From assembly GCA_016213245.1 (NCBI GenBank), contig JACRBC010000005.1, positions 1-59,578 on the forward strand: a DNA stretch of 59,578 bases, given 5' to 3'. Positions 1 through 59,578 of this stretch are shown here, piece after piece. Origin of the DNA: Candidatus Solibacter usitatus. Lineage in GTDB: Bacteria > Acidobacteriota > Terriglobia > Bryobacterales > Bryobacteraceae. The position numbers were made by a program, and so were the translations under genes. The stretch's first letter is position 1. Each line of letters starts with the position of its first letter. The notes under the pieces were generated by a model. That model worked only from the letters and a program-made list of their open reading frames with translations, was not told the DNA's origin and did no database searches.

Positions 1-31
1 CAATCCCCGACGGAGCTAACTTCCCAACTCG

Positions 32-454
32 ATGAGTGCGACCGTTTTTCTCGGTAACCTTCCGGTGTGGGTCACTGCCGACGACATCAAGGCGTGGCTT
101 GTATCGGACAACCTGGTGGCCGATTCCGTGAAGGTCATCCGCAACCCGGAGACCCAGGAATCCAAAGGCTTTGCGTTCATTGAAGCGCCGAACGACGAAG
201 AGATGAACCTGATCATCCGGCGCTTCGACCGGGCACCCCTGGAAGACCGCCTGTTACGTGCCAACCCCGCGCAACCGCCGCGTCCCAAGGGCGCCGTGCG
301 GCCGATGCCGGCCGGCACGGCCGGCGCGACAGGGGCCGGCATGGGCGCTCCGCCGCCGATGGGCGAACGGAATCGCCGCGGCGGCAAGAAGCATCGCAAG
401 ACGGCCGGCGGGCCGCAAAGCGCTTTCGCCGAAGAGTTGGCCAAGGCTCTGTAA
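32..454 (+). CDS. RRM-domain RNA-binding protein
   Basis: This 140-residue protein has one RNA recognition motif. RNP2 is visible as VFLGNL at residues 5-10 and RNP1 as KGFAFIEA at 45-52. After about residue 80 it becomes a low-complexity Ala/Gly/Pro tail and then a basic stretch (RNRRGGKKHRK) that could add non-specific RNA binding. Bacterial single-RRM proteins are usually small cytoplasmic RNA binders of unclear target. Only 31 bases lie upstream in the window, so the promoter is not seen. A strong hairpin follows the stop. A second RRM gene lies at 23257. Confidence 0.88.
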   Translation: MSATVFLGNLPVWVTADDIKAWLVSDNLVADSVKVIRNPETQESKGFAFIEAPNDEEMNLIIRRFDRAPLEDRLLRANPAQPPRPKGAVRPMPAGTAGATGAGMGAPPPMGERNRRGGKKHRKTAGGPQSAFAEELAKAL

Positions 455-503
455 CAAGCCGCCTGCAACCTTTCTTCCGCGGGCCTAATTCGAACTGCCG
501 GAG

Positions 504-534
504 GGCGTCCCAGCCGGGCTGGGACGCCATTTCC
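504..534 (+). terminator. Rho-independent-like terminator after the RRM gene
   Basis: There is a perfect 11-bp inverted repeat, GGCGTCCCAGC then GCTGGGACGCC, with a 3-base loop, followed by ATTTCC. It lies 50 bases after the RRM stop codon. The T tract is short. Confidence 0.65.
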
Positions 535-571
535 GTCTGTAGTGCCGGGTTTCCTTCCCGGCGGCAGGTGT

Positions 572-577
572 TATACT
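572..577 (+). promoter_or_regulatory. Possible -10 element (TATACT) upstream of the PIN/TRAM gene
   Basis: TATACT lies 74 bases before the GTG start of the PIN/TRAM gene. The matching -35 region (around 549-554, TTTCC) is weak, so this is a candidate only. Confidence 0.3.
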
Positions 578-650
578 CGATGCGCAACGGAGTGGGCGTG
601 CTGAAGTCCGCTTCACCGTGAGTTTGGAATGGATTAGAGAGGTGTGACCA

Positions 651-1736
651 GTGAACGATCTGTTGCTGATCAGGGCTTTTTTTGTGCTCATCCTGACAGC
701 CGCAGCATGGTTCCAACAGCCGTTTGGGCTGGCGCCGCCGATAGCCGCCGGAGTGGGAGTAGTTCTCGGCATCCTCATCGTTTTCTTCGAGGTGCGGCTG
801 AAGCAGGTAAGCCTGAAGCGGTTGATTGGCGCTGCTGCAGGGTCAGTGTTGGGAATTCTAGGCGCGTTCTTGATTTCCCTGGTGATCGCCCGGGCGTTGC
901 CCGGACCGCAGGGAACCGTATCATTCCTACAGTTGGCCATCCTGCTGTTCATGACCTACGGTGGCCTGATTGTGGGCGCCACCAAGGGGGACATGCTCAA
1001 CCTTTCCGCCCTCGGCGGCCTGTTTGGGGGCGAGAAGGCCACCAAGCAGTCGTTCAAGATACTGGACACAAGCGTCATTATCGACGGGCGCATCGCCGAC
1101 ATTGCGGAAACCGGCTTCCTCGATGGGACTCTGGTGGTCCCGCAATTCGTGCTCCGGGAGCTTCAACTGGTTGCCGACTCGGCCGACTCGATGAAGCGCA
1201 ACCGCGGCCGCCGAGGCCTCGACGTGCTTCAGCGCGTGCAGAAGATGGCCAACCTCAACGTCCAGTTGCTGGAAGATGATTTTCCGCAGATCAGGGAAGT
1301 GGACCTGAAGCTGATCGAACTGGCCAAGGCATACGACTGCAAGGTGGTCACCAACGACTTCAACCTGAACAAGGTGGCGCAGTTGCACGGAGTGGAGGTG
1401 CTCAACATCAACGAGCTGGCCAACGCGCTGAAACCGATCGTGCTGCCGGGCGAGATCATGCGCGTCTTCATCCTGAAGGAAGGCAAAGAGTACAACCAGG
1501 GCGTCGCCTACCTTGACGACGGCACCATGGTGGTGGTGGACAACGCCAAGAAGCTGATCTCGAAGACGATCGATATCGCCGTCACCAGCGTCCTGCAGAC
1601 GCAGGCCGGCAAGATGATTTTCGGGCGCTTCGACGATCGGGTGCACCACGTTCACGACAAGCCGCCGGGCGTCGAACGGCCGCGGCAGGACTTGGCGCCT
1701 GACAAGGCGCCGGTACAGACGCAGCCGCCGCACTAA
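651..1736 (+). CDS. YacL-type membrane protein with PIN and TRAM domains
   Basis: The 361-residue protein has about four hydrophobic helices in residues 1-105. A PIN nuclease domain starts near residue 136 ([11 protein letters not shown], with Asp139 as a likely metal ligand, and a later acidic position in VTNDFN). A TRAM RNA-binding domain follows from about residue 262. This order and length match the YacL family of bacilli, whose PIN domain is RNase-like but whose substrate is uncertain. The start is GTG directly after the segment GAGGTGTGACCA. The protein would sit in the inner membrane with its nuclease domain in the cytoplasm. It lies 45 bases upstream of ispD, so the three genes may be co-transcribed. 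Confidence 0.9.
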
Positions 1737-1780
1737 ACGGCCGACGGGCCACAGGAATACACGACGGGAAGACGCATACG

Positions 1781-2500
1781 ATGAAAGTCTCTGTCATTCT
1801 CCCAGCCGCCGGGCTGGGCACGCGCATGAAGGGCGCCGCCGATCCCCCTGGCGCCGGCAGGAAACAGTTCATGGAGCTGGAGGGCTCGCCGATCCTCCTG
1901 CACACGGTGAGGAAATTCGTCGCCTGCCCGCTGGTGGCCGAAGTAGTGGTTGCGGTGCGGGGCGAAGACCTGCCGCGAGTCCAGGAGGTCCTGGCGGGCG
2001 AGACGTTCTCCAAGGTGGTGCGATGCGTGGCGGGCGGCGAAACGCGCCAGCACTCGGTGGAAAACGCGCTGGCATCACTGGCGCCGGACGTGGACGTGGT
2101 CGCGGTCCATGACGCGGTCCGGCCGTTTGTCGATGCCGCTACCATCGTGCAGGTGATTGAACAGGCCGCCGCCACCGGAGCGGCCATCGTCGGGATCGTG
2201 CCCGTCGATACCGTGAAACAGGTCCAACGCCACGCGGTGCGGGGAACGCTGAACCGCGACCGCCTGGTGCTCGCCCAGACACCGCAGGTCTTCCGGGCGG
2301 ACGTGCTGAGGCGGGCGTTTGAGAAGGCGCGCGAAGACGGTTTCACCGGCACGGACGAATCCAGCCTTGTGGAACGTTTAGAACAGGTCGAAGTAGTCGT
2401 GGTGCCGGGGAGCGACCGCAACATCAAGATCACCCGTCCGTCCGACCTGGAACTGGCGCGCCTGTTTCTGGCCGAAGAAAGCCAGAGGGCCGGGAGTTGA
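1781..2500 (+). CDS. ispD: 2-C-methyl-D-erythritol 4-phosphate cytidylyltransferase
   Basis: IspD joins CTP to methylerythritol phosphate, giving CDP-ME in the MEP isoprenoid pathway. The nucleotide-binding N-terminus PAAGLGTRM followed by KQF is present, as are HDAVRPF and the DTVK segment. The length of 239 residues is normal for the family. An insert (KGAADPPGAG) lies between the GxGxR and KQF parts. The stop codon overlaps the TTG start of ispF, so the two are translationally coupled. Confidence 0.95.
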   Translation: MKVSVILPAAGLGTRMKGAADPPGAGRKQFMELEGSPILLHTVRKFVACPLVAEVVVAVRGEDLPRVQEVLAGETFSKVVRCVAGGETRQHSVENALASLAPDVDVVAVHDAVRPFVDAATIVQVIEQAAATGAAIVGIVPVDTVKQVQRHAVRGTLNRDRLVLAQTPQVFRADVLRRAFEKAREDGFTGTDESSLVERLEQVEVVVVPGSDRNIKITRPSDLELARLFLAEESQRAGS

Positions 2501-2991
2501 TCGACATAAGGACAGGGCTGGGCTGGGACAACCACCGGATTGCGGTGGGCCGGCCGCTGGTTCTGGGCGGGATCGTCATCCCGTGCGAGTTCGGTCTGGA
2601 CGGGCACTCCGACGCCGACGTGCTTGCCCACGCCGTTACCGACGCACTTCTCGGCGCCCTGGCCGAAGGCGATATCGGGATGCACTTTCCCGACACCGAC
2701 CCCCGTTGGAAGGGCGGCGATTCGATGGTGTTTCTGCGCCACGCCGTGTCTCTCGTGCGCGAACGGGGCTACCAGATCAGCAACGTGGACTCTACCGTGA
2801 TCCTCCAGCGCCCGAAGCTGAAGGACTACCGGCAGGCGATCCGCGAGAGCCTCGCCGGGGCCCTGGGCATTGAACTGGACCGCGTGTCGGTGAAGTTCAA
2901 GACCGCGGAACAGGTCGGGCCGGTCGGCGAAGGCAAGTCGGGGGAAGCCCAGGCCGCCGTCCTGTTGATGCGCGCGCCGCAACAGGGCTAG
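2497..2991 (+). CDS. ispF: 2-C-methyl-D-erythritol 2,4-cyclodiphosphate synthase
   Basis: IspF closes the cyclodiphosphate ring two steps after IspD. The metal-binding D-x-H is seen in GLGWDNHRI near the N-terminus. The family block GHSDADVLAHAVTDALLGA and the later TAEQVGPVGEG are intact. The start is TTG overlapping the ispD stop (TTGA, 2497-2500). The protein has 164 residues, the normal length. Confidence 0.95.
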   Translation: MIDIRTGLGWDNHRIAVGRPLVLGGIVIPCEFGLDGHSDADVLAHAVTDALLGALAEGDIGMHFPDTDPRWKGGDSMVFLRHAVSLVRERGYQISNVDSTVILQRPKLKDYRQAIRESLAGALGIELDRVSVKFKTAEQVGPVGEGKSGEAQAAVLLMRAPQQG

Positions 2992-3014
2992 CATCAAGGG
3001 CGAGGAGGCTTGCC

Positions 3015-3188
3015 GTGCGGCTGCTCTGCCTGATGCCGGTGTCATGTTGGGTCGCCGGAGGGCAGAGCCAGGAGATGGGGGTGGTGACGGCCCCTGGAGT
3101 GATCTCCCGCCACCACGGAGTGGTCTCGCCCAGCACGGGGAATTCACAGTCCGCCGGACGTTCAGCGCTCCGGCCAGGCGGCAACTGA
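3015..3188 (+). CDS. Small ORF with strong RBS, possible secreted leader
   Basis: A 57-codon frame starts at GTG with a textbook AGGAGG six bases upstream (3003-3008). It begins with a short hydrophobic run (LLCLMPVSCWVAGG) that could be a signal peptide, followed by an unremarkable Ser/Gly-rich tail. It ends five bases before the ATG of the next gene, which has no good RBS of its own, so its translation may couple to that gene. I recognise no family. It could be a real small gene, a leader, or the decayed start of the hydrolase. Confidence 0.38.
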   Translation: MRLLCLMPVSCWVAGGQSQEMGVVTAPGVISRHHGVVSPSTGNSQSAGRSALRPGGN

Positions 3189-3193
3189 ACAAC

Positions 3194-3961
3194 ATGCAGG
3201 ACCTCTTCAGCCGGACGGTGATGGATGCGGACCAGCGCGTGCAGTACGGTGCGGATCCCAACCAGTTCGGCGAGTTGCGTCTGCCGCGGTCACAGGGGCC
3301 CTTTCCCGCGGTGATGGTGATCCATGGAGGTTTCTGGCGGGCAGCCACGGACCTGCGCCATATGGGGCACTTGTGTGTTGCGCTGACGGTGGATGGAATC
3401 GCCACCTTCAACGTGGAATACCGCCGCCTGGGCAACGCCGGCGGCGGCTGGCCGGGCACATTGGACGATATCCGGGCCGCGGCGGCATTCCTGGGCGCCA
3501 GGGCGGCGCGCTACAACATCGACCCCAAAAGGATTGTGGCGGCCGGCCATTCGGCCGGCGGTCAACTCGCTTTGTGGCTGGCCGCAGAAAAGGCACTGCC
3601 TCTGCGCGGGGTGGTCTCGCTGGCCGGCATCGCGGACCTGCGAAGGGCCCACGAACTCAACCTGGGTGGAGGCGCCGTGGCGGAGTTGTTGGGTGGAGGG
3701 CCGGACAAGGCCGCCTCGCGCTTCAAGCTGGCATCTCCCCTGGAGCGGTTGCCGTTGAAGATCCCCGTGCGGCTTGTGCACGGCATCAACGACAGCGTGG
3801 TGCCGCTGGAGATCGCTAAACGCTTCGAGGCCGCAGCGCGGGCCGCCAGGGACGACGCCCGCCTGACGCCCCTGCCCGGCACCGGCCATTTCGAGCTGAT
3901 CGATCCGCTCGCGGCGCAGTTCCGTATGGTGAACGCCGCCATCCGCGGACTATTGTTGTAG
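3194..3961 (+). CDS. Alpha/beta hydrolase
   Basis: This 255-residue protein has the alpha/beta-hydrolase fold. An oxyanion-type HGGFW stands near the N-terminus, GHSAGG holds the nucleophile serine, a late Asp sits in HGINDSVVP, and the catalytic His is in GTGHFELI. The layout resembles esterases and peptidases of the BD-FAE/dienelactone hydrolase sort. The frame extends upstream to 3044, but that part is low-complexity, so the ATG at 3194 was chosen. No signal peptide is present with this start. The last 12 bases overlap convergently with the decarboxylase gene. Confidence 0.82.
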   Translation: MQDLFSRTVMDADQRVQYGADPNQFGELRLPRSQGPFPAVMVIHGGFWRAATDLRHMGHLCVALTVDGIATFNVEYRRLGNAGGGWPGTLDDIRAAAAFLGARAARYNIDPKRIVAAGHSAGGQLALWLAAEKALPLRGVVSLAGIADLRRAHELNLGGGAVAELLGGGPDKAASRFKLASPLERLPLKIPVRLVHGINDSVVPLEIAKRFEAAARAARDDARLTPLPGTGHFELIDPLAAQFRMVNAAIRGLLL

Positions 3962-5317
3962 CGCCATTTTTTCCAACCGCGCAATCGTCTCCAGGATCTC
4001 CTCGCCGGTTGTCCGCGGGTTGATCGGACACAGGCGGAGGGCCGTGCGCCCCGACACGATGGTGGACGTCAGCAGGGCGTAGCCGTCGGCCATCATCCCG
4101 TCCACCAGACGCTTTTGCAACGCGTCGTCCCCCTTCCTGCGGAAGGTGACCACGGCCATCTGCGCCGGCGTGAGAATCTCCCATTCGGGATTGCACCGCA
4201 GGCGCGCTTCAGCCAGTTCAGCAAGCTGGAAGCCGCGTTCGATCGCCGATCGAAAGGCCGCCGCGCCGAAGTGTTGAAGGCTCATCCACAGCTTCAGGGC
4301 GCGAAATGGGCGGGTGAGTTCCAGGCCGCGGTCGCAGAAGTTGATCTCGGCGTTCAGCCGGTAGACGTCGTTCATGTAGGCCGGGATGATGCGGAACACC
4401 TCGCTGAGCCAGCGCTCTTCCCGCACCAGGACACAGCCGAGGCCAAACGGTTGGAAGAGCCACTTGTGCGGATCGAGGGCCATGGAATCGCACTCCTCCA
4501 ACCCGCGCAGCGCCTGCTTGCCGCGGGGGGCGATGGCCGCGGCTCCGCCGAAGGCGGCGTCGGCGTGGAGCCACAGGCCGCGCGCCCGGCAGATTCCGGC
4601 GAGTGTTGGGAGGTCGTCCACAGCGCCCGTGCTGGTGGCGCCGGCGTTGGCTATCACGCAGAAGGGGGAGGTGTCCGCACCGAGGGCGGAGTGCAGGGCG
4701 GCAACGTCGAGGCGGCCGAGGGAATCCGAAGGAAGCCTGCGGAGTTGATCGTCCCGGAATCCGAGGACGCGGAGCGCACGCTCGCTGGCGGAGTGCGTCT
4801 GATCGGAGAAATAGACGGCTGCGTCCGGATGGCGGCCCAGCGGGTGGATCTGGCGGGCGACCACGAGAGCGGTGAGATTGGCATGGGAGCCGCCGCTGAC
4901 CATTACGCCCCCCGCCCCGGCGGGCAGACCGATCTCAGAGGCCAGCCAGCGCAGCAGCGAGCGCTCCACCACCGTGGCGGCGCCGCCGCCCATCCAAGTT
5001 CCGGCGAAAACGTTGAAGCCGGCGGCCAGCATCTCGGCGATCGCGCCGGTTGGATTGGAAGGCCCCGGCACGAAGCCGAAAAACCGCGGGTGGTTCACGT
5101 GCATCGTGTTGGGCAGCAGGCGCGAGGTGGTGTCGTGGAGGACCTCCTCGAAAGGCCGGCCCTCTTCCGGCGGAGCTTGCCCGAATGCCGCCTCCAGTTC
5201 TTCGATGGGCGCGACATCCCGGATCGGCTGATCGCGCATGCGGGCCCAATGCTCCGCCAGCGCGTCCACGGCCGCGTATCCGTGCCTCCGGAGTTCTTCA
5301 GGGGTCCAGTCGAGCAT
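3950..5317 (-). CDS. PLP-dependent decarboxylase (aromatic-L-amino-acid/glutamate decarboxylase family)
   Basis: This group II PLP enzyme has 455 residues. DPHKWLFQPFG carries the Schiff-base lysine, HADAAFGG carries the aspartate that contacts the pyridine nitrogen, and NPRFFGF-type and GGSHANLTAL segments are also present. The family decarboxylates aromatic amino acids, glutamate or related compounds, and substrate choice cannot be read from the sequence. Its ATG overlaps the stop of the upstream M20 gene by one base (TAATG), so the pair forms an operon. Confidence 0.9.
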   Translation of the reverse strand: MLDWTPEELRRHGYAAVDALAEHWARMRDQPIRDVAPIEELEAAFGQAPPEEGRPFEEVLHDTTSRLLPNTMHVNHPRFFGFVPGPSNPTGAIAEMLAAGFNVFAGTWMGGGAATVVERSLLRWLASEIGLPAGAGGVMVSGGSHANLTALVVARQIHPLGRHPDAAVYFSDQTHSASERALRVLGFRDDQLRRLPSDSLGRLDVAALHSALGADTSPFCVIANAGATSTGAVDDLPTLAGICRARGLWLHADAAFGGAAAIAPRGKQALRGLEECDSMALDPHKWLFQPFGLGCVLVREERWLSEVFRIIPAYMNDVYRLNAEINFCDRGLELTRPFRALKLWMSLQHFGAAAFRSAIERGFQLAELAEARLRCNPEWEILTPAQMAVVTFRRKGDDALQKRLVDGMMADGYALLTSTIVSGRTALRLCPINPRTTGEEILETIARLEKMALQQ

Positions 5318-6747
5318 TAGTGCCGCGCTTCAACCGGCGGCTTTTTGCCCGCCGGGATCAGGGATTCATACTTCTTACCCGCCATGTTCCGCTCATACTC
5401 CGCCCGAGCCTGCCGCACCAGCGAAGGGTCGGCGAAGAGATCCATCGCGGTCAGCGCCAGCGTCTTGGCGGCGACGATCATGCCCTTGCGGCCGATCTCG
5501 GTCCCCACGCATGCCGTCGACTGCCACGAGTGCAGCGGCACGCCCGGCGGGAGCGTGGCGGCCAGCAGATGGCCGGTCGGAACCACCCAACTCACGTCGC
5601 CCACGTCGGTCGAGACGGAAGCGAGTTGCGTGCGCGGGGGAAGGATCTTCGATGCCACGTCGAGGGGCGGTAGCGAGGGCGAATCAACGGTCTTCCTGAT
5701 CTTCTCTGCAAACTCGGCCTCCTCCGGCGTGTATGTGACGCCACCCGTGATCCGCAGGTTCTTGTCGATGAGGTCGCGCAAAATCGAATTGCGCATCATG
5801 TTGGCGTAGGCCGATCCGGTCTCGATCTCCACGGTGGTTCCCGTGGCCAGCGCCCCTGCCTGCGCGCAGTTCATCACCCGCTCCCAGATGGAGGCCAGCG
5901 TCTTCTGGTCGGGATGGCGGGCGATCATCTCCAATTCGGCGACATCCGGGACGATGTTGGCCGCGGCGCCGCCCTTGGTGATGATGTAGTGCATGCGCAT
6001 CTCCTGCGGCACGTGCTCGCGCATCAGGTTGACGGCGTGCGCCATGATTTCCACCGCGTCCAGCGCGGAGCGCCCCGCTTCCGGGGCGCCCGCCGCATGA
6101 GCCGCTTTTCCGCGGAAGCGCACGTAGGCCTTGATGTTGGCCAGCCACGAGTTGTCGTCAGCGTAATTGGCGTCCCATGGATGCCAGGCCAGCACGGCGG
6201 AGGCGTCCTTGAAGGCGCCGGCGCGGATCATATAGACCTTCCCCGCTCCGCCCTCCTCGTACGGCGTTCCGTAGTAGCGAATGGTCCCGCCCAGCCTGGC
6301 CGTCTCCAGTTGGTCCTTGACCGCAACCGCGGCCAGCGCCGAGGCCGTCCCGAAGAGATTGTGGCCGCAGCCGTGGCCGGGCGCCCCCTCCACCCGCGGC
6401 TTGCGCTCCGGAACAGCGTCCTGCGAGAGTCCCGGCAGAGCGTCGTATTCGCCGATGATGCCGATCACCGGCTGGCCGGAACCCCACTCGGCAGTGAACG
6501 CCGCCGGAATGCCGGCCACGTTCTCCGTGATGCGGAAGCCGGCGGCGCGCAGCTCATCCTTCAGCGCCGCCGCGCTCGCGGGCGTGTTCCAGCCCGTCTC
6601 GGGGTTCTCCCAGATCTGGCGCGAGAGTTGCTTGAAGCGCGGCGATCGCGCCTCAACTCCGGAAAGCACGCGCTGCGGTCCGGCCGTCTGCGCGTTCGCC
6701 CCGATCGCAATCAGTAACATTCCCAGGACGGGCATGCTTTTGGACAT
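5317..6747 (-). CDS. M20 family amidohydrolase (AbgB-like), exported
   Basis: This 476-residue metallo-amidohydrolase begins with a likely signal peptide (MPVLGMLLIAIGANAQ). Family metal-site regions are seen: GEYDALPG, GHGCGHNLFG, EEGGAGK, and a late H in TGHLLAAT. The closest family in style is AbgB (p-aminobenzoyl-glutamate hydrolase subunit B) and related aminoacylases. An exported form would act on peptides or acylated amino acids in the periplasm. It is the first gene of a two-gene operon with the PLP decarboxylase. Confidence 0.9.
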   Translation of the reverse strand: MSKSMPVLGMLLIAIGANAQTAGPQRVLSGVEARSPRFKQLSRQIWENPETGWNTPASAAALKDELRAAGFRITENVAGIPAAFTAEWGSGQPVIGIIGEYDALPGLSQDAVPERKPRVEGAPGHGCGHNLFGTASALAAVAVKDQLETARLGGTIRYYGTPYEEGGAGKVYMIRAGAFKDASAVLAWHPWDANYADDNSWLANIKAYVRFRGKAAHAAGAPEAGRSALDAVEIMAHAVNLMREHVPQEMRMHYIITKGGAAANIVPDVAELEMIARHPDQKTLASIWERVMNCAQAGALATGTTVEIETGSAYANMMRNSILRDLIDKNLRITGGVTYTPEEAEFAEKIRKTVDSPSLPPLDVASKILPPRTQLASVSTDVGDVSWVVPTGHLLAATLPPGVPLHSWQSTACVGTEIGRKGMIVAAKTLALTAMDLFADPSLVRQARAEYERNMAGKKYESLIPAGKKPPVEARH

Positions 6748-7041
6748 AATCTAAGTCTCGCCCGAAGCAGCCCGTTTGCGCTATGCCCAGATACGCCGCC
6801 AGCGACATCAGCAGCCACTCCCTCCACACGCCGGCGGCCGATGTGGATTGCGACGGGCCGATTGCGCTCCGCTCGAAGCCGGCTGTCGGCGATAGGCGCG
6901 CCCGCTTGCGCCGCCGCTCCGGATCGCCGATGCTCTCGATAGGAGCCGTGACCAGAGAGTGAACACCGTGAAGTGCGAAATCCGCGGAAATGCCCCCGCG
7001 CCCGGCATCGAGTCCGCCAGCGACACCAGCGCGGTGAGACG

Positions 7042-7905
7042 ATGACACTCTCCGAGCATGCTCACGAGACGCTTCGCCGGCTGACCGAACGCGTGAACCT
7101 GCAGATCGACCTGGCGCTCCGGGACTGTGGCGAGGACGCCGTGCACGACCTGCGCGTCTCCATCCGCCGGCTGTCGCAGGCCCTCCGTATCTTTGCGGAG
7201 CTGATGCCGCCCAAAGAGGCCCGGAACATGCGCCGCCGGTTGAAGCCCGCGCTGGACGCCGCCGCCGTGGCGCGAGACCTCGACGTCGGGGCCGAACTGC
7301 AATTGCGCGAGGGGCTGCCCGCCGCTCACGCTCTGATGGCACGGATGAGGTCCGATCGCGACAGGGCGGTGCTGGCGCTCATCGGACGCCTCTATCTGCT
7401 GCGGTCTGAGGGCGCGCCGTCGAACTGGTTTGAAGCGTACGACTCCCTGCGGCCCGTCGAGGACGACGCAGCATCAACCGCCCGCGCCTGGCTGCCTCCG
7501 CTGGCCGACGAGTTCTTCGCCGCCGGACGGAAGACCATGCTCAAGGCGTCTTCGCCGCAACGGCTGCACGCCTTCCGCCTCGCCGCCAAGCGTTTTCGTT
7601 ACACGCTTGAACTGTTCGCCCCCTTCTATGGCCCCGTGTTCCGCGAACGCCTTTCGCAGGTGAGAGAGATCCAGGCATTGCTCGGCAAGCGGCAGGACTG
7701 CGCCGTCGCCGCCGCGCGTCTCCGTCCCTTGGCCGAAAACGACGAAGCTGCGCGCGGTTGCCTGATCAACGTCGAGGCCCGTGGCGCCAAGCTCGAGGTG
7801 GACTTCCGCACTTTCTGGTACCAGGCATTCGACGCCGCCGGCCAAGCCCTGCGCTGGCGGCGCTACCTGGCCCGAAAAGCGCCGGCAGACAGGAGCACGA
7901 CATGA
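7042..7905 (+). CDS. CHAD domain-containing protein
   Basis: CHAD domains are alpha-helical, rich in conserved His and basic residues, and bind inorganic polyphosphate. Here HDLRVSIRRLSQALRIF near the N-terminus and HAFRLAAKRFRYTLELF in the second half are the typical paired motifs. The length is 287 residues with the ATG at 7042; an upstream extension in frame looks non-coding. The 294 bases before it hold nothing I recognise. The stop overlaps the methyltransferase ATG (ATGA), indicating coupled translation. Confidence 0.88.
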   Translation: MTLSEHAHETLRRLTERVNLQIDLALRDCGEDAVHDLRVSIRRLSQALRIFAELMPPKEARNMRRRLKPALDAAAVARDLDVGAELQLREGLPAAHALMARMRSDRDRAVLALIGRLYLLRSEGAPSNWFEAYDSLRPVEDDAASTARAWLPPLADEFFAAGRKTMLKASSPQRLHAFRLAAKRFRYTLELFAPFYGPVFRERLSQVREIQALLGKRQDCAVAAARLRPLAENDEAARGCLINVEARGAKLEVDFRTFWYQAFDAAGQALRWRRYLARKAPADRSTT

Positions 7906-8894
7906 GCGAAGCGACGCCGCTGAAATTCATGGAGGTGGTCAACGGCCTCCAGAAGAGCGCCGTGGCGCGGACCGCCATCGAACTGGATATCTTCTCGTTG
8001 ATCGCCAGGGGACACGATACCGTGGCCGGAGTGGCGCGTGAAACGGAGTGCGCCGAGAAGGGTATCCGCGTCCTGCTCGATGCGCTGACCGTGCTGGACC
8101 TCATCGCCAAGCACGATGACCACTACCGGCTGACGCGGGACTCGGAGACCTTTCTGGACCGGCAGTCCCCGCAATACATGGGCGACTGCGTCGAGTTCCT
8201 CCACTCCCCCTTCATGCAGCAGGCTTTCCTCCGCTTCACCGATGCCGTGCGCCGCGGCGGCACCGCCGCCGGCAGCGAGGGCACCGTGGCGCCCGATCAT
8301 CCCGTCTGGGTGGACTACGCGCGCGCCATGATGCCGCTGGCCCTGCCGCAGGCCGAAACCGCCGCCGCCTTCGCCGGCGCCCCGGCGCGCGTGCTCGACA
8401 TCGCCGCCGGCCATGGCATGTTCGGCGTGAAGGTGCTGGAAAGGTGCCCGGCCGCCCGTTGCACCGCCGTGGACTGGCCCAACGTGCTCGACTACGCCAG
8501 GCAGAATGCCACGCGCGCCGGCGTGGAATCGCGTTGGACCGGCGTCCCCGGCAGCGTCTTCGACGCGGACTTCGGCGCCGGCTACGATTGCGTTCTGCTG
8601 GCCAACATCCTTCACCACTTCACCCGCGAGGATTGCGCCGCCATCCTCCGGCGCATGCACGCCGCCATGAACGCCGGCGGCCGTCTGCTGATCGTGGAAA
8701 TGGCGCCCAACGACGACCGCGTCACCCCCTCCGCCGCCGCCTGGTTCGCCACCATGATGCTGGCCACCACGCCGTCCGGCGACGCCTACACCAAGGCCGA
8801 ATACGCCGCCATGCTGCGGGACGCCGGCTTCGGCCCGCCCGAGGCGCACCCCGTGCCAGGCTCAGCGCGAACCGTGCTCGTGGCGCTAAAATAG
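7902..8894 (+). CDS. SAM-dependent O-methyltransferase (Methyltransf_2 type)
   Basis: The 330-residue protein has an N-terminal helical/winged-helix dimerisation region (AIELDIFSLIARG, VLLDALTVLDLI) typical of plant/bacterial O-methyltransferases. A Rossmann SAM-binding site (VLDIAAGHGMFG) follows near the middle, with a later ANILHHFTREDC motif. It probably methylates a small hydroxylated molecule. The start ATG at 7902 overlaps the CHAD stop by four bases. Confidence 0.88.
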   Translation: MSEATPLKFMEVVNGLQKSAVARTAIELDIFSLIARGHDTVAGVARETECAEKGIRVLLDALTVLDLIAKHDDHYRLTRDSETFLDRQSPQYMGDCVEFLHSPFMQQAFLRFTDAVRRGGTAAGSEGTVAPDHPVWVDYARAMMPLALPQAETAAAFAGAPARVLDIAAGHGMFGVKVLERCPAARCTAVDWPNVLDYARQNATRAGVESRWTGVPGSVFDADFGAGYDCVLLANILHHFTREDCAAILRRMHAAMNAGGRLLIVEMAPNDDRVTPSAAAWFATMMLATTPSGDAYTKAEYAAMLRDAGFGPPEAHPVPGSARTVLVALK

Positions 8895-8938
8895 CTCCCC
8901 AGACGGAGTGGCTTGATTCTGCTGGAAAGGACTTGGTG

Positions 8939-10138
8939 ATGTCGAACAAGTGGATTGCGCCGGTAGTGTTGCTGTCGCTCGCCGCCTGCGGGCCTCGTGT
9001 GGAAAAACGGAGCACTGCGGAACTGGAGAAGATTCTCAAGACCGCCGTGGAACAAAAACTCGTGCCCGGAGTCGTGGCGGCGGTCGCCATCCGTGAGGGT
9101 GTCGTCTGGGAAGCCGCGGAGGGATTCAGCAAGGACGCCATCTTTGCCATCGCATCCATGACCAAGCCGGTGACCTCCGTGGCGGTGATGCAGTTGGTCG
9201 AACAGGGCAAGGTGAAGCTGGACGAACCCGCGTCCACCTATGTGCCCGAACTCGGCAAAGTGCAAGTGTTGGACAACGGCAAGCTCAGACCGCCGAAGAG
9301 CGCGGTGACCGTGCGGCAACTGCTCACCCACACTTCAGGCTTCGCCTACGAGTTCATGAACGCGCCCCTCATGGAGTTCGTCAAGAAGGGCGGTGCGCCC
9401 AGCCTGATGGCCGGCGGCGACGCGTTTCTCAAGCAGCCCCTCATGTTCGACCCCGGCACGGCGTGGGAGTACGGCATCTCCATCGACTGGTTGGGCAGGC
9501 TCGTGGAGCGCGTCAGCGGGCAGGACCTGGAGCAGTACTTCCGGCGCAACATCTTCGAGCCGCTGGGAATGGAGGACTCCTTCTTCAACGTGCCCGAGGC
9601 CAAACAGCCGCGCAGGGCCGCCGCCTCCCAGCGCATGAAAGACGGCAGCCTGGTCCCGCAAACCAGGCAGCCGGCCAAGCGTGACGGTTTCTTCAGCGGC
9701 GGAGGCGGTTTGTCCTCCACCGCGGCCGACTACATGAAGTTTGCGCGGGCGCTGATGGCCGGCGGCCAGCTCGGCCAAGAGCGGATCCTGACAGCCGGAT
9801 CGGTGGCGATGATGGGGCAAAATCAAATTGCCGGTCTGACGATCAAGCCCTTCACCAGCCTCCTGCCGCAACTCGCCACCGACGGCGCCGCTCTGCCCGG
9901 CGGGCTCGACAAGTTCGGCTTGGGCTTCGCCCTGAACTCGCAGAAGGCCGGCGGCCGCGGCGTGAACACCATGGCCTGGGCCGGCATCTTCAACACGTTC
10001 TTCTGGATCGATACCGAAAACCAGATCTGCGCCGTGCTCATGTCCCAGATGTCACCCGGCCTCGACGACGGCCCGCGCAGGCTGCTCGAAGACTTCGATC
10101 GCGCTGTCTACACGTGGCGGGGGCAAGGCGTGAAATAA
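8939..10138 (+). CDS. Serine hydrolase, class C beta-lactamase family, lipoprotein
   Basis: The 399-residue protein starts with a lipoprotein signal, LSLAAC, putting the lipidated Cys at 17. The SxxK motif is S73-M-T-K76, and the tyrosine motif is around Tyr178 (EYGIS). The C-terminal region has WAGIFNTFF in place of the KTG/HxG box. This family includes esterases, DD-peptidases and transesterases (EstB-like) as well as true beta-lactamases, so antibiotic resistance should not be assumed. A good RBS, GGAAAGG, lies nine bases before the ATG. Confidence 0.88.
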   Translation: MSNKWIAPVVLLSLAACGPRVEKRSTAELEKILKTAVEQKLVPGVVAAVAIREGVVWEAAEGFSKDAIFAIASMTKPVTSVAVMQLVEQGKVKLDEPASTYVPELGKVQVLDNGKLRPPKSAVTVRQLLTHTSGFAYEFMNAPLMEFVKKGGAPSLMAGGDAFLKQPLMFDPGTAWEYGISIDWLGRLVERVSGQDLEQYFRRNIFEPLGMEDSFFNVPEAKQPRRAAASQRMKDGSLVPQTRQPAKRDGFFSGGGGLSSTAADYMKFARALMAGGQLGQERILTAGSVAMMGQNQIAGLTIKPFTSLLPQLATDGAALPGGLDKFGLGFALNSQKAGGRGVNTMAWAGIFNTFFWIDTENQICAVLMSQMSPGLDDGPRRLLEDFDRAVYTWRGQGVK

Positions 10139-10147
10139 TAGCCTGCC

Positions 10148-11779
10148 ATGTGGCAGCAGCAATACACACCGCTCGGCGGCAGCCTCGCGCTCTCGGCGCT
10201 CGCCGCCGCCCTTCCTCTCTTCACGCTGCTCTACTTGCTGGGCGTGAAGCGCAAAGCCTCCTGGGTGGCGGCACTCGCCGGACTGGGGGCGGCCGTGCTG
10301 GTCGCCCTGCTCGTCTACCGGACGCCCGCGGCCATCACCCTCGGTGCGCTCACTTACGGCGCGGCCTTCGGCCTCTTCCCCATCTGCTGGATCATCTTCT
10401 GGGCCATCTTCCTCTACCGTCTGAGTGTCGAGACCGGCCAGTTTGAAATCATCAAGGACTCCATCGGCGGCCTCACCCCGGACCGCCGCCTGCAGGCGCT
10501 TCTCATCGCCTTCGCCTTCGGCGCTTTCGTCGAGGGCGCCGCCGGCTTCGGCGCTCCCGTTGCCGTCGCCGCCGCCATGCTCACCGGCTTGGGCTTCTCC
10601 CCGTTTTACGCCGCCGGTATCTGCCTGCTGGCCAACACCGCGCCGGTCGCCTTCGGCTCCATCGGCATCCCCGTCATTACCCTGGCCGGCATCACCGGTT
10701 TGCCCGTCGATCAGCTCAGCGCCGCCGTCGGCCGCATCTGCGCGCCGGTCTCGGTGTGGATCCCCTGCTATCTCATCCTCGTGATGGGCGGCTGGAAGGC
10801 GCTCAAAGGCGTGTTCGCGGCGGCGCTGATGGTAGGGGTGGCATTCGCCGGCGCCCAGTTCTACGCCTCCAACTACCTGGGCCCCGAACTCACCGACATC
10901 CTCGGCTCGCTGGCCGCCATCGCCATGGCCCTGCTGTTCGCCTACGTCTTTAAGCCTGCCGATCACTTCGTCTTCGACGGCGCCGCCGCGGAGGCCCAAC
11001 TCTCCCCCAGACACGGCTTTCGCGCCGTGGCCAAGGCCTGGTCGCCGTACGCCCTGCTGGTGGTCTGCGTCCTGCTCTGGGGGCGCGCCGAGGTCAAGGC
11101 GTTCCTGAACACCTTCACGATCCCCGTGGAATGGCCGGGATTGCACAACCAGGTTCTCCAGGCGCCGCCCGTCACTCTCAAGGCCGCCCCGTACGCGGCC
11201 CGCTATGCCTTCAACTGGCTTTCCGCCGCTGGCACCGCCTGCCTGCTGGCGTGTTTCCTCACGGCGCTGGTGCTCAGGGTCCCGTTGCAGACTCTACGCC
11301 TCGTCTTCCGGACCACCTGTAGCCAACTGGCCAAGCCCACCCTGACCGTGGCCTCGGTACTCGCTCTGGCCTTTCTGATGAACTACTCCGGCGCCACCGC
11401 CACGCTTGGCCTCGCCTTTGCCGCCACCGGCGCCGCCTTCCCGTTCTTTAGTGCGCTGCTCGGCTGGCTGGGCGTCTTCCTCACCGGCAGCGACACCAGC
11501 GCTAATGCGCTCTTCGGCAACCTCCAGGTGGTCACCTCCAACAAGCTGGGTCTGAACCCCATCCTCATGGCCGCCTCGAACTCCAGCGGCGGCGTCATGG
11601 GCAAGATGATCAGCCTCCAGAGCATTGCCGTGGCGGCGGCGGCCACCGACATGTCACAGGAAGACGAGTCGCGCCTCTTCCGTTTCACGCTCCGCCACAG
11701 CGTGCTGCTGGCTTCCGTAATCGGCCTGGTGGTGCTTTTCTACGCCTACGTCAGGCCGGATTGGGCGCCCGGCGCCTGA
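10148..11779 (+). CDS. lldP: L-lactate permease
   Basis: This is a polytopic inner-membrane protein of 543 residues with about a dozen or more hydrophobic helices. Conserved family blocks are AFGAFVEGAAGFGAPVAV and LANTAPVAFGSIGIP, and the late segment SNSSGGVMGKMIS is also typical of the LctP family. It imports lactate (and often glycolate) by proton symport. It starts nine bases after the beta-lactamase-like gene. No lactate dehydrogenase lies nearby. Confidence 0.92.
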   Translation: MWQQQYTPLGGSLALSALAAALPLFTLLYLLGVKRKASWVAALAGLGAAVLVALLVYRTPAAITLGALTYGAAFGLFPICWIIFWAIFLYRLSVETGQFEIIKDSIGGLTPDRRLQALLIAFAFGAFVEGAAGFGAPVAVAAAMLTGLGFSPFYAAGICLLANTAPVAFGSIGIPVITLAGITGLPVDQLSAAVGRICAPVSVWIPCYLILVMGGWKALKGVFAAALMVGVAFAGAQFYASNYLGPELTDILGSLAAIAMALLFAYVFKPADHFVFDGAAAEAQLSPRHGFRAVAKAWSPYALLVVCVLLWGRAEVKAFLNTFTIPVEWPGLHNQVLQAPPVTLKAAPYAARYAFNWLSAAGTACLLACFLTALVLRVPLQTLRLVFRTTCSQLAKPTLTVASVLALAFLMNYSGATATLGLAFAATGAAFPFFSALLGWLGVFLTGSDTSANALFGNLQVVTSNKLGLNPILMAASNSSGGVMGKMISLQSIAVAAAATDMSQEDESRLFRFTLRHSVLLASVIGLVVLFYAYVRPDWAPGA

Positions 11780-11785
11780 GCCCGG

Positions 11786-12349
11786 TCAGTCGAGGTTGAG
11801 CACGGACTTCAGCGTGCCCCGCTCCTTCTGGATCTTCTCCTGGAGCATCATGATGGCATAGATCAGTTGCTCCGGACGCGGCGGGCAACCCGGCACGTAC
11901 ACGTCCACCGGGATCACCTGGTTCACCGGTATCAGCGCGTAGTTGCTGAACACGCCCGTCGACGTCGCGCATGCGCCCATCGAGATCACCCAGCGCGGCT
12001 CGGGCATCTGCTGGTAGAGCTGCCGGATCACCGGCGCCATCTTGTTCGACACGCGCCCGGCGATGATCATCATGTCCGCCTGCCGCGGGCTTCCTCGAAA
12101 CACCTCGGCGCCGAAACGGGCGATGTCGAACCGCGAGGCGCTCATCGCCATCATCTCGATGGCGCAGCAGGCCAGGCCAAACGTCATCGGCCAGAGGGAG
12201 TTCTTGCGGCCCCAGTTCAACACGCTGTCCACCGTGGTGAGCAGGATCCCGTCCGCCGGTCCCGGCAGCGACTCGTCGTCGATCCTGGTGAAAAGGTCTG
12301 CCGGCGGCTCGCCAAGCTGGATCTGGTTCTCGCGGATCTTGTTCTCCAT
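11786..12349 (-). CDS. nuoB: NADH-quinone oxidoreductase subunit B
   Basis: NuoB carries the N2 iron-sulfur cluster next to the quinone site of complex I. The tandem cysteines are visible in LACCAIEMM (61-62), with GACATS and the PGCPPRPE cysteine (155) completing the four ligands. The 187-residue length is normal. The ATG at 12349 follows GGAAAG. No other nuo gene is in the window, so this copy stands apart from a complex I operon. Confidence 0.95.
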
Positions 12350-12400
12350 GGCCACTTTCCAGATTACCCCATGGCGCGCCGGATCGGCCGGATAGAATGA

Positions 12401-14626
12401 ATGGAGTCCATGCCCTCCCCCCCCTTCTCCCAATTGCTCCCCGGCCTCTGCCGGGAATTCGGAATCGACGCGGAGTATTGGGACATCTGGGGACGTCACC
12501 ACCTCACCGAAGAGCCCACGCTCCTCGCCATCCTCTCTTCGCTTGGCCTCGATACGGAGTCGCCCGAAAGGCTCGCCGCCTCCGCCGCGGAGCGCCGCCG
12601 CCGCCAGGAGTCGAGCCCCCTCGATGCAGTCGCCGTGCTCAGCATCGCCGGCGATCCACCGGCCGTGCCCCTGCGCGCCTCGCCCGGCACCCAACTCGCC
12701 GCGGCCATCTACTGGGAAAGCGGCGAGGCCGAACGTTGGGACCTCGCCGTCGGACCCGGACAGACTACCCTCTCTCTGCCCGAACCTCTCCACTTGGGCT
12801 ACCACGACCTGGAAGTCGTCCTCCGCCCCCCGGGCGGCGGCCCTGAAACGCGCGCCTGCCAGCGCCTCATCGTCGCCCCCGAAAAAGCCTGGCTGCCTGA
12901 TTCCCTGCGAGAGGGCGGACTGGCCGCCGGACTGGCCGTCAGCCTCTATGGGCTGAGGTCGGACCGCAATTGGGGCGCCGGCGATTTCACCGACCTGGCC
13001 GAACTGGCCCGCTGGGTATCCACCTCCCTCGGCGCCGGCTTCGTCGCCCTGAATCCTCTGCACGCCCTCCACAATCGCCAGCCCTACAACACCAGCCCCT
13101 ACCTGCCCCTGTCGAGCTACTACCGGAACTTCCTCTATCTTGACGTCGAAGCCATCGACGACTTTGACCTCTGTCCCACCGCCGTCCGCCTCGTCGCCGG
13201 TCCGCGTTTCCAGGCCGAAATCGCCGCTCTGCGTGCCTCGGAGTTTGTCGAATACGAACGCGTCGCCAGGCTCAAGCGCGCCGTCCTCCGTCTGCTCTTC
13301 CGGCGGTTTCTGCGGGAAGAGTGGTGCGCCGACACCGCCCCTGCGCGGGCCTTCAGAAAATGGATCGCCGAAGAAGGCGATCTCCTGGACCGCTTCGCCA
13401 TCTACTCCGCCCTCGACGAGCGCTTGCACGCCGAAAACCGCAGCCTCTGGATCTGGCCCGACTGGCCCCCGGAATACCGCGATCCCGAATCGGACGCCGT
13501 GAAGGAGTTCGCCTCACGCTATTGGCGCCGCGTGCTCTTCCACAAGTACGTGCAGTGGCAGATCCACCGCCAACTCGAGCTCGTCCAGTCCCACGCCCTC
13601 GCCTTGGGTATGCCCATCGGCCTCTACCACGACCTTGCGCTGGCCGCCGACAAGTGCGGCAGCGACCTCTGGGCCTACAGGCCCTTCTTCGTCGAGGGCT
13701 GCCGCGTCGGCTCGCCCCCCGACGATTTCGCGCCCGACGGACAGGACTGGGCCTTCCCTCCACCCAACTCCGGCATCCACCGCGAGAACGGCTACCGGCT
13801 CTTCGCCGAGAGCATTCGCAAGAATGCCCGCCACGGCGGCGCTCTGCGAATCGACCACGTGATGCGCTTCTTCCGTCTCTTCTGGATCCCCGACGGCCTC
13901 ACCGCCGCTCACGGCACCTATGTCAACGAGCCGTGGCGCGACCTCCTTCGCATCCTCGCCCTGGAAAGCGTCCGCGGCCGCTTCCTCGTTGTCGGCGAAG
14001 ACCTCGGCACCGTGCCCCCGCCCCTCCGCGAAGCCATGGAGAGATTCGGCATGTTGCGCTACAAGCTCTTCTACTTCGAGAAGGGCAGCGGCGGCCTGCC
14101 TCTGCCCTGCTCCGAGTACCCGCGCAACGTGCTCGTCTCATCCACTACCCACGACCTGCCCACGCTGGCCGGCTTCTGGGCCGGACGCGATATCGAGGCG
14201 CGCCGCGCCGCCGGCATCCTGAACGGCGCCGCTCTCTACGAACGCCAGAAGGCCGAACGCCTCGACGAGAAACGCCGCATGGTCGAAGCCCTCATTCGCG
14301 ATGGCCTCCTGCCGGCCGATTTCCCGATGGAGGCCGCCGGCTGGACCGAACTGACCGGCGAGTTGCACAACGCCGTCATCGGCTACCTCGTGAATACGCC
14401 CGCCATGCTGATGCTGCTCAACCAGGAAGACCTCACCAAGGAACCCGACCAGCAGAACATGCCCGGCACCACCTGGCAGTACCCGAATTGGCGCCGCAAG
14501 ACGCGCTTCAGCGTCGACGAGTTGCAGCACTCCGCCGAGACCTCCGGTTTCGCCCTCATGTTCCGCGTCTGGCTGGAGCGCAGCGGCCGCCTCAGCGCGG
14601 CGGCGTTGGGATCCGGTCGAACGTGA
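12401..14626 (+). CDS. malQ: 4-alpha-glucanotransferase (GH77)
   Basis: MalQ/amylomaltase transfers alpha-1,4-glucan segments in maltose and glycogen metabolism. The GH77 hallmarks are present: [12 protein letters not shown] near the sugar site, [15 protein letters not shown] with the nucleophile Asp, [11 protein letters not shown] with the acid/base Glu, and [14 protein letters not shown] with the third Asp. The 741 residues include an N-terminal extension of about 150 residues before the barrel, as in many bacterial amylomaltases. ATG at 12410 is an alternative start. The last 35 bases overlap the convergent dipeptidase gene. Confidence 0.93.
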
Positions 14627-15227
14627 TGTCCGCGATGCCGTAGCGCCGCCAGTCCTTGTAGTCGAAGTGCCACCACTCGTACTCGTACACCATGAACCCC
14701 TCCGCCTCCATCGCTGACCGCAGCATCTCCCTCAGCCTGCGCTGCTCTGCCGTGCCCCCCGCGTAGTCCGGATACGAGCGCTCCGTCATCTCGTCGTACC
14801 CGCTGGGCATCTCCACCGTCTTGCCGCTCTTCAGCTCATACAGCGTCACGTCCGCCGCGCATCCGCGGTTGTGCCGCGAACCCTTGGACGGGTCGGCCAC
14901 GAACACCCGCTTCTCCGGCGGCGTCATCTCCCAGAAGATCTTCGTCACCGCCCACGGGCGATAGCCATCGTGCACCACAATCCCGTACCCTTCGGCCTGC
15001 AATCTCTTGTGCGCCCGCACCAGAGCCTCCGCCGCCGGCCGTTGCAGAAACGCCCGCGCTTCGCTGTACACGGGCCTCCCCAGAAAGTTGTTCCTGCCCG
15101 CGTAGCGGATGTCCAGACGGACGGAGGAATCCAAGCGGCTCAACTCCACCAGATCGGCGGGCAGAAAATCCCTGCTCTCAACCGGCGGTTGGAGCAGCAA
15201 ACACAGAAGCGGCAGCAGCGGGGCCAT
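14592..15227 (-). CDS. D-alanyl-D-alanine dipeptidase (VanX/DdpX family)
   Basis: The protein is a 211-residue M15 zinc peptidase. SRHNRGCAAD (117-126) supplies the zinc ligands His119 and Asp126, and EWWHFDY supplies the catalytic Glu184 and zinc ligand His187. A short hydrophobic N-terminus (LLPLLCLLL) suggests export. A periplasmic form would recycle D-Ala-D-Ala from cell-wall turnover, like E. coli DdpX, rather than give vancomycin resistance; no vanHA genes are near. Confidence 0.9.
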   Translation of the reverse strand: MAPLLPLLCLLLQPPVESRDFLPADLVELSRLDSSVRLDIRYAGRNNFLGRPVYSEARAFLQRPAAEALVRAHKRLQAEGYGIVVHDGYRPWAVTKIFWEMTPPEKRVFVADPSKGSRHNRGCAADVTLYELKSGKTVEMPSGYDEMTERSYPDYAGGTAEQRRLREMLRSAMEAEGFMVYEYEWWHFDYKDWRRYGIADITFDRIPTPPR

Positions 15228-15340
15228 TTGCAGAGTTTACCCCAACTACCACAAGGCGGCCCCGGCGAAGTAAGCAGTCCGCGAAAGCGCTTTCCACCAG
15301 GCTCGAAGATCCGATAGTCTGGTTCTTTCACTCTGTCACC

Positions 15341-16648
15341 ATGTCCGTCTGGCCGAATCCTGAACCGCTCTTCGATCCGCTCCCGCCGCCTCCCTCTCTG
15401 GCCAGGCGGAGAGCCTGGCACTGGCTCGTTGCCCTCGCCCTCCTCGCCGCCGCCGGGTCCATCGCCTGGAGCGCCAGGCAGTCCCAACTCGCCGCCCGGC
15501 AGAAAGCCCAGGCGCACGCTACCCGCGCTGTTCGAATTGAACGCGGCACCCTGGAGATCCGCATGCGGCTGAACGGCCAGACCTCGGCGCGATCCTACTC
15601 CGATATCGCCGTCCCCAAGCTCAGAATGCCGGAACCCGATCGGCCACTCACCCTTCTGACACTCGCCGCCTCCGGCTCCATCGTGCGGAAAGGCGACCTC
15701 GTGGCCGAGTTCGATCCACAGTCGGCCAAGGACCACTACGACGATACTGTCGATGGCCTCAACAACCAGGAAAACCAGCTCGCAAAACGCCAGTCCATCG
15801 CCGCCCTCGACATCATCGCCCTGCTGCAGAAGATGGAAAAGGCCCGCGCCAGGATGGACAAAGCGAAACTGGATCTCCAGACCATCCCGGTCCGCTCCGG
15901 CATCCGGCAGGAGTTGCTGAAACTGGCCGCCTCGCAAGCCGAGGTCGAATACCTGGCCATGGCAGAGGATCTCCCTCAGGTGCTCGAATCGGAAGAGGCA
16001 GCCATGCGCATGGCCGAGATTGGAGTGGAATTGGAGCGCTTGCACGTCCAGCGCCACAAGCAGGACCTCGAGCGCCTCACCGTCCGTTCCCCCACCGACG
16101 GCATGGTCGTCCTGAAAACCCTCCACCGCCACGGCGTCTCCGAGCAGTCCACCTACCAGGCCGGCGACCGCGTTTACCCCGGTTCCCTCATGATGCGCGT
16201 CGTCGACCGCCGCAACATGCAAGTCGAAGGCGCGGTCAATCAGGCCGAAAGCGGCCGCTTCAGATTGGGCCAGGAAGCCACGGTCCGCCTGGATGGCTAC
16301 CCCGAGGCGGTGTACAAGGCCCGCGTCCACTCCATCGGGGCCATGGCGGCGCCTCCGGGGCGCCAGCAGTTCTATATCCGCAGTATTCCCATCCGTCTCG
16401 AGATCCTCAATCCCGACGAGCGGCTGCTGCCCGACCTTTCCGCGTCGGCCGACGTGCTGGTGGAGCGGCACGACGACGTCCTGCTCGCCCCCGCCGAAGC
16501 GGTCAGGGATGAGAACGGCCAGAGCTTCGTCTACGTCCAAAAAGGCGAAACCGTCGAGAAGCGCCACGTGTCGCGCGGCCGCGTCCACGGTGCCCAGGCC
16601 GAGATATTGGAGGGAGTCGAAGCCGGAGAAATCGTCGTCATCGACTGA
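15341..16648 (+). CDS. HlyD/RND-type periplasmic adaptor subunit
   Basis: This membrane-fusion protein of 435 residues has one N-terminal transmembrane helix (about residues 28-44). A biotinyl-lipoyl half (LAASGSIVRKGDLVAEFD) is followed by a long coiled-coil hairpin (about 110-240). The second lipoyl half and beta-barrel (RSPTDGMVVLKT, VQKGETVEKRHV) come last. These adaptors bridge an inner-membrane transporter to an outer-membrane channel, but neither partner is encoded beside it. The 113 bases between it and the divergent dipeptidase gene must hold both promoters. Confidence 0.87.
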   Translation: MSVWPNPEPLFDPLPPPPSLARRRAWHWLVALALLAAAGSIAWSARQSQLAARQKAQAHATRAVRIERGTLEIRMRLNGQTSARSYSDIAVPKLRMPEPDRPLTLLTLAASGSIVRKGDLVAEFDPQSAKDHYDDTVDGLNNQENQLAKRQSIAALDIIALLQKMEKARARMDKAKLDLQTIPVRSGIRQELLKLAASQAEVEYLAMAEDLPQVLESEEAAMRMAEIGVELERLHVQRHKQDLERLTVRSPTDGMVVLKTLHRHGVSEQSTYQAGDRVYPGSLMMRVVDRRNMQVEGAVNQAESGRFRLGQEATVRLDGYPEAVYKARVHSIGAMAAPPGRQQFYIRSIPIRLEILNPDERLLPDLSASADVLVERHDDVLLAPAEAVRDENGQSFVYVQKGETVEKRHVSRGRVHGAQAEILEGVEAGEIVVID

Positions 16649-16705
16649 CCCCCTGTGCCCGCCCAAGTAGCGCCCCTCACCCCAATTGGCTTAGACTGGC
16701 ATCGG

Positions 16706-17734
16706 ATGGCCGGCAAACTCCAGGGGATCTTCACCCCCACTCTTGTGCCGCTCGACGCTCGCGGCGAGATCAACGAGCCCGAACTCCGCCGCTTCCTCGC
16801 CTGGCTCATCCAGAAGGGCGTTCACGGCCTCTATCCCAACGGCTCCACCGGCGAGTTTACCCGGCTCAGCCTCGAGGAACGCCGCCGCATCGTCAAGATC
16901 TCCTGCGAAGTCGCCCACGGCAAGGTCCCCGTGCTGGCCGGCGCCGCCGAGGCCAACGTCCGCGATACGCTGGCCGCCTGCGAAGCCTACGCCGGCTACG
17001 GCGCCGTCGCTGTCGCCATCGTCTCCCCCTTCTACTACCGCCTCAGCCCCGATTCCGTCTACGCCTACTTCGCCGAGATTGCCAAACACTCCCCCATCGA
17101 CGTCACGCTGTACAACATCCCCATGTTCGCCAGCCCCATCGATGTGCGGACCATCCAGAGGCTGGCCGCCGATTGCCCGCGCATCATCGGCATCAAGGAT
17201 TCCACCGGCGATCTCGCCTTCATGATGCGCATGATCGCCGCTGTCCGCCCCATCCGCCCGGACTTTACCTTCCTGACTGGCTGGGACGTCGTCCTTACCC
17301 CCATGATGCTGGCCGGCTGCGATGGCGGCACCAACGCCAGCAGCAACGTCGTCCCCGAACTGATGCGCCAGGTCTACGATCTCACCAGGGCGGGGCACTA
17401 CCAGCAGGCAATGAAACTCCATACCCGCATCCTGGAGCTCTTCGACGCCATGCTGTTGCCCTTCGAGTTCCCGGACGGCTTCCGCTGCGGCGCAGCCATG
17501 CGCGGCTTCGACTTCGGCCGCGGCCGCCAGCCCATGACCGCCGCCCAGCAAGCCGATCGCGCCGCCCTGGAAAAAGTCTTGCGCTGCATTCTCGCCGATA
17601 GCGGTGTCGTTGACCCGCCCGAGTCCGGTTGCGCTCCCCGCGGCGCGTCGATGAACCAGGACAAGATCGCGCAACTCGCCCTGGAAATCGTCGAAGACCT
17701 CGAGCAGCGAGGTGTCATCTGCACGAAGCGCTAG
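16706..17734 (+). CDS. DHDPS/NAL-family aldolase with C-terminal encapsulation-peptide-like tail
   Basis: The TIM-barrel core (about residues 1-290) has GSTGE (46-50), Tyr136 in TLYNIP, and Schiff-base Lys164 in GIKDST, so it should be an active class I aldolase or dehydratase. It lacks the YNVPSRT loop of true DapA, so lysine synthesis is unlikely; a keto-acid aldolase or dehydratase fits better. The protein is 342 residues, about 45 longer than usual. The extra part is a Pro/Gly/Ser-rich linker (about 296-315) and an amphipathic helix, KIAQLALEIVEDLEQ (320-334). Such tails target enzymes into bacterial microcompartments. Downstream is a BMC shell gene overlapping by 16 bases. A GTG at 16655 is an alternative start; ATG at 16706 was preferred. 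Confidence 0.86.
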   Translation: MAGKLQGIFTPTLVPLDARGEINEPELRRFLAWLIQKGVHGLYPNGSTGEFTRLSLEERRRIVKISCEVAHGKVPVLAGAAEANVRDTLAACEAYAGYGAVAVAIVSPFYYRLSPDSVYAYFAEIAKHSPIDVTLYNIPMFASPIDVRTIQRLAADCPRIIGIKDSTGDLAFMMRMIAAVRPIRPDFTFLTGWDVVLTPMMLAGCDGGTNASSNVVPELMRQVYDLTRAGHYQQAMKLHTRILELFDAMLLPFEFPDGFRCGAAMRGFDFGRGRQPMTAAQQADRAALEKVLRCILADSGVVDPPESGCAPRGASMNQDKIAQLALEIVEDLEQRGVICTKR

Positions 17735-18345
17735 GGCTCGTCGAAGTCGGCGGCTGGTCCCCGGCCATGGTCATCCTCGACGCCATGGAGAAAGGCGGCC
17801 TCGTCCGTCTCCTCCAGACCGAACTCAACGACCAGCCCGGCGTCTGCCTCAAGCTGGCCGGTTCGCTCGGCGACCTGCGGTCGGCTTTGGATGCCGCCGC
17901 TCACATCGCCCGGCAAATGCAGGTGGCCGTCATCTGCGATGTCATCGCCGCCCCCGCTGAAGGCTCCGAACACGCCTGGTCGGCCGCGCCGGATTTCAAC
18001 CCGTTGATGGAACAGGCCACCGTCAAGGCGCCCCGTCAACCCAAAGCGAAGAGAGAGAGGAATATGTCGGAACAGGCAGGATTCGCTGTCGGCCTCATCG
18101 AGACCCAGGGCTTTACCGCCGTTTTCGAGGCCATCGACACGGCCCTGAAAACAGCCTCGGTGGAAGTGCTCGCCCGTGAAAAACTCGGCGGCGGATTCAT
18201 CACCGTCGTCATCAAGGGTGACGTAGCCGCCGTCCGCGCCGCCGTCGACGCCGGCCGCGCCAAGGTGGAGGGCCTCGGCAAGCTCATCGCCGCCCACGTC
18301 ATCCCCAGTCCGTCCGAGGGCGTTCTCTCCCTCCTGCCCAAGTAA
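17719..18345 (+). CDS. Tandem BMC-domain microcompartment shell protein
   Basis: Two Pfam00936-type BMC domains lie in one frame. Domain 1 covers residues 1-80 (ALGLVEVGGWSPAMVILDAM, ending CDVIAAP). A 35-residue charged linker follows. Domain 2 covers residues 116-208 (GLIETQGFTAVFEAIDTA, GDVAAVRAAVDAG, HVIPSP). The domains are not circularly permuted, as in CcmO, and unlike PduB/EutL. The frame has no ATG, GTG or TTG near domain 1. A CTG at 17719 with GAGGTG six bases earlier is the best start, lying inside the aldolase gene. The internal ATG at 18064 has its own strong RBS (GAGAGAGAGG) and could give a stand-alone BMC-H hexamer subunit. No BMC-P vertex gene is in the window. Confidence 0.85.
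   Translation: MHEALGLVEVGGWSPAMVILDAMEKGGLVRLLQTELNDQPGVCLKLAGSLGDLRSALDAAAHIARQMQVAVICDVIAAPAEGSEHAWSAAPDFNPLMEQATVKAPRQPKAKRERNMSEQAGFAVGLIETQGFTAVFEAIDTALKTASVEVLAREKLGGGFITVVIKGDVAAVRAAVDAGRAKVEGLGKLIAAHVIPSPSEGVLSLLPK
18064..18345 (+). other. Probable internal translation start giving a separate BMC-H protein
   Basis: Inside the tandem BMC frame, ATG at 18064 follows GAGAGAGAGG with a three-base gap. Its product would be a 93-residue protein with the exact size and motifs of a canonical hexameric BMC-H shell protein. Two products from one frame, tandem and single, would supply both shell tile types. This is an inference from the ribosome binding site and the domain boundary. Confidence 0.5.
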
Positions 18346-18349
18346 CCGG

Positions 18350-18385
18350 AAAAAAATGCGGGCCCGGCACACTGGCCGGACCCGC
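18350..18385 (-). terminator. Rho-independent terminator for the Spy-like gene
   Basis: An 11-bp stem with one mismatch (GCGGGCCCGGC at 18358-18368 against GCCGGACCCGC at 18375-18385) has a six-base loop. On the minus strand it is followed by A and then seven T residues (18350-18356). It lies just past the stop of the minus-strand Spy-like gene and may also stop transcription from the BMC side weakly. Confidence 0.75.
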
Positions 18386-18406
18386 TGCGTGGGCAAAAAC
18401 TCTCCC

Positions 18407-18997
18407 CTACCGGACCGGCGGACCCATGCGCCGCCCTCCCATGCGGTCCATCCGCGCCGCCCCCTCGCCCGCCGCCGGCGCAATCAGCCCCAGCGCCGCT
18501 GCCTGCCGCGCCGCCGGCAGCAGCGCCTGCGCATCCTGCAGCGCCCTTAATCTCGCCTGCTGTTCCGGCGTCAGAATCGCCAGCGCTCCCGCCCCGCGAT
18601 CCTTGTGCGCGCCGCGCAGCGACTCGGCCAGCTTGCGCTGCTCTACCATCAACTGGCCCACCTGCCCTGCATCCGGATTGGCCGATCTCATCGCCTCGGC
18701 CAGCGCCCGCCGGTTGTCGCGTATTTTCTCCGCCTGCGGGCGCAGCGACTGCATCTGCTCCTTCCGCAGCCCCCGCAATCGCTCAACCTGCTGGTCTGTG
18801 AGCCCCAGGCTCTGCTTCAGCGCGTCCAAACCGGCCCCTCCCCCCATCGCTCCTGCCATCCGGGCACGGCCGGCTTGTCCGTGCTGAAAACCAGGACCAG
18901 GCCCGACGCCCCAGCCGGGACCCGCTCCGGCCGGCCCCTGGGCCAGCAACGAGCCGGTCATCAGGCAGATAGGGAGTACGAACTTGATATGCGTCAT
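18407..18997 (-). CDS. Spy/CpxP-like periplasmic protein
   Basis: The 196-residue protein has a signal peptide ending near LLAQ and a Gly/Pro-rich stretch. A long helical part follows with LGLTDQQVERLRGLRKEQ and ILTPEQQARLRAL, which match the LTxxQ repeats of the Spy/CpxP family. That family includes periplasmic chaperones and metal- or envelope-stress sensors. The start ATG at 18997 has GAAAGG eight bases upstream; the frame runs further upstream without support. The C-terminus is Met/Arg/Gly rich. Confidence 0.75.
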   Translation of the reverse strand: MTHIKFVLPICLMTGSLLAQGPAGAGPGWGVGPGPGFQHGQAGRARMAGAMGGGAGLDALKQSLGLTDQQVERLRGLRKEQMQSLRPQAEKIRDNRRALAEAMRSANPDAGQVGQLMVEQRKLAESLRGAHKDRGAGALAILTPEQQARLRALQDAQALLPAARQAAALGLIAPAAGEGAARMDRMGGRRMGPPVR

Positions 18998-19172
18998 GGC
19001 AATGACCTTTCGAATCAGATGTTTTCGCGGGGCATCCAAGTGCCCGCTCACATCCGTATGACGGCGCCTTGCTGGGCGGGTTTACCGTACTAGGTGATTT
19101 CCCCTATTGCCAAGATCCACCCATTTGGGTGAAGACTGGATCAACCGCCGCCCGATGGGCTCAAAGGTTGTC

Positions 19173-19475
19173 ATGAAAGCCGAACGCCGACGATTTATCC
19201 GTGCCCCCGGCATGGGCAAGGTGAAACTGCACTGGCGGACGCCGGAAGGCTTCACCTACCAGGAGGTGGCGGCCTGCCTTGACATCTCCCGCACCGGAGC
19301 CAAACTTGAACTCCGCTCCGCCATCCCCCAGGGAACCATGCTTCAGTTGGAGAGCCGTGACCTGCACATCGCCGGCGTCGCTTACGTCCGCCACTGTAAG
19401 CCCAGGGGCATGAAATTCACCGTCGGAGTGGAGTTCCTGGGGGGCATGGAGTGGAGCCGGCCGGTCGCACGTTGA
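19173..19475 (+). CDS. PilZ domain protein
   Basis: The 100-residue protein is essentially one PilZ domain. The c-di-GMP binding signature is seen as RRRFIR near the N-terminus and DISRTG after it, close to the consensus RxxxR and D/NxSxxG. It would act as a cytoplasmic c-di-GMP receptor, perhaps for motility or surface structures such as the Tad pilus encoded at 29-41 kb, although that link is only inference. AAAGG precedes the ATG at 19173 by five bases; ATG 19155 is an alternative. Confidence 0.8.
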   Translation: MKAERRRFIRAPGMGKVKLHWRTPEGFTYQEVAACLDISRTGAKLELRSAIPQGTMLQLESRDLHIAGVAYVRHCKPRGMKFTVGVEFLGGMEWSRPVAR

Positions 19476-19507
19476 GAATCCTGGATCCCCGCACACACTA
19501 GTCATCT

Positions 19508-19816
19508 GTGGAGCATGGCGGCGCAGGCCGAAATGGAGATCCGGATGAACAGTATCCCGAGCCGGCGGACGAGGCCTTCAGCGCCCACCTCGACCGTCTG
19601 GAGGCCATCCTGGCCGAACGCGACGGCGAATTGCGCCGCCTGAAGACCGAACTCGACCTTCGCAACCTCTACGTCCGCGAACTTCATTCCACCCTCGTGG
19701 CCCAGGCAGCGGCTCTCTCCGCCCTGGAAAAGCGCATCCGCCGCATCGAACTGGAGTCCACCTCAGCCGGCGATCCCGCCCTGCCCGTGTTGATTCGGAT
19801 CAAGAAACCGCTTTGA
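19508..19816 (+). CDS. Small coiled-coil protein of unknown function
   Basis: This frame of 102 residues starts at GTG. After an acidic N-terminus, residues 25-88 show heptad-like leucines (LDRLEAILAERDGELRRLKT, LVAQAAALSALEKRIRRIEL), predicting a long coiled coil. I recognise no family. It lies 32 bases after the PilZ gene and 40 before the AAA gene, so it could be in their transcript. The RBS is poor. Confidence 0.55.
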   Translation: MEHGGAGRNGDPDEQYPEPADEAFSAHLDRLEAILAERDGELRRLKTELDLRNLYVRELHSTLVAQAAALSALEKRIRRIELESTSAGDPALPVLIRIKKPL

Positions 19817-19856
19817 TGGTCGAAATGCCCTACGAGGGTTTGGACCTTCAGAGTCT

Positions 19857-21383
19857 ATGACCGTCTCAACAAGCCCGCCCCCTGCCACCAGAGAAGCGCC
19901 CCACCAGCAGCGCTTGCTCGAACTCGCCACCTGGACGCTCGCGCCCCCCGGCCCTGGAGCCGCTCCAGCCCTCGGCGTGCCCCGCGGCGTCCTCCTCTCC
20001 GGGCCACCCGGGTGCGGCAAGAAATACCTTGCCCGAACCGTCGCCGAACAGTGCTCGGCCGCCTTCCTCTTCCGCAGCGGAGTCGAACTCCTTCACCGCT
20101 TCCACCTCGAGAGCGCCACGCCACTCGCTGAATCTTTCGAAGCCGCCAGGACGAAGTCCCCCTGCCTCCTCTACTTCGACGACTTGGACCTCATCGCACC
20201 CCGCGGGATCTGGAACCGGGCCTTCCACGAACGTGCCCTCATGGCACGGATGCTCTCTGAGTTGGACGCCCTCCAGCCCGGCGACCGCGTCCTGGTCGTC
20301 GGCGCCAGCGCCCGCCCCGGCTCCCTTGCCGCCGACATCCGCAGGCGCGGCCGGCTCGACCGGGAGGTCGTGGTCCCTGTCCCCGATCGCGACGCCCGCC
20401 GCCAAATCCTCCAACAACTCGCTCGCTCCATGCCCTTCGACCACCCGGTCGACTTCGAAAACCTCTCCCGGCTGACCTCCGGCTTTACTGGCGAAGACCT
20501 TCGCGCCGTCTGCCAGGAGGCCGCCATCTCCGCTTCACGGCGTGTCCCAGCCCCGGCTCCTGTCACAATGGACGACTTCCTCGCCGCCATCCGTGTGGTC
20601 GAACCCAGCGCCGCCGGCGAACTCTTTCTCGAGTTGCCCCACACTCGCTGGTCTCACATCGGCGGCATGGATGCCGTCAAACAACGCCTGCGCGAACTCG
20701 TCGAGTGGCCCCTCAAACACCCCGACCTTTTCTCCCGCGCGGGCCTCTCCCAAACCCGCGGCGTCCTCCTCACCGGCCCTCCAGGCTCGGGCAAAACCAT
20801 GCTCGCCCGGGCCGTCGCCACCGAGAGCGGCGCCGGCTTTGTCGCTCTCCACCACGCCTTGTCCCGCCTCACCTTCGAGAACTCCGCCGCTGCCCTCCAC
20901 GAAGCCTTCAGGCGCGCCGGCCAGGCTGCCCCGTGCATCCTCTTCCTCGATGACGTCGATGTGCTCCTCAGCGGCCCCATGGCCCACCACTTCCATACCG
21001 AAATGCGCGCTGTCGCCACCCAAAGGGGACTTGTCGTGCTCGGCGCCACCAGCCACCCCGATCGTCTCGAGCCCGCTCTCCTCGGCCGAGGCGCCCTTGA
21101 GGAAGTCGTGGAAATCCCATCCCCGGACGAACGCGAGCGTCGCGACATCCTCGCCCTAGAGTGGCCAAACGGCCATGCCCCCGCCCAGGCCGATATCATC
21201 CGCCTGGCCCGCTCCACCGACGGGCTCTCCGGCGCCGAGTTGATTCTCCTGCGCGAACAGGCCGCCCGCCGCGCCGTCGAAAGGTCCATCCAGAGTGGCG
21301 TCACCGGCATCGGCGTCGAACCCTCCGATTTCGACCAGGCTCTTGACGAGATTCGCCGCAAACGCCGCCGCCACTTCGTCTGA
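19857..21383 (+). CDS. Tandem AAA ATPase, Cdc48/VCP-like, with degenerate motifs
   Basis: Two AAA modules lie in 508 residues with no N-terminal substrate domain. D1 has Walker A GPPGCGKK (49-56), where the usual Thr/Ser after the Lys is a Lys, and Walker B LLYFDDLD, with Asp for the catalytic Glu. D2 has an intact Walker A GPPGSGKT (307-314), but Walker B is ILFLDDVD (361-368) and the arginine-finger segment GRLD is changed to GALE (412-415). Sensor-1 Asn is replaced by Ser in both. The family unfolds or remodels proteins as hexamers. Here hydrolysis may be slow or lost, suggesting a structural or regulatory role. No protease or client gene is adjacent. Confidence 0.85.
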   Translation: MTVSTSPPPATREAPHQQRLLELATWTLAPPGPGAAPALGVPRGVLLSGPPGCGKKYLARTVAEQCSAAFLFRSGVELLHRFHLESATPLAESFEAARTKSPCLLYFDDLDLIAPRGIWNRAFHERALMARMLSELDALQPGDRVLVVGASARPGSLAADIRRRGRLDREVVVPVPDRDARRQILQQLARSMPFDHPVDFENLSRLTSGFTGEDLRAVCQEAAISASRRVPAPAPVTMDDFLAAIRVVEPSAAGELFLELPHTRWSHIGGMDAVKQRLRELVEWPLKHPDLFSRAGLSQTRGVLLTGPPGSGKTMLARAVATESGAGFVALHHALSRLTFENSAAALHEAFRRAGQAAPCILFLDDVDVLLSGPMAHHFHTEMRAVATQRGLVVLGATSHPDRLEPALLGRGALEEVVEIPSPDERERRDILALEWPNGHAPAQADIIRLARSTDGLSGAELILLREQAARRAVERSIQSGVTGIGVEPSDFDQALDEIRRKRRRHFV

Positions 21384-21440
21384 CCGTGCCCGGCGCCCCA
21401 CTCCCGCATCGGCCGCCGCGCAGTGGTATCTTAAGGCGCA

Positions 21441-23075
21441 ATGGCCACCAGACGCCAGTTCATCGCCGCCGCCGGCGCCTCCTCCTGCATGCCCGCCGCG
21501 CTCCCCAAGCCCCCCAATGTCATCGTCCTCATCACCGACGATCAGGGCTATGGCGACCTGTCTTTGCACGGCAATCCCAATCTCAAAACCCCTCACCTCG
21601 ACCGCATCGGAACCGAAGGCATTCAGTTCACCCGCTTCCACGCCAGTCCTGTCTGCTCCCCCACCCGGTCCAGCCTGATGACCGGGCGCTACAACTACCG
21701 CACCGGCGTCGTCGACACCTACCTCGGCCGCTCCCTGATGCACGCCGATGAGGTGACCCTGGCCGAATGTCTGGCCCCGGCGGGCTATCGCACCGGCATC
21801 TTCGGCAAATGGCACCTCGGCGACAACTATCCGCTGCGGGCGATGGACCAGGGCTTTCAGGAGGCGCTCACCCTGCGCGGCGGAGGCTTGGCGCAGCCTT
21901 CCAGCCCTCCGGGCGCCGGCTACTTCGATCCGCCGCTGGAGCATAACGGCCGGCCCGTCAAAGGACGGGGCTACTGCACCGACATCTTCTTCGACGCCGC
22001 AATGGAGTTCATCTCCGCCAACCGCGGAAGCCCGTTCTTCACCTACCTGGCTACCAACGCCCCGCATGACCCGTTGCAGGTCGACGGCAAATGGGTGGAA
22101 CCCTATCGTGCGGCCGGCCTGGACGAACGCACTGCCAAGGTGTACGGCATGATTGCCAACCTGGACCACAACACCGGCAGGCTGCTGGACCACCTGCGCC
22201 GCCTCGACCTGGAGCGCGATACCCTGCTCGTCTTCCTCGGCGACAACGGGCCCGCCTTCGCCCGCTACAACGCCGGGATGCGCGGTCTGAAGGGAACCAC
22301 GTATGAAGGCGGCTTGCGTGTGCCGTGCTTCATGCGCTGGCCGGCCAGATGGCCCGCGGGTGCAACCGACCACAGAACCGCTGCCCACATCGACCTGCTG
22401 CCCACCATCCTCGATGCCTGCGGAGTGCGGCTCCCGCCGGGCCGGACCATCGATGGCCGTTCCCTGTTGCGGAAGCCCGTCCAGCGCAACCTCTTCTTCC
22501 AGTGGCATCGCGGGGACTCACCCGAGCCCATGCGGAATTGCGCCGTGCTCGGCCGCCGCTGGAAACTGGTGGGCTCCGCCTCCCGCCAGGCGGAGCTCTA
22601 CGACCTTCAGTCCGACCCGGCGGAGAAGAACAACCTCGCAGAAAGCCGTCCCGGCGTCACTGCTTCCCTGCGCCGGGCCTATGATCGCTGGTTCGCCGAC
22701 ATCGCCCGCGACCACGGCTACGCCCCTCCCCGCATCTTCATCGGCGCCCCTCGGGAAAACCCGGTCCTGCTCACCCGGCAGGACTGGCGCGGGCCAGCCG
22801 CCTCATGGGATGCCGCCGGCCTGGGCCACTACGAAGTGGATGTCAGGGCAAGCGGCCAATACACCGTGACGCTGCGCTTCCCCGCGGTCCCGGCCGACGC
22901 CGGGGCCGAGTTCCGGCTCGGCGCGCTGACCGCTCGATCGCCCGTGAAGCAGGGCGACACTCAAGTCGTCTTCGCGCGCCTCGCACTGCCCGCCGGACCG
23001 GCGCGTCTGGAAGGGTGCTTGATCAGGGGGCAGTCCGTGTCGGGAGCCCACTACATCGAAGTCGACCGTCACTAG
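21441..23075 (+). CDS. Sulfatase (formylglycine-dependent), Tat-exported
   Basis: The 544-residue type I sulfatase has the signature C72-S-P-T-R, whose cysteine is converted to formylglycine. Metal ligands are present in LITDDQG, and KWHLG and NAPHDP are also seen. An N-terminal TRRQFIAAAGA looks like a Tat signal. After about residue 440 a beta-rich C-terminal domain follows that may bind carbohydrate. It would remove sulfate from sulfated glycans or aryl sulfates outside the cytoplasm. No formylglycine-generating enzyme is in the window. TAAGGCG lies just before the ATG. Confidence 0.92.
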   Translation: MATRRQFIAAAGASSCMPAALPKPPNVIVLITDDQGYGDLSLHGNPNLKTPHLDRIGTEGIQFTRFHASPVCSPTRSSLMTGRYNYRTGVVDTYLGRSLMHADEVTLAECLAPAGYRTGIFGKWHLGDNYPLRAMDQGFQEALTLRGGGLAQPSSPPGAGYFDPPLEHNGRPVKGRGYCTDIFFDAAMEFISANRGSPFFTYLATNAPHDPLQVDGKWVEPYRAAGLDERTAKVYGMIANLDHNTGRLLDHLRRLDLERDTLLVFLGDNGPAFARYNAGMRGLKGTTYEGGLRVPCFMRWPARWPAGATDHRTAAHIDLLPTILDACGVRLPPGRTIDGRSLLRKPVQRNLFFQWHRGDSPEPMRNCAVLGRRWKLVGSASRQAELYDLQSDPAEKNNLAESRPGVTASLRRAYDRWFADIARDHGYAPPRIFIGAPRENPVLLTRQDWRGPAASWDAAGLGHYEVDVRASGQYTVTLRFPAVPADAGAEFRLGALTARSPVKQGDTQVVFARLALPAGPARLEGCLIRGQSVSGAHYIEVDRH

Positions 23076-23113
23076 GGGGGCAGGCGGAGCAGCCACGAGC
23101 GCAAGATTTTTCT

Positions 23114-23141
23114 TTGATTTGCCAAAGAGACCTGTTATCCT
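23114..23141 (+). promoter_or_regulatory. Candidate promoter for the second RRM gene
   Basis: TTGATT and TATCCT are separated by 16 bases, each matching four of six consensus bases. This leaves a 5' untranslated region of about 110 bases before the TTG start at 23257, a length often seen for genes of cold-responsive RNA-binding proteins. Confidence 0.35.
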
Positions 23142-23256
23142 GTGCCTGTATTTTGACTGCCTGCGTAAGGTTAGGTTCGAGTCCGGCCCGCGCTTGTTCC
23201 CGCCTGTCTGAACTCTCCTTAATCCATCCGCCGTCTGAATACGAAGGAGCGTTTGA

Positions 23257-23604
23257 TTGAAGAACATCTTTGTTGGCAACCTGAGCTTCAGCTCGAGCGA
23301 AGACGCCGTCCGTGGCATGTTTGAGGCATATGGTACTGTCGATCGCGTCAGCATCATCACGGACCGTGAAACCGGCCGCTCCCGCGGCTTTGCATTTGTT
23401 GAAATGCCTAATGACGAGGAGGCCGAACGCGCAATCAATGCGATGAACGGCGCCGACTTCGGCGGGCGTAAGCTCAACGTGAACGAAGCTCGTCCGCGTG
23501 AAGAACGCCCCTTTGGCGGCGGTGGCGGCGGGCGTGGCGGCGACCGGGGAGGCTTCGGCGGCGGCGGCGGTGGCGGCGGCCGTCGGCGCGAACCCCGCTG
23601 GTAA
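23257..23604 (+). CDS. Glycine-rich RRM RNA-binding protein (Rbp family)
   Basis: The 115-residue protein has an RRM with RNP2 IFVGNL (4-9) and RNP1 RGFAFVEM (43-50), then an Arg/Gly-rich tail of short GGGGGGRGG type. This is the architecture of cyanobacterial Rbp cold-shock RNA-binding proteins. The start is TTG with AAGGAG seven bases upstream. It is closer to that type than the RRM protein at position 32, which has a Pro/Ala tail. Confidence 0.92.
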
Positions 23605-23622
23605 GCCACTGGTCCGACAGAT

Positions 23623-23649
23623 CGGGCCGCCCCCGCGGGCGGCCCGTTT
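23623..23649 (+). terminator. Rho-independent-like terminator after the RRM gene
   Basis: A perfect nine-base inverted repeat, CGGGCCGCC and GGCGGCCCG, with a six-base loop is followed by TTT. It lies 18 bases after the stop codon. Confidence 0.65.
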
Positions 23650-23679
23650 GCATATCTGGTCCCAGCGCCGCCGGGCGAA

Positions 23680-24426
23680 TCAGAGTCCGTTGCCGTTGAT
23701 CGAGCGCGGATCCTCGAAGGTGAGCTCGCCGTACTGAATGTTGAGTTCAGCCACGCCCCAAAACCGGGTTTCGCTGTTCACCTGCATCATCTTCGGTACC
23801 GCCAGGCCGTCGCGAATCGTGTACTCGCGCGTGAACTCCACTTTCTTGAGGAACACCGAGGGGCTCTTGACGAACCGGCCGGCCTCGCGCACCGTGAGGC
23901 AGCTCTCCTCATCCACCCAGATCTCCCCCTTGAACAGCCCCTCCCGCTTCTTCCTGGGACTGATCTCGAAGACGTAGGCCATGCGGTCGTCCTTTTGCCG
24001 CTTCCCCTTGTACTTGAACTTGTAGTTGGCCTCGTTGACCGCTACTTTTGAGTTGTCCTTGCCGGCCGACTCGCTCTCCCCACCCATGAAACGGAAGATC
24101 AGCTCCTTTTGAACCGTGCTGTCGCCGTTCCTTTCGTTCACCGTGTACTCCACCGCGCCTTCCCTGGAGATATGCCGGCTGGCATCCACGGTGGCCGTCT
24201 TCTGAAGCTTCGGAATCCGGCCGGCGAAGTGCGCTACCATCGTCACGCCCCGCATTACGCCCTTGCGGCTGGACTGGAGGCAGCGCTTCAGGACTGCGTC
24301 GGCCTCTTTCTCCTGGGGGGAATCCGCCGGCGCCGACAGGGCGAGAGTGGCCTCGTCCGCGCGGATTCCGGCCGTCGCCGTCCCATCCAGCAGGCTCAAC
24401 ATCAACAGCGCGCAAAAAACAGGCAA
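23680..24426 (-). CDS. Exported protein of unknown function (outer-membrane lipoprotein-sorting-like)
   Basis: The 248-residue protein has a signal peptide (FCALLMLSLLDGTATAG) and then a mainly beta part. Segments such as YVFEISPRKK, GEIWVDEESCLTVREAG and TREYTIRDGLAVP suggest the LolA/LolB-like fold used to carry lipids or lipoproteins in the periplasm. The assignment to that fold is tentative. The start is TTG at 24426, preceded by GAAGGAAGAGG; an ATG eight codons in is possible. It is divergent from the thioesterase gene. Confidence 0.65.
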   Translation of the reverse strand: MPVFCALLMLSLLDGTATAGIRADEATLALSAPADSPQEKEADAVLKRCLQSSRKGVMRGVTMVAHFAGRIPKLQKTATVDASRHISREGAVEYTVNERNGDSTVQKELIFRFMGGESESAGKDNSKVAVNEANYKFKYKGKRQKDDRMAYVFEISPRKKREGLFKGEIWVDEESCLTVREAGRFVKSPSVFLKKVEFTREYTIRDGLAVPKMMQVNSETRFWGVAELNIQYGELTFEDPRSINGNGL

Positions 24427-24535
24427 ACGCCGGTCCTCTTCCTTCAGGTTTCTTTCTTTGAGATGCAGCGGATGAACGATCGGTTACCGGGCCCGGACAG
24501 CCGCGCCCTCCTGGCGACCACGATACTATGATGAC

Positions 24536-24946
24536 ATGAACCAGATCCCGCTTGGGACCACTTATGATCACCCCCTGCTGGTGACCCCCGAGGTGGCCAT
24601 CGACTTCCTCGGCAACGACGACGCCAGGGTGCTGGCTACGCCCTGGATGATCGCCTACATGGAGTGGGCCTGCCGCAACGCCATCAAGCCCTATCTCGAT
24701 GAAAACGAAGATAGTGTCGGCGCCGTGGTCAACGTGAAACACCTTGCCGCCACGCCGGTCGGCATGCCCGTGACCTTCACCGGGACCGTCCTCGACGTGG
24801 AGGGCCGGCGGGTGACCTTCAATGTGGTCGCGCGGGATGAAAGGGAGATCGTGGGGGAAGGGACGCATGAGCGGTTTGTAATCAATGTCCCGAAGTTCGT
24901 CGCCCGCCTGGCCCTGAAACGGGCCGGCGCCAAAGGGGCCCAATGA
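24536..24946 (+). CDS. Hotdog-fold thioesterase (fluoroacetyl-CoA thioesterase-like)
   Basis: The 136-residue protein matches the FlK-like thioesterase family. It has LATPWMIAYMEWACRNA near the start, then VNVKHLAATPVGM, typical of the catalytic Thr/Glu/His arrangement, and DEREIVGEGTHERFVI at the end. Related proteins hydrolyse small acyl-CoAs, and the substrate is not evident. The stop overlaps the ATG of the peptidase gene by four bases (ATGA). Confidence 0.83.
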   Translation: MNQIPLGTTYDHPLLVTPEVAIDFLGNDDARVLATPWMIAYMEWACRNAIKPYLDENEDSVGAVVNVKHLAATPVGMPVTFTGTVLDVEGRRVTFNVVARDEREIVGEGTHERFVINVPKFVARLALKRAGAKGAQ

Positions 24947-26496
24947 GGATCCGGCTGGCCGTTTTGGCGTGCGCCGGCGCCGCGCTGCTGCCGGGGCAGA
25001 TGCACCTGATTGAGGGTGCGCGCATCGGCGCGCACGTGAAATTCCTCGCCAGCGACCTGATGGAAGGTCGCGGCGTGGGCGCGCGCGGGGGGCAGTTGGC
25101 CACGGGATACCTCGCGGCGCAGTTCGCCTCGGCCGGCCTTGCGCCGGGCGCCGAAGATGGCTCCTACCTCCAGAAAGTGCCGCTGCGGATGGTGGAGATG
25201 GCGCCCGGAGCGCAGTTGACGGCGTCGGCGGGCGGCAAGAGCGTGACTCTCCACTGGCTGGAGGATTTTGCCGGCACTTCTCACCGCCAGGAATCCGCCG
25301 TGGCGTTGGACGCCGAAGCCGTCTTCGTCGGCCACGGCATCCGGGCGCCGGAGTTCAATTGGGACGACTACAAGGGCGTGGACGTCCGCGGCAAGGTGGT
25401 GGTGATGTTCACCAACGAGCCACCCTCCGGCGATGCCCGCTTCTTCAAGGGCCGGGCGCTCACCTACTACGGCCGCTGGACCTACAAGTACGAGGAGGCG
25501 GCGCGCCAGGGCGCGGTTGCCGCGCTGATCATCCACACCGCGCCTACCGCCAGCTACGGCTGGCCGGTCGTGCGCAGCTCCAACGGACGGCCGTCTGTTC
25601 AGGTCCGGCGGAAGCCGGACGAGCCGGCGCTGGAGTTTGCCGGCTGGGTGACCGCCGAGGCCGGCGGGCGGATTCTCGCTCTGGCCGGAAAGAAGCTGGA
25701 CGAACTGCTGAAGGCCGCCGATTCTCGCGACTTCCGGGCCGCGCCGCTCGGCAGGGTGCGGGTGCGCGCGCGGTTCGGCTTCAAGCTGGCCGACATCGAG
25801 ACCCACAACGTGGTGGGCGTGGTGCGCGGCAGCGGATCCACGCTGTCCAATGAGGCCGTGGTCTTTTCGGCCCACTGGGATCATCTCGGGGTGGGCGAGG
25901 CGGTCAAAGGCGACTCCATCTACAACGGCGCGGTCGACAACGCCACCGGCTGCGGCATGCTCATCGAAATGGCCCGCGCCTGGGCATCCATGCAGCCCAA
26001 GCCGCTGCGCAGCGCCTACTTCGTGGCCGTCACCGCCGAGGAGAGCGGGCTGCTTGGCTCGAAGTACTTCGCCGATCACCCCCCGCTGGCGCCGGATCAG
26101 ATCGCGGCGAACCTCAATTTTGACTCCTACTCGCCATACGGGCGAGTGAAAGACACGGTGCTGACGGGTGCGGAGCGGACCTCCTTCTTCCCGCTGGTGG
26201 AAAACGTCGCCCAGCGCCACCAATTAGCCATCACGCCGGACGGGCGGCCCGAGTCGGGGAGCTACTTCCGTTCCGACCACTACTCCTTCGCCCGGCTGGG
26301 GATACCGGCTTTCTCTGTCAATATGGGCTCGCCGGCGCGGGCGCAGGAGTATGCGGCGCGCTACCACCAGCCATCCGACGCCTTTTCCGGCGATTGGGAC
26401 TTCAGCGGGATGGAGCAGTTCGCGCGCTTCGGATTCGTGCTCGGCGTGGAGATCGCCAACCTGGAGAAGATCCCGGCGCGCGTGGACGCGCGCTGA
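24943..26496 (+). CDS. M28 family zinc aminopeptidase, exported
   Basis: The 517-residue protein has a signal peptide, a PA-like insert in the middle (about 90-240) and an M28 catalytic domain. Likely two-zinc ligands are SAHWDH, the Asp in AVDNATG, the Glu pair in TAEESG, the Asp in NLNFDSY, and the final His in RYHQPSD. Such enzymes release N-terminal amino acids from peptides outside the cytoplasm. It is coupled to the thioesterase gene upstream. Confidence 0.9.
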   Translation: MRIRLAVLACAGAALLPGQMHLIEGARIGAHVKFLASDLMEGRGVGARGGQLATGYLAAQFASAGLAPGAEDGSYLQKVPLRMVEMAPGAQLTASAGGKSVTLHWLEDFAGTSHRQESAVALDAEAVFVGHGIRAPEFNWDDYKGVDVRGKVVVMFTNEPPSGDARFFKGRALTYYGRWTYKYEEAARQGAVAALIIHTAPTASYGWPVVRSSNGRPSVQVRRKPDEPALEFAGWVTAEAGGRILALAGKKLDELLKAADSRDFRAAPLGRVRVRARFGFKLADIETHNVVGVVRGSGSTLSNEAVVFSAHWDHLGVGEAVKGDSIYNGAVDNATGCGMLIEMARAWASMQPKPLRSAYFVAVTAEESGLLGSKYFADHPPLAPDQIAANLNFDSYSPYGRVKDTVLTGAERTSFFPLVENVAQRHQLAITPDGRPESGSYFRSDHYSFARLGIPAFSVNMGSPARAQEYAARYHQPSDAFSGDWDFSGMEQFARFGFVLGVEIANLEKIPARVDAR

Positions 26497-26507
26497 AGGC
26501 GGGCCGG

Positions 26508-26759
26508 CTAGGCGGCCGGTTGCAGTAGCGCCAGAATCGGGCCGCGGATCTCGCCATTGCCGAGTTCGGCCACGGCACGGTCCTTCACGCGGACCTCGAC
26601 GCCGAGTCCGACCGCCGCCAGCGCGCTGTGGATCTTCGCGGCGGCATCCACGCGCGGCGCCGCTCCTCGCCAGGGGCTGAAGAGCTTCAGCGCGTCATCC
26701 AAAGTGTCGAACTGCAGGATGATCCGGCTCCCGTCCGCGTGTACCTGTGGAGTGTGCAT
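26508..26759 (-). CDS. Small conserved-looking hypothetical protein
   Basis: The 83-residue product begins MHTPQVHADGS and contains SRIILQFDTLDDALKLFSPW and a basic/hydrophobic centre (VGLGVEVRVKDRAVAEL). AGAGGA lies six to seven bases before the ATG. I recognise no family. The mixed hydrophobic/acidic composition and good RBS favour a real gene. It follows the sugar isomerase gene on the same strand by 68 bases. Confidence 0.5.
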   Translation of the reverse strand: MHTPQVHADGSRIILQFDTLDDALKLFSPWRGAAPRVDAAAKIHSALAAVGLGVEVRVKDRAVAELGNGEIRGPILALLQPAA

Positions 26760-26827
26760 CGCCAATCCTCTACCTGCTCTATCGGCGGTGGCGGCCTGTT
26801 TTTGTATGCCGGTCGGTGAAAATCAGA

Positions 26828-27643
26828 TCACAGGTCCCGGAGGTAGGCGGCGCTGGCCGTCATGGCCTCCATGTTCATCTCCACGTAGTAGTTCTTGACG
26901 CCCCCCTTCTTGGCCGCGGCGAAGAGCTTCTTCCAGTCCACGTCGCCCTGGCCCACAGGCACGCCTTTCTTGCCGGCCGCCGACCAGTCGGCCAGATGCA
27001 GCGAGATGAAGCGGCCGGGGTACTTCTTCATGTAGTCCGCGGCGTGGTAGCCGATGCTGACCACCGCCACCTGGAACTGCATCTTGACGAGCTTCGGGTG
27101 GAAGGTCTTCATCAGGTGGTCGTAGATCAGGACGCCGTCGATCTCCTTGAACTCGCCGTGGTGGTTGTGGAACCCGGCCTGGAGGCCGGCTTTGCCGATG
27201 CGGGCGGCGATCTGGTTCAGCTCCTCGGCGGCGCGGCTCCAGTCACTCAGTGGCGCGTCGGGCTTGAGGCCGAACGAGGCGAGGACCATCTGGGAGAGCC
27301 CGAGTTCCTTGGCGAAGCCGATGCGCTCATCCAGGCTTTCCCTGAGCTCGCGGAAGCCGTAGTGGCAGCTCTGGCAGGTGAGGCCCGCGGCCTGGATGCG
27401 GGCGCGCATGTCGGCGGCCTTGATCGTGGCCAGCGGCCCGAAGCCCGAGCTGGCGTAGCCGGGCGGGGAGCACATTTCCACCGTGCGGTAGCCGAGCGAG
27501 GCCATGTGGCGCAAGGCGCCGTCGAAGTCCTTGGCCAGGGCCTCGCGGATCGGGTACACCTGGAAACCGATAGGTTGCTTCAGGGGCGCGGCGGCGGCGG
27601 CTAGGGCCGTGGTGAAGAGGGTGCGGCGGCTGAATGTGTGCAT
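26828..27643 (-). CDS. Sugar phosphate isomerase/epimerase (AP endonuclease-2-like TIM barrel), exported
   Basis: The 271-residue protein begins with a Tat-like signal (SRRTLFTTALAAAAAP). It then forms the xylose-isomerase-like barrel: YRTVEMCSPPGY, GFHNHHGEF with metal-binding His/Glu, and a late ENMNMEAM-type region (YYVEMNMEA). The family isomerises or epimerises sugars and inositols, and an exported version is common in Acidobacteriota. It follows the Gfo/Idh gene by 17 bases, and the two likely act in one sugar pathway. Confidence 0.86.
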   Translation of the reverse strand: MHTFSRRTLFTTALAAAAAPLKQPIGFQVYPIREALAKDFDGALRHMASLGYRTVEMCSPPGYASSGFGPLATIKAADMRARIQAAGLTCQSCHYGFRELRESLDERIGFAKELGLSQMVLASFGLKPDAPLSDWSRAAEELNQIAARIGKAGLQAGFHNHHGEFKEIDGVLIYDHLMKTFHPKLVKMQFQVAVVSIGYHAADYMKKYPGRFISLHLADWSAAGKKGVPVGQGDVDWKKLFAAAKKGGVKNYYVEMNMEAMTASAAYLRDL

Positions 27644-27660
27644 GAGTGTTCTCCGGTGAT

Positions 27661-29178
27661 TCAGATGGTCTTCGGATCCCAGCCCTTGCGGTAGTCGCGG
27701 GCCAGGTACTTGTTGGCCTCCGGAACGTTGGTAATCGTCATGGTGGCGGCGTCGTAGAGGATTCGCTTGCCCGTGCGCAGGGCCACGGCGTAGAGGTTGG
27801 CGGCCTCCGAGATCGGCCAGGCGTTCAGGAACGAGCCGGGCGATTGCTTGCCTCCCCTGCACGCCTCAATCCACTGCCGCATCCCCGGTGACGGTTGTCC
27901 AGACTCGCGCTGCGGCCGCCGGGGCGGGGCTTCGGGTATGTTGAGCGCGCGCATCCGCCCCTCCGGGATCAGCCGGGGGTTCTCCACGCGGAAGCCGGCC
28001 AGGATCTTGCCCTTGTCCCCGACGAACATCATGGCTTCGGCCGGGAGCTCGCGGCCGTCTTCGTCCAGCTCCGGCGGGTTGGGGGGGCGCATCCCGCCTT
28101 CATGCCAGAAGAGGTCGACGGCCGGGCGGCTGCCCCGCGCCGGGAAGCGGAAACGGACCGAGCTGGCCGTGGGGAAGGAGAAGTCGTTCTGGATTCTGGT
28201 CGAAACCGTGTCGCGGAAGGTGCACTGGTGGCTCAGCATCGGCTCGATCGATGTCGGGCCAGCCAGATCCAATGCGTTGAACACCGTCCACAGGCTGTAG
28301 TGGCCCATGTCGGCCATCGACCCGCCGCCGAAGTCGTACCATCCGCGGAACACCATGTGCGTGTAGTTCGGGTGGTAGGGGCGGTCGGCCTCCGGGCCGA
28401 GCCACAGGTCCCAATCGAAACCGGCCGGAACCGCCGGCGTATCGGCGGGCGGAGTGGCGTACTGCGGCCAGACTGGCCGGTTGGTCCAGTTGTGGACCTC
28501 CCGCAGCGTGCCGATGGAGCCGTCGTTGATCCACGCCATCACCTGCTCCATGGAGCCGTTGGAGTCCCACGGGATGAAGTGGGTGGCGACACCCGTTGCG
28601 CGGGCCGTGTCGATCGCCAGCCGCGCCTCCTTCAGCCGGTTGGCGATGGGCTTGTGCACGATCACATGCTTGCCCCGCTTCATGGCGGCGACGCATGCCG
28701 CGCCGTGGTGGTGGTCGGGCGTGATCACCTTGACGGCGCTGACGTCCTTCTCCTTGTCGAGCAGTTCGCGGTAGTCGGCGTACGCCGAGCAGCCCTTGAA
28801 TGTGCCGGCAGAACGGGCGTTGGCGTAGAACGTCTCCACGATGTCCTTGGCCGCTTCCCGGCCGCCCGGGATCGTGCTCTCGCTGCCCGGTCGCCAATCG
28901 GGCTTGTTCAGCGTGCGGCGGATGGACTGGAGGATGCCCGTAGGCGACCAGTCCCTGTAGCCGGTGGCGTGCTGCGAAGGGTCGCACACCGAGACGATCT
29001 GGATGTCGGGAATCTGGAGCAGGCCCATCATCTCGCGCAGGCCCTGCGTGCCCGTGCCGATATAGGCGAGAGTGATCTTGTCGCTCGGGGCGACAAAGGA
29101 CGGCCCGCCCAGGACGTGGCGGGGGACGATAGTGAACGCCGCCGAAGCGGCTAGAAATTCGCGGCGATGCTGGGGCAT
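27661..29178 (-). CDS. Gfo/Idh/MocA family oxidoreductase, Tat-exported
   Basis: The protein has 505 residues. The N-terminus MPQHRREFLAASAAF is a twin-arginine-like signal. A Rossmann NAD(P)-binding part begins with LAYIGTGTQGLREMM, followed by the typical EKP-like segment HVIVHKPIANRLKEA with the catalytic-region Lys. A large C-terminal alpha/beta domain follows (about 190-505). The family oxidises or epimerises sugars. An ATG three codons upstream (29187) is an alternative. It is the first gene of a pair with the isomerase. Confidence 0.88.
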   Translation of the reverse strand: MPQHRREFLAASAAFTIVPRHVLGGPSFVAPSDKITLAYIGTGTQGLREMMGLLQIPDIQIVSVCDPSQHATGYRDWSPTGILQSIRRTLNKPDWRPGSESTIPGGREAAKDIVETFYANARSAGTFKGCSAYADYRELLDKEKDVSAVKVITPDHHHGAACVAAMKRGKHVIVHKPIANRLKEARLAIDTARATGVATHFIPWDSNGSMEQVMAWINDGSIGTLREVHNWTNRPVWPQYATPPADTPAVPAGFDWDLWLGPEADRPYHPNYTHMVFRGWYDFGGGSMADMGHYSLWTVFNALDLAGPTSIEPMLSHQCTFRDTVSTRIQNDFSFPTASSVRFRFPARGSRPAVDLFWHEGGMRPPNPPELDEDGRELPAEAMMFVGDKGKILAGFRVENPRLIPEGRMRALNIPEAPPRRPQRESGQPSPGMRQWIEACRGGKQSPGSFLNAWPISEAANLYAVALRTGKRILYDAATMTITNVPEANKYLARDYRKGWDPKTI

Positions 29179-29261
29179 GGCGAGCATGATATCGGGCCGC
29201 GCCCACTGGGGCAAGCGTCGCCAACTTTCCTCCCGCCGTCCCGCCCCAACCGGGCCCACCC

Positions 29262-30194
29262 TCAACGCGCCCCGATCCCGCCCTTCAGGTCCCGCAGCAC
29301 GCTCAACAGCCCCGGCACCAGCGTGATCACGAACAGCGCCGGCAGGATGAACAGCACGATCGGGAACAGCATCTTGATCCCCGCCTTGGCCACCGCCGCC
29401 TCCGCCCGCAACTTCCGCCGCGTGCGCAGCGCGTCGGCATACACCTTCAGCGCGTTCGCCAGCGACGTCCCGAACCGCTCGCTCTGGATGATCATCGCCG
29501 ACAGGCTCTTGATGTCCTCCAGGCCCGTGCGCCGCACCATCTGCTGGAACGCCTTCGCCCGCTCCTGCCCCGCCTTCACCTGCATCACCACCGTGTAAAA
29601 CTCGTTCGCCAGCTCCGGGTAGATGAACTGCATCTCCTCCGACACCCGCGTCATCGCCTGGTCCAGCGCCAGTCCCGTCCCCAGCACGATCCCCAGCAGG
29701 TCCACCGTGTCCGGCAGCGCCTCCTGCAGCTTCTGGCGGTAGCTCCGCACCAGCCGGTGCAATACCTGGTTCGGCAGCAACCAGCCCAGCAGCGCCGCCG
29801 CGATCAGCCCGCCGAACTTCTGCGACCACGGGTTGTCCCGCTGCAGGTACATCATCCCCCCGAACAGCACCATGAAGAAGATCAGGTGGCCGAGAATGAA
29901 TCCGGCCAGCGCCTGCTTCTTGCGGATTCCCGCCTGCGCCAGTTCCTTTTCCGTGTCGTTCAGATACTCGTCGGCGCCCGGAACCAGGCTCACCACATAG
30001 AGGAAGCTGTTCAGGAACCCGCCGCCCCCCTTGCGCCGCCGCAAGTGGCCGCTCGATACCACCGCCTGCGCCTGCAACTCCTCCAGGCGGTCGGCCAGCG
30101 GGTTCTCCGTCGTCTGGAAAAGCTGGAAGCCCGCCCACAGCAGCGCGGCCAGTGTGGCGAATGCGGCAACGAAAAACATGGCGCTGATGATCAT
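29262..30194 (-). CDS. tadC: Tad pilus inner-membrane platform protein TadC (T2SS F family)
   Basis: The 310-residue protein has hydrophobic helices near the start, at about 110-150 and at the C-terminus. A T2SSF domain lies between them (LPDTVDLLGIVLGTGLALDQAM, SERFGTSLANALKVYADALRTRRKLRAE). TadC pairs with TadB to form the platform on which the CpaF motor drives pilus assembly. It is the last gene of the Tad operon, seven bases after tadB. Confidence 0.9.
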   Translation of the reverse strand: MIISAMFFVAAFATLAALLWAGFQLFQTTENPLADRLEELQAQAVVSSGHLRRRKGGGGFLNSFLYVVSLVPGADEYLNDTEKELAQAGIRKKQALAGFILGHLIFFMVLFGGMMYLQRDNPWSQKFGGLIAAALLGWLLPNQVLHRLVRSYRQKLQEALPDTVDLLGIVLGTGLALDQAMTRVSEEMQFIYPELANEFYTVVMQVKAGQERAKAFQQMVRRTGLEDIKSLSAMIIQSERFGTSLANALKVYADALRTRRKLRAEAAVAKAGIKMLFPIVLFILPALFVITLVPGLLSVLRDLKGGIGAR

Positions 30195-30201
30195 GCTTCC
30201 T

Positions 30202-31176
30202 CTACAGCTTCGGACTCGAAATCTTGCGGATGATCAGGATCCCCACCAGCTCCGAACAGATGGCGTAGGTCAGGAACTTGCTCCCCGTCTCGTCGGTGTA
30301 CAGCAGCCGGATGTACTCCGGCTTCACCACCCAGAAGCCCAGCCCCACCACCACCGGCAGAATGCACAACAACGCAGCCGAAAAGCGCTGCTGCGTCGTC
30401 GCCGCCTTCATCTTCGCCGCCAGGTTCAACCGCTCGCGGATCAGCACCGAGAGGTTCTCCAGCACCGCCACCATGTTGGCGCCCGTCTGCCGCTGCAGGA
30501 TCAGGCCGGTGATGAAGAACTTCAAATCGATCAGCGGTACCCGCGCCCCCAGCAGGTGCAGCGCCGCCTCGAGCTGCGAGCCCAGCGCCAGCTCCTCCAC
30601 CACTTTCTTGAACTCCATCTTCACCGGGTCCAGCGTCTCGGTGGCGATCGTCTCCAGCCCCGCGTGGATGTTGTGCCCCGCCTTCATCGACCGGTTGAAC
30701 AGGTCGATCGCGTCCGGCAGGTTCTCCTCAAACCGCGTCAGCCGCTTGTGACGCACCCGCCGGATGTACATGATCGGCAGCGACCCCAGCGCGATCGCGA
30801 ATACGATCCGCAGCGCTATCAGGCTCATCCCCACAAGACCCAGCAGTAGGTACGACGCCGCTGCGATGATCAGGCACAGCGTCAGCACGTCCCCCGCCTT
30901 GTATTGCAGGTTGGCCTGCGTAATGTAGGCCTGCATGCGCCGCGCAGGGCCCAGCCATTGCAGGAAACCGGTGAGAAACGTGAGCCGCCCCCGGTCCTCG
31001 TGGATCATCAGGTCGCTCACCGCGCGCGGGCCGCGCCCGCCCGCCGACTTCGCCCTGATCTCCCTCAGCCGCGCCCCCAGCAGCCGGCTCTCCTCCTGCC
31101 GCGGCACGGAAAACACGTACCACGCCGCGCCAAACAGCGCCCCGGAGAAGATCAGGAATGAGACAAACAGGAACAT
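30202..31176 (-). CDS. tadB: Tad pilus inner-membrane platform protein TadB (T2SS F family)
   Basis: The 324-residue protein has an N-terminal helix (LFVSFLIFSGALFGAAWYVF), a central pair of helices, the T2SSF cytoplasmic domain (LPDAIDLFNRSMKAGHNIHAGLE) and two C-terminal helices. The ATG at 31176 directly follows the cpaF stop with a one-base gap. The upstream extension of the frame is part of cpaF and was left out. Confidence 0.9.
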   Translation of the reverse strand: MFLFVSFLIFSGALFGAAWYVFSVPRQEESRLLGARLREIRAKSAGGRGPRAVSDLMIHEDRGRLTFLTGFLQWLGPARRMQAYITQANLQYKAGDVLTLCLIIAAASYLLLGLVGMSLIALRIVFAIALGSLPIMYIRRVRHKRLTRFEENLPDAIDLFNRSMKAGHNIHAGLETIATETLDPVKMEFKKVVEELALGSQLEAALHLLGARVPLIDLKFFITGLILQRQTGANMVAVLENLSVLIRERLNLAAKMKAATTQQRFSAALLCILPVVVGLGFWVVKPEYIRLLYTDETGSKFLTYAICSELVGILIIRKISSPKL

Positions 31177-31177
31177 C

Positions 31178-32494
31178 CTAGTTGTCCTTGATCGCCTGCA
31201 CTTCGCGGAACAGCGACTCCGGCAGATGCACTCCGTAGGAGCGCAGCCGCTCCAGGCACGCCGGCTTGTACCCCGTTGCATGGAACTGCCCCAGTACCTT
31301 GCCGCGCGTGTTCAACCCCGTCCGCTCCAGCTCAAACACCGTCGCCGTCTCCACCTGGTCCCGGTCGGTCCCAATCACCTCGCCGATCTCCACCACCTTG
31401 CGCGAACCGTCGTTCAGCCGCGCCATGTGCACCACAATCTGGATCGCCGCCGCCGTCATCTGCCGGATCACGTAGTCCGGAATGAACTGGCTCGCCATCA
31501 TCACCATCGTCTCGATGCGCGAAAAAGCGTCCCGCCCCGAGTTGGCGTGCACCGTCGTCATCGAGCCGTCGTGGCCCGTGTTCATCGCCTGCAGCATGTC
31601 CAGCGCTTCGGCGCCGCGGCACTCGCCGATCAGGATGCGGTCCGGCCTCATGCGCAGAGCGTTGATCACCAGGTCGCGCTGCGTAATGGCCCCCGCGCCT
31701 TCAATGTTCATCGGCCGCGTCTCCAGCCGCACCACGTGCGACTGCTGGATCTGCAGCTCCGCCGTGTCTTCAATCGAAACGATCCGCTCCTCCTCCGGGA
31801 CGAATCGCGTCAGCGTGTTCAGCATCGTGGTCTTCCCGCAGCCTGATCCGCCGGAGATCAGGATGTTCAGCCGCGCCTCCACGCAGGCGCTCATGAAATC
31901 AAGCATCCCGGCGGTGAACGTCTCGTTCTTTAGCAGTTCGTCGGTCGTCAGCAGCTTCTTGCCGAACCGCCGGATCGACAGCACCGGGCCGATCAGCGAC
32001 AGCGGCGGAATCACCGCGCACACCCGCGAGCCGTCCGCCAGCCGCGCGTCCACGATCGGCGACGAGTCGTCGATGCGCCGCCCGATGTTCGACACAATCC
32101 GGTCGATCACCAGCCTCACGTGGCTCGCGTCCTTGAACCGCACGTTCGTCTCCACCAGCCGCCCGTTGCGCTCCACGTACACGTTGTCGTGCCCGTTGAT
32201 CAGGATGTCGCTGATCGTCGGGTCCTTCAGCAACACCTCCAGCGGACCCAGCCCGAACACCTCGTCCAGGATCTCCTCCACCAGCCGCTCGCGCTCGCCC
32301 AGCGTCATCGGCACGCCGTCGTCCAGCACCAGCTTCTCCACCACCAGCCCGATCTGGTCCCGCATCCCGTCCTTGTTCAGCGTGCGGAGCTGGTCGGGGT
32401 CCAGGGAGTTCAGTAGCCGCGAGTGGATCTGTGTCTTGAGCTGGAACCAGCGGTCGGCGCCCGTCGCGGGCCTGGCGGGTGGTCGTGTTGACAT
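31178..32494 (-). CDS. cpaF: Tad pilus assembly ATPase CpaF/TadA
   Basis: This secretion ATPase of 438 residues has Walker A SGGSGCGKTT, Walker B ILIGECRGAEALDM and the His box HANSGRDAFSRIE. An N-terminal region, including GPLEVLLKDPTISDILING, is typical of the family. It powers Flp pilin polymerisation at the cytoplasmic face through TadB/TadC. It lies 18 bases after cpaE. Confidence 0.95.
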   Translation of the reverse strand: MSTRPPARPATGADRWFQLKTQIHSRLLNSLDPDQLRTLNKDGMRDQIGLVVEKLVLDDGVPMTLGERERLVEEILDEVFGLGPLEVLLKDPTISDILINGHDNVYVERNGRLVETNVRFKDASHVRLVIDRIVSNIGRRIDDSSPIVDARLADGSRVCAVIPPLSLIGPVLSIRRFGKKLLTTDELLKNETFTAGMLDFMSACVEARLNILISGGSGCGKTTMLNTLTRFVPEEERIVSIEDTAELQIQQSHVVRLETRPMNIEGAGAITQRDLVINALRMRPDRILIGECRGAEALDMLQAMNTGHDGSMTTVHANSGRDAFSRIETMVMMASQFIPDYVIRQMTAAAIQIVVHMARLNDGSRKVVEIGEVIGTDRDQVETATVFELERTGLNTRGKVLGQFHATGYKPACLERLRSYGVHLPESLFREVQAIKDN

Positions 32495-32512
32495 GGCGTC
32501 TGCCCTGAACGC

Positions 32513-33694
32513 TTACGCGCCTGCGGCCGTCTCCTCCTTCTTCCGCCCCGCCGCCTTGTCCACAAACGCGCGGAAGACCCGGTCCACGTCCCCCGCCGCC
32601 TCCCGGTCGGTGACGAACGGCCGGCCCTTGTTGATCGCCGCCAGCACCGCCGGCGACTGCGGAATCCCGTAAAACACCGGCTGGTTCAGCGTCTGCTGGA
32701 TCTGGTCCAGCGTGGCCAGATGCGACCCCGGCTTCTTCGTGTAGAAGTTCACCAGGATCTTCACCTGGTCCACCGTGAAGCCCAGTTGCACCAGGAACGA
32801 CAGGTAGCGCTGCGCGTTCCGCACCGACGGGTAGTCCTGCGTCGTCACCAGGAAAATCGTGCTCGATACCTGCAGCGCCGTCTGTACCAGTTCGCTGTTG
32901 ATGTCGCGGCCGGCGTCTACCACGATGCCCTCGTACTTCTCCACCAGGAACGTCGACAGCTCGCGCAATACCGGCCCCATGAAGTAGCCCTGCGGCATCA
33001 ACGCGTCCGGCGGCCCCATGAACAGGAAACCCAGCGGGTCGCGGCTCGCCAGCCCCTCAAATAGCGCCTGGTCCATCCGCCCCATCGAGTCGGATAGGTC
33101 GAACAGCGAGTGCTGCGCCCCGCCCGCGCCGATCTGCATCGCCACGTCGTTGTTGCACCAGTCCAAGTCCAGCAACACCGTGTTCTGCTTGCGTTGCGCC
33201 AGCACCGAGGCGAAGTTCACCGCCAGCGTCGTCGCCCCCACCCCGCCCTTCACTCCCAGAAACGTGTACACCCGTCCCAGCCGGCTCCCGCCCGTCGCCG
33301 CACGCCGCGGCGTGCGCTCCAGCCGCGACAGCGCGTCCCGGAAATCCGATCGCCGCAGCGGAAGCTGCAGGAAATCGTTGGCCCCGTGCCGCACCGCCGA
33401 TATCACCGTATCGGCGTCGCCCGCGTAGTTCGCCGCCACCACGTAAAGATCCGGCGCCGCCTGCTTCAGCTTCTCCAGCGCCTTCAGGCTGATCTCCGGG
33501 TCGCCCGCCAGGTCCAGAAACAGCGCCGCCTCGGGGTTCCGCTCCAGGTCCTGCAAGACCCGGACATAGAGATTCATCGTGATCTCCGGATACTCCCCCG
33601 CCAGCTTGGCGTTCGGCATGTTCAGCAGGCTCTCCCGCACCATCTCGCGGAAATGCTCATCGGTGGAGGCGACCAGTATTGTGGTGGATGACAT
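32513..33694 (-). CDS. cpaE: Tad pilus localisation ATPase CpaE/TadZ
   Basis: The 393-residue protein has a receiver-like N-terminal domain (about 1-125) lacking an obvious phospho-acceptor triad. A MinD/ParA-type ATPase follows with a deviant Walker A, KGGVGATT: the signature first Lys is kept and the usual second Lys is Ala, as is common in TadZ. TadZ proteins place the pilus machine at the pole. The C-terminal tail is Ala/Lys/Glu rich. Confidence 0.9.
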   Translation of the reverse strand: MSSTTILVASTDEHFREMVRESLLNMPNAKLAGEYPEITMNLYVRVLQDLERNPEAALFLDLAGDPEISLKALEKLKQAAPDLYVVAANYAGDADTVISAVRHGANDFLQLPLRRSDFRDALSRLERTPRRAATGGSRLGRVYTFLGVKGGVGATTLAVNFASVLAQRKQNTVLLDLDWCNNDVAMQIGAGGAQHSLFDLSDSMGRMDQALFEGLASRDPLGFLFMGPPDALMPQGYFMGPVLRELSTFLVEKYEGIVVDAGRDINSELVQTALQVSSTIFLVTTQDYPSVRNAQRYLSFLVQLGFTVDQVKILVNFYTKKPGSHLATLDQIQQTLNQPVFYGIPQSPAVLAAINKGRPFVTDREAAGDVDRVFRAFVDKAAGRKKEETAAGA

Positions 33695-33709
33695 GATCTC
33701 GATTCCTTC

Positions 33710-34219
33710 TCAGGGCGTGCACGTTCCCAGTTCCGGATCGCAGCCCGCGCCCTCTACCGGCATCGACGCCGAAAAGTCGGGGATCTGCACCGGCGGCAGT
33801 CCCATGTAGGTCAGGAAAAACCTGTACTCGTAGTTCCTCACCCGCACGGTGACGCTGTCCGGAATGCACTCGACCGAACACTCGCCGTCGCACGAAAACT
33901 CCTCCGGCAATCCCGTGTCGGGGTTCTTTTTGTAATACTCAACCAGCAACTCCACCCCTCCGTCCCGGAACGCGCTCTGGTCCGGAATCGGCGGCACGTT
34001 CTGCCGCATCCATTCCACCACGTTGGCCCCGCCCGCCTGCCAGCAGTGCGTCGCCGCGTAGCGCGCCCCCAGCCGCGTGAAGTCCACCACGCTGTGCCAG
34101 ATCCACATCATCTGCGCAATGGCGATCAGACCGAAGGTCAGCGGCAGGATCACGCCCACGAACAGCATGATGTACTCCATCATGGCCTGCCCCCGCCGGC
34201 GTGTTCCCCTGCGCGCCAT
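33710..34219 (-). CDS. TadE/TadF-like minor pseudopilin
   Basis: The 169-residue protein has a basic N-terminus, then GQAMMEYIMLFVGVILPLTFGLIAIAQ, a pilin-like cleavage and transmembrane segment with Glu at +5. The periplasmic domain has about five cysteines, which could form disulphides. Such proteins are processed by the prepilin peptidase and join the pilus base. A GTG at 34225 overlapping the previous stop is an alternative start. It is the second TadE-like gene in tandem. Confidence 0.78.
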   Translation of the reverse strand: MARRGTRRRGQAMMEYIMLFVGVILPLTFGLIAIAQMMWIWHSVVDFTRLGARYAATHCWQAGGANVVEWMRQNVPPIPDQSAFRDGGVELLVEYYKKNPDTGLPEEFSCDGECSVECIPDSVTVRVRNYEYRFFLTYMGLPPVQIPDFSASMPVEGAGCDPELGTCTP

Positions 34220-34221
34220 CG

Positions 34222-34731
34222 TCACACGCCTCCAAACGGCAACCGGATCACCGGTCTCAGCGGAATCGGCTCATTGATGATGCCCGGGAACCGCAGCGTG
34301 ATCGGGTAGCCCTCCGGCATCGTCACCACCAGGTAGTCCGGCGCCGGCGCGCCCTGGCTGCTGTCGCACCCCACCGCGGTCGCCTCGCAAACGCAGTCGG
34401 TCAGCGAGGCCGTCTCTTGCACATAGCGCTCCAGACGCAGCGTGATCTGGCCGGCCGCCAGGTCCGGCAGCAGCGCCGGCCCCGCCCCGTCGGCCGTGCC
34501 CGAAATGGCCCGCGCCTTGGCGGCCGTGATCTGTGCATCGCTCTCGTCGCAGAAGTTCGCCCCCTGCAACGTCGCCGCCGAACGGCCGAAATCGTACAGA
34601 ATCTTCTTCAGCGTGTAGTACGTGTACGTCACCCGGCTCAGCTCCACCGTCCCCAGGAACAGCAGGATCAGCACCGGCGTCCACATCGCCGTCTCCAACA
34701 ACACCGCGCCGCTTCGCCCGCGCCGCCTCAT
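34222..34731 (-). CDS. tadE: TadE-like minor pseudopilin
   Basis: The 169-residue protein has RRGRSGAVLLETAMWTPVLI, matching the TadE N-terminus with Glu at the +5-like position after Gly/Ala. A transmembrane helix and an extracytoplasmic domain with four cysteines follow. Its ATG overlaps the tadG stop (ATGA). Confidence 0.82.
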   Translation of the reverse strand: MRRRGRSGAVLLETAMWTPVLILLFLGTVELSRVTYTYYTLKKILYDFGRSAATLQGANFCDESDAQITAAKARAISGTADGAGPALLPDLAAGQITLRLERYVQETASLTDCVCEATAVGCDSSQGAPAPDYLVVTMPEGYPITLRFPGIINEPIPLRPVIRLPFGGV

Positions 34732-36032
34732 TGGTGCAGCACCACCTTCCCCGGACCCGCCGTCACGCCGCAGCCGCCGTCAAACCGGCCCTGCTTCAGC
34801 GGCTTCGGGTAGCCGATGTACAGCGCCGCGAAGCGCGCGTTGGAATCCGCCGGATTCGTTGTCGTGCTCTCCGGATTCGGCTCCACCAGGAACTGCCGGA
34901 AGCCCAGCGGCTGCATCGGCGTGGCGCCGATGTTCTCCATGATCGCCACCGTGATCACCCGGCGCCCGTTGCCCGCGTAGGCCGAGTACTCCTCCACGTC
35001 CGCCAGGTCGGTGTCCTGCCGGTACAGCGCCTGCGCCGCGTCCACCTCCGGGATGTTCGCGCACGACGGGTGCACCGCGCTGGAGTCAAACCGCGCATAC
35101 AGCCCGCATGCAAATGCCGCCGCCGGATTCGGCGGCCCTCCGGCGTTACACCCCTGCGGCGAGGCGTTGGCCCAAATCGCTTCATCGGTCGCGATGGTCG
35201 TGCACGCGCGGTATTGGAACGTCGTCGGGTCCGCCGTGTTGTCCGGCGTCGCCGTCGGCAGCATCCCCTGCGCCCCCACACGGAAGGCCTGCGTCGCTTC
35301 GTCCACCAGCACCGTCGCCTGGTCGTTGTAGCGGTTCAGCATCACGTATGGGATCCGCTGCGTGCTCCCGATCGGCGACGGAGTGGGATTCCCGTTGCAC
35401 TGGTAGCCCAACGTGTAGCGCGTGTTGCGCACGAATCCGAAGTCCGTCGTGTCGGCCGGGTCCACCGCCGAAACCGCGATCGGCTCAATCGCGCACGCCG
35501 TGCACAGCGGCGCGCTCACGCCCGCCACCGCGCTCACCTCAATCGGCGTCTTGCGCTCCTGCGCGATCGACAGGAAGCTGAAAAACAACAGCGGCGCCTC
35601 GGCCCGGATCGTCGCCTTGGCGTATTTCGCCGTCGCGCCGCCCGCTTCGCCGCTGCCTTCGCCGGGGGCCACCGCCGCCGCCATCGTGTCGTAGAACGCC
35701 AGCGTCGGCGGCTCGCTGGTCAGCAAGCCCGTGCCCTGCCCGATCGTCACCGCGCCGAAGTCGTACTTGTTCGCGTAGCCGCTCACGTCCGTCGTGCTGA
35801 ACGCCGCCTGCTCGCCGGCCTGTGCCAGGGCCGCTTCCGTCCCCATCAGCCGCGCCGCCGCCGCCATCGCCGCCGCGTTGGCGGCCGTCTGCAGCTCCAT
35901 CCGAATCAGGTACAGCCGCGCCAGGTCCACCGCGAATCCCATGAAGGCGAACAGCACCGGCACGAGGATCACCAGCAATTGCAGCGACGTCGCGCCCCGC
36001 CGGTCTCGCCTGGCTGTGCCCCTGGCGTCCAT
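34728..36032 (-). CDS. tadG: TadG-like pilus-associated protein
   Basis: The 434-residue protein has a RRGATSLQLLVILVPVLFAFMGFAVDLARL N-terminus (basic segment plus one helix), the pattern of the Tad domain. A long extracytoplasmic part with several cysteines follows. The ATG directly abuts the cpaC stop. It may anchor the secretin or pilus in the envelope. It has no von Willebrand domain that I can see. Confidence 0.8.
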   Translation of the reverse strand: MDARGTARRDRRGATSLQLLVILVPVLFAFMGFAVDLARLYLIRMELQTAANAAAMAAAARLMGTEAALAQAGEQAAFSTTDVSGYANKYDFGAVTIGQGTGLLTSEPPTLAFYDTMAAAVAPGEGSGEAGGATAKYAKATIRAEAPLLFFSFLSIAQERKTPIEVSAVAGVSAPLCTACAIEPIAVSAVDPADTTDFGFVRNTRYTLGYQCNGNPTPSPIGSTQRIPYVMLNRYNDQATVLVDEATQAFRVGAQGMLPTATPDNTADPTTFQYRACTTIATDEAIWANASPQGCNAGGPPNPAAAFACGLYARFDSSAVHPSCANIPEVDAAQALYRQDTDLADVEEYSAYAGNGRRVITVAIMENIGATPMQPLGFRQFLVEPNPESTTTNPADSNARFAALYIGYPKPLKQGRFDGGCGVTAGPGKVVLHQ

Positions 36033-37541
36033 CTATTTCTTCTTCGGTTCCGCCGCCGGCGCGGCGTCGGCCGGGAGCGGCGTCTCCGGCTTGGCCCCCT
36101 TCACCTGGTTGCTCCCCGGCTTGCCCGCCGGCGCCTGGTACCCGGCCGGGCCGACGTACTCCGGACTCTTCGACTTCTTCTTCTTGTTCCTCTTGGCCAG
36201 TTCCTCATCGGCCGACTGCAAGAACGGCTCGATGCTCGACGGCAACTGCGCCTTCTCCTCCGCCGAGAGCGGCTTGACGAAGCGCGGCGTCACCACCACC
36301 AGCAGCTCGTCCTGGCTCTTCTTGGTCGAGCGCGACTTGAACAGCCATCCCAGTATCGGCACGTCGCCGATCCACGGGATCTTCCGCAACTCCTGCGTCA
36401 CCCGGCTGTCCAGCAGCCCTGCGATGGCGAAACTCTCGCCGTCGCTCAGCTCCACCTCCGTCGATGCCGTGCGCGTGGAAATGGCCGGAATCGAGAATCC
36501 CTGCAACTGGACCGCGTTGGCGAAGTCCAGCGCGCTCACCGACGGCGCCACCTTCAAATGGATCTTCCCGTCGTCGGTGATCGTCGGCGTGAAGACCAGC
36601 TCCACGCCGAAGTTCTTGAACTGCACCGTGATCACCGGCGCTACCGCCCCGCCCGTCGTCGTCGAGGTCAAGGTCGGGAACGGGAACTGCCCGCCGGCCA
36701 GGAAGCTCGCCTCCTTGCCCTCCACCGTAATCAGGTTCGGCTCGGCCAGAATCTGTAGCAGATTGCGCGACTGCATGGCGCGTATCGTCGCCCCGATGTT
36801 CAGGTCCGGCCTGTACAGGAACAGGTTCAGCAGGTCGCTGAAGTTCACCGTCGAGTTGGCGAAGTTCTGGTTCTCGAACTGAAACTGGCTGAAACGCGGC
36901 GTGGCCGTCTGTTGCGTCGATGTCTGCCCCAGCAGCGTGTTGTTGCGGCTGAACAGGTTGATTCCCATCTCGCTCAGCGCCACCCGGTCCACGCTGGCGA
37001 ACTTCACCTGCAGCATCACCTGCCGCGGCGCGGCCGGCTTGGCCACCCGCACCAGGTTCACCAGGCTCTTGCCCAGCGGCGCCGCTACTTCGCCCATCTT
37101 GCGCGCCTCATCGGCCGTCTTCGCTTCGCCCGTCAGGATCACCGTGTCGCCGTTCACCACGACCTCAATGCCCTTCTCCTTCATCGCGTCGCGCACCCGC
37201 TTGCGCGACGCCTCTGTCGCCGACGCCTCCTCCACCACGCGCACGTTGTAGCGCGCCGCGTGCTGACCCGTCTCCCAGATCACCACCGTGGTGTAGCCGG
37301 CGCCCTTGGCGTTGATCATCACCTCGCGCGGGCTCACCACCACCGCATCGGCCACCTTGGGCTCGGCCACCGCCACGCGCACGATGTCGCTGGCGAATTG
37401 CAGCAATTCGCCGCGGCCCAGCAGCAGATCCATGTCTCTGGCCGCGGGAGTCTGCGCCGCTGCCGCCACAGCCGCCAGCGCGATGGCCGCCGCCGGGCCC
37501 AGCGCCTTGGATCGAACGAATAGGGTCCTGCCCGGCATCAC
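36033..37541 (-). CDS. cpaC: Tad outer-membrane secretin CpaC/RcpA
   Basis: The protein has 502 residues with a signal peptide. An N-terminal pilus-specific domain (about 37-120) with GRGELLQFASDIVRVAVAEP is followed by a BON-like segment. A secretin domain follows with the family core VPILGWLFKSRSTKKSQDELLVV near residues 400-425. The C-terminal tail is Pro/Lys rich. It forms the outer-membrane pore for the Flp pilus. Its start overlaps the cpaB stop by four bases. Confidence 0.92.
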   Translation of the reverse strand: MMPGRTLFVRSKALGPAAAIALAAVAAAAQTPAARDMDLLLGRGELLQFASDIVRVAVAEPKVADAVVVSPREVMINAKGAGYTTVVIWETGQHAARYNVRVVEEASATEASRKRVRDAMKEKGIEVVVNGDTVILTGEAKTADEARKMGEVAAPLGKSLVNLVRVAKPAAPRQVMLQVKFASVDRVALSEMGINLFSRNNTLLGQTSTQQTATPRFSQFQFENQNFANSTVNFSDLLNLFLYRPDLNIGATIRAMQSRNLLQILAEPNLITVEGKEASFLAGGQFPFPTLTSTTTGGAVAPVITVQFKNFGVELVFTPTITDDGKIHLKVAPSVSALDFANAVQLQGFSIPAISTRTASTEVELSDGESFAIAGLLDSRVTQELRKIPWIGDVPILGWLFKSRSTKKSQDELLVVVTPRFVKPLSAEEKAQLPSSIEPFLQSADEELAKRNKKKKSKSPEYVGPAGYQAPAGKPGSNQVKGAKPETPLPADAAPAAEPKKK

Positions 37542-38467
37542 TGGAAGCTCTCCTGCAGGTGCTTGTCACCGCGGAACACGTCCACCACCAGCCGTGGCTT
37601 GGGCGGCTCCTTCTTCTTCTCTTCCTTCTTCGGCTCCTCGCCCGTCAGCGCCGCCCACGCCTTCGCGTCGCGGATCGCGCCGGGGCCTCCGCCCACCATC
37701 TGCGGCCGCCTCACGCGGGTGAAGAGCTGAGGATCCAGCACCTCGGCCGTCACCGCCTCGCGGTTGGTCATGCGGCTGCGGTCCAGCGGGTTGCGCAGCG
37801 CCAGGCTCAGCCGGCCCTGGTTCTTGGCCAGTTCGAGCTTGCGCGCGTCCTCGGGCGTCACCAGCAGCGTTACCGCCCGGGTCTGCGTCACGCTCAGGTT
37901 CGTCTGCGCCGGCGCGGATGCTCCGCTCGCGCCCGGCGCCGGCGCAGACGGAGTGATCTCGGTGTTGCGGTTGATCGACATCACCGCCACGTCCTCCAGC
38001 ACCACCGTCGTCATCGCCTCGGCCATCGAGCCAGGCCGCGTGAACAGCACGTCCACCCGTGACCGCGGTTGAATCAACCCCGCCACCCCGCTCACGTCGG
38101 AGATCGGAATCGACACCGCCCTCATGCCCGGGTCGATGGTGGCCGGCAGGCCCTCGGCCCCGCCGGTGGAGCTCAGTTTGTTGGTCGTCAGCGGCTCGTT
38201 CGCCATCACCGGGTAGAGCAGCGCGCGGCCCTCGGCCAGCTTGGCGTCCAGCAGCGCCGACTTCGGCAGATCCGCCGTCGGCATCTTCACCAGCTTCAAA
38301 TCGGCCGCCCGCAGCCTGGTGCCCGCCGCCATGTCCTTGATGGCGGCCGCCACGCTGGTTGTCTTCTCCACCTGCGGAGCCTTGGTCTTCGCCCACAGGA
38401 ACCACGTCAGCAGGGCCGCCGAGAGCCACGCCGCACCGAAAATAATCAACGTCCGTTGTCGGTCCAT
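37538..38467 (-). CDS. cpaB: Tad pilus assembly protein CpaB/RcpC
   Basis: The 309-residue protein has one N-terminal helix and a SAF-like domain (AAAIKDMAAGTRLRAADLKLV, DPGMRAVSIPISDVSGVAGL). The typical RcpC middle segment is present (SRVDVLFT). It works with the secretin in the periplasm. It starts seven bases after the GT-C-like gene. Confidence 0.88.
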   Translation of the reverse strand: MDRQRTLIIFGAAWLSAALLTWFLWAKTKAPQVEKTTSVAAAIKDMAAGTRLRAADLKLVKMPTADLPKSALLDAKLAEGRALLYPVMANEPLTTNKLSSTGGAEGLPATIDPGMRAVSIPISDVSGVAGLIQPRSRVDVLFTRPGSMAEAMTTVVLEDVAVMSINRNTEITPSAPAPGASGASAPAQTNLSVTQTRAVTLLVTPEDARKLELAKNQGRLSLALRNPLDRSRMTNREAVTAEVLDPQLFTRVRRPQMVGGGPGAIRDAKAWAALTGEEPKKEEKKKEPPKPRLVVDVFRGDKHLQESFQ

Positions 38468-38474
38468 CTTGACC

Positions 38475-40016
38475 TCATTGCCATCCCCGCGGGCGCTCCA
38501 GCAGCGCCGCCACGCGGTCTTCGTACATTCTCCTCCATCCCGATCCTTCCAGCGCGGCGCGCAGCGCGCCGTCCGGCGGGATGAGCGCGTGAGTGAACTC
38601 GAACTTCGACACCTCGTCGCGCCAGCCCGGCCGTGCTTCCATCAGCCGTAGATAGCGCTTCATGAACGCCGCCCCGTAGTAGTCGCTGCGCCCGTCGAAG
38701 AACACTTTGCGCTCCCCGTGGAAGCGGTAGATCAGGTAGCCGCCGAACTTGTCCGGAGCCAGGATGCGCGCACCGGCCGGCAGCGCCGCCACCTGCTGCG
38801 CCGCCGCCACCGGGAACTGGTCCGCCGCAAAGCCGGTACGCGCCGCCACCGCCGGAATCCCCAGCGCCAGCCACGCGCAGCCCGCCGCCGCCGCCGCCGC
38901 CGCCACGCCGCTCATCCGCGCGTCGATCTTTCGCAGGTTGCCCGAATAGGCCAGAAATGCGGCCAGCCCGCGTTCCAGCCACGGCCGCAGCCCCCTGGCC
39001 CGCAGCAGCAGCAGCGTCAGCGAGCCGTTGGCCAGCGGCAGCGCGCAAACGGCCGCCAGCGGCAGTCCGCGCGCCGACCGGATGGCCACCACCGCGAAGA
39101 ACAGCAGCACCAGCCCGCGGCCCGCGTTGCGCTGCGCCAGGGCGCAGCCGGCGCCCGCCAGCGTCAGCAGCAGCACGGCCAGCACCGGCGCCGCGCCCGG
39201 GGTGTGAAAATTGAAACTCTGGAACTCCGCCACCCGGCTCAGCAATTCGCTGTCCCTGAGATAGCCGGCCACATGCCGGTGCAACTCCCACCCATAGGGA
39301 TTCGCCAGCGTTCCGGCCGAAGCGCACAGCATCAGCCGCGCCAGCCATCCGGCTCGCCTCAAGTCGCCGCTGTTCCAGATCAGCCATTGAATCACTTCGC
39401 CCAGTCCATAGAGCGACACAACCAACAGGCCCAGTAGAAAACTCCCGTGAACGTTGGCCCAAAGCGCGCCCGCCGCGAACGCCAGCGCGCCGTGCCGGAC
39501 CCTGAAAACCGTCAGGCCGCTTTCGGCCGTCATCAGCGCGGCCTGCAGGAGCAGCCAGCCCAGCACATGCGGCCGCGCCAGCCAGTGCAGCTCCGCCGTG
39601 GTCCACAGCGCCGGCAGCATGGCGCACGCCAGCAGGAAATCCCCGCCGCAGCGCCAGCTCAGCCGGATCCACAGCCAGAACCCGGCGCCGATCGCCAGGC
39701 CGAACAGCCACGCCACGCCCCGCATTCCGCATGCCCGGTGCAGCCAGCCCATCACGGCGTCGGAGGCCCATTCCCACGCCATCCACCTCCCGGCCGGCTT
39801 GGAAAACGAGTAGGGATCGGTTCGCGGGATACCCGCGCCCGACAGAATCCGCTCTCCCGTCCGGATGTGCCATCCCGTGTCCGAATCCCGAAACAGCCGC
39901 TCCGTGCCTCCGAACAGGAAAAGGCTCGTGAAGAGCGCAACAACGCCCATCGCCAGCGCCAGGTCGGGCGCCAGCCAGCGTTGCACGCCCGCGGGATTAC
40001 GATCCCTGGGCGCCAA
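38475..40016 (-). CDS. Polytopic membrane protein, GT-C glycosyltransferase-like, inside the Tad operon
   Basis: This protein of up to 513 residues has about nine to eleven hydrophobic helices. The first loop reads DSDTGWHIRTGERILS followed by TDPYSFS, and the acidic pair plus His resembles the active loop of GT-C enzymes that use lipid-linked sugars. A soluble C-terminal part follows (GGYLIYRFHGERKVFFDG). The longest start is TTG at 40016, overlapping the flp stop region by 20 bases; GTG at 39986 avoids the overlap. Its place between flp and cpaB suggests it modifies pilin or cell surface, which is inference. Confidence 0.72.
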   Translation of the reverse strand: MAPRDRNPAGVQRWLAPDLALAMGVVALFTSLFLFGGTERLFRDSDTGWHIRTGERILSGAGIPRTDPYSFSKPAGRWMAWEWASDAVMGWLHRACGMRGVAWLFGLAIGAGFWLWIRLSWRCGGDFLLACAMLPALWTTAELHWLARPHVLGWLLLQAALMTAESGLTVFRVRHGALAFAAGALWANVHGSFLLGLLVVSLYGLGEVIQWLIWNSGDLRRAGWLARLMLCASAGTLANPYGWELHRHVAGYLRDSELLSRVAEFQSFNFHTPGAAPVLAVLLLTLAGAGCALAQRNAGRGLVLLFFAVVAIRSARGLPLAAVCALPLANGSLTLLLLRARGLRPWLERGLAAFLAYSGNLRKIDARMSGVAAAAAAAGCAWLALGIPAVAARTGFAADQFPVAAAQQVAALPAGARILAPDKFGGYLIYRFHGERKVFFDGRSDYYGAAFMKRYLRLMEARPGWRDEVSKFEFTHALIPPDGALRAALEGSGWRRMYEDRVAALLERPRGWQ

Positions 40017-40194
40017 TGCTGGTGAGACCCTGCGTAATGCTCGAGTACAGGCTCACAATCGCCGTGGAGAGCTGATTCACCGTTGTGATCAGCGCCAGCC
40101 CCACGGCCGCTACAATCAACGCGTATTCAACCAGGTCCTGCCCGCGCTTCTCTTGGGAAAGACGAACGAAAACCTGACGCAGCACATGTTTCAT
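39997..40194 (-). CDS. flp: Flp family type IVb major pilin
   Basis: The 65-residue preprotein has a basic leader ending in RG. The mature N-terminus is QDLVEYALIVAAVGLALI, with the Flp Glu5-Tyr6 pair and a hydrophobic helix, and a short polar tail. AGGAG lies 11 bases upstream of ATG 40194. It is the structural subunit polymerised by the Tad machine. The prepilin peptidase needed to cut it is not encoded here. Confidence 0.9.
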   Translation of the reverse strand: MKHVLRQVFVRLSQEKRGQDLVEYALIVAAVGLALITTVNQLSTAIVSLYSSITQGLTSIGAQGS

Positions 40195-40211
40195 CTTCTT
40201 GTTGCTCCTGA

Positions 40212-41228
40212 CTATCGCGAAGCCGCGGTTCGCGGATCTTTCGCCTTCCGCGCCCTGGCCTCCGCCTCCGTCTCTTTCTTGGTGAATGCCCGCTTCATCA
40301 ACGCGGTGAAGCGATGCCAGCGCCTCTCGCGCGTGTCGGCCGTGATCTCCGCCGGACGTCCGTCCAGTTCGGCCGCCAGCCTCAAATTGTTCAGCGCCGG
40401 TCCGTAGGCCCGCTTGTATCGTAGCGCGGTCCCTATCTCCTCGCGCGCCTTCTGGTACTGGGCCTGTTCGATGTAGGCCGCCGCCAGGTTGCTGTGCGCC
40501 GCGGCGGCGTCCACCGCCGTCGTCCAGTGCGCCACCGCCGCCGTCGGGTCCTGCCCCGCCGGCCGTTCCGCCATCGCCCGCGCCAGGTTGCTGCGCGCCG
40601 TCTCGGACCGGCGGTTGATCCGCAGCGCCGCTTCAAACTCGCTCGCCGCCTCCGCGTAACGCCGCTGCTGCAACAAGTTGTAGCCCAGGTTGTTGTGCAG
40701 CACGTCGCTTTCCGGCGAGGCGGCCAGCGCCTCCCTGTGCGCGCGCTCGCCCTGATCCAGCTTGCCCGCCTCGTCCAACGCGATCCCCAGCCAGCTCCGC
40801 AGTTCGGGGTCCGCCCCGCCGGCCGGCTCCAGGTACCGCTGCAACGTCGAGGCCGCCTCGCCGGCCAGATCCTGATCCCTCAGCAGCCGGACCTCCTCGA
40901 GCAGCAACGCACGCTCCCGCGGCTCGCGCAGCCGCGCATTCCTGATGTGCTCCAACGCCAGGTCCGGGAATCCGGCTGCCTTGTACTTGCCCGCAAGCTG
41001 CACCCGCAACTCGTTGGCCTCCGGCGCGATGGCCAGCCGTTGCCGCAGGATGCGGACCTCCTGGTCGCCCTCGCCCGCCACTACGGCGTTACGCACCTGC
41101 CTGTCCAGCGTCGCCCGCATCGCCGTCCGAGGCGGCGTCTGCGCGGGGATCGCGGCCGTCCGCCGCGCGCATCCATTCAGCGCCAGCGCCGCCACCGCTA
41201 CCGCGGCCAGTCTGCCCGTCGACGTCAT
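40212..41228 (-). CDS. TPR-repeat lipoprotein, TadD-like
   Basis: The 338-residue protein has a lipoprotein signal, LALNGC (Cys20), and then TPR repeats over about residues 60-300 (for example DVLHNNLGYNLLQQRRYAEA and AAHSNLAAAYIEQAQYQKA). In Tad systems TadD lipoproteins of this kind help place the secretin. Its start overlaps the DUF192 gene by four bases. Confidence 0.83.
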   Translation of the reverse strand: MTSTGRLAAVAVAALALNGCARRTAAIPAQTPPRTAMRATLDRQVRNAVVAGEGDQEVRILRQRLAIAPEANELRVQLAGKYKAAGFPDLALEHIRNARLREPRERALLLEEVRLLRDQDLAGEAASTLQRYLEPAGGADPELRSWLGIALDEAGKLDQGERAHREALAASPESDVLHNNLGYNLLQQRRYAEAASEFEAALRINRRSETARSNLARAMAERPAGQDPTAAVAHWTTAVDAAAAHSNLAAAYIEQAQYQKAREEIGTALRYKRAYGPALNNLRLAAELDGRPAEITADTRERRWHRFTALMKRAFTKKETEAEARARKAKDPRTAASR

Positions 41229-41584
41229 GATCCATCTACTTTCTCAAATTCCAACTGGTCGCCGGGCATCGTCCCCGTAGCCGCGATCCGCCCCTCGGGC
41301 AATTCCAGCACCGAGTGCGCCCGCAGGCTCCCGGAGATCCTCCACGGCTTCAGCGACCGCCGCGCCTTCACCACCTTCCGGGCCCGGTCCAGAAACAATA
41401 CGTCGATGGTGAACTTCATGAAAAAACAGTGAACGGCCTCGCAAGGCACAATCCACAAGCCCTCCCCGGCCTCCAGACCGGTGCGATTCAATAATCCAGT
41501 CCTCCGCGTCGCGCTGTCTCCGGCCCGCTCGGCGGCCTCGGCCACCACGGTCCCCCGCGTTTGGTTGTAGACTCTAAGCTTCAT
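41225..41584 (-). CDS. DUF192 domain protein
   Basis: The 119-residue product begins MKLRVYNQTRGTV and contains TRRTGLLNRTGLEAGEGLWIVP and FFMKFTIDVLFLD, the core of DUF192 (function unknown; several members lie beside pilus genes). The frame runs upstream to 41632 (135 residues), but the conserved part begins at 41584. The first gene of the Tad operon, it overlaps the TPR gene start by four bases. Confidence 0.8.
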   Translation of the reverse strand: MKLRVYNQTRGTVVAEAAERAGDSATRRTGLLNRTGLEAGEGLWIVPCEAVHCFFMKFTIDVLFLDRARKVVKARRSLKPWRISGSLRAHSVLELPEGRIAATGTMPGDQLEFEKVDGS

Positions 41585-41632
41585 CTGGACCGTTTTGGAC
41601 CGGGGCTGGCGCGGGGCTACTCTCGAACTCAT

Positions 41633-41714
41633 CCTAAACCCGCCTTACGGTGCAAGGTTTCGGTACCGCCTGCAACTTGAACCGGGCGGCAGGGTTTAGA
41701 CTAACTGATTAGCC
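41633..41714. promoter_or_regulatory. Divergent promoter region with an inverted repeat
   Basis: The 82 bases lie between the Tad operon and the divergent TIGR03437 gene. CTAAACCC at 41635-41642 and GGGTTTAG at 41693-41700 form an inverted repeat about 50 bases apart. It could be an operator controlling both directions. No clear -35/-10 pair was found. Confidence 0.3.
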
Positions 41715-44669
41715 ATGTTTGCGCAACGCACCACTTTCAAGGCCGCCCGTCTGCGCGCCTGCCTGCTGGGAATGCTGACCTTCGCCGGTAGTATTCCGCT
41801 CCACGCGCAGACCACCGGCGCCACCTTCGGCGATGTCGTCCGGCTGGGGGGCACACCTTCCGACATCGTCCTGGACGAATCCCGCTCGCGCCTCTACCTC
41901 GTCAACCAGAACGCCAACCGCGTGGACGTGTGGGACTACTCCATCAAGGCCAGGCTCACCTCCATCCCCGTCGGCCGTGGCCCGCTGGCCGCCGCCATGG
42001 ACATGGACAGCCGCTATCTCTATGTCACCAACGCCGGCTCGCAGATCCAGCCCGACTCCACGCTCACCGTCATCGATCTCGGCGCCAACCAGATTCTGAC
42101 CACCGTCTCCCTGCCTGCCCGGCCCCAGGGCGTTGAGGTGGGCCTCGATGGACGTGTCCTCATCTCCACCCTCGGTACCGGCGCCAACAACGCTTTCAAT
42201 ACTCTCCTGCTCTACGACCGCAACCAGGCCTCCCAGCAGGTCACCTCCATCCCCGTCCCGCCTCCGCCGGTCACCCCGCCCGCCCTGGGGACCACCCAGC
42301 TCAGCCGGCCCGTCACGGCCTTCAACGGCGCGCTGCGCCGCACGCCGTCGGGTGAGTTCATCATCGGCTTGAGCGTCACCAACAACGGCGCCAACACCAT
42401 CGCCTTCGTCTACGAAGTGGCATCGGGCATGATCCTGAAGAGCCGCAACGTCACCGGCCAGTCCACCGTCATCGCCATGGCATCGGACGGCGCTCGCTTC
42501 ATGGCCGGCTTCACGATGTACAACACCAATACGCTGGCCGTCACCGCCCAGCAATCCATCGTCACCTCTCCTTTTCCCTTCCCCGCCGGCGCCAACTTCA
42601 ACTCTCTCCAGAACCTCGGCGGCGCCGCCTATTCGCCCGACGGCGCCACGCTCTACTCGGCCTTCAACGTGGCCCCCTTCGCCCAGCCCCCTTCCCGCCC
42701 GCTGGCCTCCACGTTGCTCGTCTCCGACGCGCAGAACCTCGGCATCAAGCTCGGCATTCGCATGCCGGAGTCCATCGTCGCCCGCATGGTGATCACCTCC
42801 GACGGTTCGGAAGCCTGGGGGCTCTCCGAATCCGGCCTCATCCACCTGCCTCTGGCCAACCTCTACGACTACCCCATCATCCAGCCCGAGACCACCACCG
42901 TCTTCATGGCCGTGGACGGTTGCAACCGCGGCATCGCCAGCGCCCGTTTGCGCGTGAACAATTTGGGCAAGGGCAAGCTGACCTTCGCGGTTCCCAACCT
43001 GAACGCCTCGCTCATCGCCCAGGCCGACAGCGGGCTGGCCCCCTCCTCCATCACCCTCACCATGGACCCCGGCCGCAGCGGCGTGGTGCGGCAGCCTGGC
43101 ACCAATCTCTCGTTCAATTTCGGCTTGAACGGCGCCCCGCTGGTCATCGACCTGATCTCCCCCGAAGCCATCAACATCCCGAACCGGATCAAGGTCTACA
43201 TGAACTACCGGACTTCGGATATGCGCGGCATGATCTATCCCATCCCCACCGGACTGAACCTGAACCACGGCCTGCGCGACATCCAGCTCGACGAATCCCG
43301 CGGGCGCGCCTACATCACCAACGCGGGGTTCAATCGTATCGAGGTGTTCGACCTCAAGCTCAACCGCCTGCTCGATCCCATCAACGTATGCCAGATGCCT
43401 CAGAAGATGGCCCTGTCCACCGACGGCGGCCTGCTCTATGTCGCCTGCTCCAACGGCGTCACCGGCGATACCGGCGGCACCGAGGGCGTCGGCATGGTCG
43501 ATCTGGAGCTGAACCGCTATATCGGCGAAGTCGAGTTCCCCCCCCTGCCCCGGCAGGGCAACGCCGCCATCATCGCGCCGCAGACCCTGGCCATGGGCAT
43601 CACCGGCCTGCAATTCATCATGTCCAATGGCACCGCCTGGAAGGTCACCGGCGGCAGGGCGCTGCCCAGGGACCCGTCGCCGGTGCTGGGAGTCCAGGCC
43701 AACGGCGCGCAACTGGCGCTCCCCGGCCCGCGCTTCATGCTCGGATCGCCGGACTTCACCCAGGTTATTCTCCTGGCCGGCGGCGGCATGGCCTACCTGT
43801 ACGACGCACTGACTGATTCCTATACCGCCTCGCGGCAGCTCTTCTCTACTCCCATCACCGCCATGTATTACGGTCCTCTCGGCATCTCCCCGCAGAACAC
43901 CTTCATGCTGGCCAATGGGCTGGTCCTCAACAACTCGCTCAGCCCCATCGGCGGCGCCGAGAAGCCCGGGCAGAGCGTCACCACTCCCGGCACCGGCGGC
44001 GGCACCACCACCACCATCGTCAGCGCCGGGCAGCGCAACGTGGCCGCCGTCGCGCCCATCGACGAGAACTTCTTCGTCCGCCTCACCCTGCCCGTGCGCC
44101 AGAACCTCAACCCCACCTCGGTTCGCGACGAAGCCCGCACCACACTCGAACTCGTCGATGTCCGGACCGGCGCCGAGCAACTCCTTGGGGTGGTTCCCGA
44201 GAATCCGACGTTCACGTTGCAGGGCCAGACCCGGCAGAATATCCCCCCGCGCTGGATGGTGGTCAATTCCGCCGGCACCACGGCCTACGCCGTCACGCTC
44301 TCCGGATTGAGCGTCATCCCGCTGGTGCAGACCACCTCCGCCACGCGGCCGGTGATTCCGGCCGGAGTCCGCGGCATCGTCAACTCCATCGACGGCACCC
44401 AGAACATCAAGCCGGGCAGCTTTGTGACCATCACCGGGCAAAACCTCGGCTTGGCCAACACGGCCGACCAGATCCCGCTGCCTGCCGTCATGGGCGGCTC
44501 ATGCGCCACCATGAACGACATCCCCATGCCGCTGCTCTCCGTCTCGCCCACGCAGATCAACGCCCAGATCCCCGACACGCTCCGCCCCGGCCTCTACGTC
44601 TTCCAGGTGCGCTCGCTGGCCAACGCGCAGCAGAGCGACCCCATCGTCATTAACGTCCTCCGGCCCTGA
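41715..44669 (+). CDS. Secreted beta-propeller protein with TIGR03437 C-terminal domain
   Basis: The 984-residue protein begins with a signal peptide (FAGSIPLHAQ). Two propeller-like blocks of YVTN type follow (about 40-330 and 510-620), with repeats such as SRLYLVNQNANRVDVWD and YLYVTNAGS. The end has the TIGR03437 domain (about 870-984: GIVNSIDGTQNIKPGSF, SVSPTQINAQIP). That domain is mainly known from Solibacter-type Acidobacteriota. The protein probably sits on the cell surface or outside and may bind protein or carbohydrate; a precise role is not visible. Confidence 0.85.
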   Translation: MFAQRTTFKAARLRACLLGMLTFAGSIPLHAQTTGATFGDVVRLGGTPSDIVLDESRSRLYLVNQNANRVDVWDYSIKARLTSIPVGRGPLAAAMDMDSRYLYVTNAGSQIQPDSTLTVIDLGANQILTTVSLPARPQGVEVGLDGRVLISTLGTGANNAFNTLLLYDRNQASQQVTSIPVPPPPVTPPALGTTQLSRPVTAFNGALRRTPSGEFIIGLSVTNNGANTIAFVYEVASGMILKSRNVTGQSTVIAMASDGARFMAGFTMYNTNTLAVTAQQSIVTSPFPFPAGANFNSLQNLGGAAYSPDGATLYSAFNVAPFAQPPSRPLASTLLVSDAQNLGIKLGIRMPESIVARMVITSDGSEAWGLSESGLIHLPLANLYDYPIIQPETTTVFMAVDGCNRGIASARLRVNNLGKGKLTFAVPNLNASLIAQADSGLAPSSITLTMDPGRSGVVRQPGTNLSFNFGLNGAPLVIDLISPEAINIPNRIKVYMNYRTSDMRGMIYPIPTGLNLNHGLRDIQLDESRGRAYITNAGFNRIEVFDLKLNRLLDPINVCQMPQKMALSTDGGLLYVACSNGVTGDTGGTEGVGMVDLELNRYIGEVEFPPLPRQGNAAIIAPQTLAMGITGLQFIMSNGTAWKVTGGRALPRDPSPVLGVQANGAQLALPGPRFMLGSPDFTQVILLAGGGMAYLYDALTDSYTASRQLFSTPITAMYYGPLGISPQNTFMLANGLVLNNSLSPIGGAEKPGQSVTTPGTGGGTTTTIVSAGQRNVAAVAPIDENFFVRLTLPVRQNLNPTSVRDEARTTLELVDVRTGAEQLLGVVPENPTFTLQGQTRQNIPPRWMVVNSAGTTAYAVTLSGLSVIPLVQTTSATRPVIPAGVRGIVNSIDGTQNIKPGSFVTITGQNLGLANTADQIPLPAVMGGSCATMNDIPMPLLSVSPTQINAQIPDTLRPGLYVFQVRSLANAQQSDPIVINVLRP

Positions 44670-44720
44670 CCGTCAAAGCCGCGCCCGTCAGAGCCCCGAC
44701 CGTCAGAGCCCCGACCGTTA
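44670..44720. repeat. Short tandem repeat of about 15 bp
   Basis: Four decayed units based on GACCGTCAGAGCCCC run directly after the stop of the TIGR03437 gene. Two units are identical, and the first and last differ by a few bases. Together with the 142 bases after it, this fills the gap before the Fic gene. Confidence 0.7.
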
Positions 44721-44808
44721 GGGAGGGGGTCAGCCATGCCAGGCGCGTCTTCAGCGGAGCGGGTGCCCGTCGGGCGGAACCATCCGATCCTTGGGCGCCC
44801 CCGGAGAA

Positions 44809-44838
44809 TTGGCTACCGCGGATGAATTGGGCTATTAT
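44809..44838 (+). promoter_or_regulatory. Candidate promoter for the Fic gene
   Basis: TTGGCT and TATTAT are separated by 18 bases, each with four or five matches to consensus. The -10 ends 24 bases before the GTG start. Confidence 0.45.
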
Positions 44839-44862
44839 TAGGCTACTGGAGATCCGGACGAC

Positions 44863-45918
44863 GTGTTGACGCTTGACTCCGGCCGCCTCGCGGCCGCCAC
44901 GATCCCGATCGGAACCAGCTGGCTGCTCGGCGCCTGCATGGAGGCCCGCGGCAAACAGGACTTGTGGCTGAAACAGAAGCCGGAACTCCTGGCGGCACTG
45001 AGGGACCAGGCGATGATCCAAAGCGCCGAATCCTCTAACCGGATCGAAGGTGTGACTGTGCTTGCCAGCCGGCTCCGCCCGCTTGTTCTCGGCGGCGCCA
45101 AGCCACGTGACCGCTCGGAAGAGGAACTTGCCGGGTATCGCCGGGCGCTGGACTGGATTTTCAGCCGCAAGGGATCTGTCTCGATTACCCCGGATGTCAT
45201 CCGCCGGCTCCATGCGCTCGCCCAGGGAGGGCATTCCGCCGACGCGGGCGAGTGGAAGCAGCGGGACAACGAGATCGTAGAGATTCTGCCAAACGGTGAG
45301 CGGCGGATCCGTTTTGTGCCGGCTCCCGCCCGGGATACGCCAAAGTTGATTGCTGCATTGTGCCGGAGCTACCAGGAGGCATGCCACGGGGAGCGCATTC
45401 CGCCCCTCTTGCTTGTTGCCACTTTCGTTTTCGACCTCCTCTGCGTGCATCCGTTCCGCGACGGAAACGGCAGAGTCTCAAGGCTCGCGACGACTCTCTT
45501 GCTCAAGTCGCATGGATTTGAAGTTGTCCGCTACGTCAGCCTGGAGAGACTGGTCGAAGAGAGAAAGGACGAGTACTACGGCATCCTGCGTGCCTGTTCG
45601 GACGGCTGGCATGACGGCACGAACGAGATCACCCCCTGGTGGAACTACTTCTTCGGTGTACTGCGATCCGGATACCGGGAGTTTGAGCGCCAGGTCGAGT
45701 CAACTGGCGTTCGACCGGCCAAGAGCGAATTGGCTCGCCGGACCGCGCTGGAGCAGGTAGGTCGATTCACCCTGGCTGACCTGGTTCAACAAGCGCCCTC
45801 CGCCAGTCCTCAGCTCATCAAGAAAGTGCTTGCGGAGTTGAAGCGCGAAGGAATACTCCGGCTGACCGGGAGAGGGCGGGGAGCGTACTGGGAGGTGAGC
45901 AAGCGGACGGACCCCTGA
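44863..45918 (+). CDS. Fic family protein (class II, AMPylase-type) with winged-helix C-terminus
   Basis: The protein has 351 residues. The catalytic loop is HPFRDGNGR (196-204), matching HPFxx(G/N)NGR. An N-terminal inhibitory helix holds SNRIEG (58-63), whose Glu62 would block ATP binding until released. The last 75 residues look like a winged helix (TLADLVQQAPSASPQLIKKVLAELKREG), typical of self-contained bacterial Fic regulators. It would transfer AMP to a target protein's hydroxyl. It starts at GTG. It stands alone with no antitoxin beside it, as expected when the inhibitory motif is within. Confidence 0.92.
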   Translation: MLTLDSGRLAAATIPIGTSWLLGACMEARGKQDLWLKQKPELLAALRDQAMIQSAESSNRIEGVTVLASRLRPLVLGGAKPRDRSEEELAGYRRALDWIFSRKGSVSITPDVIRRLHALAQGGHSADAGEWKQRDNEIVEILPNGERRIRFVPAPARDTPKLIAALCRSYQEACHGERIPPLLLVATFVFDLLCVHPFRDGNGRVSRLATTLLLKSHGFEVVRYVSLERLVEERKDEYYGILRACSDGWHDGTNEITPWWNYFFGVLRSGYREFERQVESTGVRPAKSELARRTALEQVGRFTLADLVQQAPSASPQLIKKVLAELKREGILRLTGRGRGAYWEVSKRTDP

Positions 45919-45967
45919 AGTACTCCTGCTCCAGAGTCTTCTCCAGCGGCCGGCAATTCCGCCAATC

Positions 45968-48415
45968 TTGCGCTTCAGCGCCGCGCACCCGCGAAACCAC
46001 TTGCCGCTCCGGCCCGTCAGCACAAGCGGGTATCATAGAGGTTTGTCCATCGTCTCCTCCTCGCTCTCCGGAAGATCCTCGGCCTGGCCCACCCTGTACG
46101 CCGCCGTTGCCCTGACCACTGCGGCCACGCTGATCCTCGAACTCTCCCTGACCCGCATTTTCTCGGTCATTTTCTACTACCACTTCGCGTTTCTGGCCAT
46201 CTCCATCGCGCTGTTCGGGCTGGGCGCCGGAGGAGTGCTTTCCTACTACGTCTCCGCCCGCGGAGAGGCGCTCTTCCGCCGGCTCGGCATCATCTCCGTT
46301 GTGAACGCCTGCGCCGTGGTCCTGTCGCTGGCCCTCATCCTGCATCTCGGCGGGCGCGGCTCCGGCTTCCTCACCCTGGCGCTGGTGTACTTCGCCTCTG
46401 CGCTCCCGTTCCTGCTCTCTGGCCTGTCGGTCTCCCTGGCCATCGCGGAGGCCATCCAGCGTGTGGAGCGCGTCTATTTCTTCGACCTGCTCGGCGCCGC
46501 TGCCGGCTGCCTGCTGGTAATTCCGTTCCTGAATCTGGTCGGCGGCCCCGGCGCTGTTCTCTCTGCGGGCGTCCTGTTCGCCGCCGCCGCCGCCGTCTGG
46601 TTCGGCCTCGCCCGGGCTTCCACCGGCCGCGCGGCCGGCGTCGGCCTGGCCCTCGCTCTCGTCGCCCTCATCCTGATCAACAAGCGCGCCCCGATCCTGG
46701 ATGTCCACTCCGCCAAGGGCAGCCCACTCGCCAACGAGACCTTCGTCCAGTGGAACAGCTTCTCCCGCATCTCGGTTACGCAGGATGCCAAGGGCTCCGA
46801 CCCCCTCATCGTGATCGACGCCGATGCCACCACCGGCATTCCGCACTTCGACCTCGACAACCTCTCCGCGGCCGACCGCGCCGAACTCACCGCCCACGGC
46901 CCCGGCTTCCCCTATCTGCTCCGGCCCGGCGCCAAAACTCTGATCATCGGCGCCGGCGGAGGGTGGGACGTCGCCCGCGCGCTGGCTTCCGGCTCGCGCG
47001 ATGTCACCGCCGTCGAGATCAACCCCATCATCGCCGGCACCGTGATGCGTGGCCGCTTCCGCGCCGCCAGCCGCGGCCTCTACTCCCGCCCCGGCGTCCG
47101 AGTGGTCGTCGAAGACGGCCGCAGCTTCGTGCGCCGCAGCGGCGAAAAGTACCAGCTCCTCCAGGCGACGCTCGTCGACACCTGGGCCTCCACCGCCGCC
47201 GGCGCCTACGCGCTGTCGGAGAACAACATTTACACCACCGAGGCCTTTGTCGACTACCTCTCCCACCTCACGCCCGACGGCGTTCTTGCCTTCACTCGCT
47301 GGGGCTTCGACCCGCCGCGCGAATCCCTCAGGCTTCTGGCCCTGGCCCGCGAGGCGCTCAAGCGGTTGGGGGAGAACGACCCGGCCCGCCACGTTATCGT
47401 CGTGCGCGAAGACGTTCAGAAACTGCACGGGTGGGGCGCCTCGGACACCGTCATCGTCAGCCGCAAGCCGATGCCGGTGGAGTTGCTGGAGCGCGCCGGG
47501 CTGGCCGCCAGCCAGGGCGGATTCGAAATCGTCTACATGCCCGGACAGGCCCCCGATACCCCGTTCGCCACCTTTCTCGCGGCCAAGGACCCCACCGCTT
47601 TCCTCGCCTCCTACCCCTACGACGTCTCGCCCGTCCCCGACGACCGCCCGTTCTTCTTCTATACCGTCCAGCCCCGCGACGTCTGGCGCTTCAAGTCCAC
47701 CGCCGCGCGCGATAGCGCCGACTTCAAGATCAACCTGGCCGTGCCTACGCTCTTCTCGCTCGTCAGCGTCAGCCTGCTGGCCACCGTTGTCACGCTCGCC
47801 CTGCCCCCGCTGCTGCTCGGCTCGCGCCTGCCGAAGAAGAAAGGCGTGCCCTTCTTCCTGCTCTATTTCGTCTGTCTCGGCGCCGGCTACATCCTGATTC
47901 AGGTCGGGCTGATTCAGAAACTCGTGCTGTTCCTCGGCCACCCCACCTATGCCCTCACCGTGGTCATCTTCTCGATGCTCGTCTCCAGCGGCTGCGGCAG
48001 CTTCTTCAGCCGCCGCATCGTCTCCTCGGAAGACCGCCGGTTGATGCTCGCGCTGGCCGGCGTCGCCGCCGTCGTCTCCCTGCTTGCCTTCGCCGTCAGC
48101 CCCATCATCAACGCCGGAGCCGCCCTGCCGCTGCCCGTCCGGATGCTGGTCACCGTCCTGCTGATCGCCCCCGCCGGCTTCGCCATGGGCATCCCGTTTC
48201 CCGCCGGTCTCAGCCGTCTGGAGTCCTGGCACCCGCCCTCGGTCCGCTGGGCCTGGTCGTTGAACGCCGCCTCCAGCGTGCTGGGCTCCGGCGCCGCCAT
48301 CTTCTGCGCAATCTACCTGGGCCTGCGCAACACGCTCCTGCTCGGAGCGGGGCTCTACCTCTTCGCCCTGGCCACGGTGCAACTCACCTCTTCGCTGGCC
48401 CGCCGCAAGACGTAG
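45968..48415 (+). CDS. Membrane-bound spermidine-synthase-like protein
   Basis: The protein has up to 815 residues. About six helices (40-210) come first, then a soluble class I methyltransferase-like/aminopropyl-transferase domain (TLIIGAGGGWDVARAL, AVEINPI, RVVVEDGRSFVRR). A second set of about eight helices (560-800) ends the chain. Such fused proteins are common in Acidobacteria and Planctomycetes and are annotated as spermidine synthase-like, although polyamine activity is often unproven. The start is uncertain; the first 25 residues look non-conserved, and TTG at 46043 is an alternative. Confidence 0.8.
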   Translation: MRFSAAHPRNHLPLRPVSTSGYHRGLSIVSSSLSGRSSAWPTLYAAVALTTAATLILELSLTRIFSVIFYYHFAFLAISIALFGLGAGGVLSYYVSARGEALFRRLGIISVVNACAVVLSLALILHLGGRGSGFLTLALVYFASALPFLLSGLSVSLAIAEAIQRVERVYFFDLLGAAAGCLLVIPFLNLVGGPGAVLSAGVLFAAAAAVWFGLARASTGRAAGVGLALALVALILINKRAPILDVHSAKGSPLANETFVQWNSFSRISVTQDAKGSDPLIVIDADATTGIPHFDLDNLSAADRAELTAHGPGFPYLLRPGAKTLIIGAGGGWDVARALASGSRDVTAVEINPIIAGTVMRGRFRAASRGLYSRPGVRVVVEDGRSFVRRSGEKYQLLQATLVDTWASTAAGAYALSENNIYTTEAFVDYLSHLTPDGVLAFTRWGFDPPRESLRLLALAREALKRLGENDPARHVIVVREDVQKLHGWGASDTVIVSRKPMPVELLERAGLAASQGGFEIVYMPGQAPDTPFATFLAAKDPTAFLASYPYDVSPVPDDRPFFFYTVQPRDVWRFKSTAARDSADFKINLAVPTLFSLVSVSLLATVVTLALPPLLLGSRLPKKKGVPFFLLYFVCLGAGYILIQVGLIQKLVLFLGHPTYALTVVIFSMLVSSGCGSFFSRRIVSSEDRRLMLALAGVAAVVSLLAFAVSPIINAGAALPLPVRMLVTVLLIAPAGFAMGIPFPAGLSRLESWHPPSVRWAWSLNAASSVLGSGAAIFCAIYLGLRNTLLLGAGLYLFALATVQLTSSLARRKT

Positions 48416-48432
48416 CGGCCCTTCTCAGCTCT

Positions 48433-48522
48433 TCCCCGAGCCGTTGGTCTTCTGGCTCGCCCGGCCCCCCAGCGGCAGCCTCAGCCCTTGGCCGAGCCGT
48501 TGGTCTTCTTCTGGTTCGCCAG
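48433..48522. repeat. Partial duplication of the GH88 gene 3' end
   Basis: The segment encoding the last residues of the GH88 gene (48491-48522) is repeated with a few changes at 48433-48463. It is downstream of the stop and in the same orientation. The repeat would encode QKTNGSGKS, against QKKTNGSAKG in the real end. Confidence 0.6.
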
Positions 48523-49647
48523 GTTGTGACGCAGCGCGTTTTCCAGCGCCTCGCAGAAGAAGTACTCGCCCCACATCACGCTCTCGTCCACGCCCAGCCC
48601 CTTGTGGATGTGGTACACCCCGCCCTTCAGGATGCCCTCCCACTTCTTGTCGCCGCGGCCCGTGTGCTTTTCGCACAACGTGCGCAGGATGCGCAGCGCG
48701 CTGGAGTAATAGTAAAAACCCTTCACCGGATCGGGCAGCATGCGGCATAGCCGCAGCAGGCCGCCGGCGGCGATCGCCGCCGCGGACGTGTCCACTAGCC
48801 CCCGGTTATCTTCCGGCGCCTGGAAGTCCCAGCTCGGGACGCCGTCGGCGTTGGTGTGCGTGAGATAGTAGTCGGCGCAGCCTTCGGCGGTGGAGAGGAA
48901 ACGCGGATCGCGCGTGTATTCGTAGCAACTGCCGAAGCCGTAAAGCGCCCACGCCAGCCCGCGCGACCAGCAGGAATCGCCGCGCCAGCCCTGATGCGTG
49001 GTCTGCCGGAGGAACTCGCCGGATTCCAGGTCGAAAAGCCCCTCATGCGCCGTGGAACCGTCGCCGCGTACCAGGTAGCGGCGCGTGGTCAGCGCGTGAC
49101 GGATGGCGATCTCCCGCAGCCGCCGGTCGTTGGTCTCCCGCGCCGCGTAGAAGATGATGCCGACGTTCATCATGATGTCGATGAAGATCGAATCCTCGCT
49201 GACGAAGGAGCGCAGATACTGGCCCTTCTCCTGGAAGCGCAGGGCCATCGTCTTGCCCGCCTGCACCAGCACGTCGTTCAGCCGCGGCTCGCGCGTCACC
49301 TGGTACCAGCGGTAGTAGGTGGAGTGGAAGATGAAACCAAGGTCGTGAACGTCGCGGTCGAACTGCCGCGGCTCCAGCGGGCGGCTGTACTCGATCGCCT
49401 TGTCCATCCAGAATTGGCTGTCGCTGCCGGATTCAATCGCCCGCCGGTGGAAGATCCACATCATGCCGGGCAGGAACCCGTCGCACCAGTGCGTCCACGC
49501 CGGCCCCTCGTGCTTCCACTTCCCATCCTTGGTGTAGATGGGGTAGAAGCCGGGGTGCTTCTCGATGAGATTGGAAACCTGCCGCTCGGCGAACTTGAGC
49601 GTGTCGTCGAGCAGCGTCCTGTCGATTTCTGGGCCAAACTGTATCAC
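48481..49647 (-). CDS. Unsaturated glucuronyl hydrolase (GH88)
   Basis: The 388-residue alpha6/alpha6-barrel protein has DVHDLGFIF and the TSAAAIAAGG block, which hold the two catalytic-site Asp residues, and DSCWSRGLAWALYGF. The family hydrates the unsaturated uronic acid left by polysaccharide lyases on chondroitin, hyaluronan or pectin fragments. No signal peptide is present. It starts at GTG overlapping the previous stop (GTGA), so it is coupled to that secreted protein. No lyase is in the window. Confidence 0.9.
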   Translation of the reverse strand: MIQFGPEIDRTLLDDTLKFAERQVSNLIEKHPGFYPIYTKDGKWKHEGPAWTHWCDGFLPGMMWIFHRRAIESGSDSQFWMDKAIEYSRPLEPRQFDRDVHDLGFIFHSTYYRWYQVTREPRLNDVLVQAGKTMALRFQEKGQYLRSFVSEDSIFIDIMMNVGIIFYAARETNDRRLREIAIRHALTTRRYLVRGDGSTAHEGLFDLESGEFLRQTTHQGWRGDSCWSRGLAWALYGFGSCYEYTRDPRFLSTAEGCADYYLTHTNADGVPSWDFQAPEDNRGLVDTSAAAIAAGGLLRLCRMLPDPVKGFYYYSSALRILRTLCEKHTGRGDKKWEGILKGGVYHIHKGLGVDESVMWGEYFFCEALENALRHNLANQKKTNGSAKG

Positions 49648-50930
49648 GGTTGATCTTCTCCCCGTGGTTCCAGGGTACGCCAAACCGTGGCGAAGCCGCT
49701 GGGGACCTTTCCCCTGGATCCGCGCAGCAGCAGCAGGGAAGCCCCCGGCGAGGCCTGCCCGATCTCGGCCGGTGGCAGGCGCGCCTCCGGACGCAGGTTG
49801 CTGAACATCAGTTGGATGCTGCGCTCCAGCGGCGGGAACTCCAACGTTGCCCTCAGGCCGCCGGAGTTGCCGCCAAACGCGAACCGCACGGGAACCAGCG
49901 CCACATAACAGTGGCCGTACGGGAAGTCGCGGCAGACCACCAGGTCCAGGCGCATCTCCAGCCGCGCCCCCTTTGGCGCCAGCACCGCGCCGTCTTTGAC
50001 GGCGTCCTTTGAGACTTCGAAGATCACCTGATCTCCAGTGGCCGTCTTGGACAGGTCGAGCGTGGCGGCCAGCCTGGCCTGGAGCTTGAGGTCCGGCGGC
50101 AGGACCATTGCGACGGGCGCGGCCTTCGGCGCCGCGTCCGGCGGCGGGTCGTCGAAGATCAGCGTGGACTCGCCCATGTACTGCCTGCACCTGGAGAACA
50201 TGGCGCGATTGCGGTTCTCGCCCCCATTGACGCCCGTCAGCGTCATCTCCATGGTCGTGGGCAGAATGTAGGTCTCTGCGCCGATAGTGACCTGCCCGTA
50301 ATCGATCAGCTTGTAGCCCTGCTTGAGCGGGATGTTCGGCGGGATCTCGTCGACGGTCAACTCGATGCGCAGCAGCTCCAGGGTGGCGGCATCGTTCCAG
50401 ACGTGGCCCTGGTATCCCACCACGCCCTCAGCCGTGCCGATGCGAATGAAGTAGAGGCTGTCTGCCGGAGAGACATGGTAATGGAACTTGTTCGCCTGCC
50501 GGCCGTTCAGCTCTTCCCTGCCGAGAAACTTGAACTCCACCCCCGGATCGAGGAAGATGCTCCGGGCGTGCAGGGCGAAATCGCCCGTGCCGATGGCGCC
50601 CTGGCCGCCCACCATGTCCCGCACGTCGCGCTCCTCGAACTTCGGCGAGCCAGGCCAGGCGTAGAGCTCCTTGCCGTCCACCAGGGCCACCTCCAGCCGC
50701 AGCGTGTCGAGCATTTGAAAGCGCTTCGTGTCGGGCGCGCGGTGCGAGCGCTCGATGGTCTGCACGCAGGTGAAGTTCGGCATGCTCTTGAGCATCTCCG
50801 CCACCACGTTCCGGGTGCGCCCCAGAAGCACCTGCTCGGCCGTCATCGGCTTGAGCGGGTTGTAGGCGTCCTGAGTCCGGCCCGGCAGCGCCGCGGCCAG
50901 CATGCAGATGAGAGGAGCCCAGCACGCCAT
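49644..50930 (-). CDS. Exported protein of unknown function
   Basis: The 428-residue protein has a signal peptide (LICMLAAALPGRTQ). Its first 200 residues contain NFTCVQTIERSHRAP and PGVEFKFLGREELNGRQANKF, a pattern I recall from many uncharacterised secreted proteins of Acidobacteriota. The second half (about 250-428) begins KLQARLAATLDLSKTATGD and looks like a beta-rich domain. The upstream frame extension is not used. It precedes GH88 in one transcript. Confidence 0.65.
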   Translation of the reverse strand: MACWAPLICMLAAALPGRTQDAYNPLKPMTAEQVLLGRTRNVVAEMLKSMPNFTCVQTIERSHRAPDTKRFQMLDTLRLEVALVDGKELYAWPGSPKFEERDVRDMVGGQGAIGTGDFALHARSIFLDPGVEFKFLGREELNGRQANKFHYHVSPADSLYFIRIGTAEGVVGYQGHVWNDAATLELLRIELTVDEIPPNIPLKQGYKLIDYGQVTIGAETYILPTTMEMTLTGVNGGENRNRAMFSRCRQYMGESTLIFDDPPPDAAPKAAPVAMVLPPDLKLQARLAATLDLSKTATGDQVIFEVSKDAVKDGAVLAPKGARLEMRLDLVVCRDFPYGHCYVALVPVRFAFGGNSGGLRATLEFPPLERSIQLMFSNLRPEARLPPAEIGQASPGASLLLLRGSRGKVPSGFATVWRTLEPRGEDQP

Positions 50931-50972
50931 GACCAGATTATAGGCTGGCGGCCATCTGCTATTCTCGGACCA

Positions 50973-51212
50973 ATGGCAATCAAGCTGACCGTCTTCAACA
51001 ATGGGCCCCTGCGTCTGGAGGGAGACGCCGCCGAACTGATGCTGCTGGACGCGCAAGGTAATGCGTTCGGCTTGGGCGGGCGGACCTCCATCGGCTTGTG
51101 CCGTTGCGGGCTGTCGGCCAACAAGCCGTTCTGCGACGGAAACCATGCGCGACAGGGCTTCCAGTCGGTGTGCGAGGCGCGCGAACTGCCGCCGCCAAAG
51201 CCCAAGGCGTAA
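50973..51212 (+). CDS. CDGSH iron-sulfur domain protein
   Basis: The 79-residue protein has Cys43, Cys45, Cys54 and His58 in GLCRCGLSANKPFCDGNH, the exact 2Fe-2S ligand set of CDGSH proteins. A single-domain cytoplasmic form probably moves electrons or iron-sulfur clusters. It is divergent from the exported-protein gene, with 42 bases between them. Confidence 0.92.
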   Translation: MAIKLTVFNNGPLRLEGDAAELMLLDAQGNAFGLGGRTSIGLCRCGLSANKPFCDGNHARQGFQSVCEARELPPPKPKA

Positions 51213-51232
51213 CAACTGGGAGGGGAGATCTC

Positions 51233-51952
51233 GTGACGAGGATGAACTACATCGCCGGCCCTGTGGCGCTGGCTTTAGCACTAGCCGTGTCCGGATGCTC
51301 GACAAAAGCCCCCAGCGCGGAACAACAGGTCGCCGAGGCTCAGAAGCAACTGGAAGAAGCGCAGAAGAAGCTGAAGGGGCTGGAGGAAAAGCGCGCGCGG
51401 CGGGCGGAAGAAGAGCCGGCGGCGGCGGCGCGGGAATTTTCGCTGGCGGCGGGCGCGCCGGTGCAGGTGCGCACGATTTCGTCGATTTCGACGAAGGCGG
51501 CGCGGGTGGGCGATAAGTTCGAGGCGACGCTGGCGAAGGCGCTGGAAGTGGACGGCTACGTGATCGCGGCCCAGGGGGCGACGGTGCGCGGCGAGGTGAC
51601 GGAGTGCGATCCGGGCGGGCGGGTGAAAGGCGTGGCGTCGCTGGCGGTGGCGATCACGTCGATTGCCGGGAGCCACGGCCAGGCGCTGGCGATCCGGACG
51701 CAGCCGGTGGGTGTGACGGCGAAGAGCACGAAGAAGAAGGACGCGGCGAAGATCGGGATCGGCGCGGGGATCGGGGCGGCGATTGGGGCGATAGCGGGCG
51801 GCGGCAAGGGCGCGGCGATCGGCGCGGGCGTGGGGGGCGGCGCGGGCACGGGTGTGGTGCTGGCGACGAAGGGCGACGCGGCGGTACTTCCGAGCGAGTC
51901 GCTGCTGACGTTCAAGCTGGCGGAGCCGCTGACGGTGACCGAGAAGAGGTAG
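51233..51952 (+). CDS. Lipoprotein with coiled coil and glycine zipper
   Basis: The 239-residue frame starts at GTG after GGGAGGGGAG; ATG at 51242 is an alternative. The lipoprotein signal LAVSGC is followed by a charged helix (AEAQKQLEEAQKKLKGLEEK). A middle domain of about 100 residues comes next. A glycine zipper (IGIGAGIGAAIGAIAGGG) able to lie in a membrane and a short tail end the protein. The N-terminal helix could stick to other envelope proteins. Confidence 0.72.
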   Translation: MTRMNYIAGPVALALALAVSGCSTKAPSAEQQVAEAQKQLEEAQKKLKGLEEKRARRAEEEPAAAAREFSLAAGAPVQVRTISSISTKAARVGDKFEATLAKALEVDGYVIAAQGATVRGEVTECDPGGRVKGVASLAVAITSIAGSHGQALAIRTQPVGVTAKSTKKKDAAKIGIGAGIGAAIGAIAGGGKGAAIGAGVGGGAGTGVVLATKGDAAVLPSESLLTFKLAEPLTVTEKR

Positions 51953-51955
51953 GCC

Positions 51956-52675
51956 ATCAAACTCGGGCACATCCGGTCCTGGGCGTACACGATACCGGCT
52001 GCTTCGCTGGCGACGGCGGTGCTGATCAGCACGGCGGTGGTGACGTCGGTATTCCAGCCGTGGGGGCGGTGGCAGGAGTGGCTGTACCGGACGTGGGGCG
52101 CGACGGTGCTGGCGATTTTCGGGGCGCGGGTGCGGGTGCGGGGCGCGGAGAACCTGGCGCCGGGGCAGCATTACATCGTGGTCTCGAACCACCTGAGCCT
52201 GGTGGACACGCCGGTGATGGTGCGGCACCTGCCGATGCCGGTGAAGTTCCTGGCCAAGCGGGAGCTGTTGAAGGCGCCGTTCATCGGCTGGTACATCAAC
52301 CGGGCGGGGCACCTGACGGTGGACCGGGCGAGCCCGCGCTCGGCGATCACGAGCATGAACGAGGGCGCACGGCTGGTGCGGGAGAAGCGGCTATCGGTGA
52401 TGATCTTCGCCGAGGGGACGCGGAGCATGGACGGCGAGATGCAGCCCTTCAAGGACGGGGCGGCATACCTGGCGATCCAGTCGGGGGCGCCCTTGGCGCC
52501 GGTGGCGCTGGTGGGGACCTGGGACATCCTGCCGGCGAAGTCATCGCACTTCCGGGGGGGCGAGGTGGAGGTCCGGATCGGCACGCCGGTGAGCCCGGAG
52601 GGCTACACCTTGAAGCAGCGGGGGGAGCTGACGGAGCTGCTGGAAGAGCGGGTCAGGGCGCTGATGAGCGCCTGA
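51956..52675 (+). CDS. 1-acyl-sn-glycerol-3-phosphate acyltransferase (PlsC family)
   Basis: The acyltransferase boxes are present: NHLSLVDTP (the NHxxxxD motif) and FAEGTRS (the EGTR motif). PlsC makes phosphatidate from lysophosphatidate at the inner membrane. The ORF with a usual codon starts at GTG 52019 (218 residues), but that start would cut the N-terminal helix. An ATC at 51956, six bases after AGAGG, would add 21 residues and complete the helix SWAYTIPAASLATAVLISTA. It lies immediately after the lipoprotein stop in the same frame. Confidence 0.85.
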   Translation: MKLGHIRSWAYTIPAASLATAVLISTAVVTSVFQPWGRWQEWLYRTWGATVLAIFGARVRVRGAENLAPGQHYIVVSNHLSLVDTPVMVRHLPMPVKFLAKRELLKAPFIGWYINRAGHLTVDRASPRSAITSMNEGARLVREKRLSVMIFAEGTRSMDGEMQPFKDGAAYLAIQSGAPLAPVALVGTWDILPAKSSHFRGGEVEVRIGTPVSPEGYTLKQRGELTELLEERVRALMSA

Positions 52676-54347
52676 TGTGCTCGACGATGGCGAGGGTGAA
52701 GGCGTCGACGAAGTCGCGGCCGCCGGTCATGAGATTTGAGCGGGTCATGATGTCGAGCTCGATGTCGGGGTGGACGCCGATGTTCTCGATGAAGACGTCG
52801 CGGGCGCGGACGCCGAGGGAGATGGAGAGGGCGACGGAGGCTTCCGAGTAGAAACCGATGCGCTCCTGGGTGGAGAGCCCGCCGCCGCCGGCGGTGGGCA
52901 TGCCGACCATGAGGGCGCGGTTGGCGTCCTGGATGACGGCGGGGAAGACGTCGGCCGAGGAGGTGGAGAACTCATCGATGAGGACGATCATGGGCTTGTC
53001 GTAGGCGGGGACGGCGCCGGGGTAGAGGTCGAGGGAGAAGCCGCAGATGGGGAGAGGGCCGGTGATGCCGCGGTACTCGTGGTAGGCGGTCTCGACGTCA
53101 CCGAGGAAGCCTTTGAGGTAGGCGAGGGTGACGGGATCGGCGCCGTCGTCGAGGGCGTATTCATAGTCCTGGCGGAAGACGTCGACGATGTCGAGGGTGG
53201 GGCGGAGCTCGTCGCCGACGGTGCGGAAAGGGTAGGGGATGAAGCGCAGTAGGACGTCGTTGGTGAGGCAGACGTCGCCGCCGGGATTGCGCATGACATC
53301 GAGGACGAGGCCGTCGGAGTTGGCGCGGAGGTAGGCGATCTCGGTGTCGAGCGCGCGGAGCAGGGAGGAGCGGGAGGAGGAGGGGAACTGAGGGATGCGG
53401 ATGTAGCCGATAGTGAAGCCGCCGGATTTGTAGGCGCCGCTGTAGATGGGGTCGCGGAAGTTGCGGCCGTAGCGGAGGTCGAAGCCGGGGGGCAGGGTGA
53501 AGAGGGGGCGGAGAGCGCCGAAGCCGCGAACGCGCTTGAAGGCGGGGGTGCGGCGGGTGGCGAGCGAGGCGCGGCCGGGGGGCGGGGCATCGGAGGCAGC
53601 GGCGGCGGCCGTCTTTGGGGTGGGCACGGGTCCGATGGCGGTGAGGGGGGCGCCGGACTTGTTCCAGGGGATGTCGTAGGACTCCAGGGCTCCGGTGGAG
53701 GCGCGGCGAACGGCGATGCGGGCGGTGTCGCCGACGAGGGCGGCGCGGGGGAGGACGTCCTGGTAGCGGTAGAGGATCTGGTCGAGAGCCCAGCGGCGGG
53801 TGGCGCGGGGGTTGGCGAAGGACTGGAGGCGCGAGGTGGAGTCGATCCAATCGAAGGCGGGCTGGCCGTCGACCGAGACGAGCTCATCGCCGACCTGGAA
53901 GGGGTAGAGGGACTCCGGCAGGAGGGACCTGGTGATGTTGTCGATGACGGCTTTGCCGTCGTAGATGTCGGCGTCGACGGGGGCCCAGGCGAGGAAGTCG
54001 GAGTGGAGGAAGAAGCCGGAGTGGAGGTCGCGGAGGGAGGCGATGTACTCCATGCAGAGCTCGAAGTAGGCGAGGTCGTCGGGGGCGGCGGCGACGCGGG
54101 TGAGCCAAGGCTCGAGCTGGAGGGCGTCGTAGGAGAAGGTATCGATTTTCCACTGGTAGGGGGCGTAGGCTTTGGCGACGGAGGCGGCGAGCTGTTCGAA
54201 ATCGACGCGGCGCTGGGAGGGGGAGATCTGGGCGGGGAGGAGGAGTGAAAAAGCGCAGAGGAGGAGGGCCGCGCGCGCGGGGCTCTTGATAGAATGGACG
54301 GTGGCCGGAAGACCGCCGCCGGGAGGGAGTGAGAAGGTGTTTGCCAT
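52653..54347 (-). CDS. S41 family peptidase (CtpA/tricorn-like), exported
   Basis: The 564-residue protein has a signal peptide (LLLCAFSLLLPAQ). A middle PDZ-like part has VGDELVSVDGQPAFDW. The S41 catalytic domain has FSTSSADVF with the nucleophile Ser and a later GGGGLSTQERIGFYS. The 23 last bases overlap plsC convergently. The only in-frame ATG near the start (54347-54345) overlaps the start of the divergent membrane gene. Confidence 0.86.
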   Translation of the reverse strand: MANTFSLPPGGGLPATVHSIKSPARAALLLCAFSLLLPAQISPSQRRVDFEQLAASVAKAYAPYQWKIDTFSYDALQLEPWLTRVAAAPDDLAYFELCMEYIASLRDLHSGFFLHSDFLAWAPVDADIYDGKAVIDNITRSLLPESLYPFQVGDELVSVDGQPAFDWIDSTSRLQSFANPRATRRWALDQILYRYQDVLPRAALVGDTARIAVRRASTGALESYDIPWNKSGAPLTAIGPVPTPKTAAAAASDAPPPGRASLATRRTPAFKRVRGFGALRPLFTLPPGFDLRYGRNFRDPIYSGAYKSGGFTIGYIRIPQFPSSSRSSLLRALDTEIAYLRANSDGLVLDVMRNPGGDVCLTNDVLLRFIPYPFRTVGDELRPTLDIVDVFRQDYEYALDDGADPVTLAYLKGFLGDVETAYHEYRGITGPLPICGFSLDLYPGAVPAYDKPMIVLIDEFSTSSADVFPAVIQDANRALMVGMPTAGGGGLSTQERIGFYSEASVALSISLGVRARDVFIENIGVHPDIELDIMTRSNLMTGGRDFVDAFTLAIVEHIRRSSAP

Positions 54348-54735
54348 GATTCTTCGCTTTTACAGTTGCCTGTTCGTGTTGATCGCCGGGGTCTTCATGA
54401 CCGGGGTCTCGCTGGTGCTCTTGCTGAGCGGCTCAAAGAACTTCAAGTTTGACATGCTGCCCTTCTGGAAGGGTGACACGGCGTTGTACTGGCTGCTGGG
54501 GCTGGGGCTGGCGGGGGTGTTGACGGCGGTGGCCGGGCTGCTGGGGAAGCTGCGGCCGCTGCTGGTGGTGTACACGGTGGGGCTGCTGGGGCTGATGGTG
54601 TACGGCTTCTTCATGAGCCCGGCGTACCGGTTCTCGGGGCAGTCGGAGGCGAAGTCGGTGGCCTGGATCGGGCTAGCGGGGCTGGTGGCGGTGGCGGGAT
54701 CGCTGATGCAGTTCAAGGAGAGGCGGCGGGCGTAG
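54346..54735 (+). CDS. Small integral membrane protein of unknown function
   Basis: The 129-residue protein has about four transmembrane helices (CLFVLIAGVFMTGVSLVLLL, YWLLGLGLAGVLTAVAGLLG, LLVVYTVGLLGLMVYGFF, SVAWIGLAGLVAVAGSL). AAGGTG lies seven bases before the ATG. I recognise no family. Its stop codon lies next to a REP-like repeat. Confidence 0.68.
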   Translation: MILRFYSCLFVLIAGVFMTGVSLVLLLSGSKNFKFDMLPFWKGDTALYWLLGLGLAGVLTAVAGLLGKLRPLLVVYTVGLLGLMVYGFFMSPAYRFSGQSEAKSVAWIGLAGLVAVAGSLMQFKERRRA

Positions 54736-54770
54736 GGGCTAACCCGCTCGCTACCGCTCGCGGCTCTACG
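54725..54770. repeat. REP-like element, copy 1
   Basis: A 46-bp sequence is identical to copy 2. Inside it, about 40 bases begin CGTAG and end CTACG (an inverted pair) around the core CCGCTCGCTACCGCTCGCGG. It begins at the last codons of the small membrane protein gene and supplies its TAG stop. Confidence 0.75.
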
Positions 54771-54810
54771 TGCTGGGGTAGGGGTTGAAGTCATGGTTCA
54801 GGCTCCGGGT

Positions 54811-54848
54811 GGGTTGGGGAAGAAGTGGGGGATGGAAGTGGTGGCGGG
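54811..54848. repeat. 37-38 bp direct repeat, copy A
   Basis: This segment, starting GGGTTGGGGAAGAAGTGG, matches copy B at 54900-54937 with one mismatch. The two flank REP copy 2 on either side. It encodes, on the minus strand, a former end of the terminase nuclease gene. Confidence 0.75.
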
Positions 54849-54854
54849 GCTGGT

Positions 54855-54900
54855 GGCGGGCGTAGGGGCTAACCCGCTCGCTACCGCTCGCGGCTCTACG
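54855..54900. repeat. REP-like element, copy 2
   Basis: It is identical over 46 bp to copy 1 (130 bases away). It supplies the TAG stop of the terminase nuclease gene on the minus strand (54896-54898). Confidence 0.75.
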
Positions 54901-55498
54901 GGTTGGGGAAGAAGTGGGGGATGGAGGTGGTGGCGGGCCAGGCGGCGAGGGCGGTGGCGATGGCGAGGTCGTCGGGGGAAGAAGTAGGGCGGTCGCGCAG
55001 GTTGAGGAGCTCCTCGGTGAGTTGAGGGCGGCAGTGGCGGGCGGCGGGGAGGTCGAGGAGGCGGCGTTCGAAGAGAACGCGGAGGTTGGTGATGAGGTCG
55101 CGGCGCGGGACGATGTAGCCGCCGTGGGGTGAGGAGTGGGGGTGGCCTGAGGCGGAGATGGTGATGGGGTAGATGTTGGCCTGGAGGCGGGCATCCTTGA
55201 GGAGTTCGACGACAGGGGCGCCGACGCCGGAGGCGTCGACGGCGAGGGTCTTGAGGGCGCGCTGGTTGAGGGTGGGGATGAGGTGGGCGAGGCGGCTGAC
55301 GATTTCGAGGTACGGGGTGCGGAGGGGGATGCGCTGGGCGTGAATGAGGGCGAAGCGGAGCTCCATCTCAGTTTCCCGGGTGATGGGGCAGAGGCGGCCG
55401 GTGGGCTCATGGGTGCGCTGAAGAAGGACGAGGGCGGCGGGGTCCTGGCGCTGGCCGAGGTCGAAGCCGAGGAAGATGTGCGTTTGGAGGCGTCGCAT
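54896..55498 (-). CDS. Terminase large subunit, nuclease module (split TerL, part 2)
   Basis: The 200-residue protein has the RNase H-like nuclease layout of phage TerL: FLGFDLGQRQDPAALVLL (first Asp), AVDASGVGAPVVELL (second Asp) and SSPDDLAIATALAAW (third Asp). It starts at ATG 55498, two codons after the TGA that ends the ATPase module, in the same frame. No good RBS precedes it, so coupling, readthrough or a recent nonsense change are all possible. In phages this domain cuts concatemeric DNA during packaging. The present stop codon comes from a REP element. Confidence 0.75.
   Translation of the reverse strand: MRRLQTHIFLGFDLGQRQDPAALVLLQRTHEPTGRLCPITRETEMELRFALIHAQRIPLRTPYLEIVSRLAHLIPTLNQRALKTLAVDASGVGAPVVELLKDARLQANIYPITISASGHPHSSPHGGYIVPRRDLITNLRVLFERRLLDLPAARHCRPQLTEELLNLRDRPTSSPDDLAIATALAAWPATTSIPHFFPNP
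54900..54937. repeat. 37-38 bp direct repeat, copy B
   Basis: This is the coding copy, inside the 3' end of the terminase nuclease gene. See copy A at 54811. Confidence 0.75.
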
Positions 55499-55501
55499 GG
55501 G

Positions 55502-56392
55502 TCAGTCGCGCCAGAGAGGGCGTCCTCCGTTGAAGGGGGCGAAGTCGGGGTTGAGAGCGGCGTCGAGGAGGTCGCGATCAAAGACCTGCTCATTGGAGGC
55601 GGCGAACTCGCAGAAGAACTCGCGCCGGGTGGCGGCGTCGCCGTGGTTGAGGCGGAAGCGGTCGAGGAAGTCCTTCGAAATGGAGGGGCAATCGGCGGCG
55701 GTGACCTGGAAGCGGCGGAGGAGGGGGGCGTTGGGTACCCGCTCGCTATCGCTCGCGGCTCTGTGGCCAGGGGATTCGGGGTTGGGGGCATCAGAGCGGT
55801 GCCAGGCTTCGTAGAAGAAGCCGGTTTGGGACTGCGGGGTGGAGATGAGCCAGATGGCGGCGTTGGAGCGGGCGCCGGAGGGGGAGAGGGACTGGAAGAG
55901 ATCGTCGCGGATGAAGGCGGCCTCCTCGAAGATGATGAGGGAGGCGGAGGAGAAGCCGCGGGTGGTGGGGGCGACGCCGGGGAGGCCGATGATGCGGGAG
56001 GCGTTGGGGAGGAGGAGGGAGAAGCGGGAGACGGAGTCGGTGCGGGGGCGGATGCCGAGGGTGCGGAGGAAGGCGCGGGTTTTGAGGATCCACTCGGCGG
56101 ACTGGCGTTCGGTGGGGGCGGCGACGAGGACGCAGGCGTTGGGCCGGGAGAGGGCGTGGTGGAGGGCCTTGATGGCGGTGATGGTGGACTTGCCGAACTG
56201 ACGGGTGCAGCAGAGGATGAGGTTGGGCTCGGGGGCGCTGAGGATTTCGGCCTGGAGGGGGTCGGGCGTGAAGTGCAGTTTTTCGGTGGCCCAGAGGACG
56301 GGGTCGCCGCCGGGGACGGGTGCAGAGGGGGTCTGCGCAGTGGGGGTGAAGGGACGGGAGAGGCCGGGTTTGCGACGCTGGGTGGCGATCAT
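55502..56392 (-). CDS. Terminase large subunit, ATPase module (split TerL, part 1)
   Basis: The 296-residue protein has LILCCTRQFGKST (Walker A), SASLIIFEEAAF (Walker B with catalytic Glu) and ISTPQSQTGFFYEAW (coupling motif), as in the packaging ATPase of tailed phages. The gene ends at TGA 55502-55504, just where the nuclease module would begin. A REP-like core lies inside the frame (55737-55762), adding GHRAASDSERVPN without breaking it. The start overlaps the upstream gene (ATGA). No portal or capsid gene is near. Confidence 0.78.
   Translation of the reverse strand: MIATQRRKPGLSRPFTPTAQTPSAPVPGGDPVLWATEKLHFTPDPLQAEILSAPEPNLILCCTRQFGKSTITAIKALHHALSRPNACVLVAAPTERQSAEWILKTRAFLRTLGIRPRTDSVSRFSLLLPNASRIIGLPGVAPTTRGFSSASLIIFEEAAFIRDDLFQSLSPSGARSNAAIWLISTPQSQTGFFYEAWHRSDAPNPESPGHRAASDSERVPNAPLLRRFQVTAADCPSISKDFLDRFRLNHGDAATRREFFCEFAASNEQVFDRDLLDAALNPDFAPFNGGRPLWRD
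55737..55762. repeat. REP-like element core, copy 3, inside the terminase gene
   Basis: It matches the core of copies 1 and 2 with one C-to-T change (CGCTCGCTATCGCTCGCGG). It lies in frame within the ATPase-module gene. Confidence 0.7.
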
Positions 56393-57036
56393 GGAGCGGG
56401 CTCCGTGGGGTTCGCCCCGGGTTCCGCCAGGTTCGTTTCCTGGGGGTCAAGTGCTTGATTCAAAAGGCTCCGTAGGGTCGTTCCGTCATCCTCGATTTGT
56501 GGGGTAATGTCGAGGTCGAAGTGGAGGTTGGTGGGCGAGTCGGGAAGGGGGAAGTGGCGGAGCTGCTGGAGGATGCGGAGGTTGTCGTTGATGACGCGCT
56601 GCCAGAGGGCGATGAGGCGGGCGGCGGTGGGGATGGCGCGAGAGCGGTCGGCGAGGGTTTTGAAGGCGTTGGCGTGGTGGAGGGCCGCGGGTGCGCCGGG
56701 GACCTGGAGCTCGAACGACCGGCGGGCGCGTTCGATTTCGAGGGACTCGAGCTGGGCGGGGACCTCGGCGTAGCGGGAGAGGCACCAGAAGGCGTCGGCG
56801 ATATTGGCGACGATTTGGGCCTCGACCGGCGTGGCGGGTTGAAACTGCTGGATGAAGGCCTGGTGGTGGGCGACGAAGGTGTCGCGATCGTCGTCGGTAA
56901 GACGGATGGGAGAGGCGGAGTAGAGGGAGTGTTTGAGGGCGTTCATGGACGAGCGGGCCTTGCCGGCGGCGGTGATGGGGCCTTTGGACTTGGCGCCGTT
57001 GATACGGGACTGCTGGGCCTTGGTGAGGCGGATCAT
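56389..57036 (-). CDS. NALKH-motif protein, probable terminase small-subunit-like partner
   Basis: The 215-residue protein begins with a basic region, SRINGAKSKGPITAAGKARS, followed by NALKHSLYS. This pattern is widespread in uncharacterised proteins, often beside terminases. The rest is helical (FWCLSRYAEVPAQLESLEIE), and the C-terminus is acidic/Pro-rich. A role as DNA-binding terminase small subunit is inferred from context. AAGGAG precedes the ATG by eight bases. Its stop overlaps the TerL ATPase start (ATGA). Confidence 0.65.
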   Translation of the reverse strand: MIRLTKAQQSRINGAKSKGPITAAGKARSSMNALKHSLYSASPIRLTDDDRDTFVAHHQAFIQQFQPATPVEAQIVANIADAFWCLSRYAEVPAQLESLEIERARRSFELQVPGAPAALHHANAFKTLADRSRAIPTAARLIALWQRVINDNLRILQQLRHFPLPDSPTNLHFDLDITPQIEDDGTTLRSLLNQALDPQETNLAEPGANPTEPAP

Positions 57037-57225
57037 GGGATGAGCTCCTTTCCTGGGGGCGGGCGGTAGGGCCCACCACGGGGGAAGTTGTCGCATGGGG
57101 GCAAGGGGGGAAGAGGGCGGAGCGTTGCAAGTGGTTGAAAAGGGGGAGAAGATAAAGTGGTGAAGGGCGTGACCGCTAGGGGGGAAAGCCGCCGATTCAC
57201 GCTGAATTGCGGGCTGGGAGTAAGA

Positions 57226-58281
57226 ATGAGCGACGAGCTAGTCCCGTTTGAGAGCGAGGTGCTGCTGTACAGGACGCCGGATGGGAAGGTCCGGGTGGAG
57301 GTCTACTTCCGGGACGAGACCTTCTGGTTGACGCTCAACCGGATTGCCGATCTGTTTGGGACCTCGAAGCAGGCGGTGAGCTATCACCTCAAGAACATCT
57401 ATGGGAGCAAGGAGTTGAGCCGTGAGGCAACTGTCAAAGAAATTTTGACAGTTCAATCCGAAGGGGGACGGACGGTTTCCCGCACGCTCGACTACTACAA
57501 CCTGGACGTGGTGATCGCGGTGGGCTACCGGGTGAACAGCTTTCAGGCGACGCAGTTCCGGATCTGGGCGACGAAGACGCTGCGGGAGTTCATGGTGAAG
57601 GGCTTCGTGCTGGATGATGAACGGCTGAAGCAGGGGAAGCAGTTCGGGGCGGATTACTTCGAGGAACTGCTTGAGCGGATCCGGGAGATCCGGGCGAGCG
57701 AGCGGCGGTTTTACCTGAAGATCACCGATATTTACGAGCAGTGCAGCACGGACTACGACGCGGCGGCGGAGATTACGAAGGCGTTCTTCAAGACAGTGCA
57801 GAACAAGCTGCACTGGGCGATTACGGGGCAGACCGCGGCCGAGATTGTGGCGGAACGGGCCGACGCGGCCAAGCCGAACATGGGGCTGCCGACGTGGAAG
57901 AACGCTCCGGCGGGGCGGATCACGAAGGCCGATGTGACGATCGCGAAGAACTACCTGGCGGAAAAGGAGATCAAGGAGCTTGAGCGCATCGTGGTGATGT
58001 ATCTCGACTTCGCGGAACTGCAGGCGACCCGGCGGATTGGGATGCGGATGAAGGAGTGGGTTGAGCGGCTGGACGCTTTCCTGCAGTTCAACGAGTACGA
58101 GGTACTGACGAATCCCGGTTCCGTTTCTCACGAAGTGGCGAAGGCGCTGGCGGAGGGCGAATACGAGAAGTTCCGGGTGATGCGGGACCGCGAGGCCATC
58201 AGCGATTTCGAGCGAGAGGTGAAGCGGATTGAGGCGGGGGGCGGAGTTGGGGAGCGGAGGGCTGGGGGCGGGCGGGAGTGA
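57226..58281 (+). CDS. RhuM family protein
   Basis: The 351-residue protein shows the RhuM family blocks: FWLTLNRIADLFGTSKQAVSYH (a helix-turn-helix-like start), YNLDVVIAVGYRVNS and FRIWATKTLREFMVKGF. The second half has EITKAFFKTVQNKLHWAITG. RhuM proteins occur on mobile islands and near defence genes and were named from Salmonella SPI-3; their activity is not known. ATG 57226 was chosen over the longer frame from 57157 because the family begins about here. The C-terminus ends in a Gly/Arg-rich tail. Confidence 0.85.
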   Translation: MSDELVPFESEVLLYRTPDGKVRVEVYFRDETFWLTLNRIADLFGTSKQAVSYHLKNIYGSKELSREATVKEILTVQSEGGRTVSRTLDYYNLDVVIAVGYRVNSFQATQFRIWATKTLREFMVKGFVLDDERLKQGKQFGADYFEELLERIREIRASERRFYLKITDIYEQCSTDYDAAAEITKAFFKTVQNKLHWAITGQTAAEIVAERADAAKPNMGLPTWKNAPAGRITKADVTIAKNYLAEKEIKELERIVVMYLDFAELQATRRIGMRMKEWVERLDAFLQFNEYEVLTNPGSVSHEVAKALAEGEYEKFRVMRDREAISDFEREVKRIEAGGGVGERRAGGGRE

Positions 58282-58470
58282 ATGCGAAGCCACGAGGGGA
58301 GAGCGGCGGGGAGGAAAGCAGTATCGCTTTGGGAGGAGCGAGAGCGGGCTGGCGCGGAGATACTGGCCGCCGTGGATGAGGCGGAAGTCTCGCTGGCGCG
58401 AGGCGAGGGGCGCAAGGTGACGCAGGAGTCGATGCGCGAGCTTGCGGCGGAGGATGTAGAGGCGCGCTGA
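58282..58470 (+). CDS. Small antitoxin-like protein
   Basis: The 62-residue frame starts immediately after the RhuM stop (TGAATG). The second half, AAVDEAEVSLARGEGRKVTQ and ESMRELAAEDVEAR, resembles the C-terminal tails of small ParD-like type II antitoxins. No clear toxin follows; the next 56-codon frame (58475) has no recognisable ParE features. Coupling to RhuM is likely if the gene is real. Confidence 0.4.
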   Translation: MRSHEGRAAGRKAVSLWEERERAGAEILAAVDEAEVSLARGEGRKVTQESMRELAAEDVEAR

Positions 58471-58695
58471 TGAGATGCCGTGGTTCGACGCTGGCCGCTA
58501 CGCGCTTCTCGCGAGCCAGCCCGGCTTGATTTCGACGGGATGTGGAGTGATGCCTGGGGTTTTCAGGCGGTTAGGGGCGAACCTCGGAGGGCAAACGGCT
58601 GAGGAGGGCATCAAAGACCTCGAGCAGTCTTCACCCAATTCAACCAGATTGTGAGTTTTGCGGAAGGGGATGCGATGGCGAGGACAGGAATGCCT
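58471..58695. other. Gap between the antitoxin-like gene and the nucleotidyltransferase
   Basis: A 56-codon frame from ATG 58475 (PWFDAGRYALLASQPG) overlaps nothing and might be a decayed small gene. Otherwise nothing recognisable is seen. Confidence 0.3.
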
Positions 58696-59028
58696 TCATT
58701 GGCGGATGACGGTTGCCGGCAGAGAGGCCGCAAGATGGGTGCGGCTGTTGAACTGGCCGGCGGTCCAGACCAAGACATCGGCGGCTGTGCCGGTTCCCCA
58801 GAGCGTCTCATAGGCGAGGCGGCCGCGGCGCCGTTCCTGTTGCGCGTCGTCGGGCACGACGACGAGGATGTCGTAGTCGCTGTCCGGCCCGGCGTCTCCC
58901 CGGGCAACCGAGCCGAAGAGGTAGATGCGTTCGGGCTGGTAAGCCTCGACGAGACGGCGCACGACCTCGGCCAATGCCGTGTCGCTGGCGGCAGGAGTTT
59001 TGAAGACGGCGGGGTTTTCGCTCGCCAT
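58696..59028 (-). CDS. MNT-type nucleotidyltransferase domain protein, probably C-terminally frameshifted
   Basis: The 110-residue protein has the minimal nucleotidyltransferase signature GSVARGDAGPDSDYDILV near residue 40. Such proteins AMPylate HEPN toxins in MNT/HEPN toxin-antitoxin pairs. No HEPN partner is seen on either side. The family usually ends in a segment like ASLPATVxREG...LY; here the frame stops after PATVIRQ, while a one-base shift would continue EGIPVLA. This suggests a late frameshift and loss of the partner. Confidence 0.75.
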   Translation of the reverse strand: MASENPAVFKTPAASDTALAEVVRRLVEAYQPERIYLFGSVARGDAGPDSDYDILVVVPDDAQQERRRGRLAYETLWGTGTAADVLVWTAGQFNSRTHLAASLPATVIRQ

Positions 59029-59266
59029 AGCTGGTGTCCATCATTTTGCCACAAGCGGCTGAAATCGGGATGGCTCCAGGGGCGGCGTCACAGAATCCAC
59101 TCTTGTGGCACTCGAGGCGAAGGGGTATCCGGGCGGGCGCGGAGGGCCATGAGCGGCGGCGCGGGCGCGGATTTCGGTGAAGAGGCCGACGAGGCGACCT
59201 GACTGGCCGGGCTTGAAGACGCCTTCGACACCGAGCGGGTTGAGGCCGGTGAAGGGCGACTTGCCT
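59029..59266 (-). pseudogene. ORF remnant of unknown origin without a start codon
   Basis: A minus-strand frame stays open from about 59325 down to a TGA near 59041, with no ATG, GTG or TTG. It contains NPLGVEGVFKPGQSGR, where FKPGQSG resembles the N-terminal motif of DUF5681-type proteins associated with phage terminases. It is likely a fragment cut by the IS21-like repeats. Assignment is weak. Confidence 0.25.
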
Positions 59267-59331
59267 ATTCCGGTGAAGCCGATCGCTGTTCCGGGCTGAT
59301 GGCGATCAGCATTCCGGGATGATGGCGATCA
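59267..59331. mobile_element. IS21-like terminal repeat cluster (remnant)
   Basis: Two near-identical 20-mers, TTCCGGGCTGATGGCGATCA (59289) and TTCCGGGATGATGGCGATCA (59312), lie with a period of 23 bases. A third decayed unit precedes them (59268-59285). Multiple repeats of this CCGGAAT...GATCG style are typical of IS21-family ends. No istA or istB gene lies beside them. Confidence 0.4.
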
Positions 59332-59458
59332 CCATCGGAGAGAAGCGACGCTGGCTTGTTTCATGATCGTGAAGTGATCGGCATTGGTCAACAGCTTCCT
59401 ATTTTCTTCGCCGTTTGAGAGGGGAGTGGGGTGCGGGGGCATATGCGCTAACTTAATT

Positions 59459-59483
59459 CTGTTGACTGGCTTCAAGTCAACAG
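59459..59483. repeat. Perfect inverted repeat upstream of the transposase
   Basis: CTGTTGACT and AGTCAACAG are separated by GGCTTCA and lie 12 bases before the transposase ATG. It could be the element's end, an operator, or a translation-blocking hairpin. Confidence 0.6.
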
Positions 59484-59495
59484 CTACTCTTGGGC

Positions 59496-59578
59496 ATGGA
59501 CACACGAGAAGCGCTTGAGTTTCAATGGCCGTATCTACTGACCCTGCTCCCGCCGTTTGAAGATCTCGAAGCTGGCGC
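59496..59578 (+). CDS. Transposase, probably IS4-like, truncated by the window edge
   Basis: The first 27 codons read REALEFQWPYLLTLLPP after the start. This resembles the N-terminus of IS4-family transposases (WxxLLxLLP) that I recall. The gene runs off the window end, so the catalytic DDE residues are not visible. It lies next to IS21-like repeats, marking a mobile junction. Confidence 0.5.
   Translation, partial: MDTREALEFQWPYLLTLLPPFEDLEAG

Follow-up and report, generated by a model that had tools for sequence, protein, structure and literature searches.

A putative satellite module in Acidobacteriota pairs a DHDPS/NAL-family aldolase with a tandem microcompartment shell gene that carries a conserved internal start

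The window, a stretch of 59,578 nucleotides, is the entire contig C21 of assembly G000 (3.83 Mb, 78.6% complete). The host is a groundwater or soil bacterium. Within the window, a DHDPS/NAL-family aldolase gene is overlapped by a shell gene with two bacterial microcompartment (BMC) domains, forming a two-gene pair (Table 1). A Pfam scan places a PF00701 match at 16706-17731 (E = 1.5e-63, residues 5-293) and a PF00936 match, in two stretches, at 17719-18342 (E = 6.3e-36). The preliminary description of the locus as an aldolase with two BMC domains is thereby confirmed, with both domains matching PF00936. The two reading frames share 16 bases, the CTG of the shell gene lying at 17719 and the TAG stop of the aldolase gene at 17732-17734. 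The list of open reading frames gives a TTG start at 17629 for the shell frame; this assignment is mechanical, and the position homologous to the start in relatives is occupied by CTG here. The CTG start, the conserved internal start of the shell gene and the encapsulation-peptide-like tail of the aldolase were absent from the preliminary description.

Table 1. Features of the aldolase/shell pair (positions in the window).
Feature	Position	Strand	Details and basis
DHDPS/NAL-family (PF00701) class I aldolase gene	16706..17734	+	342 aa, ATG start, stop TAG; Pfam E 1.5e-63; 29 orthologues 61-74% identical
Linker of the aldolase C-terminal extension, residues 299-315, P-x(2)-GC motif largely conserved	17600..17650	+	Alignment; coil in the model
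C-terminal amphipathic helix of the aldolase, residues 316-334, encapsulation-peptide-like	17651..17707	+	AlphaFold2 helix; hydrophobic moment; tails that look alike by eye in copies next to the shell gene and away from it
Two-domain BMC shell gene	17719..18345	+	CTG start, stop TAA, 208 aa tandem protein; PF00936 twice; NTG at the homologous site in 56/56 unique Acidobacteriota-side loci
BMC domain 1, diverged, NDQPG loop at the pore-loop position	17728..17928	+	N37, D38 and G41 invariant in 57 sequences
Shine-Dalgarno-like AGAGAGAGG upstream of the internal start	18052..18060	+	Sequence; signal above synonymous shuffles across the set of loci
Internal ATG start codon of a predicted stand-alone BMC-H-like product	18064..18066	+	ATG or GTG in 85/85 unique loci, the window's included
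BMC domain 2 = predicted single-domain shell protein, LGGG loop at the pore-loop position	18064..18345	+	Mean pairwise identity 0.89 in 56 loci

The aldolase scores about 214.7-214.9 bits against PF00701, which together with the presence of the expected lysine and tyrosine places it in the DHDPS/NAL superfamily. These residues, K164 and Y136, are invariant in 30 aldolase sequences and align to the Lys and Tyr of solved family members; we take K164 to be the Schiff-base lysine and Y136 the catalytic tyrosine. Within the superfamily, the protein passes no NCBIfam cut-off for DapA, NanA, KDG aldolase or KdgD. The best NCBIfam model is dapA (TIGR00674), but the score of 161.6 bits lies under the cut-off of 206.15, and DapA identity was rejected. 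N-acetylneuraminate lyase (NanA) was rejected as well, at 149.3 of 281 bits (NF003164) and 137.3 of 382 bits (TIGR00683). Since no cut-off is reached, any substrate is a guess. Ours is a 2-keto-3-deoxy sugar acid or a close relative, because its cleavage would give pyruvate and an aldehyde for an aldehyde dehydrogenase.

The protein extends 49 residues past the aldolase domain, with a linker carrying a P-x(2)-GC motif followed by a helix at residues 316-334. A terminal amphipathic helix of ~15-20 residues following a flexible linker is the structural form of an encapsulation peptide (EP). The hydrophobic moment of the tail averages 0.48 over 30 sequences, a mean 94th percentile among 18-mers of the same proteins. 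The same script returns low moments of 0.17-0.27, in windows that were not optimised, for the tails of the genome's class II aldolase and aldehyde dehydrogenase, so that the hydrophobic moment alone does not define encapsulation peptides here. Three of the seven other PF00701 genes in the genome end <=6 residues past the domain, and the four longer tails are by eye unlike that of the aldolase, some of these domain matches being partial. On the planctomycete/verrucomicrobial side, all 20 aldolases fetched have a helix-like or EP-like tail by eye, 16 of them not adjoining a shell gene. Judged from the alignment and the predicted structure, the tail thus looks like an encapsulation peptide, and we infer that the enzyme may be encapsulated.

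Both PF00936 domains of the shell protein lie in one frame, which makes it a tandem, as is also seen in an alignment of 57 sequences. Its AlphaFold2 monomer prediction has a pLDDT of 88.7 and a pTM of 0.86. The first nine PDB hits in Foldseek are chains of 6ner (TM 0.74-0.78, rmsd 4-5 Å), whose molecule name is BMC-H tandem fusion protein and which is also the best profile match (E = 1.1e-55). PduT-type and HO BMC-T chains align to the monomer prediction at TM 0.36-0.41 with an rmsd of 15-18 Å, so the predicted domain arrangement is not that of a standard BMC-T. The model suggests a BMC-H dimer-like order of the two halves around the ring, unlike the order in PduT. While 6ner is man-made, the tandem described here is natural and has two diverged halves. 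The nearest NCBIfam model over the whole tandem is CcmO (NF053792), yet the score of 90.1 bits is far under the cut-off of 270 and the protein is not classed as CcmO.

Domain 2 is covered by profile matches to PduA, EutM-like, CcmK and HO-5815 chains. The invariant N37-D38 and G41 of domain 1 and the LGGG of domain 2 are found at the loop position of the genome's BMC-H proteins. In BMC-H proteins, the loop at this position lines the pore. Because one loop is NDxxG and the other LGGG, a tile built from the tandem and a tile built from domain 2 alone should differ in their pore lining.

We compared 85 unique loci, the window's own included, which remained after merging identical ones among 110 examined in genomes labelled Acidobacteriota, Planctomycetota and Verrucomicrobia. 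The Acidobacteriota side (loci L021-L100 and L103) provides 56 of them and the planctomycete/verrucomicrobial side the other 29 of L101-L130. With an internal start accepted anywhere 2-13 codons ahead of the conserved motif of the second domain, ATG or GTG lies 5-11 codons ahead of the motif in all 85 (57 ATG, 28 GTG as chosen). No stop codon separates the two BMC domains in the examined loci. The Shine-Dalgarno (SD) energy at the internal start is -7.26 against a synonymous-shuffle mean of -4.39 kcal/mol (z = -9.1) in the 56 loci and -6.13 against -4.26 kcal/mol (z = -4.1) in the 29; these z-scores overstate independence because the loci are related, an effect that a scan over alignment columns reduces and does not remove. 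The scan computed the SD z at every column held by >=80% of the sequences. In the 56-locus group, the start column is the strongest of 191 (z = -8.6), the next unrelated column reaching -3.3. In the 29-locus group, the strongest of 197 columns is the one beside the start (z = -4.4), the start column itself having -3.7; four other columns have a lower raw SD energy (to -6.70), all of them weaker than their own shuffles.

As a control, 30 PduT-like tandems of the same family were analysed, and no interdomain column combines a conserved start codon with an SD signal; an interdomain start codon is present in at most 47% of the sequences at any column. The control's strongest z (-4.8) belongs to column 10, which lies close to the start of the gene itself and has a weak SD energy (-2.86); taken alone, the -4.4 found in the 29-locus group is therefore unexceptional. 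The case for the internal start is therefore carried by the 56-locus group and supported less strongly by the 29-locus group. On the basis of the column scan and the control, we rejected an artefact of codon use and a general trait of tandem BMC genes. Conservation of domain 1, linker and domain 2 is 0.60, 0.51 and 0.89 in the 56 loci and 0.56, 0.43 and 0.82 in the 29, domain 2 being far more conserved. Since an internal start with an SD signal above shuffles recurs in 85 loci and is lacking in the PduT-like tandems, two tiles that differ in their pore loops, the tandem and a single-domain BMC-H, probably arise from one frame. The use of two starts has counterparts: CcmM58 and CcmM35 are a long and a short product of one gene, made via a second start. 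PduB, itself a tandem BMC protein, likewise has an alternative translation start, which according to the relevant section of PMC5109269 yields the N-terminally truncated and still tandem PduB'. The short product predicted here differs from PduB' as characterised there in being a single whole BMC domain, and hence a different class of tile.

For the upstream start of the shell gene, we took the NTG nearest position -12, accepting 9-17 codons ahead of a conserved Trp; with nine codons allowed, the choice is permissive. An NTG is present in 56/56 Acidobacteriota-side loci, in 45 of them exactly 12 codons ahead of the Trp. CTG predominates (31 loci), followed by GTG (12), ATG (9) and TTG (4), and the codon overlaps a TGA as NTGA in 46 loci, the other 10 not being NTGA. 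Between the preceding in-frame stop and the upstream start, 27 of the 56 loci contain no ATG, GTG or TTG, so a non-standard start is forced unless frameshifting takes place. The SD energy at this site is -6.80, whereas shuffles that leave the aldolase-frame protein unchanged give -5.32 (z = -5.6, 53/56 loci; the other three have a stop in the assumed frame or lie near an edge).

The distribution of the pair was followed in a family sample of 121 genomes, consisting of the own genome and 120 drawn evenly from a larger set. The aldolase (E <= 1e-90) and the two-domain gene each occur in 34 of them, and the two sets of genomes are identical (Fisher 7.7e-31), one carrier (G120) matching the two-domain protein over residues 3-145 only. 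Of the 34 family loci, 30 were fetched; the aldolase gene immediately precedes the shell gene in 29, and the thirtieth locus is at a contig edge. Among named loci (the best 80 of 135), it is directly upstream in 54: in 50/51 on the Acidobacteriota side, where the exception (L064) is at a contig edge, and in 4/29 on the planctomycete/verrucomicrobial side, two labelled Pirellulales and two Verrucomicrobia. The remaining 25 loci of this side show no adjoining aldolase, a few of them being at contig edges. The pair is thus conserved in relatives, the absence of which had been named in the preliminary description as an argument against its reading.

Of the 29 planctomycete/verrucomicrobial-side genomes, selected because they carry the two-domain gene, 27 contain the aldolase and 28 contain BMC-P. 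A draw of 146 genomes across the planctomycete order around one of them gives the aldolase in 24/26 genomes with the two-domain gene (E <= 1e-30) versus 63/120 without (Fisher 1e-4), the two genes lying within ~0.5 kb by coordinates in 14 of the 26 carriers. Because 63 of the 120 non-carriers have the aldolase and 25/29 loci lack an adjoining one, the aldolase does not always travel with the shell gene. The order draw also includes planctomycete forms of the two-domain gene that are roughly 40% identical. The closest named relative of the shell gene comes from an Acidobacteria groundwater MAG (92% identity); many other close relatives are labelled Bryobacteraceae, Bryobacterales or Candidatus Solibacter, some carry Granulicella, Terracidiphilus or other names, and one is labelled Arcobacter. 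Going by these labels, the family is probably Bryobacteraceae. A search of 396 genomes of the phylum detected the two-domain gene at E 1e-40 in the own genome only; with two other family members among the genomes listed, neither a carrier, and 375 genomes without a match, this search says little on the family. When ORFs lying up to 7 kb from the 85 unique loci were clustered, with flanks of only 1.5 kb in many cases, no conserved neighbour emerged that would name a substrate. Apart from the aldolase and frames antisense to it, the commonest group occurs in 13 loci, its representative being in the wrong frame and by eye Gfo/Idh/MocA oxidoreductase-like. A Gfo/Idh/MocA gene is located directly 3' of the verrucomicrobial pair L123.

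The pair's own contig has no other PF00936 match than the two domains and no PF03319 match, and tblastn with the genome's BMC-linked aldehyde dehydrogenase returned nothing on it at E 1e-3; the earlier statement that further shell, BMC-P and aldehyde dehydrogenase genes are missing nearby therefore holds. A profile search of the genome's contigs, as the preliminary description had proposed, detected six PF00936 matches in four genes and three PF03319 matches, with further BMC-H, BMC-P and BMC-T genes on other contigs. Contig C142 encodes a class II aldolase (PF00596), whose C-terminal tail looks helix-like by eye, together with a BMC-H and three BMC-P in a row. Contig C99 carries a BMC-H and an aldehyde dehydrogenase (PF00171) whose best NCBIfam model is acetylating acetaldehyde dehydrogenase, at 541.6 bits under the cut-off of 620.1. 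On contig C7, a PduT-like tandem BMC gene accompanies a protein with RnfC and Complex1_51K domains. The vertex protein BMC-P is present in 92/121 family genomes, in 33/34 with the pair versus 59/87 without (Fisher 3e-4), the one pair genome without a match being G025 (92% complete). The pair thus has a single PF00936 shell gene of its own and a fuller BMC locus elsewhere in the genome. Because C142 holds a BMC-H and three BMC-P, and 33/34 pair genomes carry BMC-P, the data support the pair being a satellite that adds cargo and a shell tile. Of the two options in the preliminary description, a satellite of a main locus elsewhere or a minimal compartment, the former stands and the latter is unsupported.

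The main locus resembles the ACI and PVM/PVM-like types as outlined in parts of PMC8217296 and PMC4207490 in its class II aldolase with a C-terminal EP-like tail (by eye), its BMC-H, its BMC-P triplet and an aldehyde dehydrogenase on a satellite, the last being the arrangement given for ACI in PMC8217296. It differs in that a scan of ten ORFs neighbouring the C142 locus detected no hydroxyacid dehydrogenase domain (PF00389/PF02826), and for this reason we do not file it as ACI. The sections of PMC8217296 and PMC4207490 on these types make no mention of a DHDPS-family satellite. The closest organisational precedent is provided by the EUT modules (Sutter et al. 2021, PMC8217296), described in the corresponding section as satellite loci of a signature enzyme and one shell protein thought to admit its substrate, which extend a main BMC. 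The pair departs from that description in its enzyme, which belongs to the DHDPS/NAL family of aldolases, and in its shell gene, where an unpermuted tandem that has an internal start takes the place of EutL. The aldolase/shell pair may be drawn in the supplementary data of PMC8217296.

Several other readings of the locus were weighed. The shell gene could be an ordinary tandem BMC-T gene that makes the tandem protein only, its internal ATG/GTG being a relic of gene fusion. Domain 2 does resemble a stand-alone BMC-H, as expected of two fused genes, and the SD signal of the 29-locus group is modest, with a z comparable to one non-start column of the PduT-like control. A relic should decay, yet ATG or GTG is kept in 85/85 loci from three phylum labels, the SD strength exceeds that of synonymous shuffles in both groups, and PduT-like tandems are without such a site; we regard this reading as unlikely, though it retains some weight. 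Alternatively, ribosomes might shift by -1 out of the aldolase frame into the shell frame, so that an aldolase-shell fusion would be made and no CTG start used. This would fit a shell frame that is -1 relative to the aldolase and the 27/56 loci without an ATG, GTG or TTG start. It is improbable, and disfavoured as the main route, given the NTG at the site in all 56 loci (45 exactly 12 codons ahead of the Trp), and given the upstream SD energy, which exceeds the shuffles. Although a stop codon alone would explain an NTGA overlap, 10/56 loci do not have it, and no slippery heptamer was seen by eye in the one locus read (L030).

We give hardly any credence to the enzyme being a housekeeping DapA or an unrelated protein with an incidental shell neighbour: dapA is the best NCBIfam model, but its cut-off is not reached, another PF00701 gene (on C128) scores 297 versus 214.9 bits against PF00701, and the aldolase has a Phe where the DHDPS hit 6xgs has an Arg following its YNIP motif. 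An incidental association is also at odds with the occurrence of both genes in the same 34/121 genomes and with the recurring tail. Similarly remote is a self-sufficient compartment of two genes, which would agree with a contig devoid of a vertex gene and of a BMC-type aldehyde dehydrogenase, and against which stands BMC-P elsewhere in the genome and in nearly all genomes with the pair.

As the likely explanation of the pair, we propose a satellite "cargo plus port" module, in which a tail-encapsulated keto-sugar-acid aldolase and one frame giving two shell proteins serve a class II aldolase-type metabolosome whose main parts sit elsewhere in the genome. In this model, the C-terminal amphipathic helix would draw the aldolase into the shell, where Schiff-base chemistry would cleave a 2-keto-3-deoxy sugar acid, or a close relative, to pyruvate and an aldehyde, the latter being consumed by an encapsulated CoA-acylating aldehyde dehydrogenase. 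Translational coupling to the aldolase gene's end, with initiation mostly at CTG, would produce the tandem protein, a putative pseudohexamer with a pore lined alternately by the NDxxG loops of domain 1 and the LGGG loops of domain 2. Internal initiation at ATG/GTG would produce domain 2 alone, forming a BMC-H hexamer with LGGG loops only. The two products may form separate tiles or mixed rings. The evidence leaves it evenly balanced whether the one shell gene encodes both a natural BMC-H tandem and the single-domain hexamer, by which the cell would set the ratio of two pores (mixed NDxxG/LGGG versus all-LGGG) or form mixed rings, and whether this switch is, with the encapsulated keto-sugar-acid aldolase, an add-on substrate port common to Acidobacteriota, Planctomycetota and Verrucomicrobiota.

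Second starts in BMC genes are already known from PduB' and CcmM; new here is a conserved internal start, preceded by an SD signal, ahead of BMC domain 2. Searches of open-licence PMC papers (e.g. in the portions of PMC8217296, PMC4207490, PMC5853843, PMC3483176 and PMC5109269 concerned) found no description of a start that releases the second BMC domain as a whole. In open-licence PMC papers, dihydrodipicolinate synthase was not found together with microcompartment and shell protein, nor in combination with Acidobacteria.

If true, the proposed model shows how, through a single mRNA, a cell can link the stoichiometry of two shell tiles that differ in their pores. The tandem would be a natural counterpart of the engineered tandem tile, useful in shell design, and a DHDPS/NAL-family aldolase would join the enzymes proposed as cargo for bacterial microcompartments. 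Keto-sugar acids would then offer a means of testing the class II aldolase-type compartments found in Acidobacteriota and planctomycetes, which are poorly understood.

The PduT-like tandem BMC gene and the gene for the adjoining RnfC/Complex1_51K protein possibly form an electron-transfer satellite of the same compartment as the aldolase–shell pair. A PduT-like match (E <= 1e-25) is found in 68 of the 121 family genomes and in 28 of the 34 that carry the pair. At another locus of the same genome, the aldehyde dehydrogenase encoded after BMC-H has a long C-terminal extension, in which two helix-like tails can be discerned by eye.

An L-lactate permease is encoded approximately 5 kb upstream of the pair; any tie to lactaldehyde/lactate chemistry would be speculative. 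The oxidoreductase gene that follows the verrucomicrobial pair hints at sugar oxidation upstream of the aldolase. At the main BMC locus, some 2.4 kb separate an aldo/keto reductase gene from the gene for the class II aldolase.

Further features
Feature	Location	Remarks
BMC-H, then aldehyde dehydrogenase	L019 (G000:C99) 9825-12030	
L-lactate permease	window 10148-11779	PF02652, E 1.1e-160
Gfo/Idh/MocA oxidoreductase	L123 4538-5560	directly 3' of the pair, verrucomicrobial locus
PduT-like tandem BMC gene and adjoining RnfC/Complex1_51K protein gene	L020 (G000:C7) 1206-3659	
Partial second copy of the pair	G067:C942 16938-18556	one family genome
Aldo/keto reductase	L018 (G000:C142) 17826-18788	PF00248; strand opposite class II aldolase

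In the planctomycete order, the aldolase occurs in 63 of the 120 genomes without the two-domain gene (cut-off for the latter, E 1e-30). Many of these matches reach residue 337-338 and thus include the tail. These aldolases may have a different shell partner.
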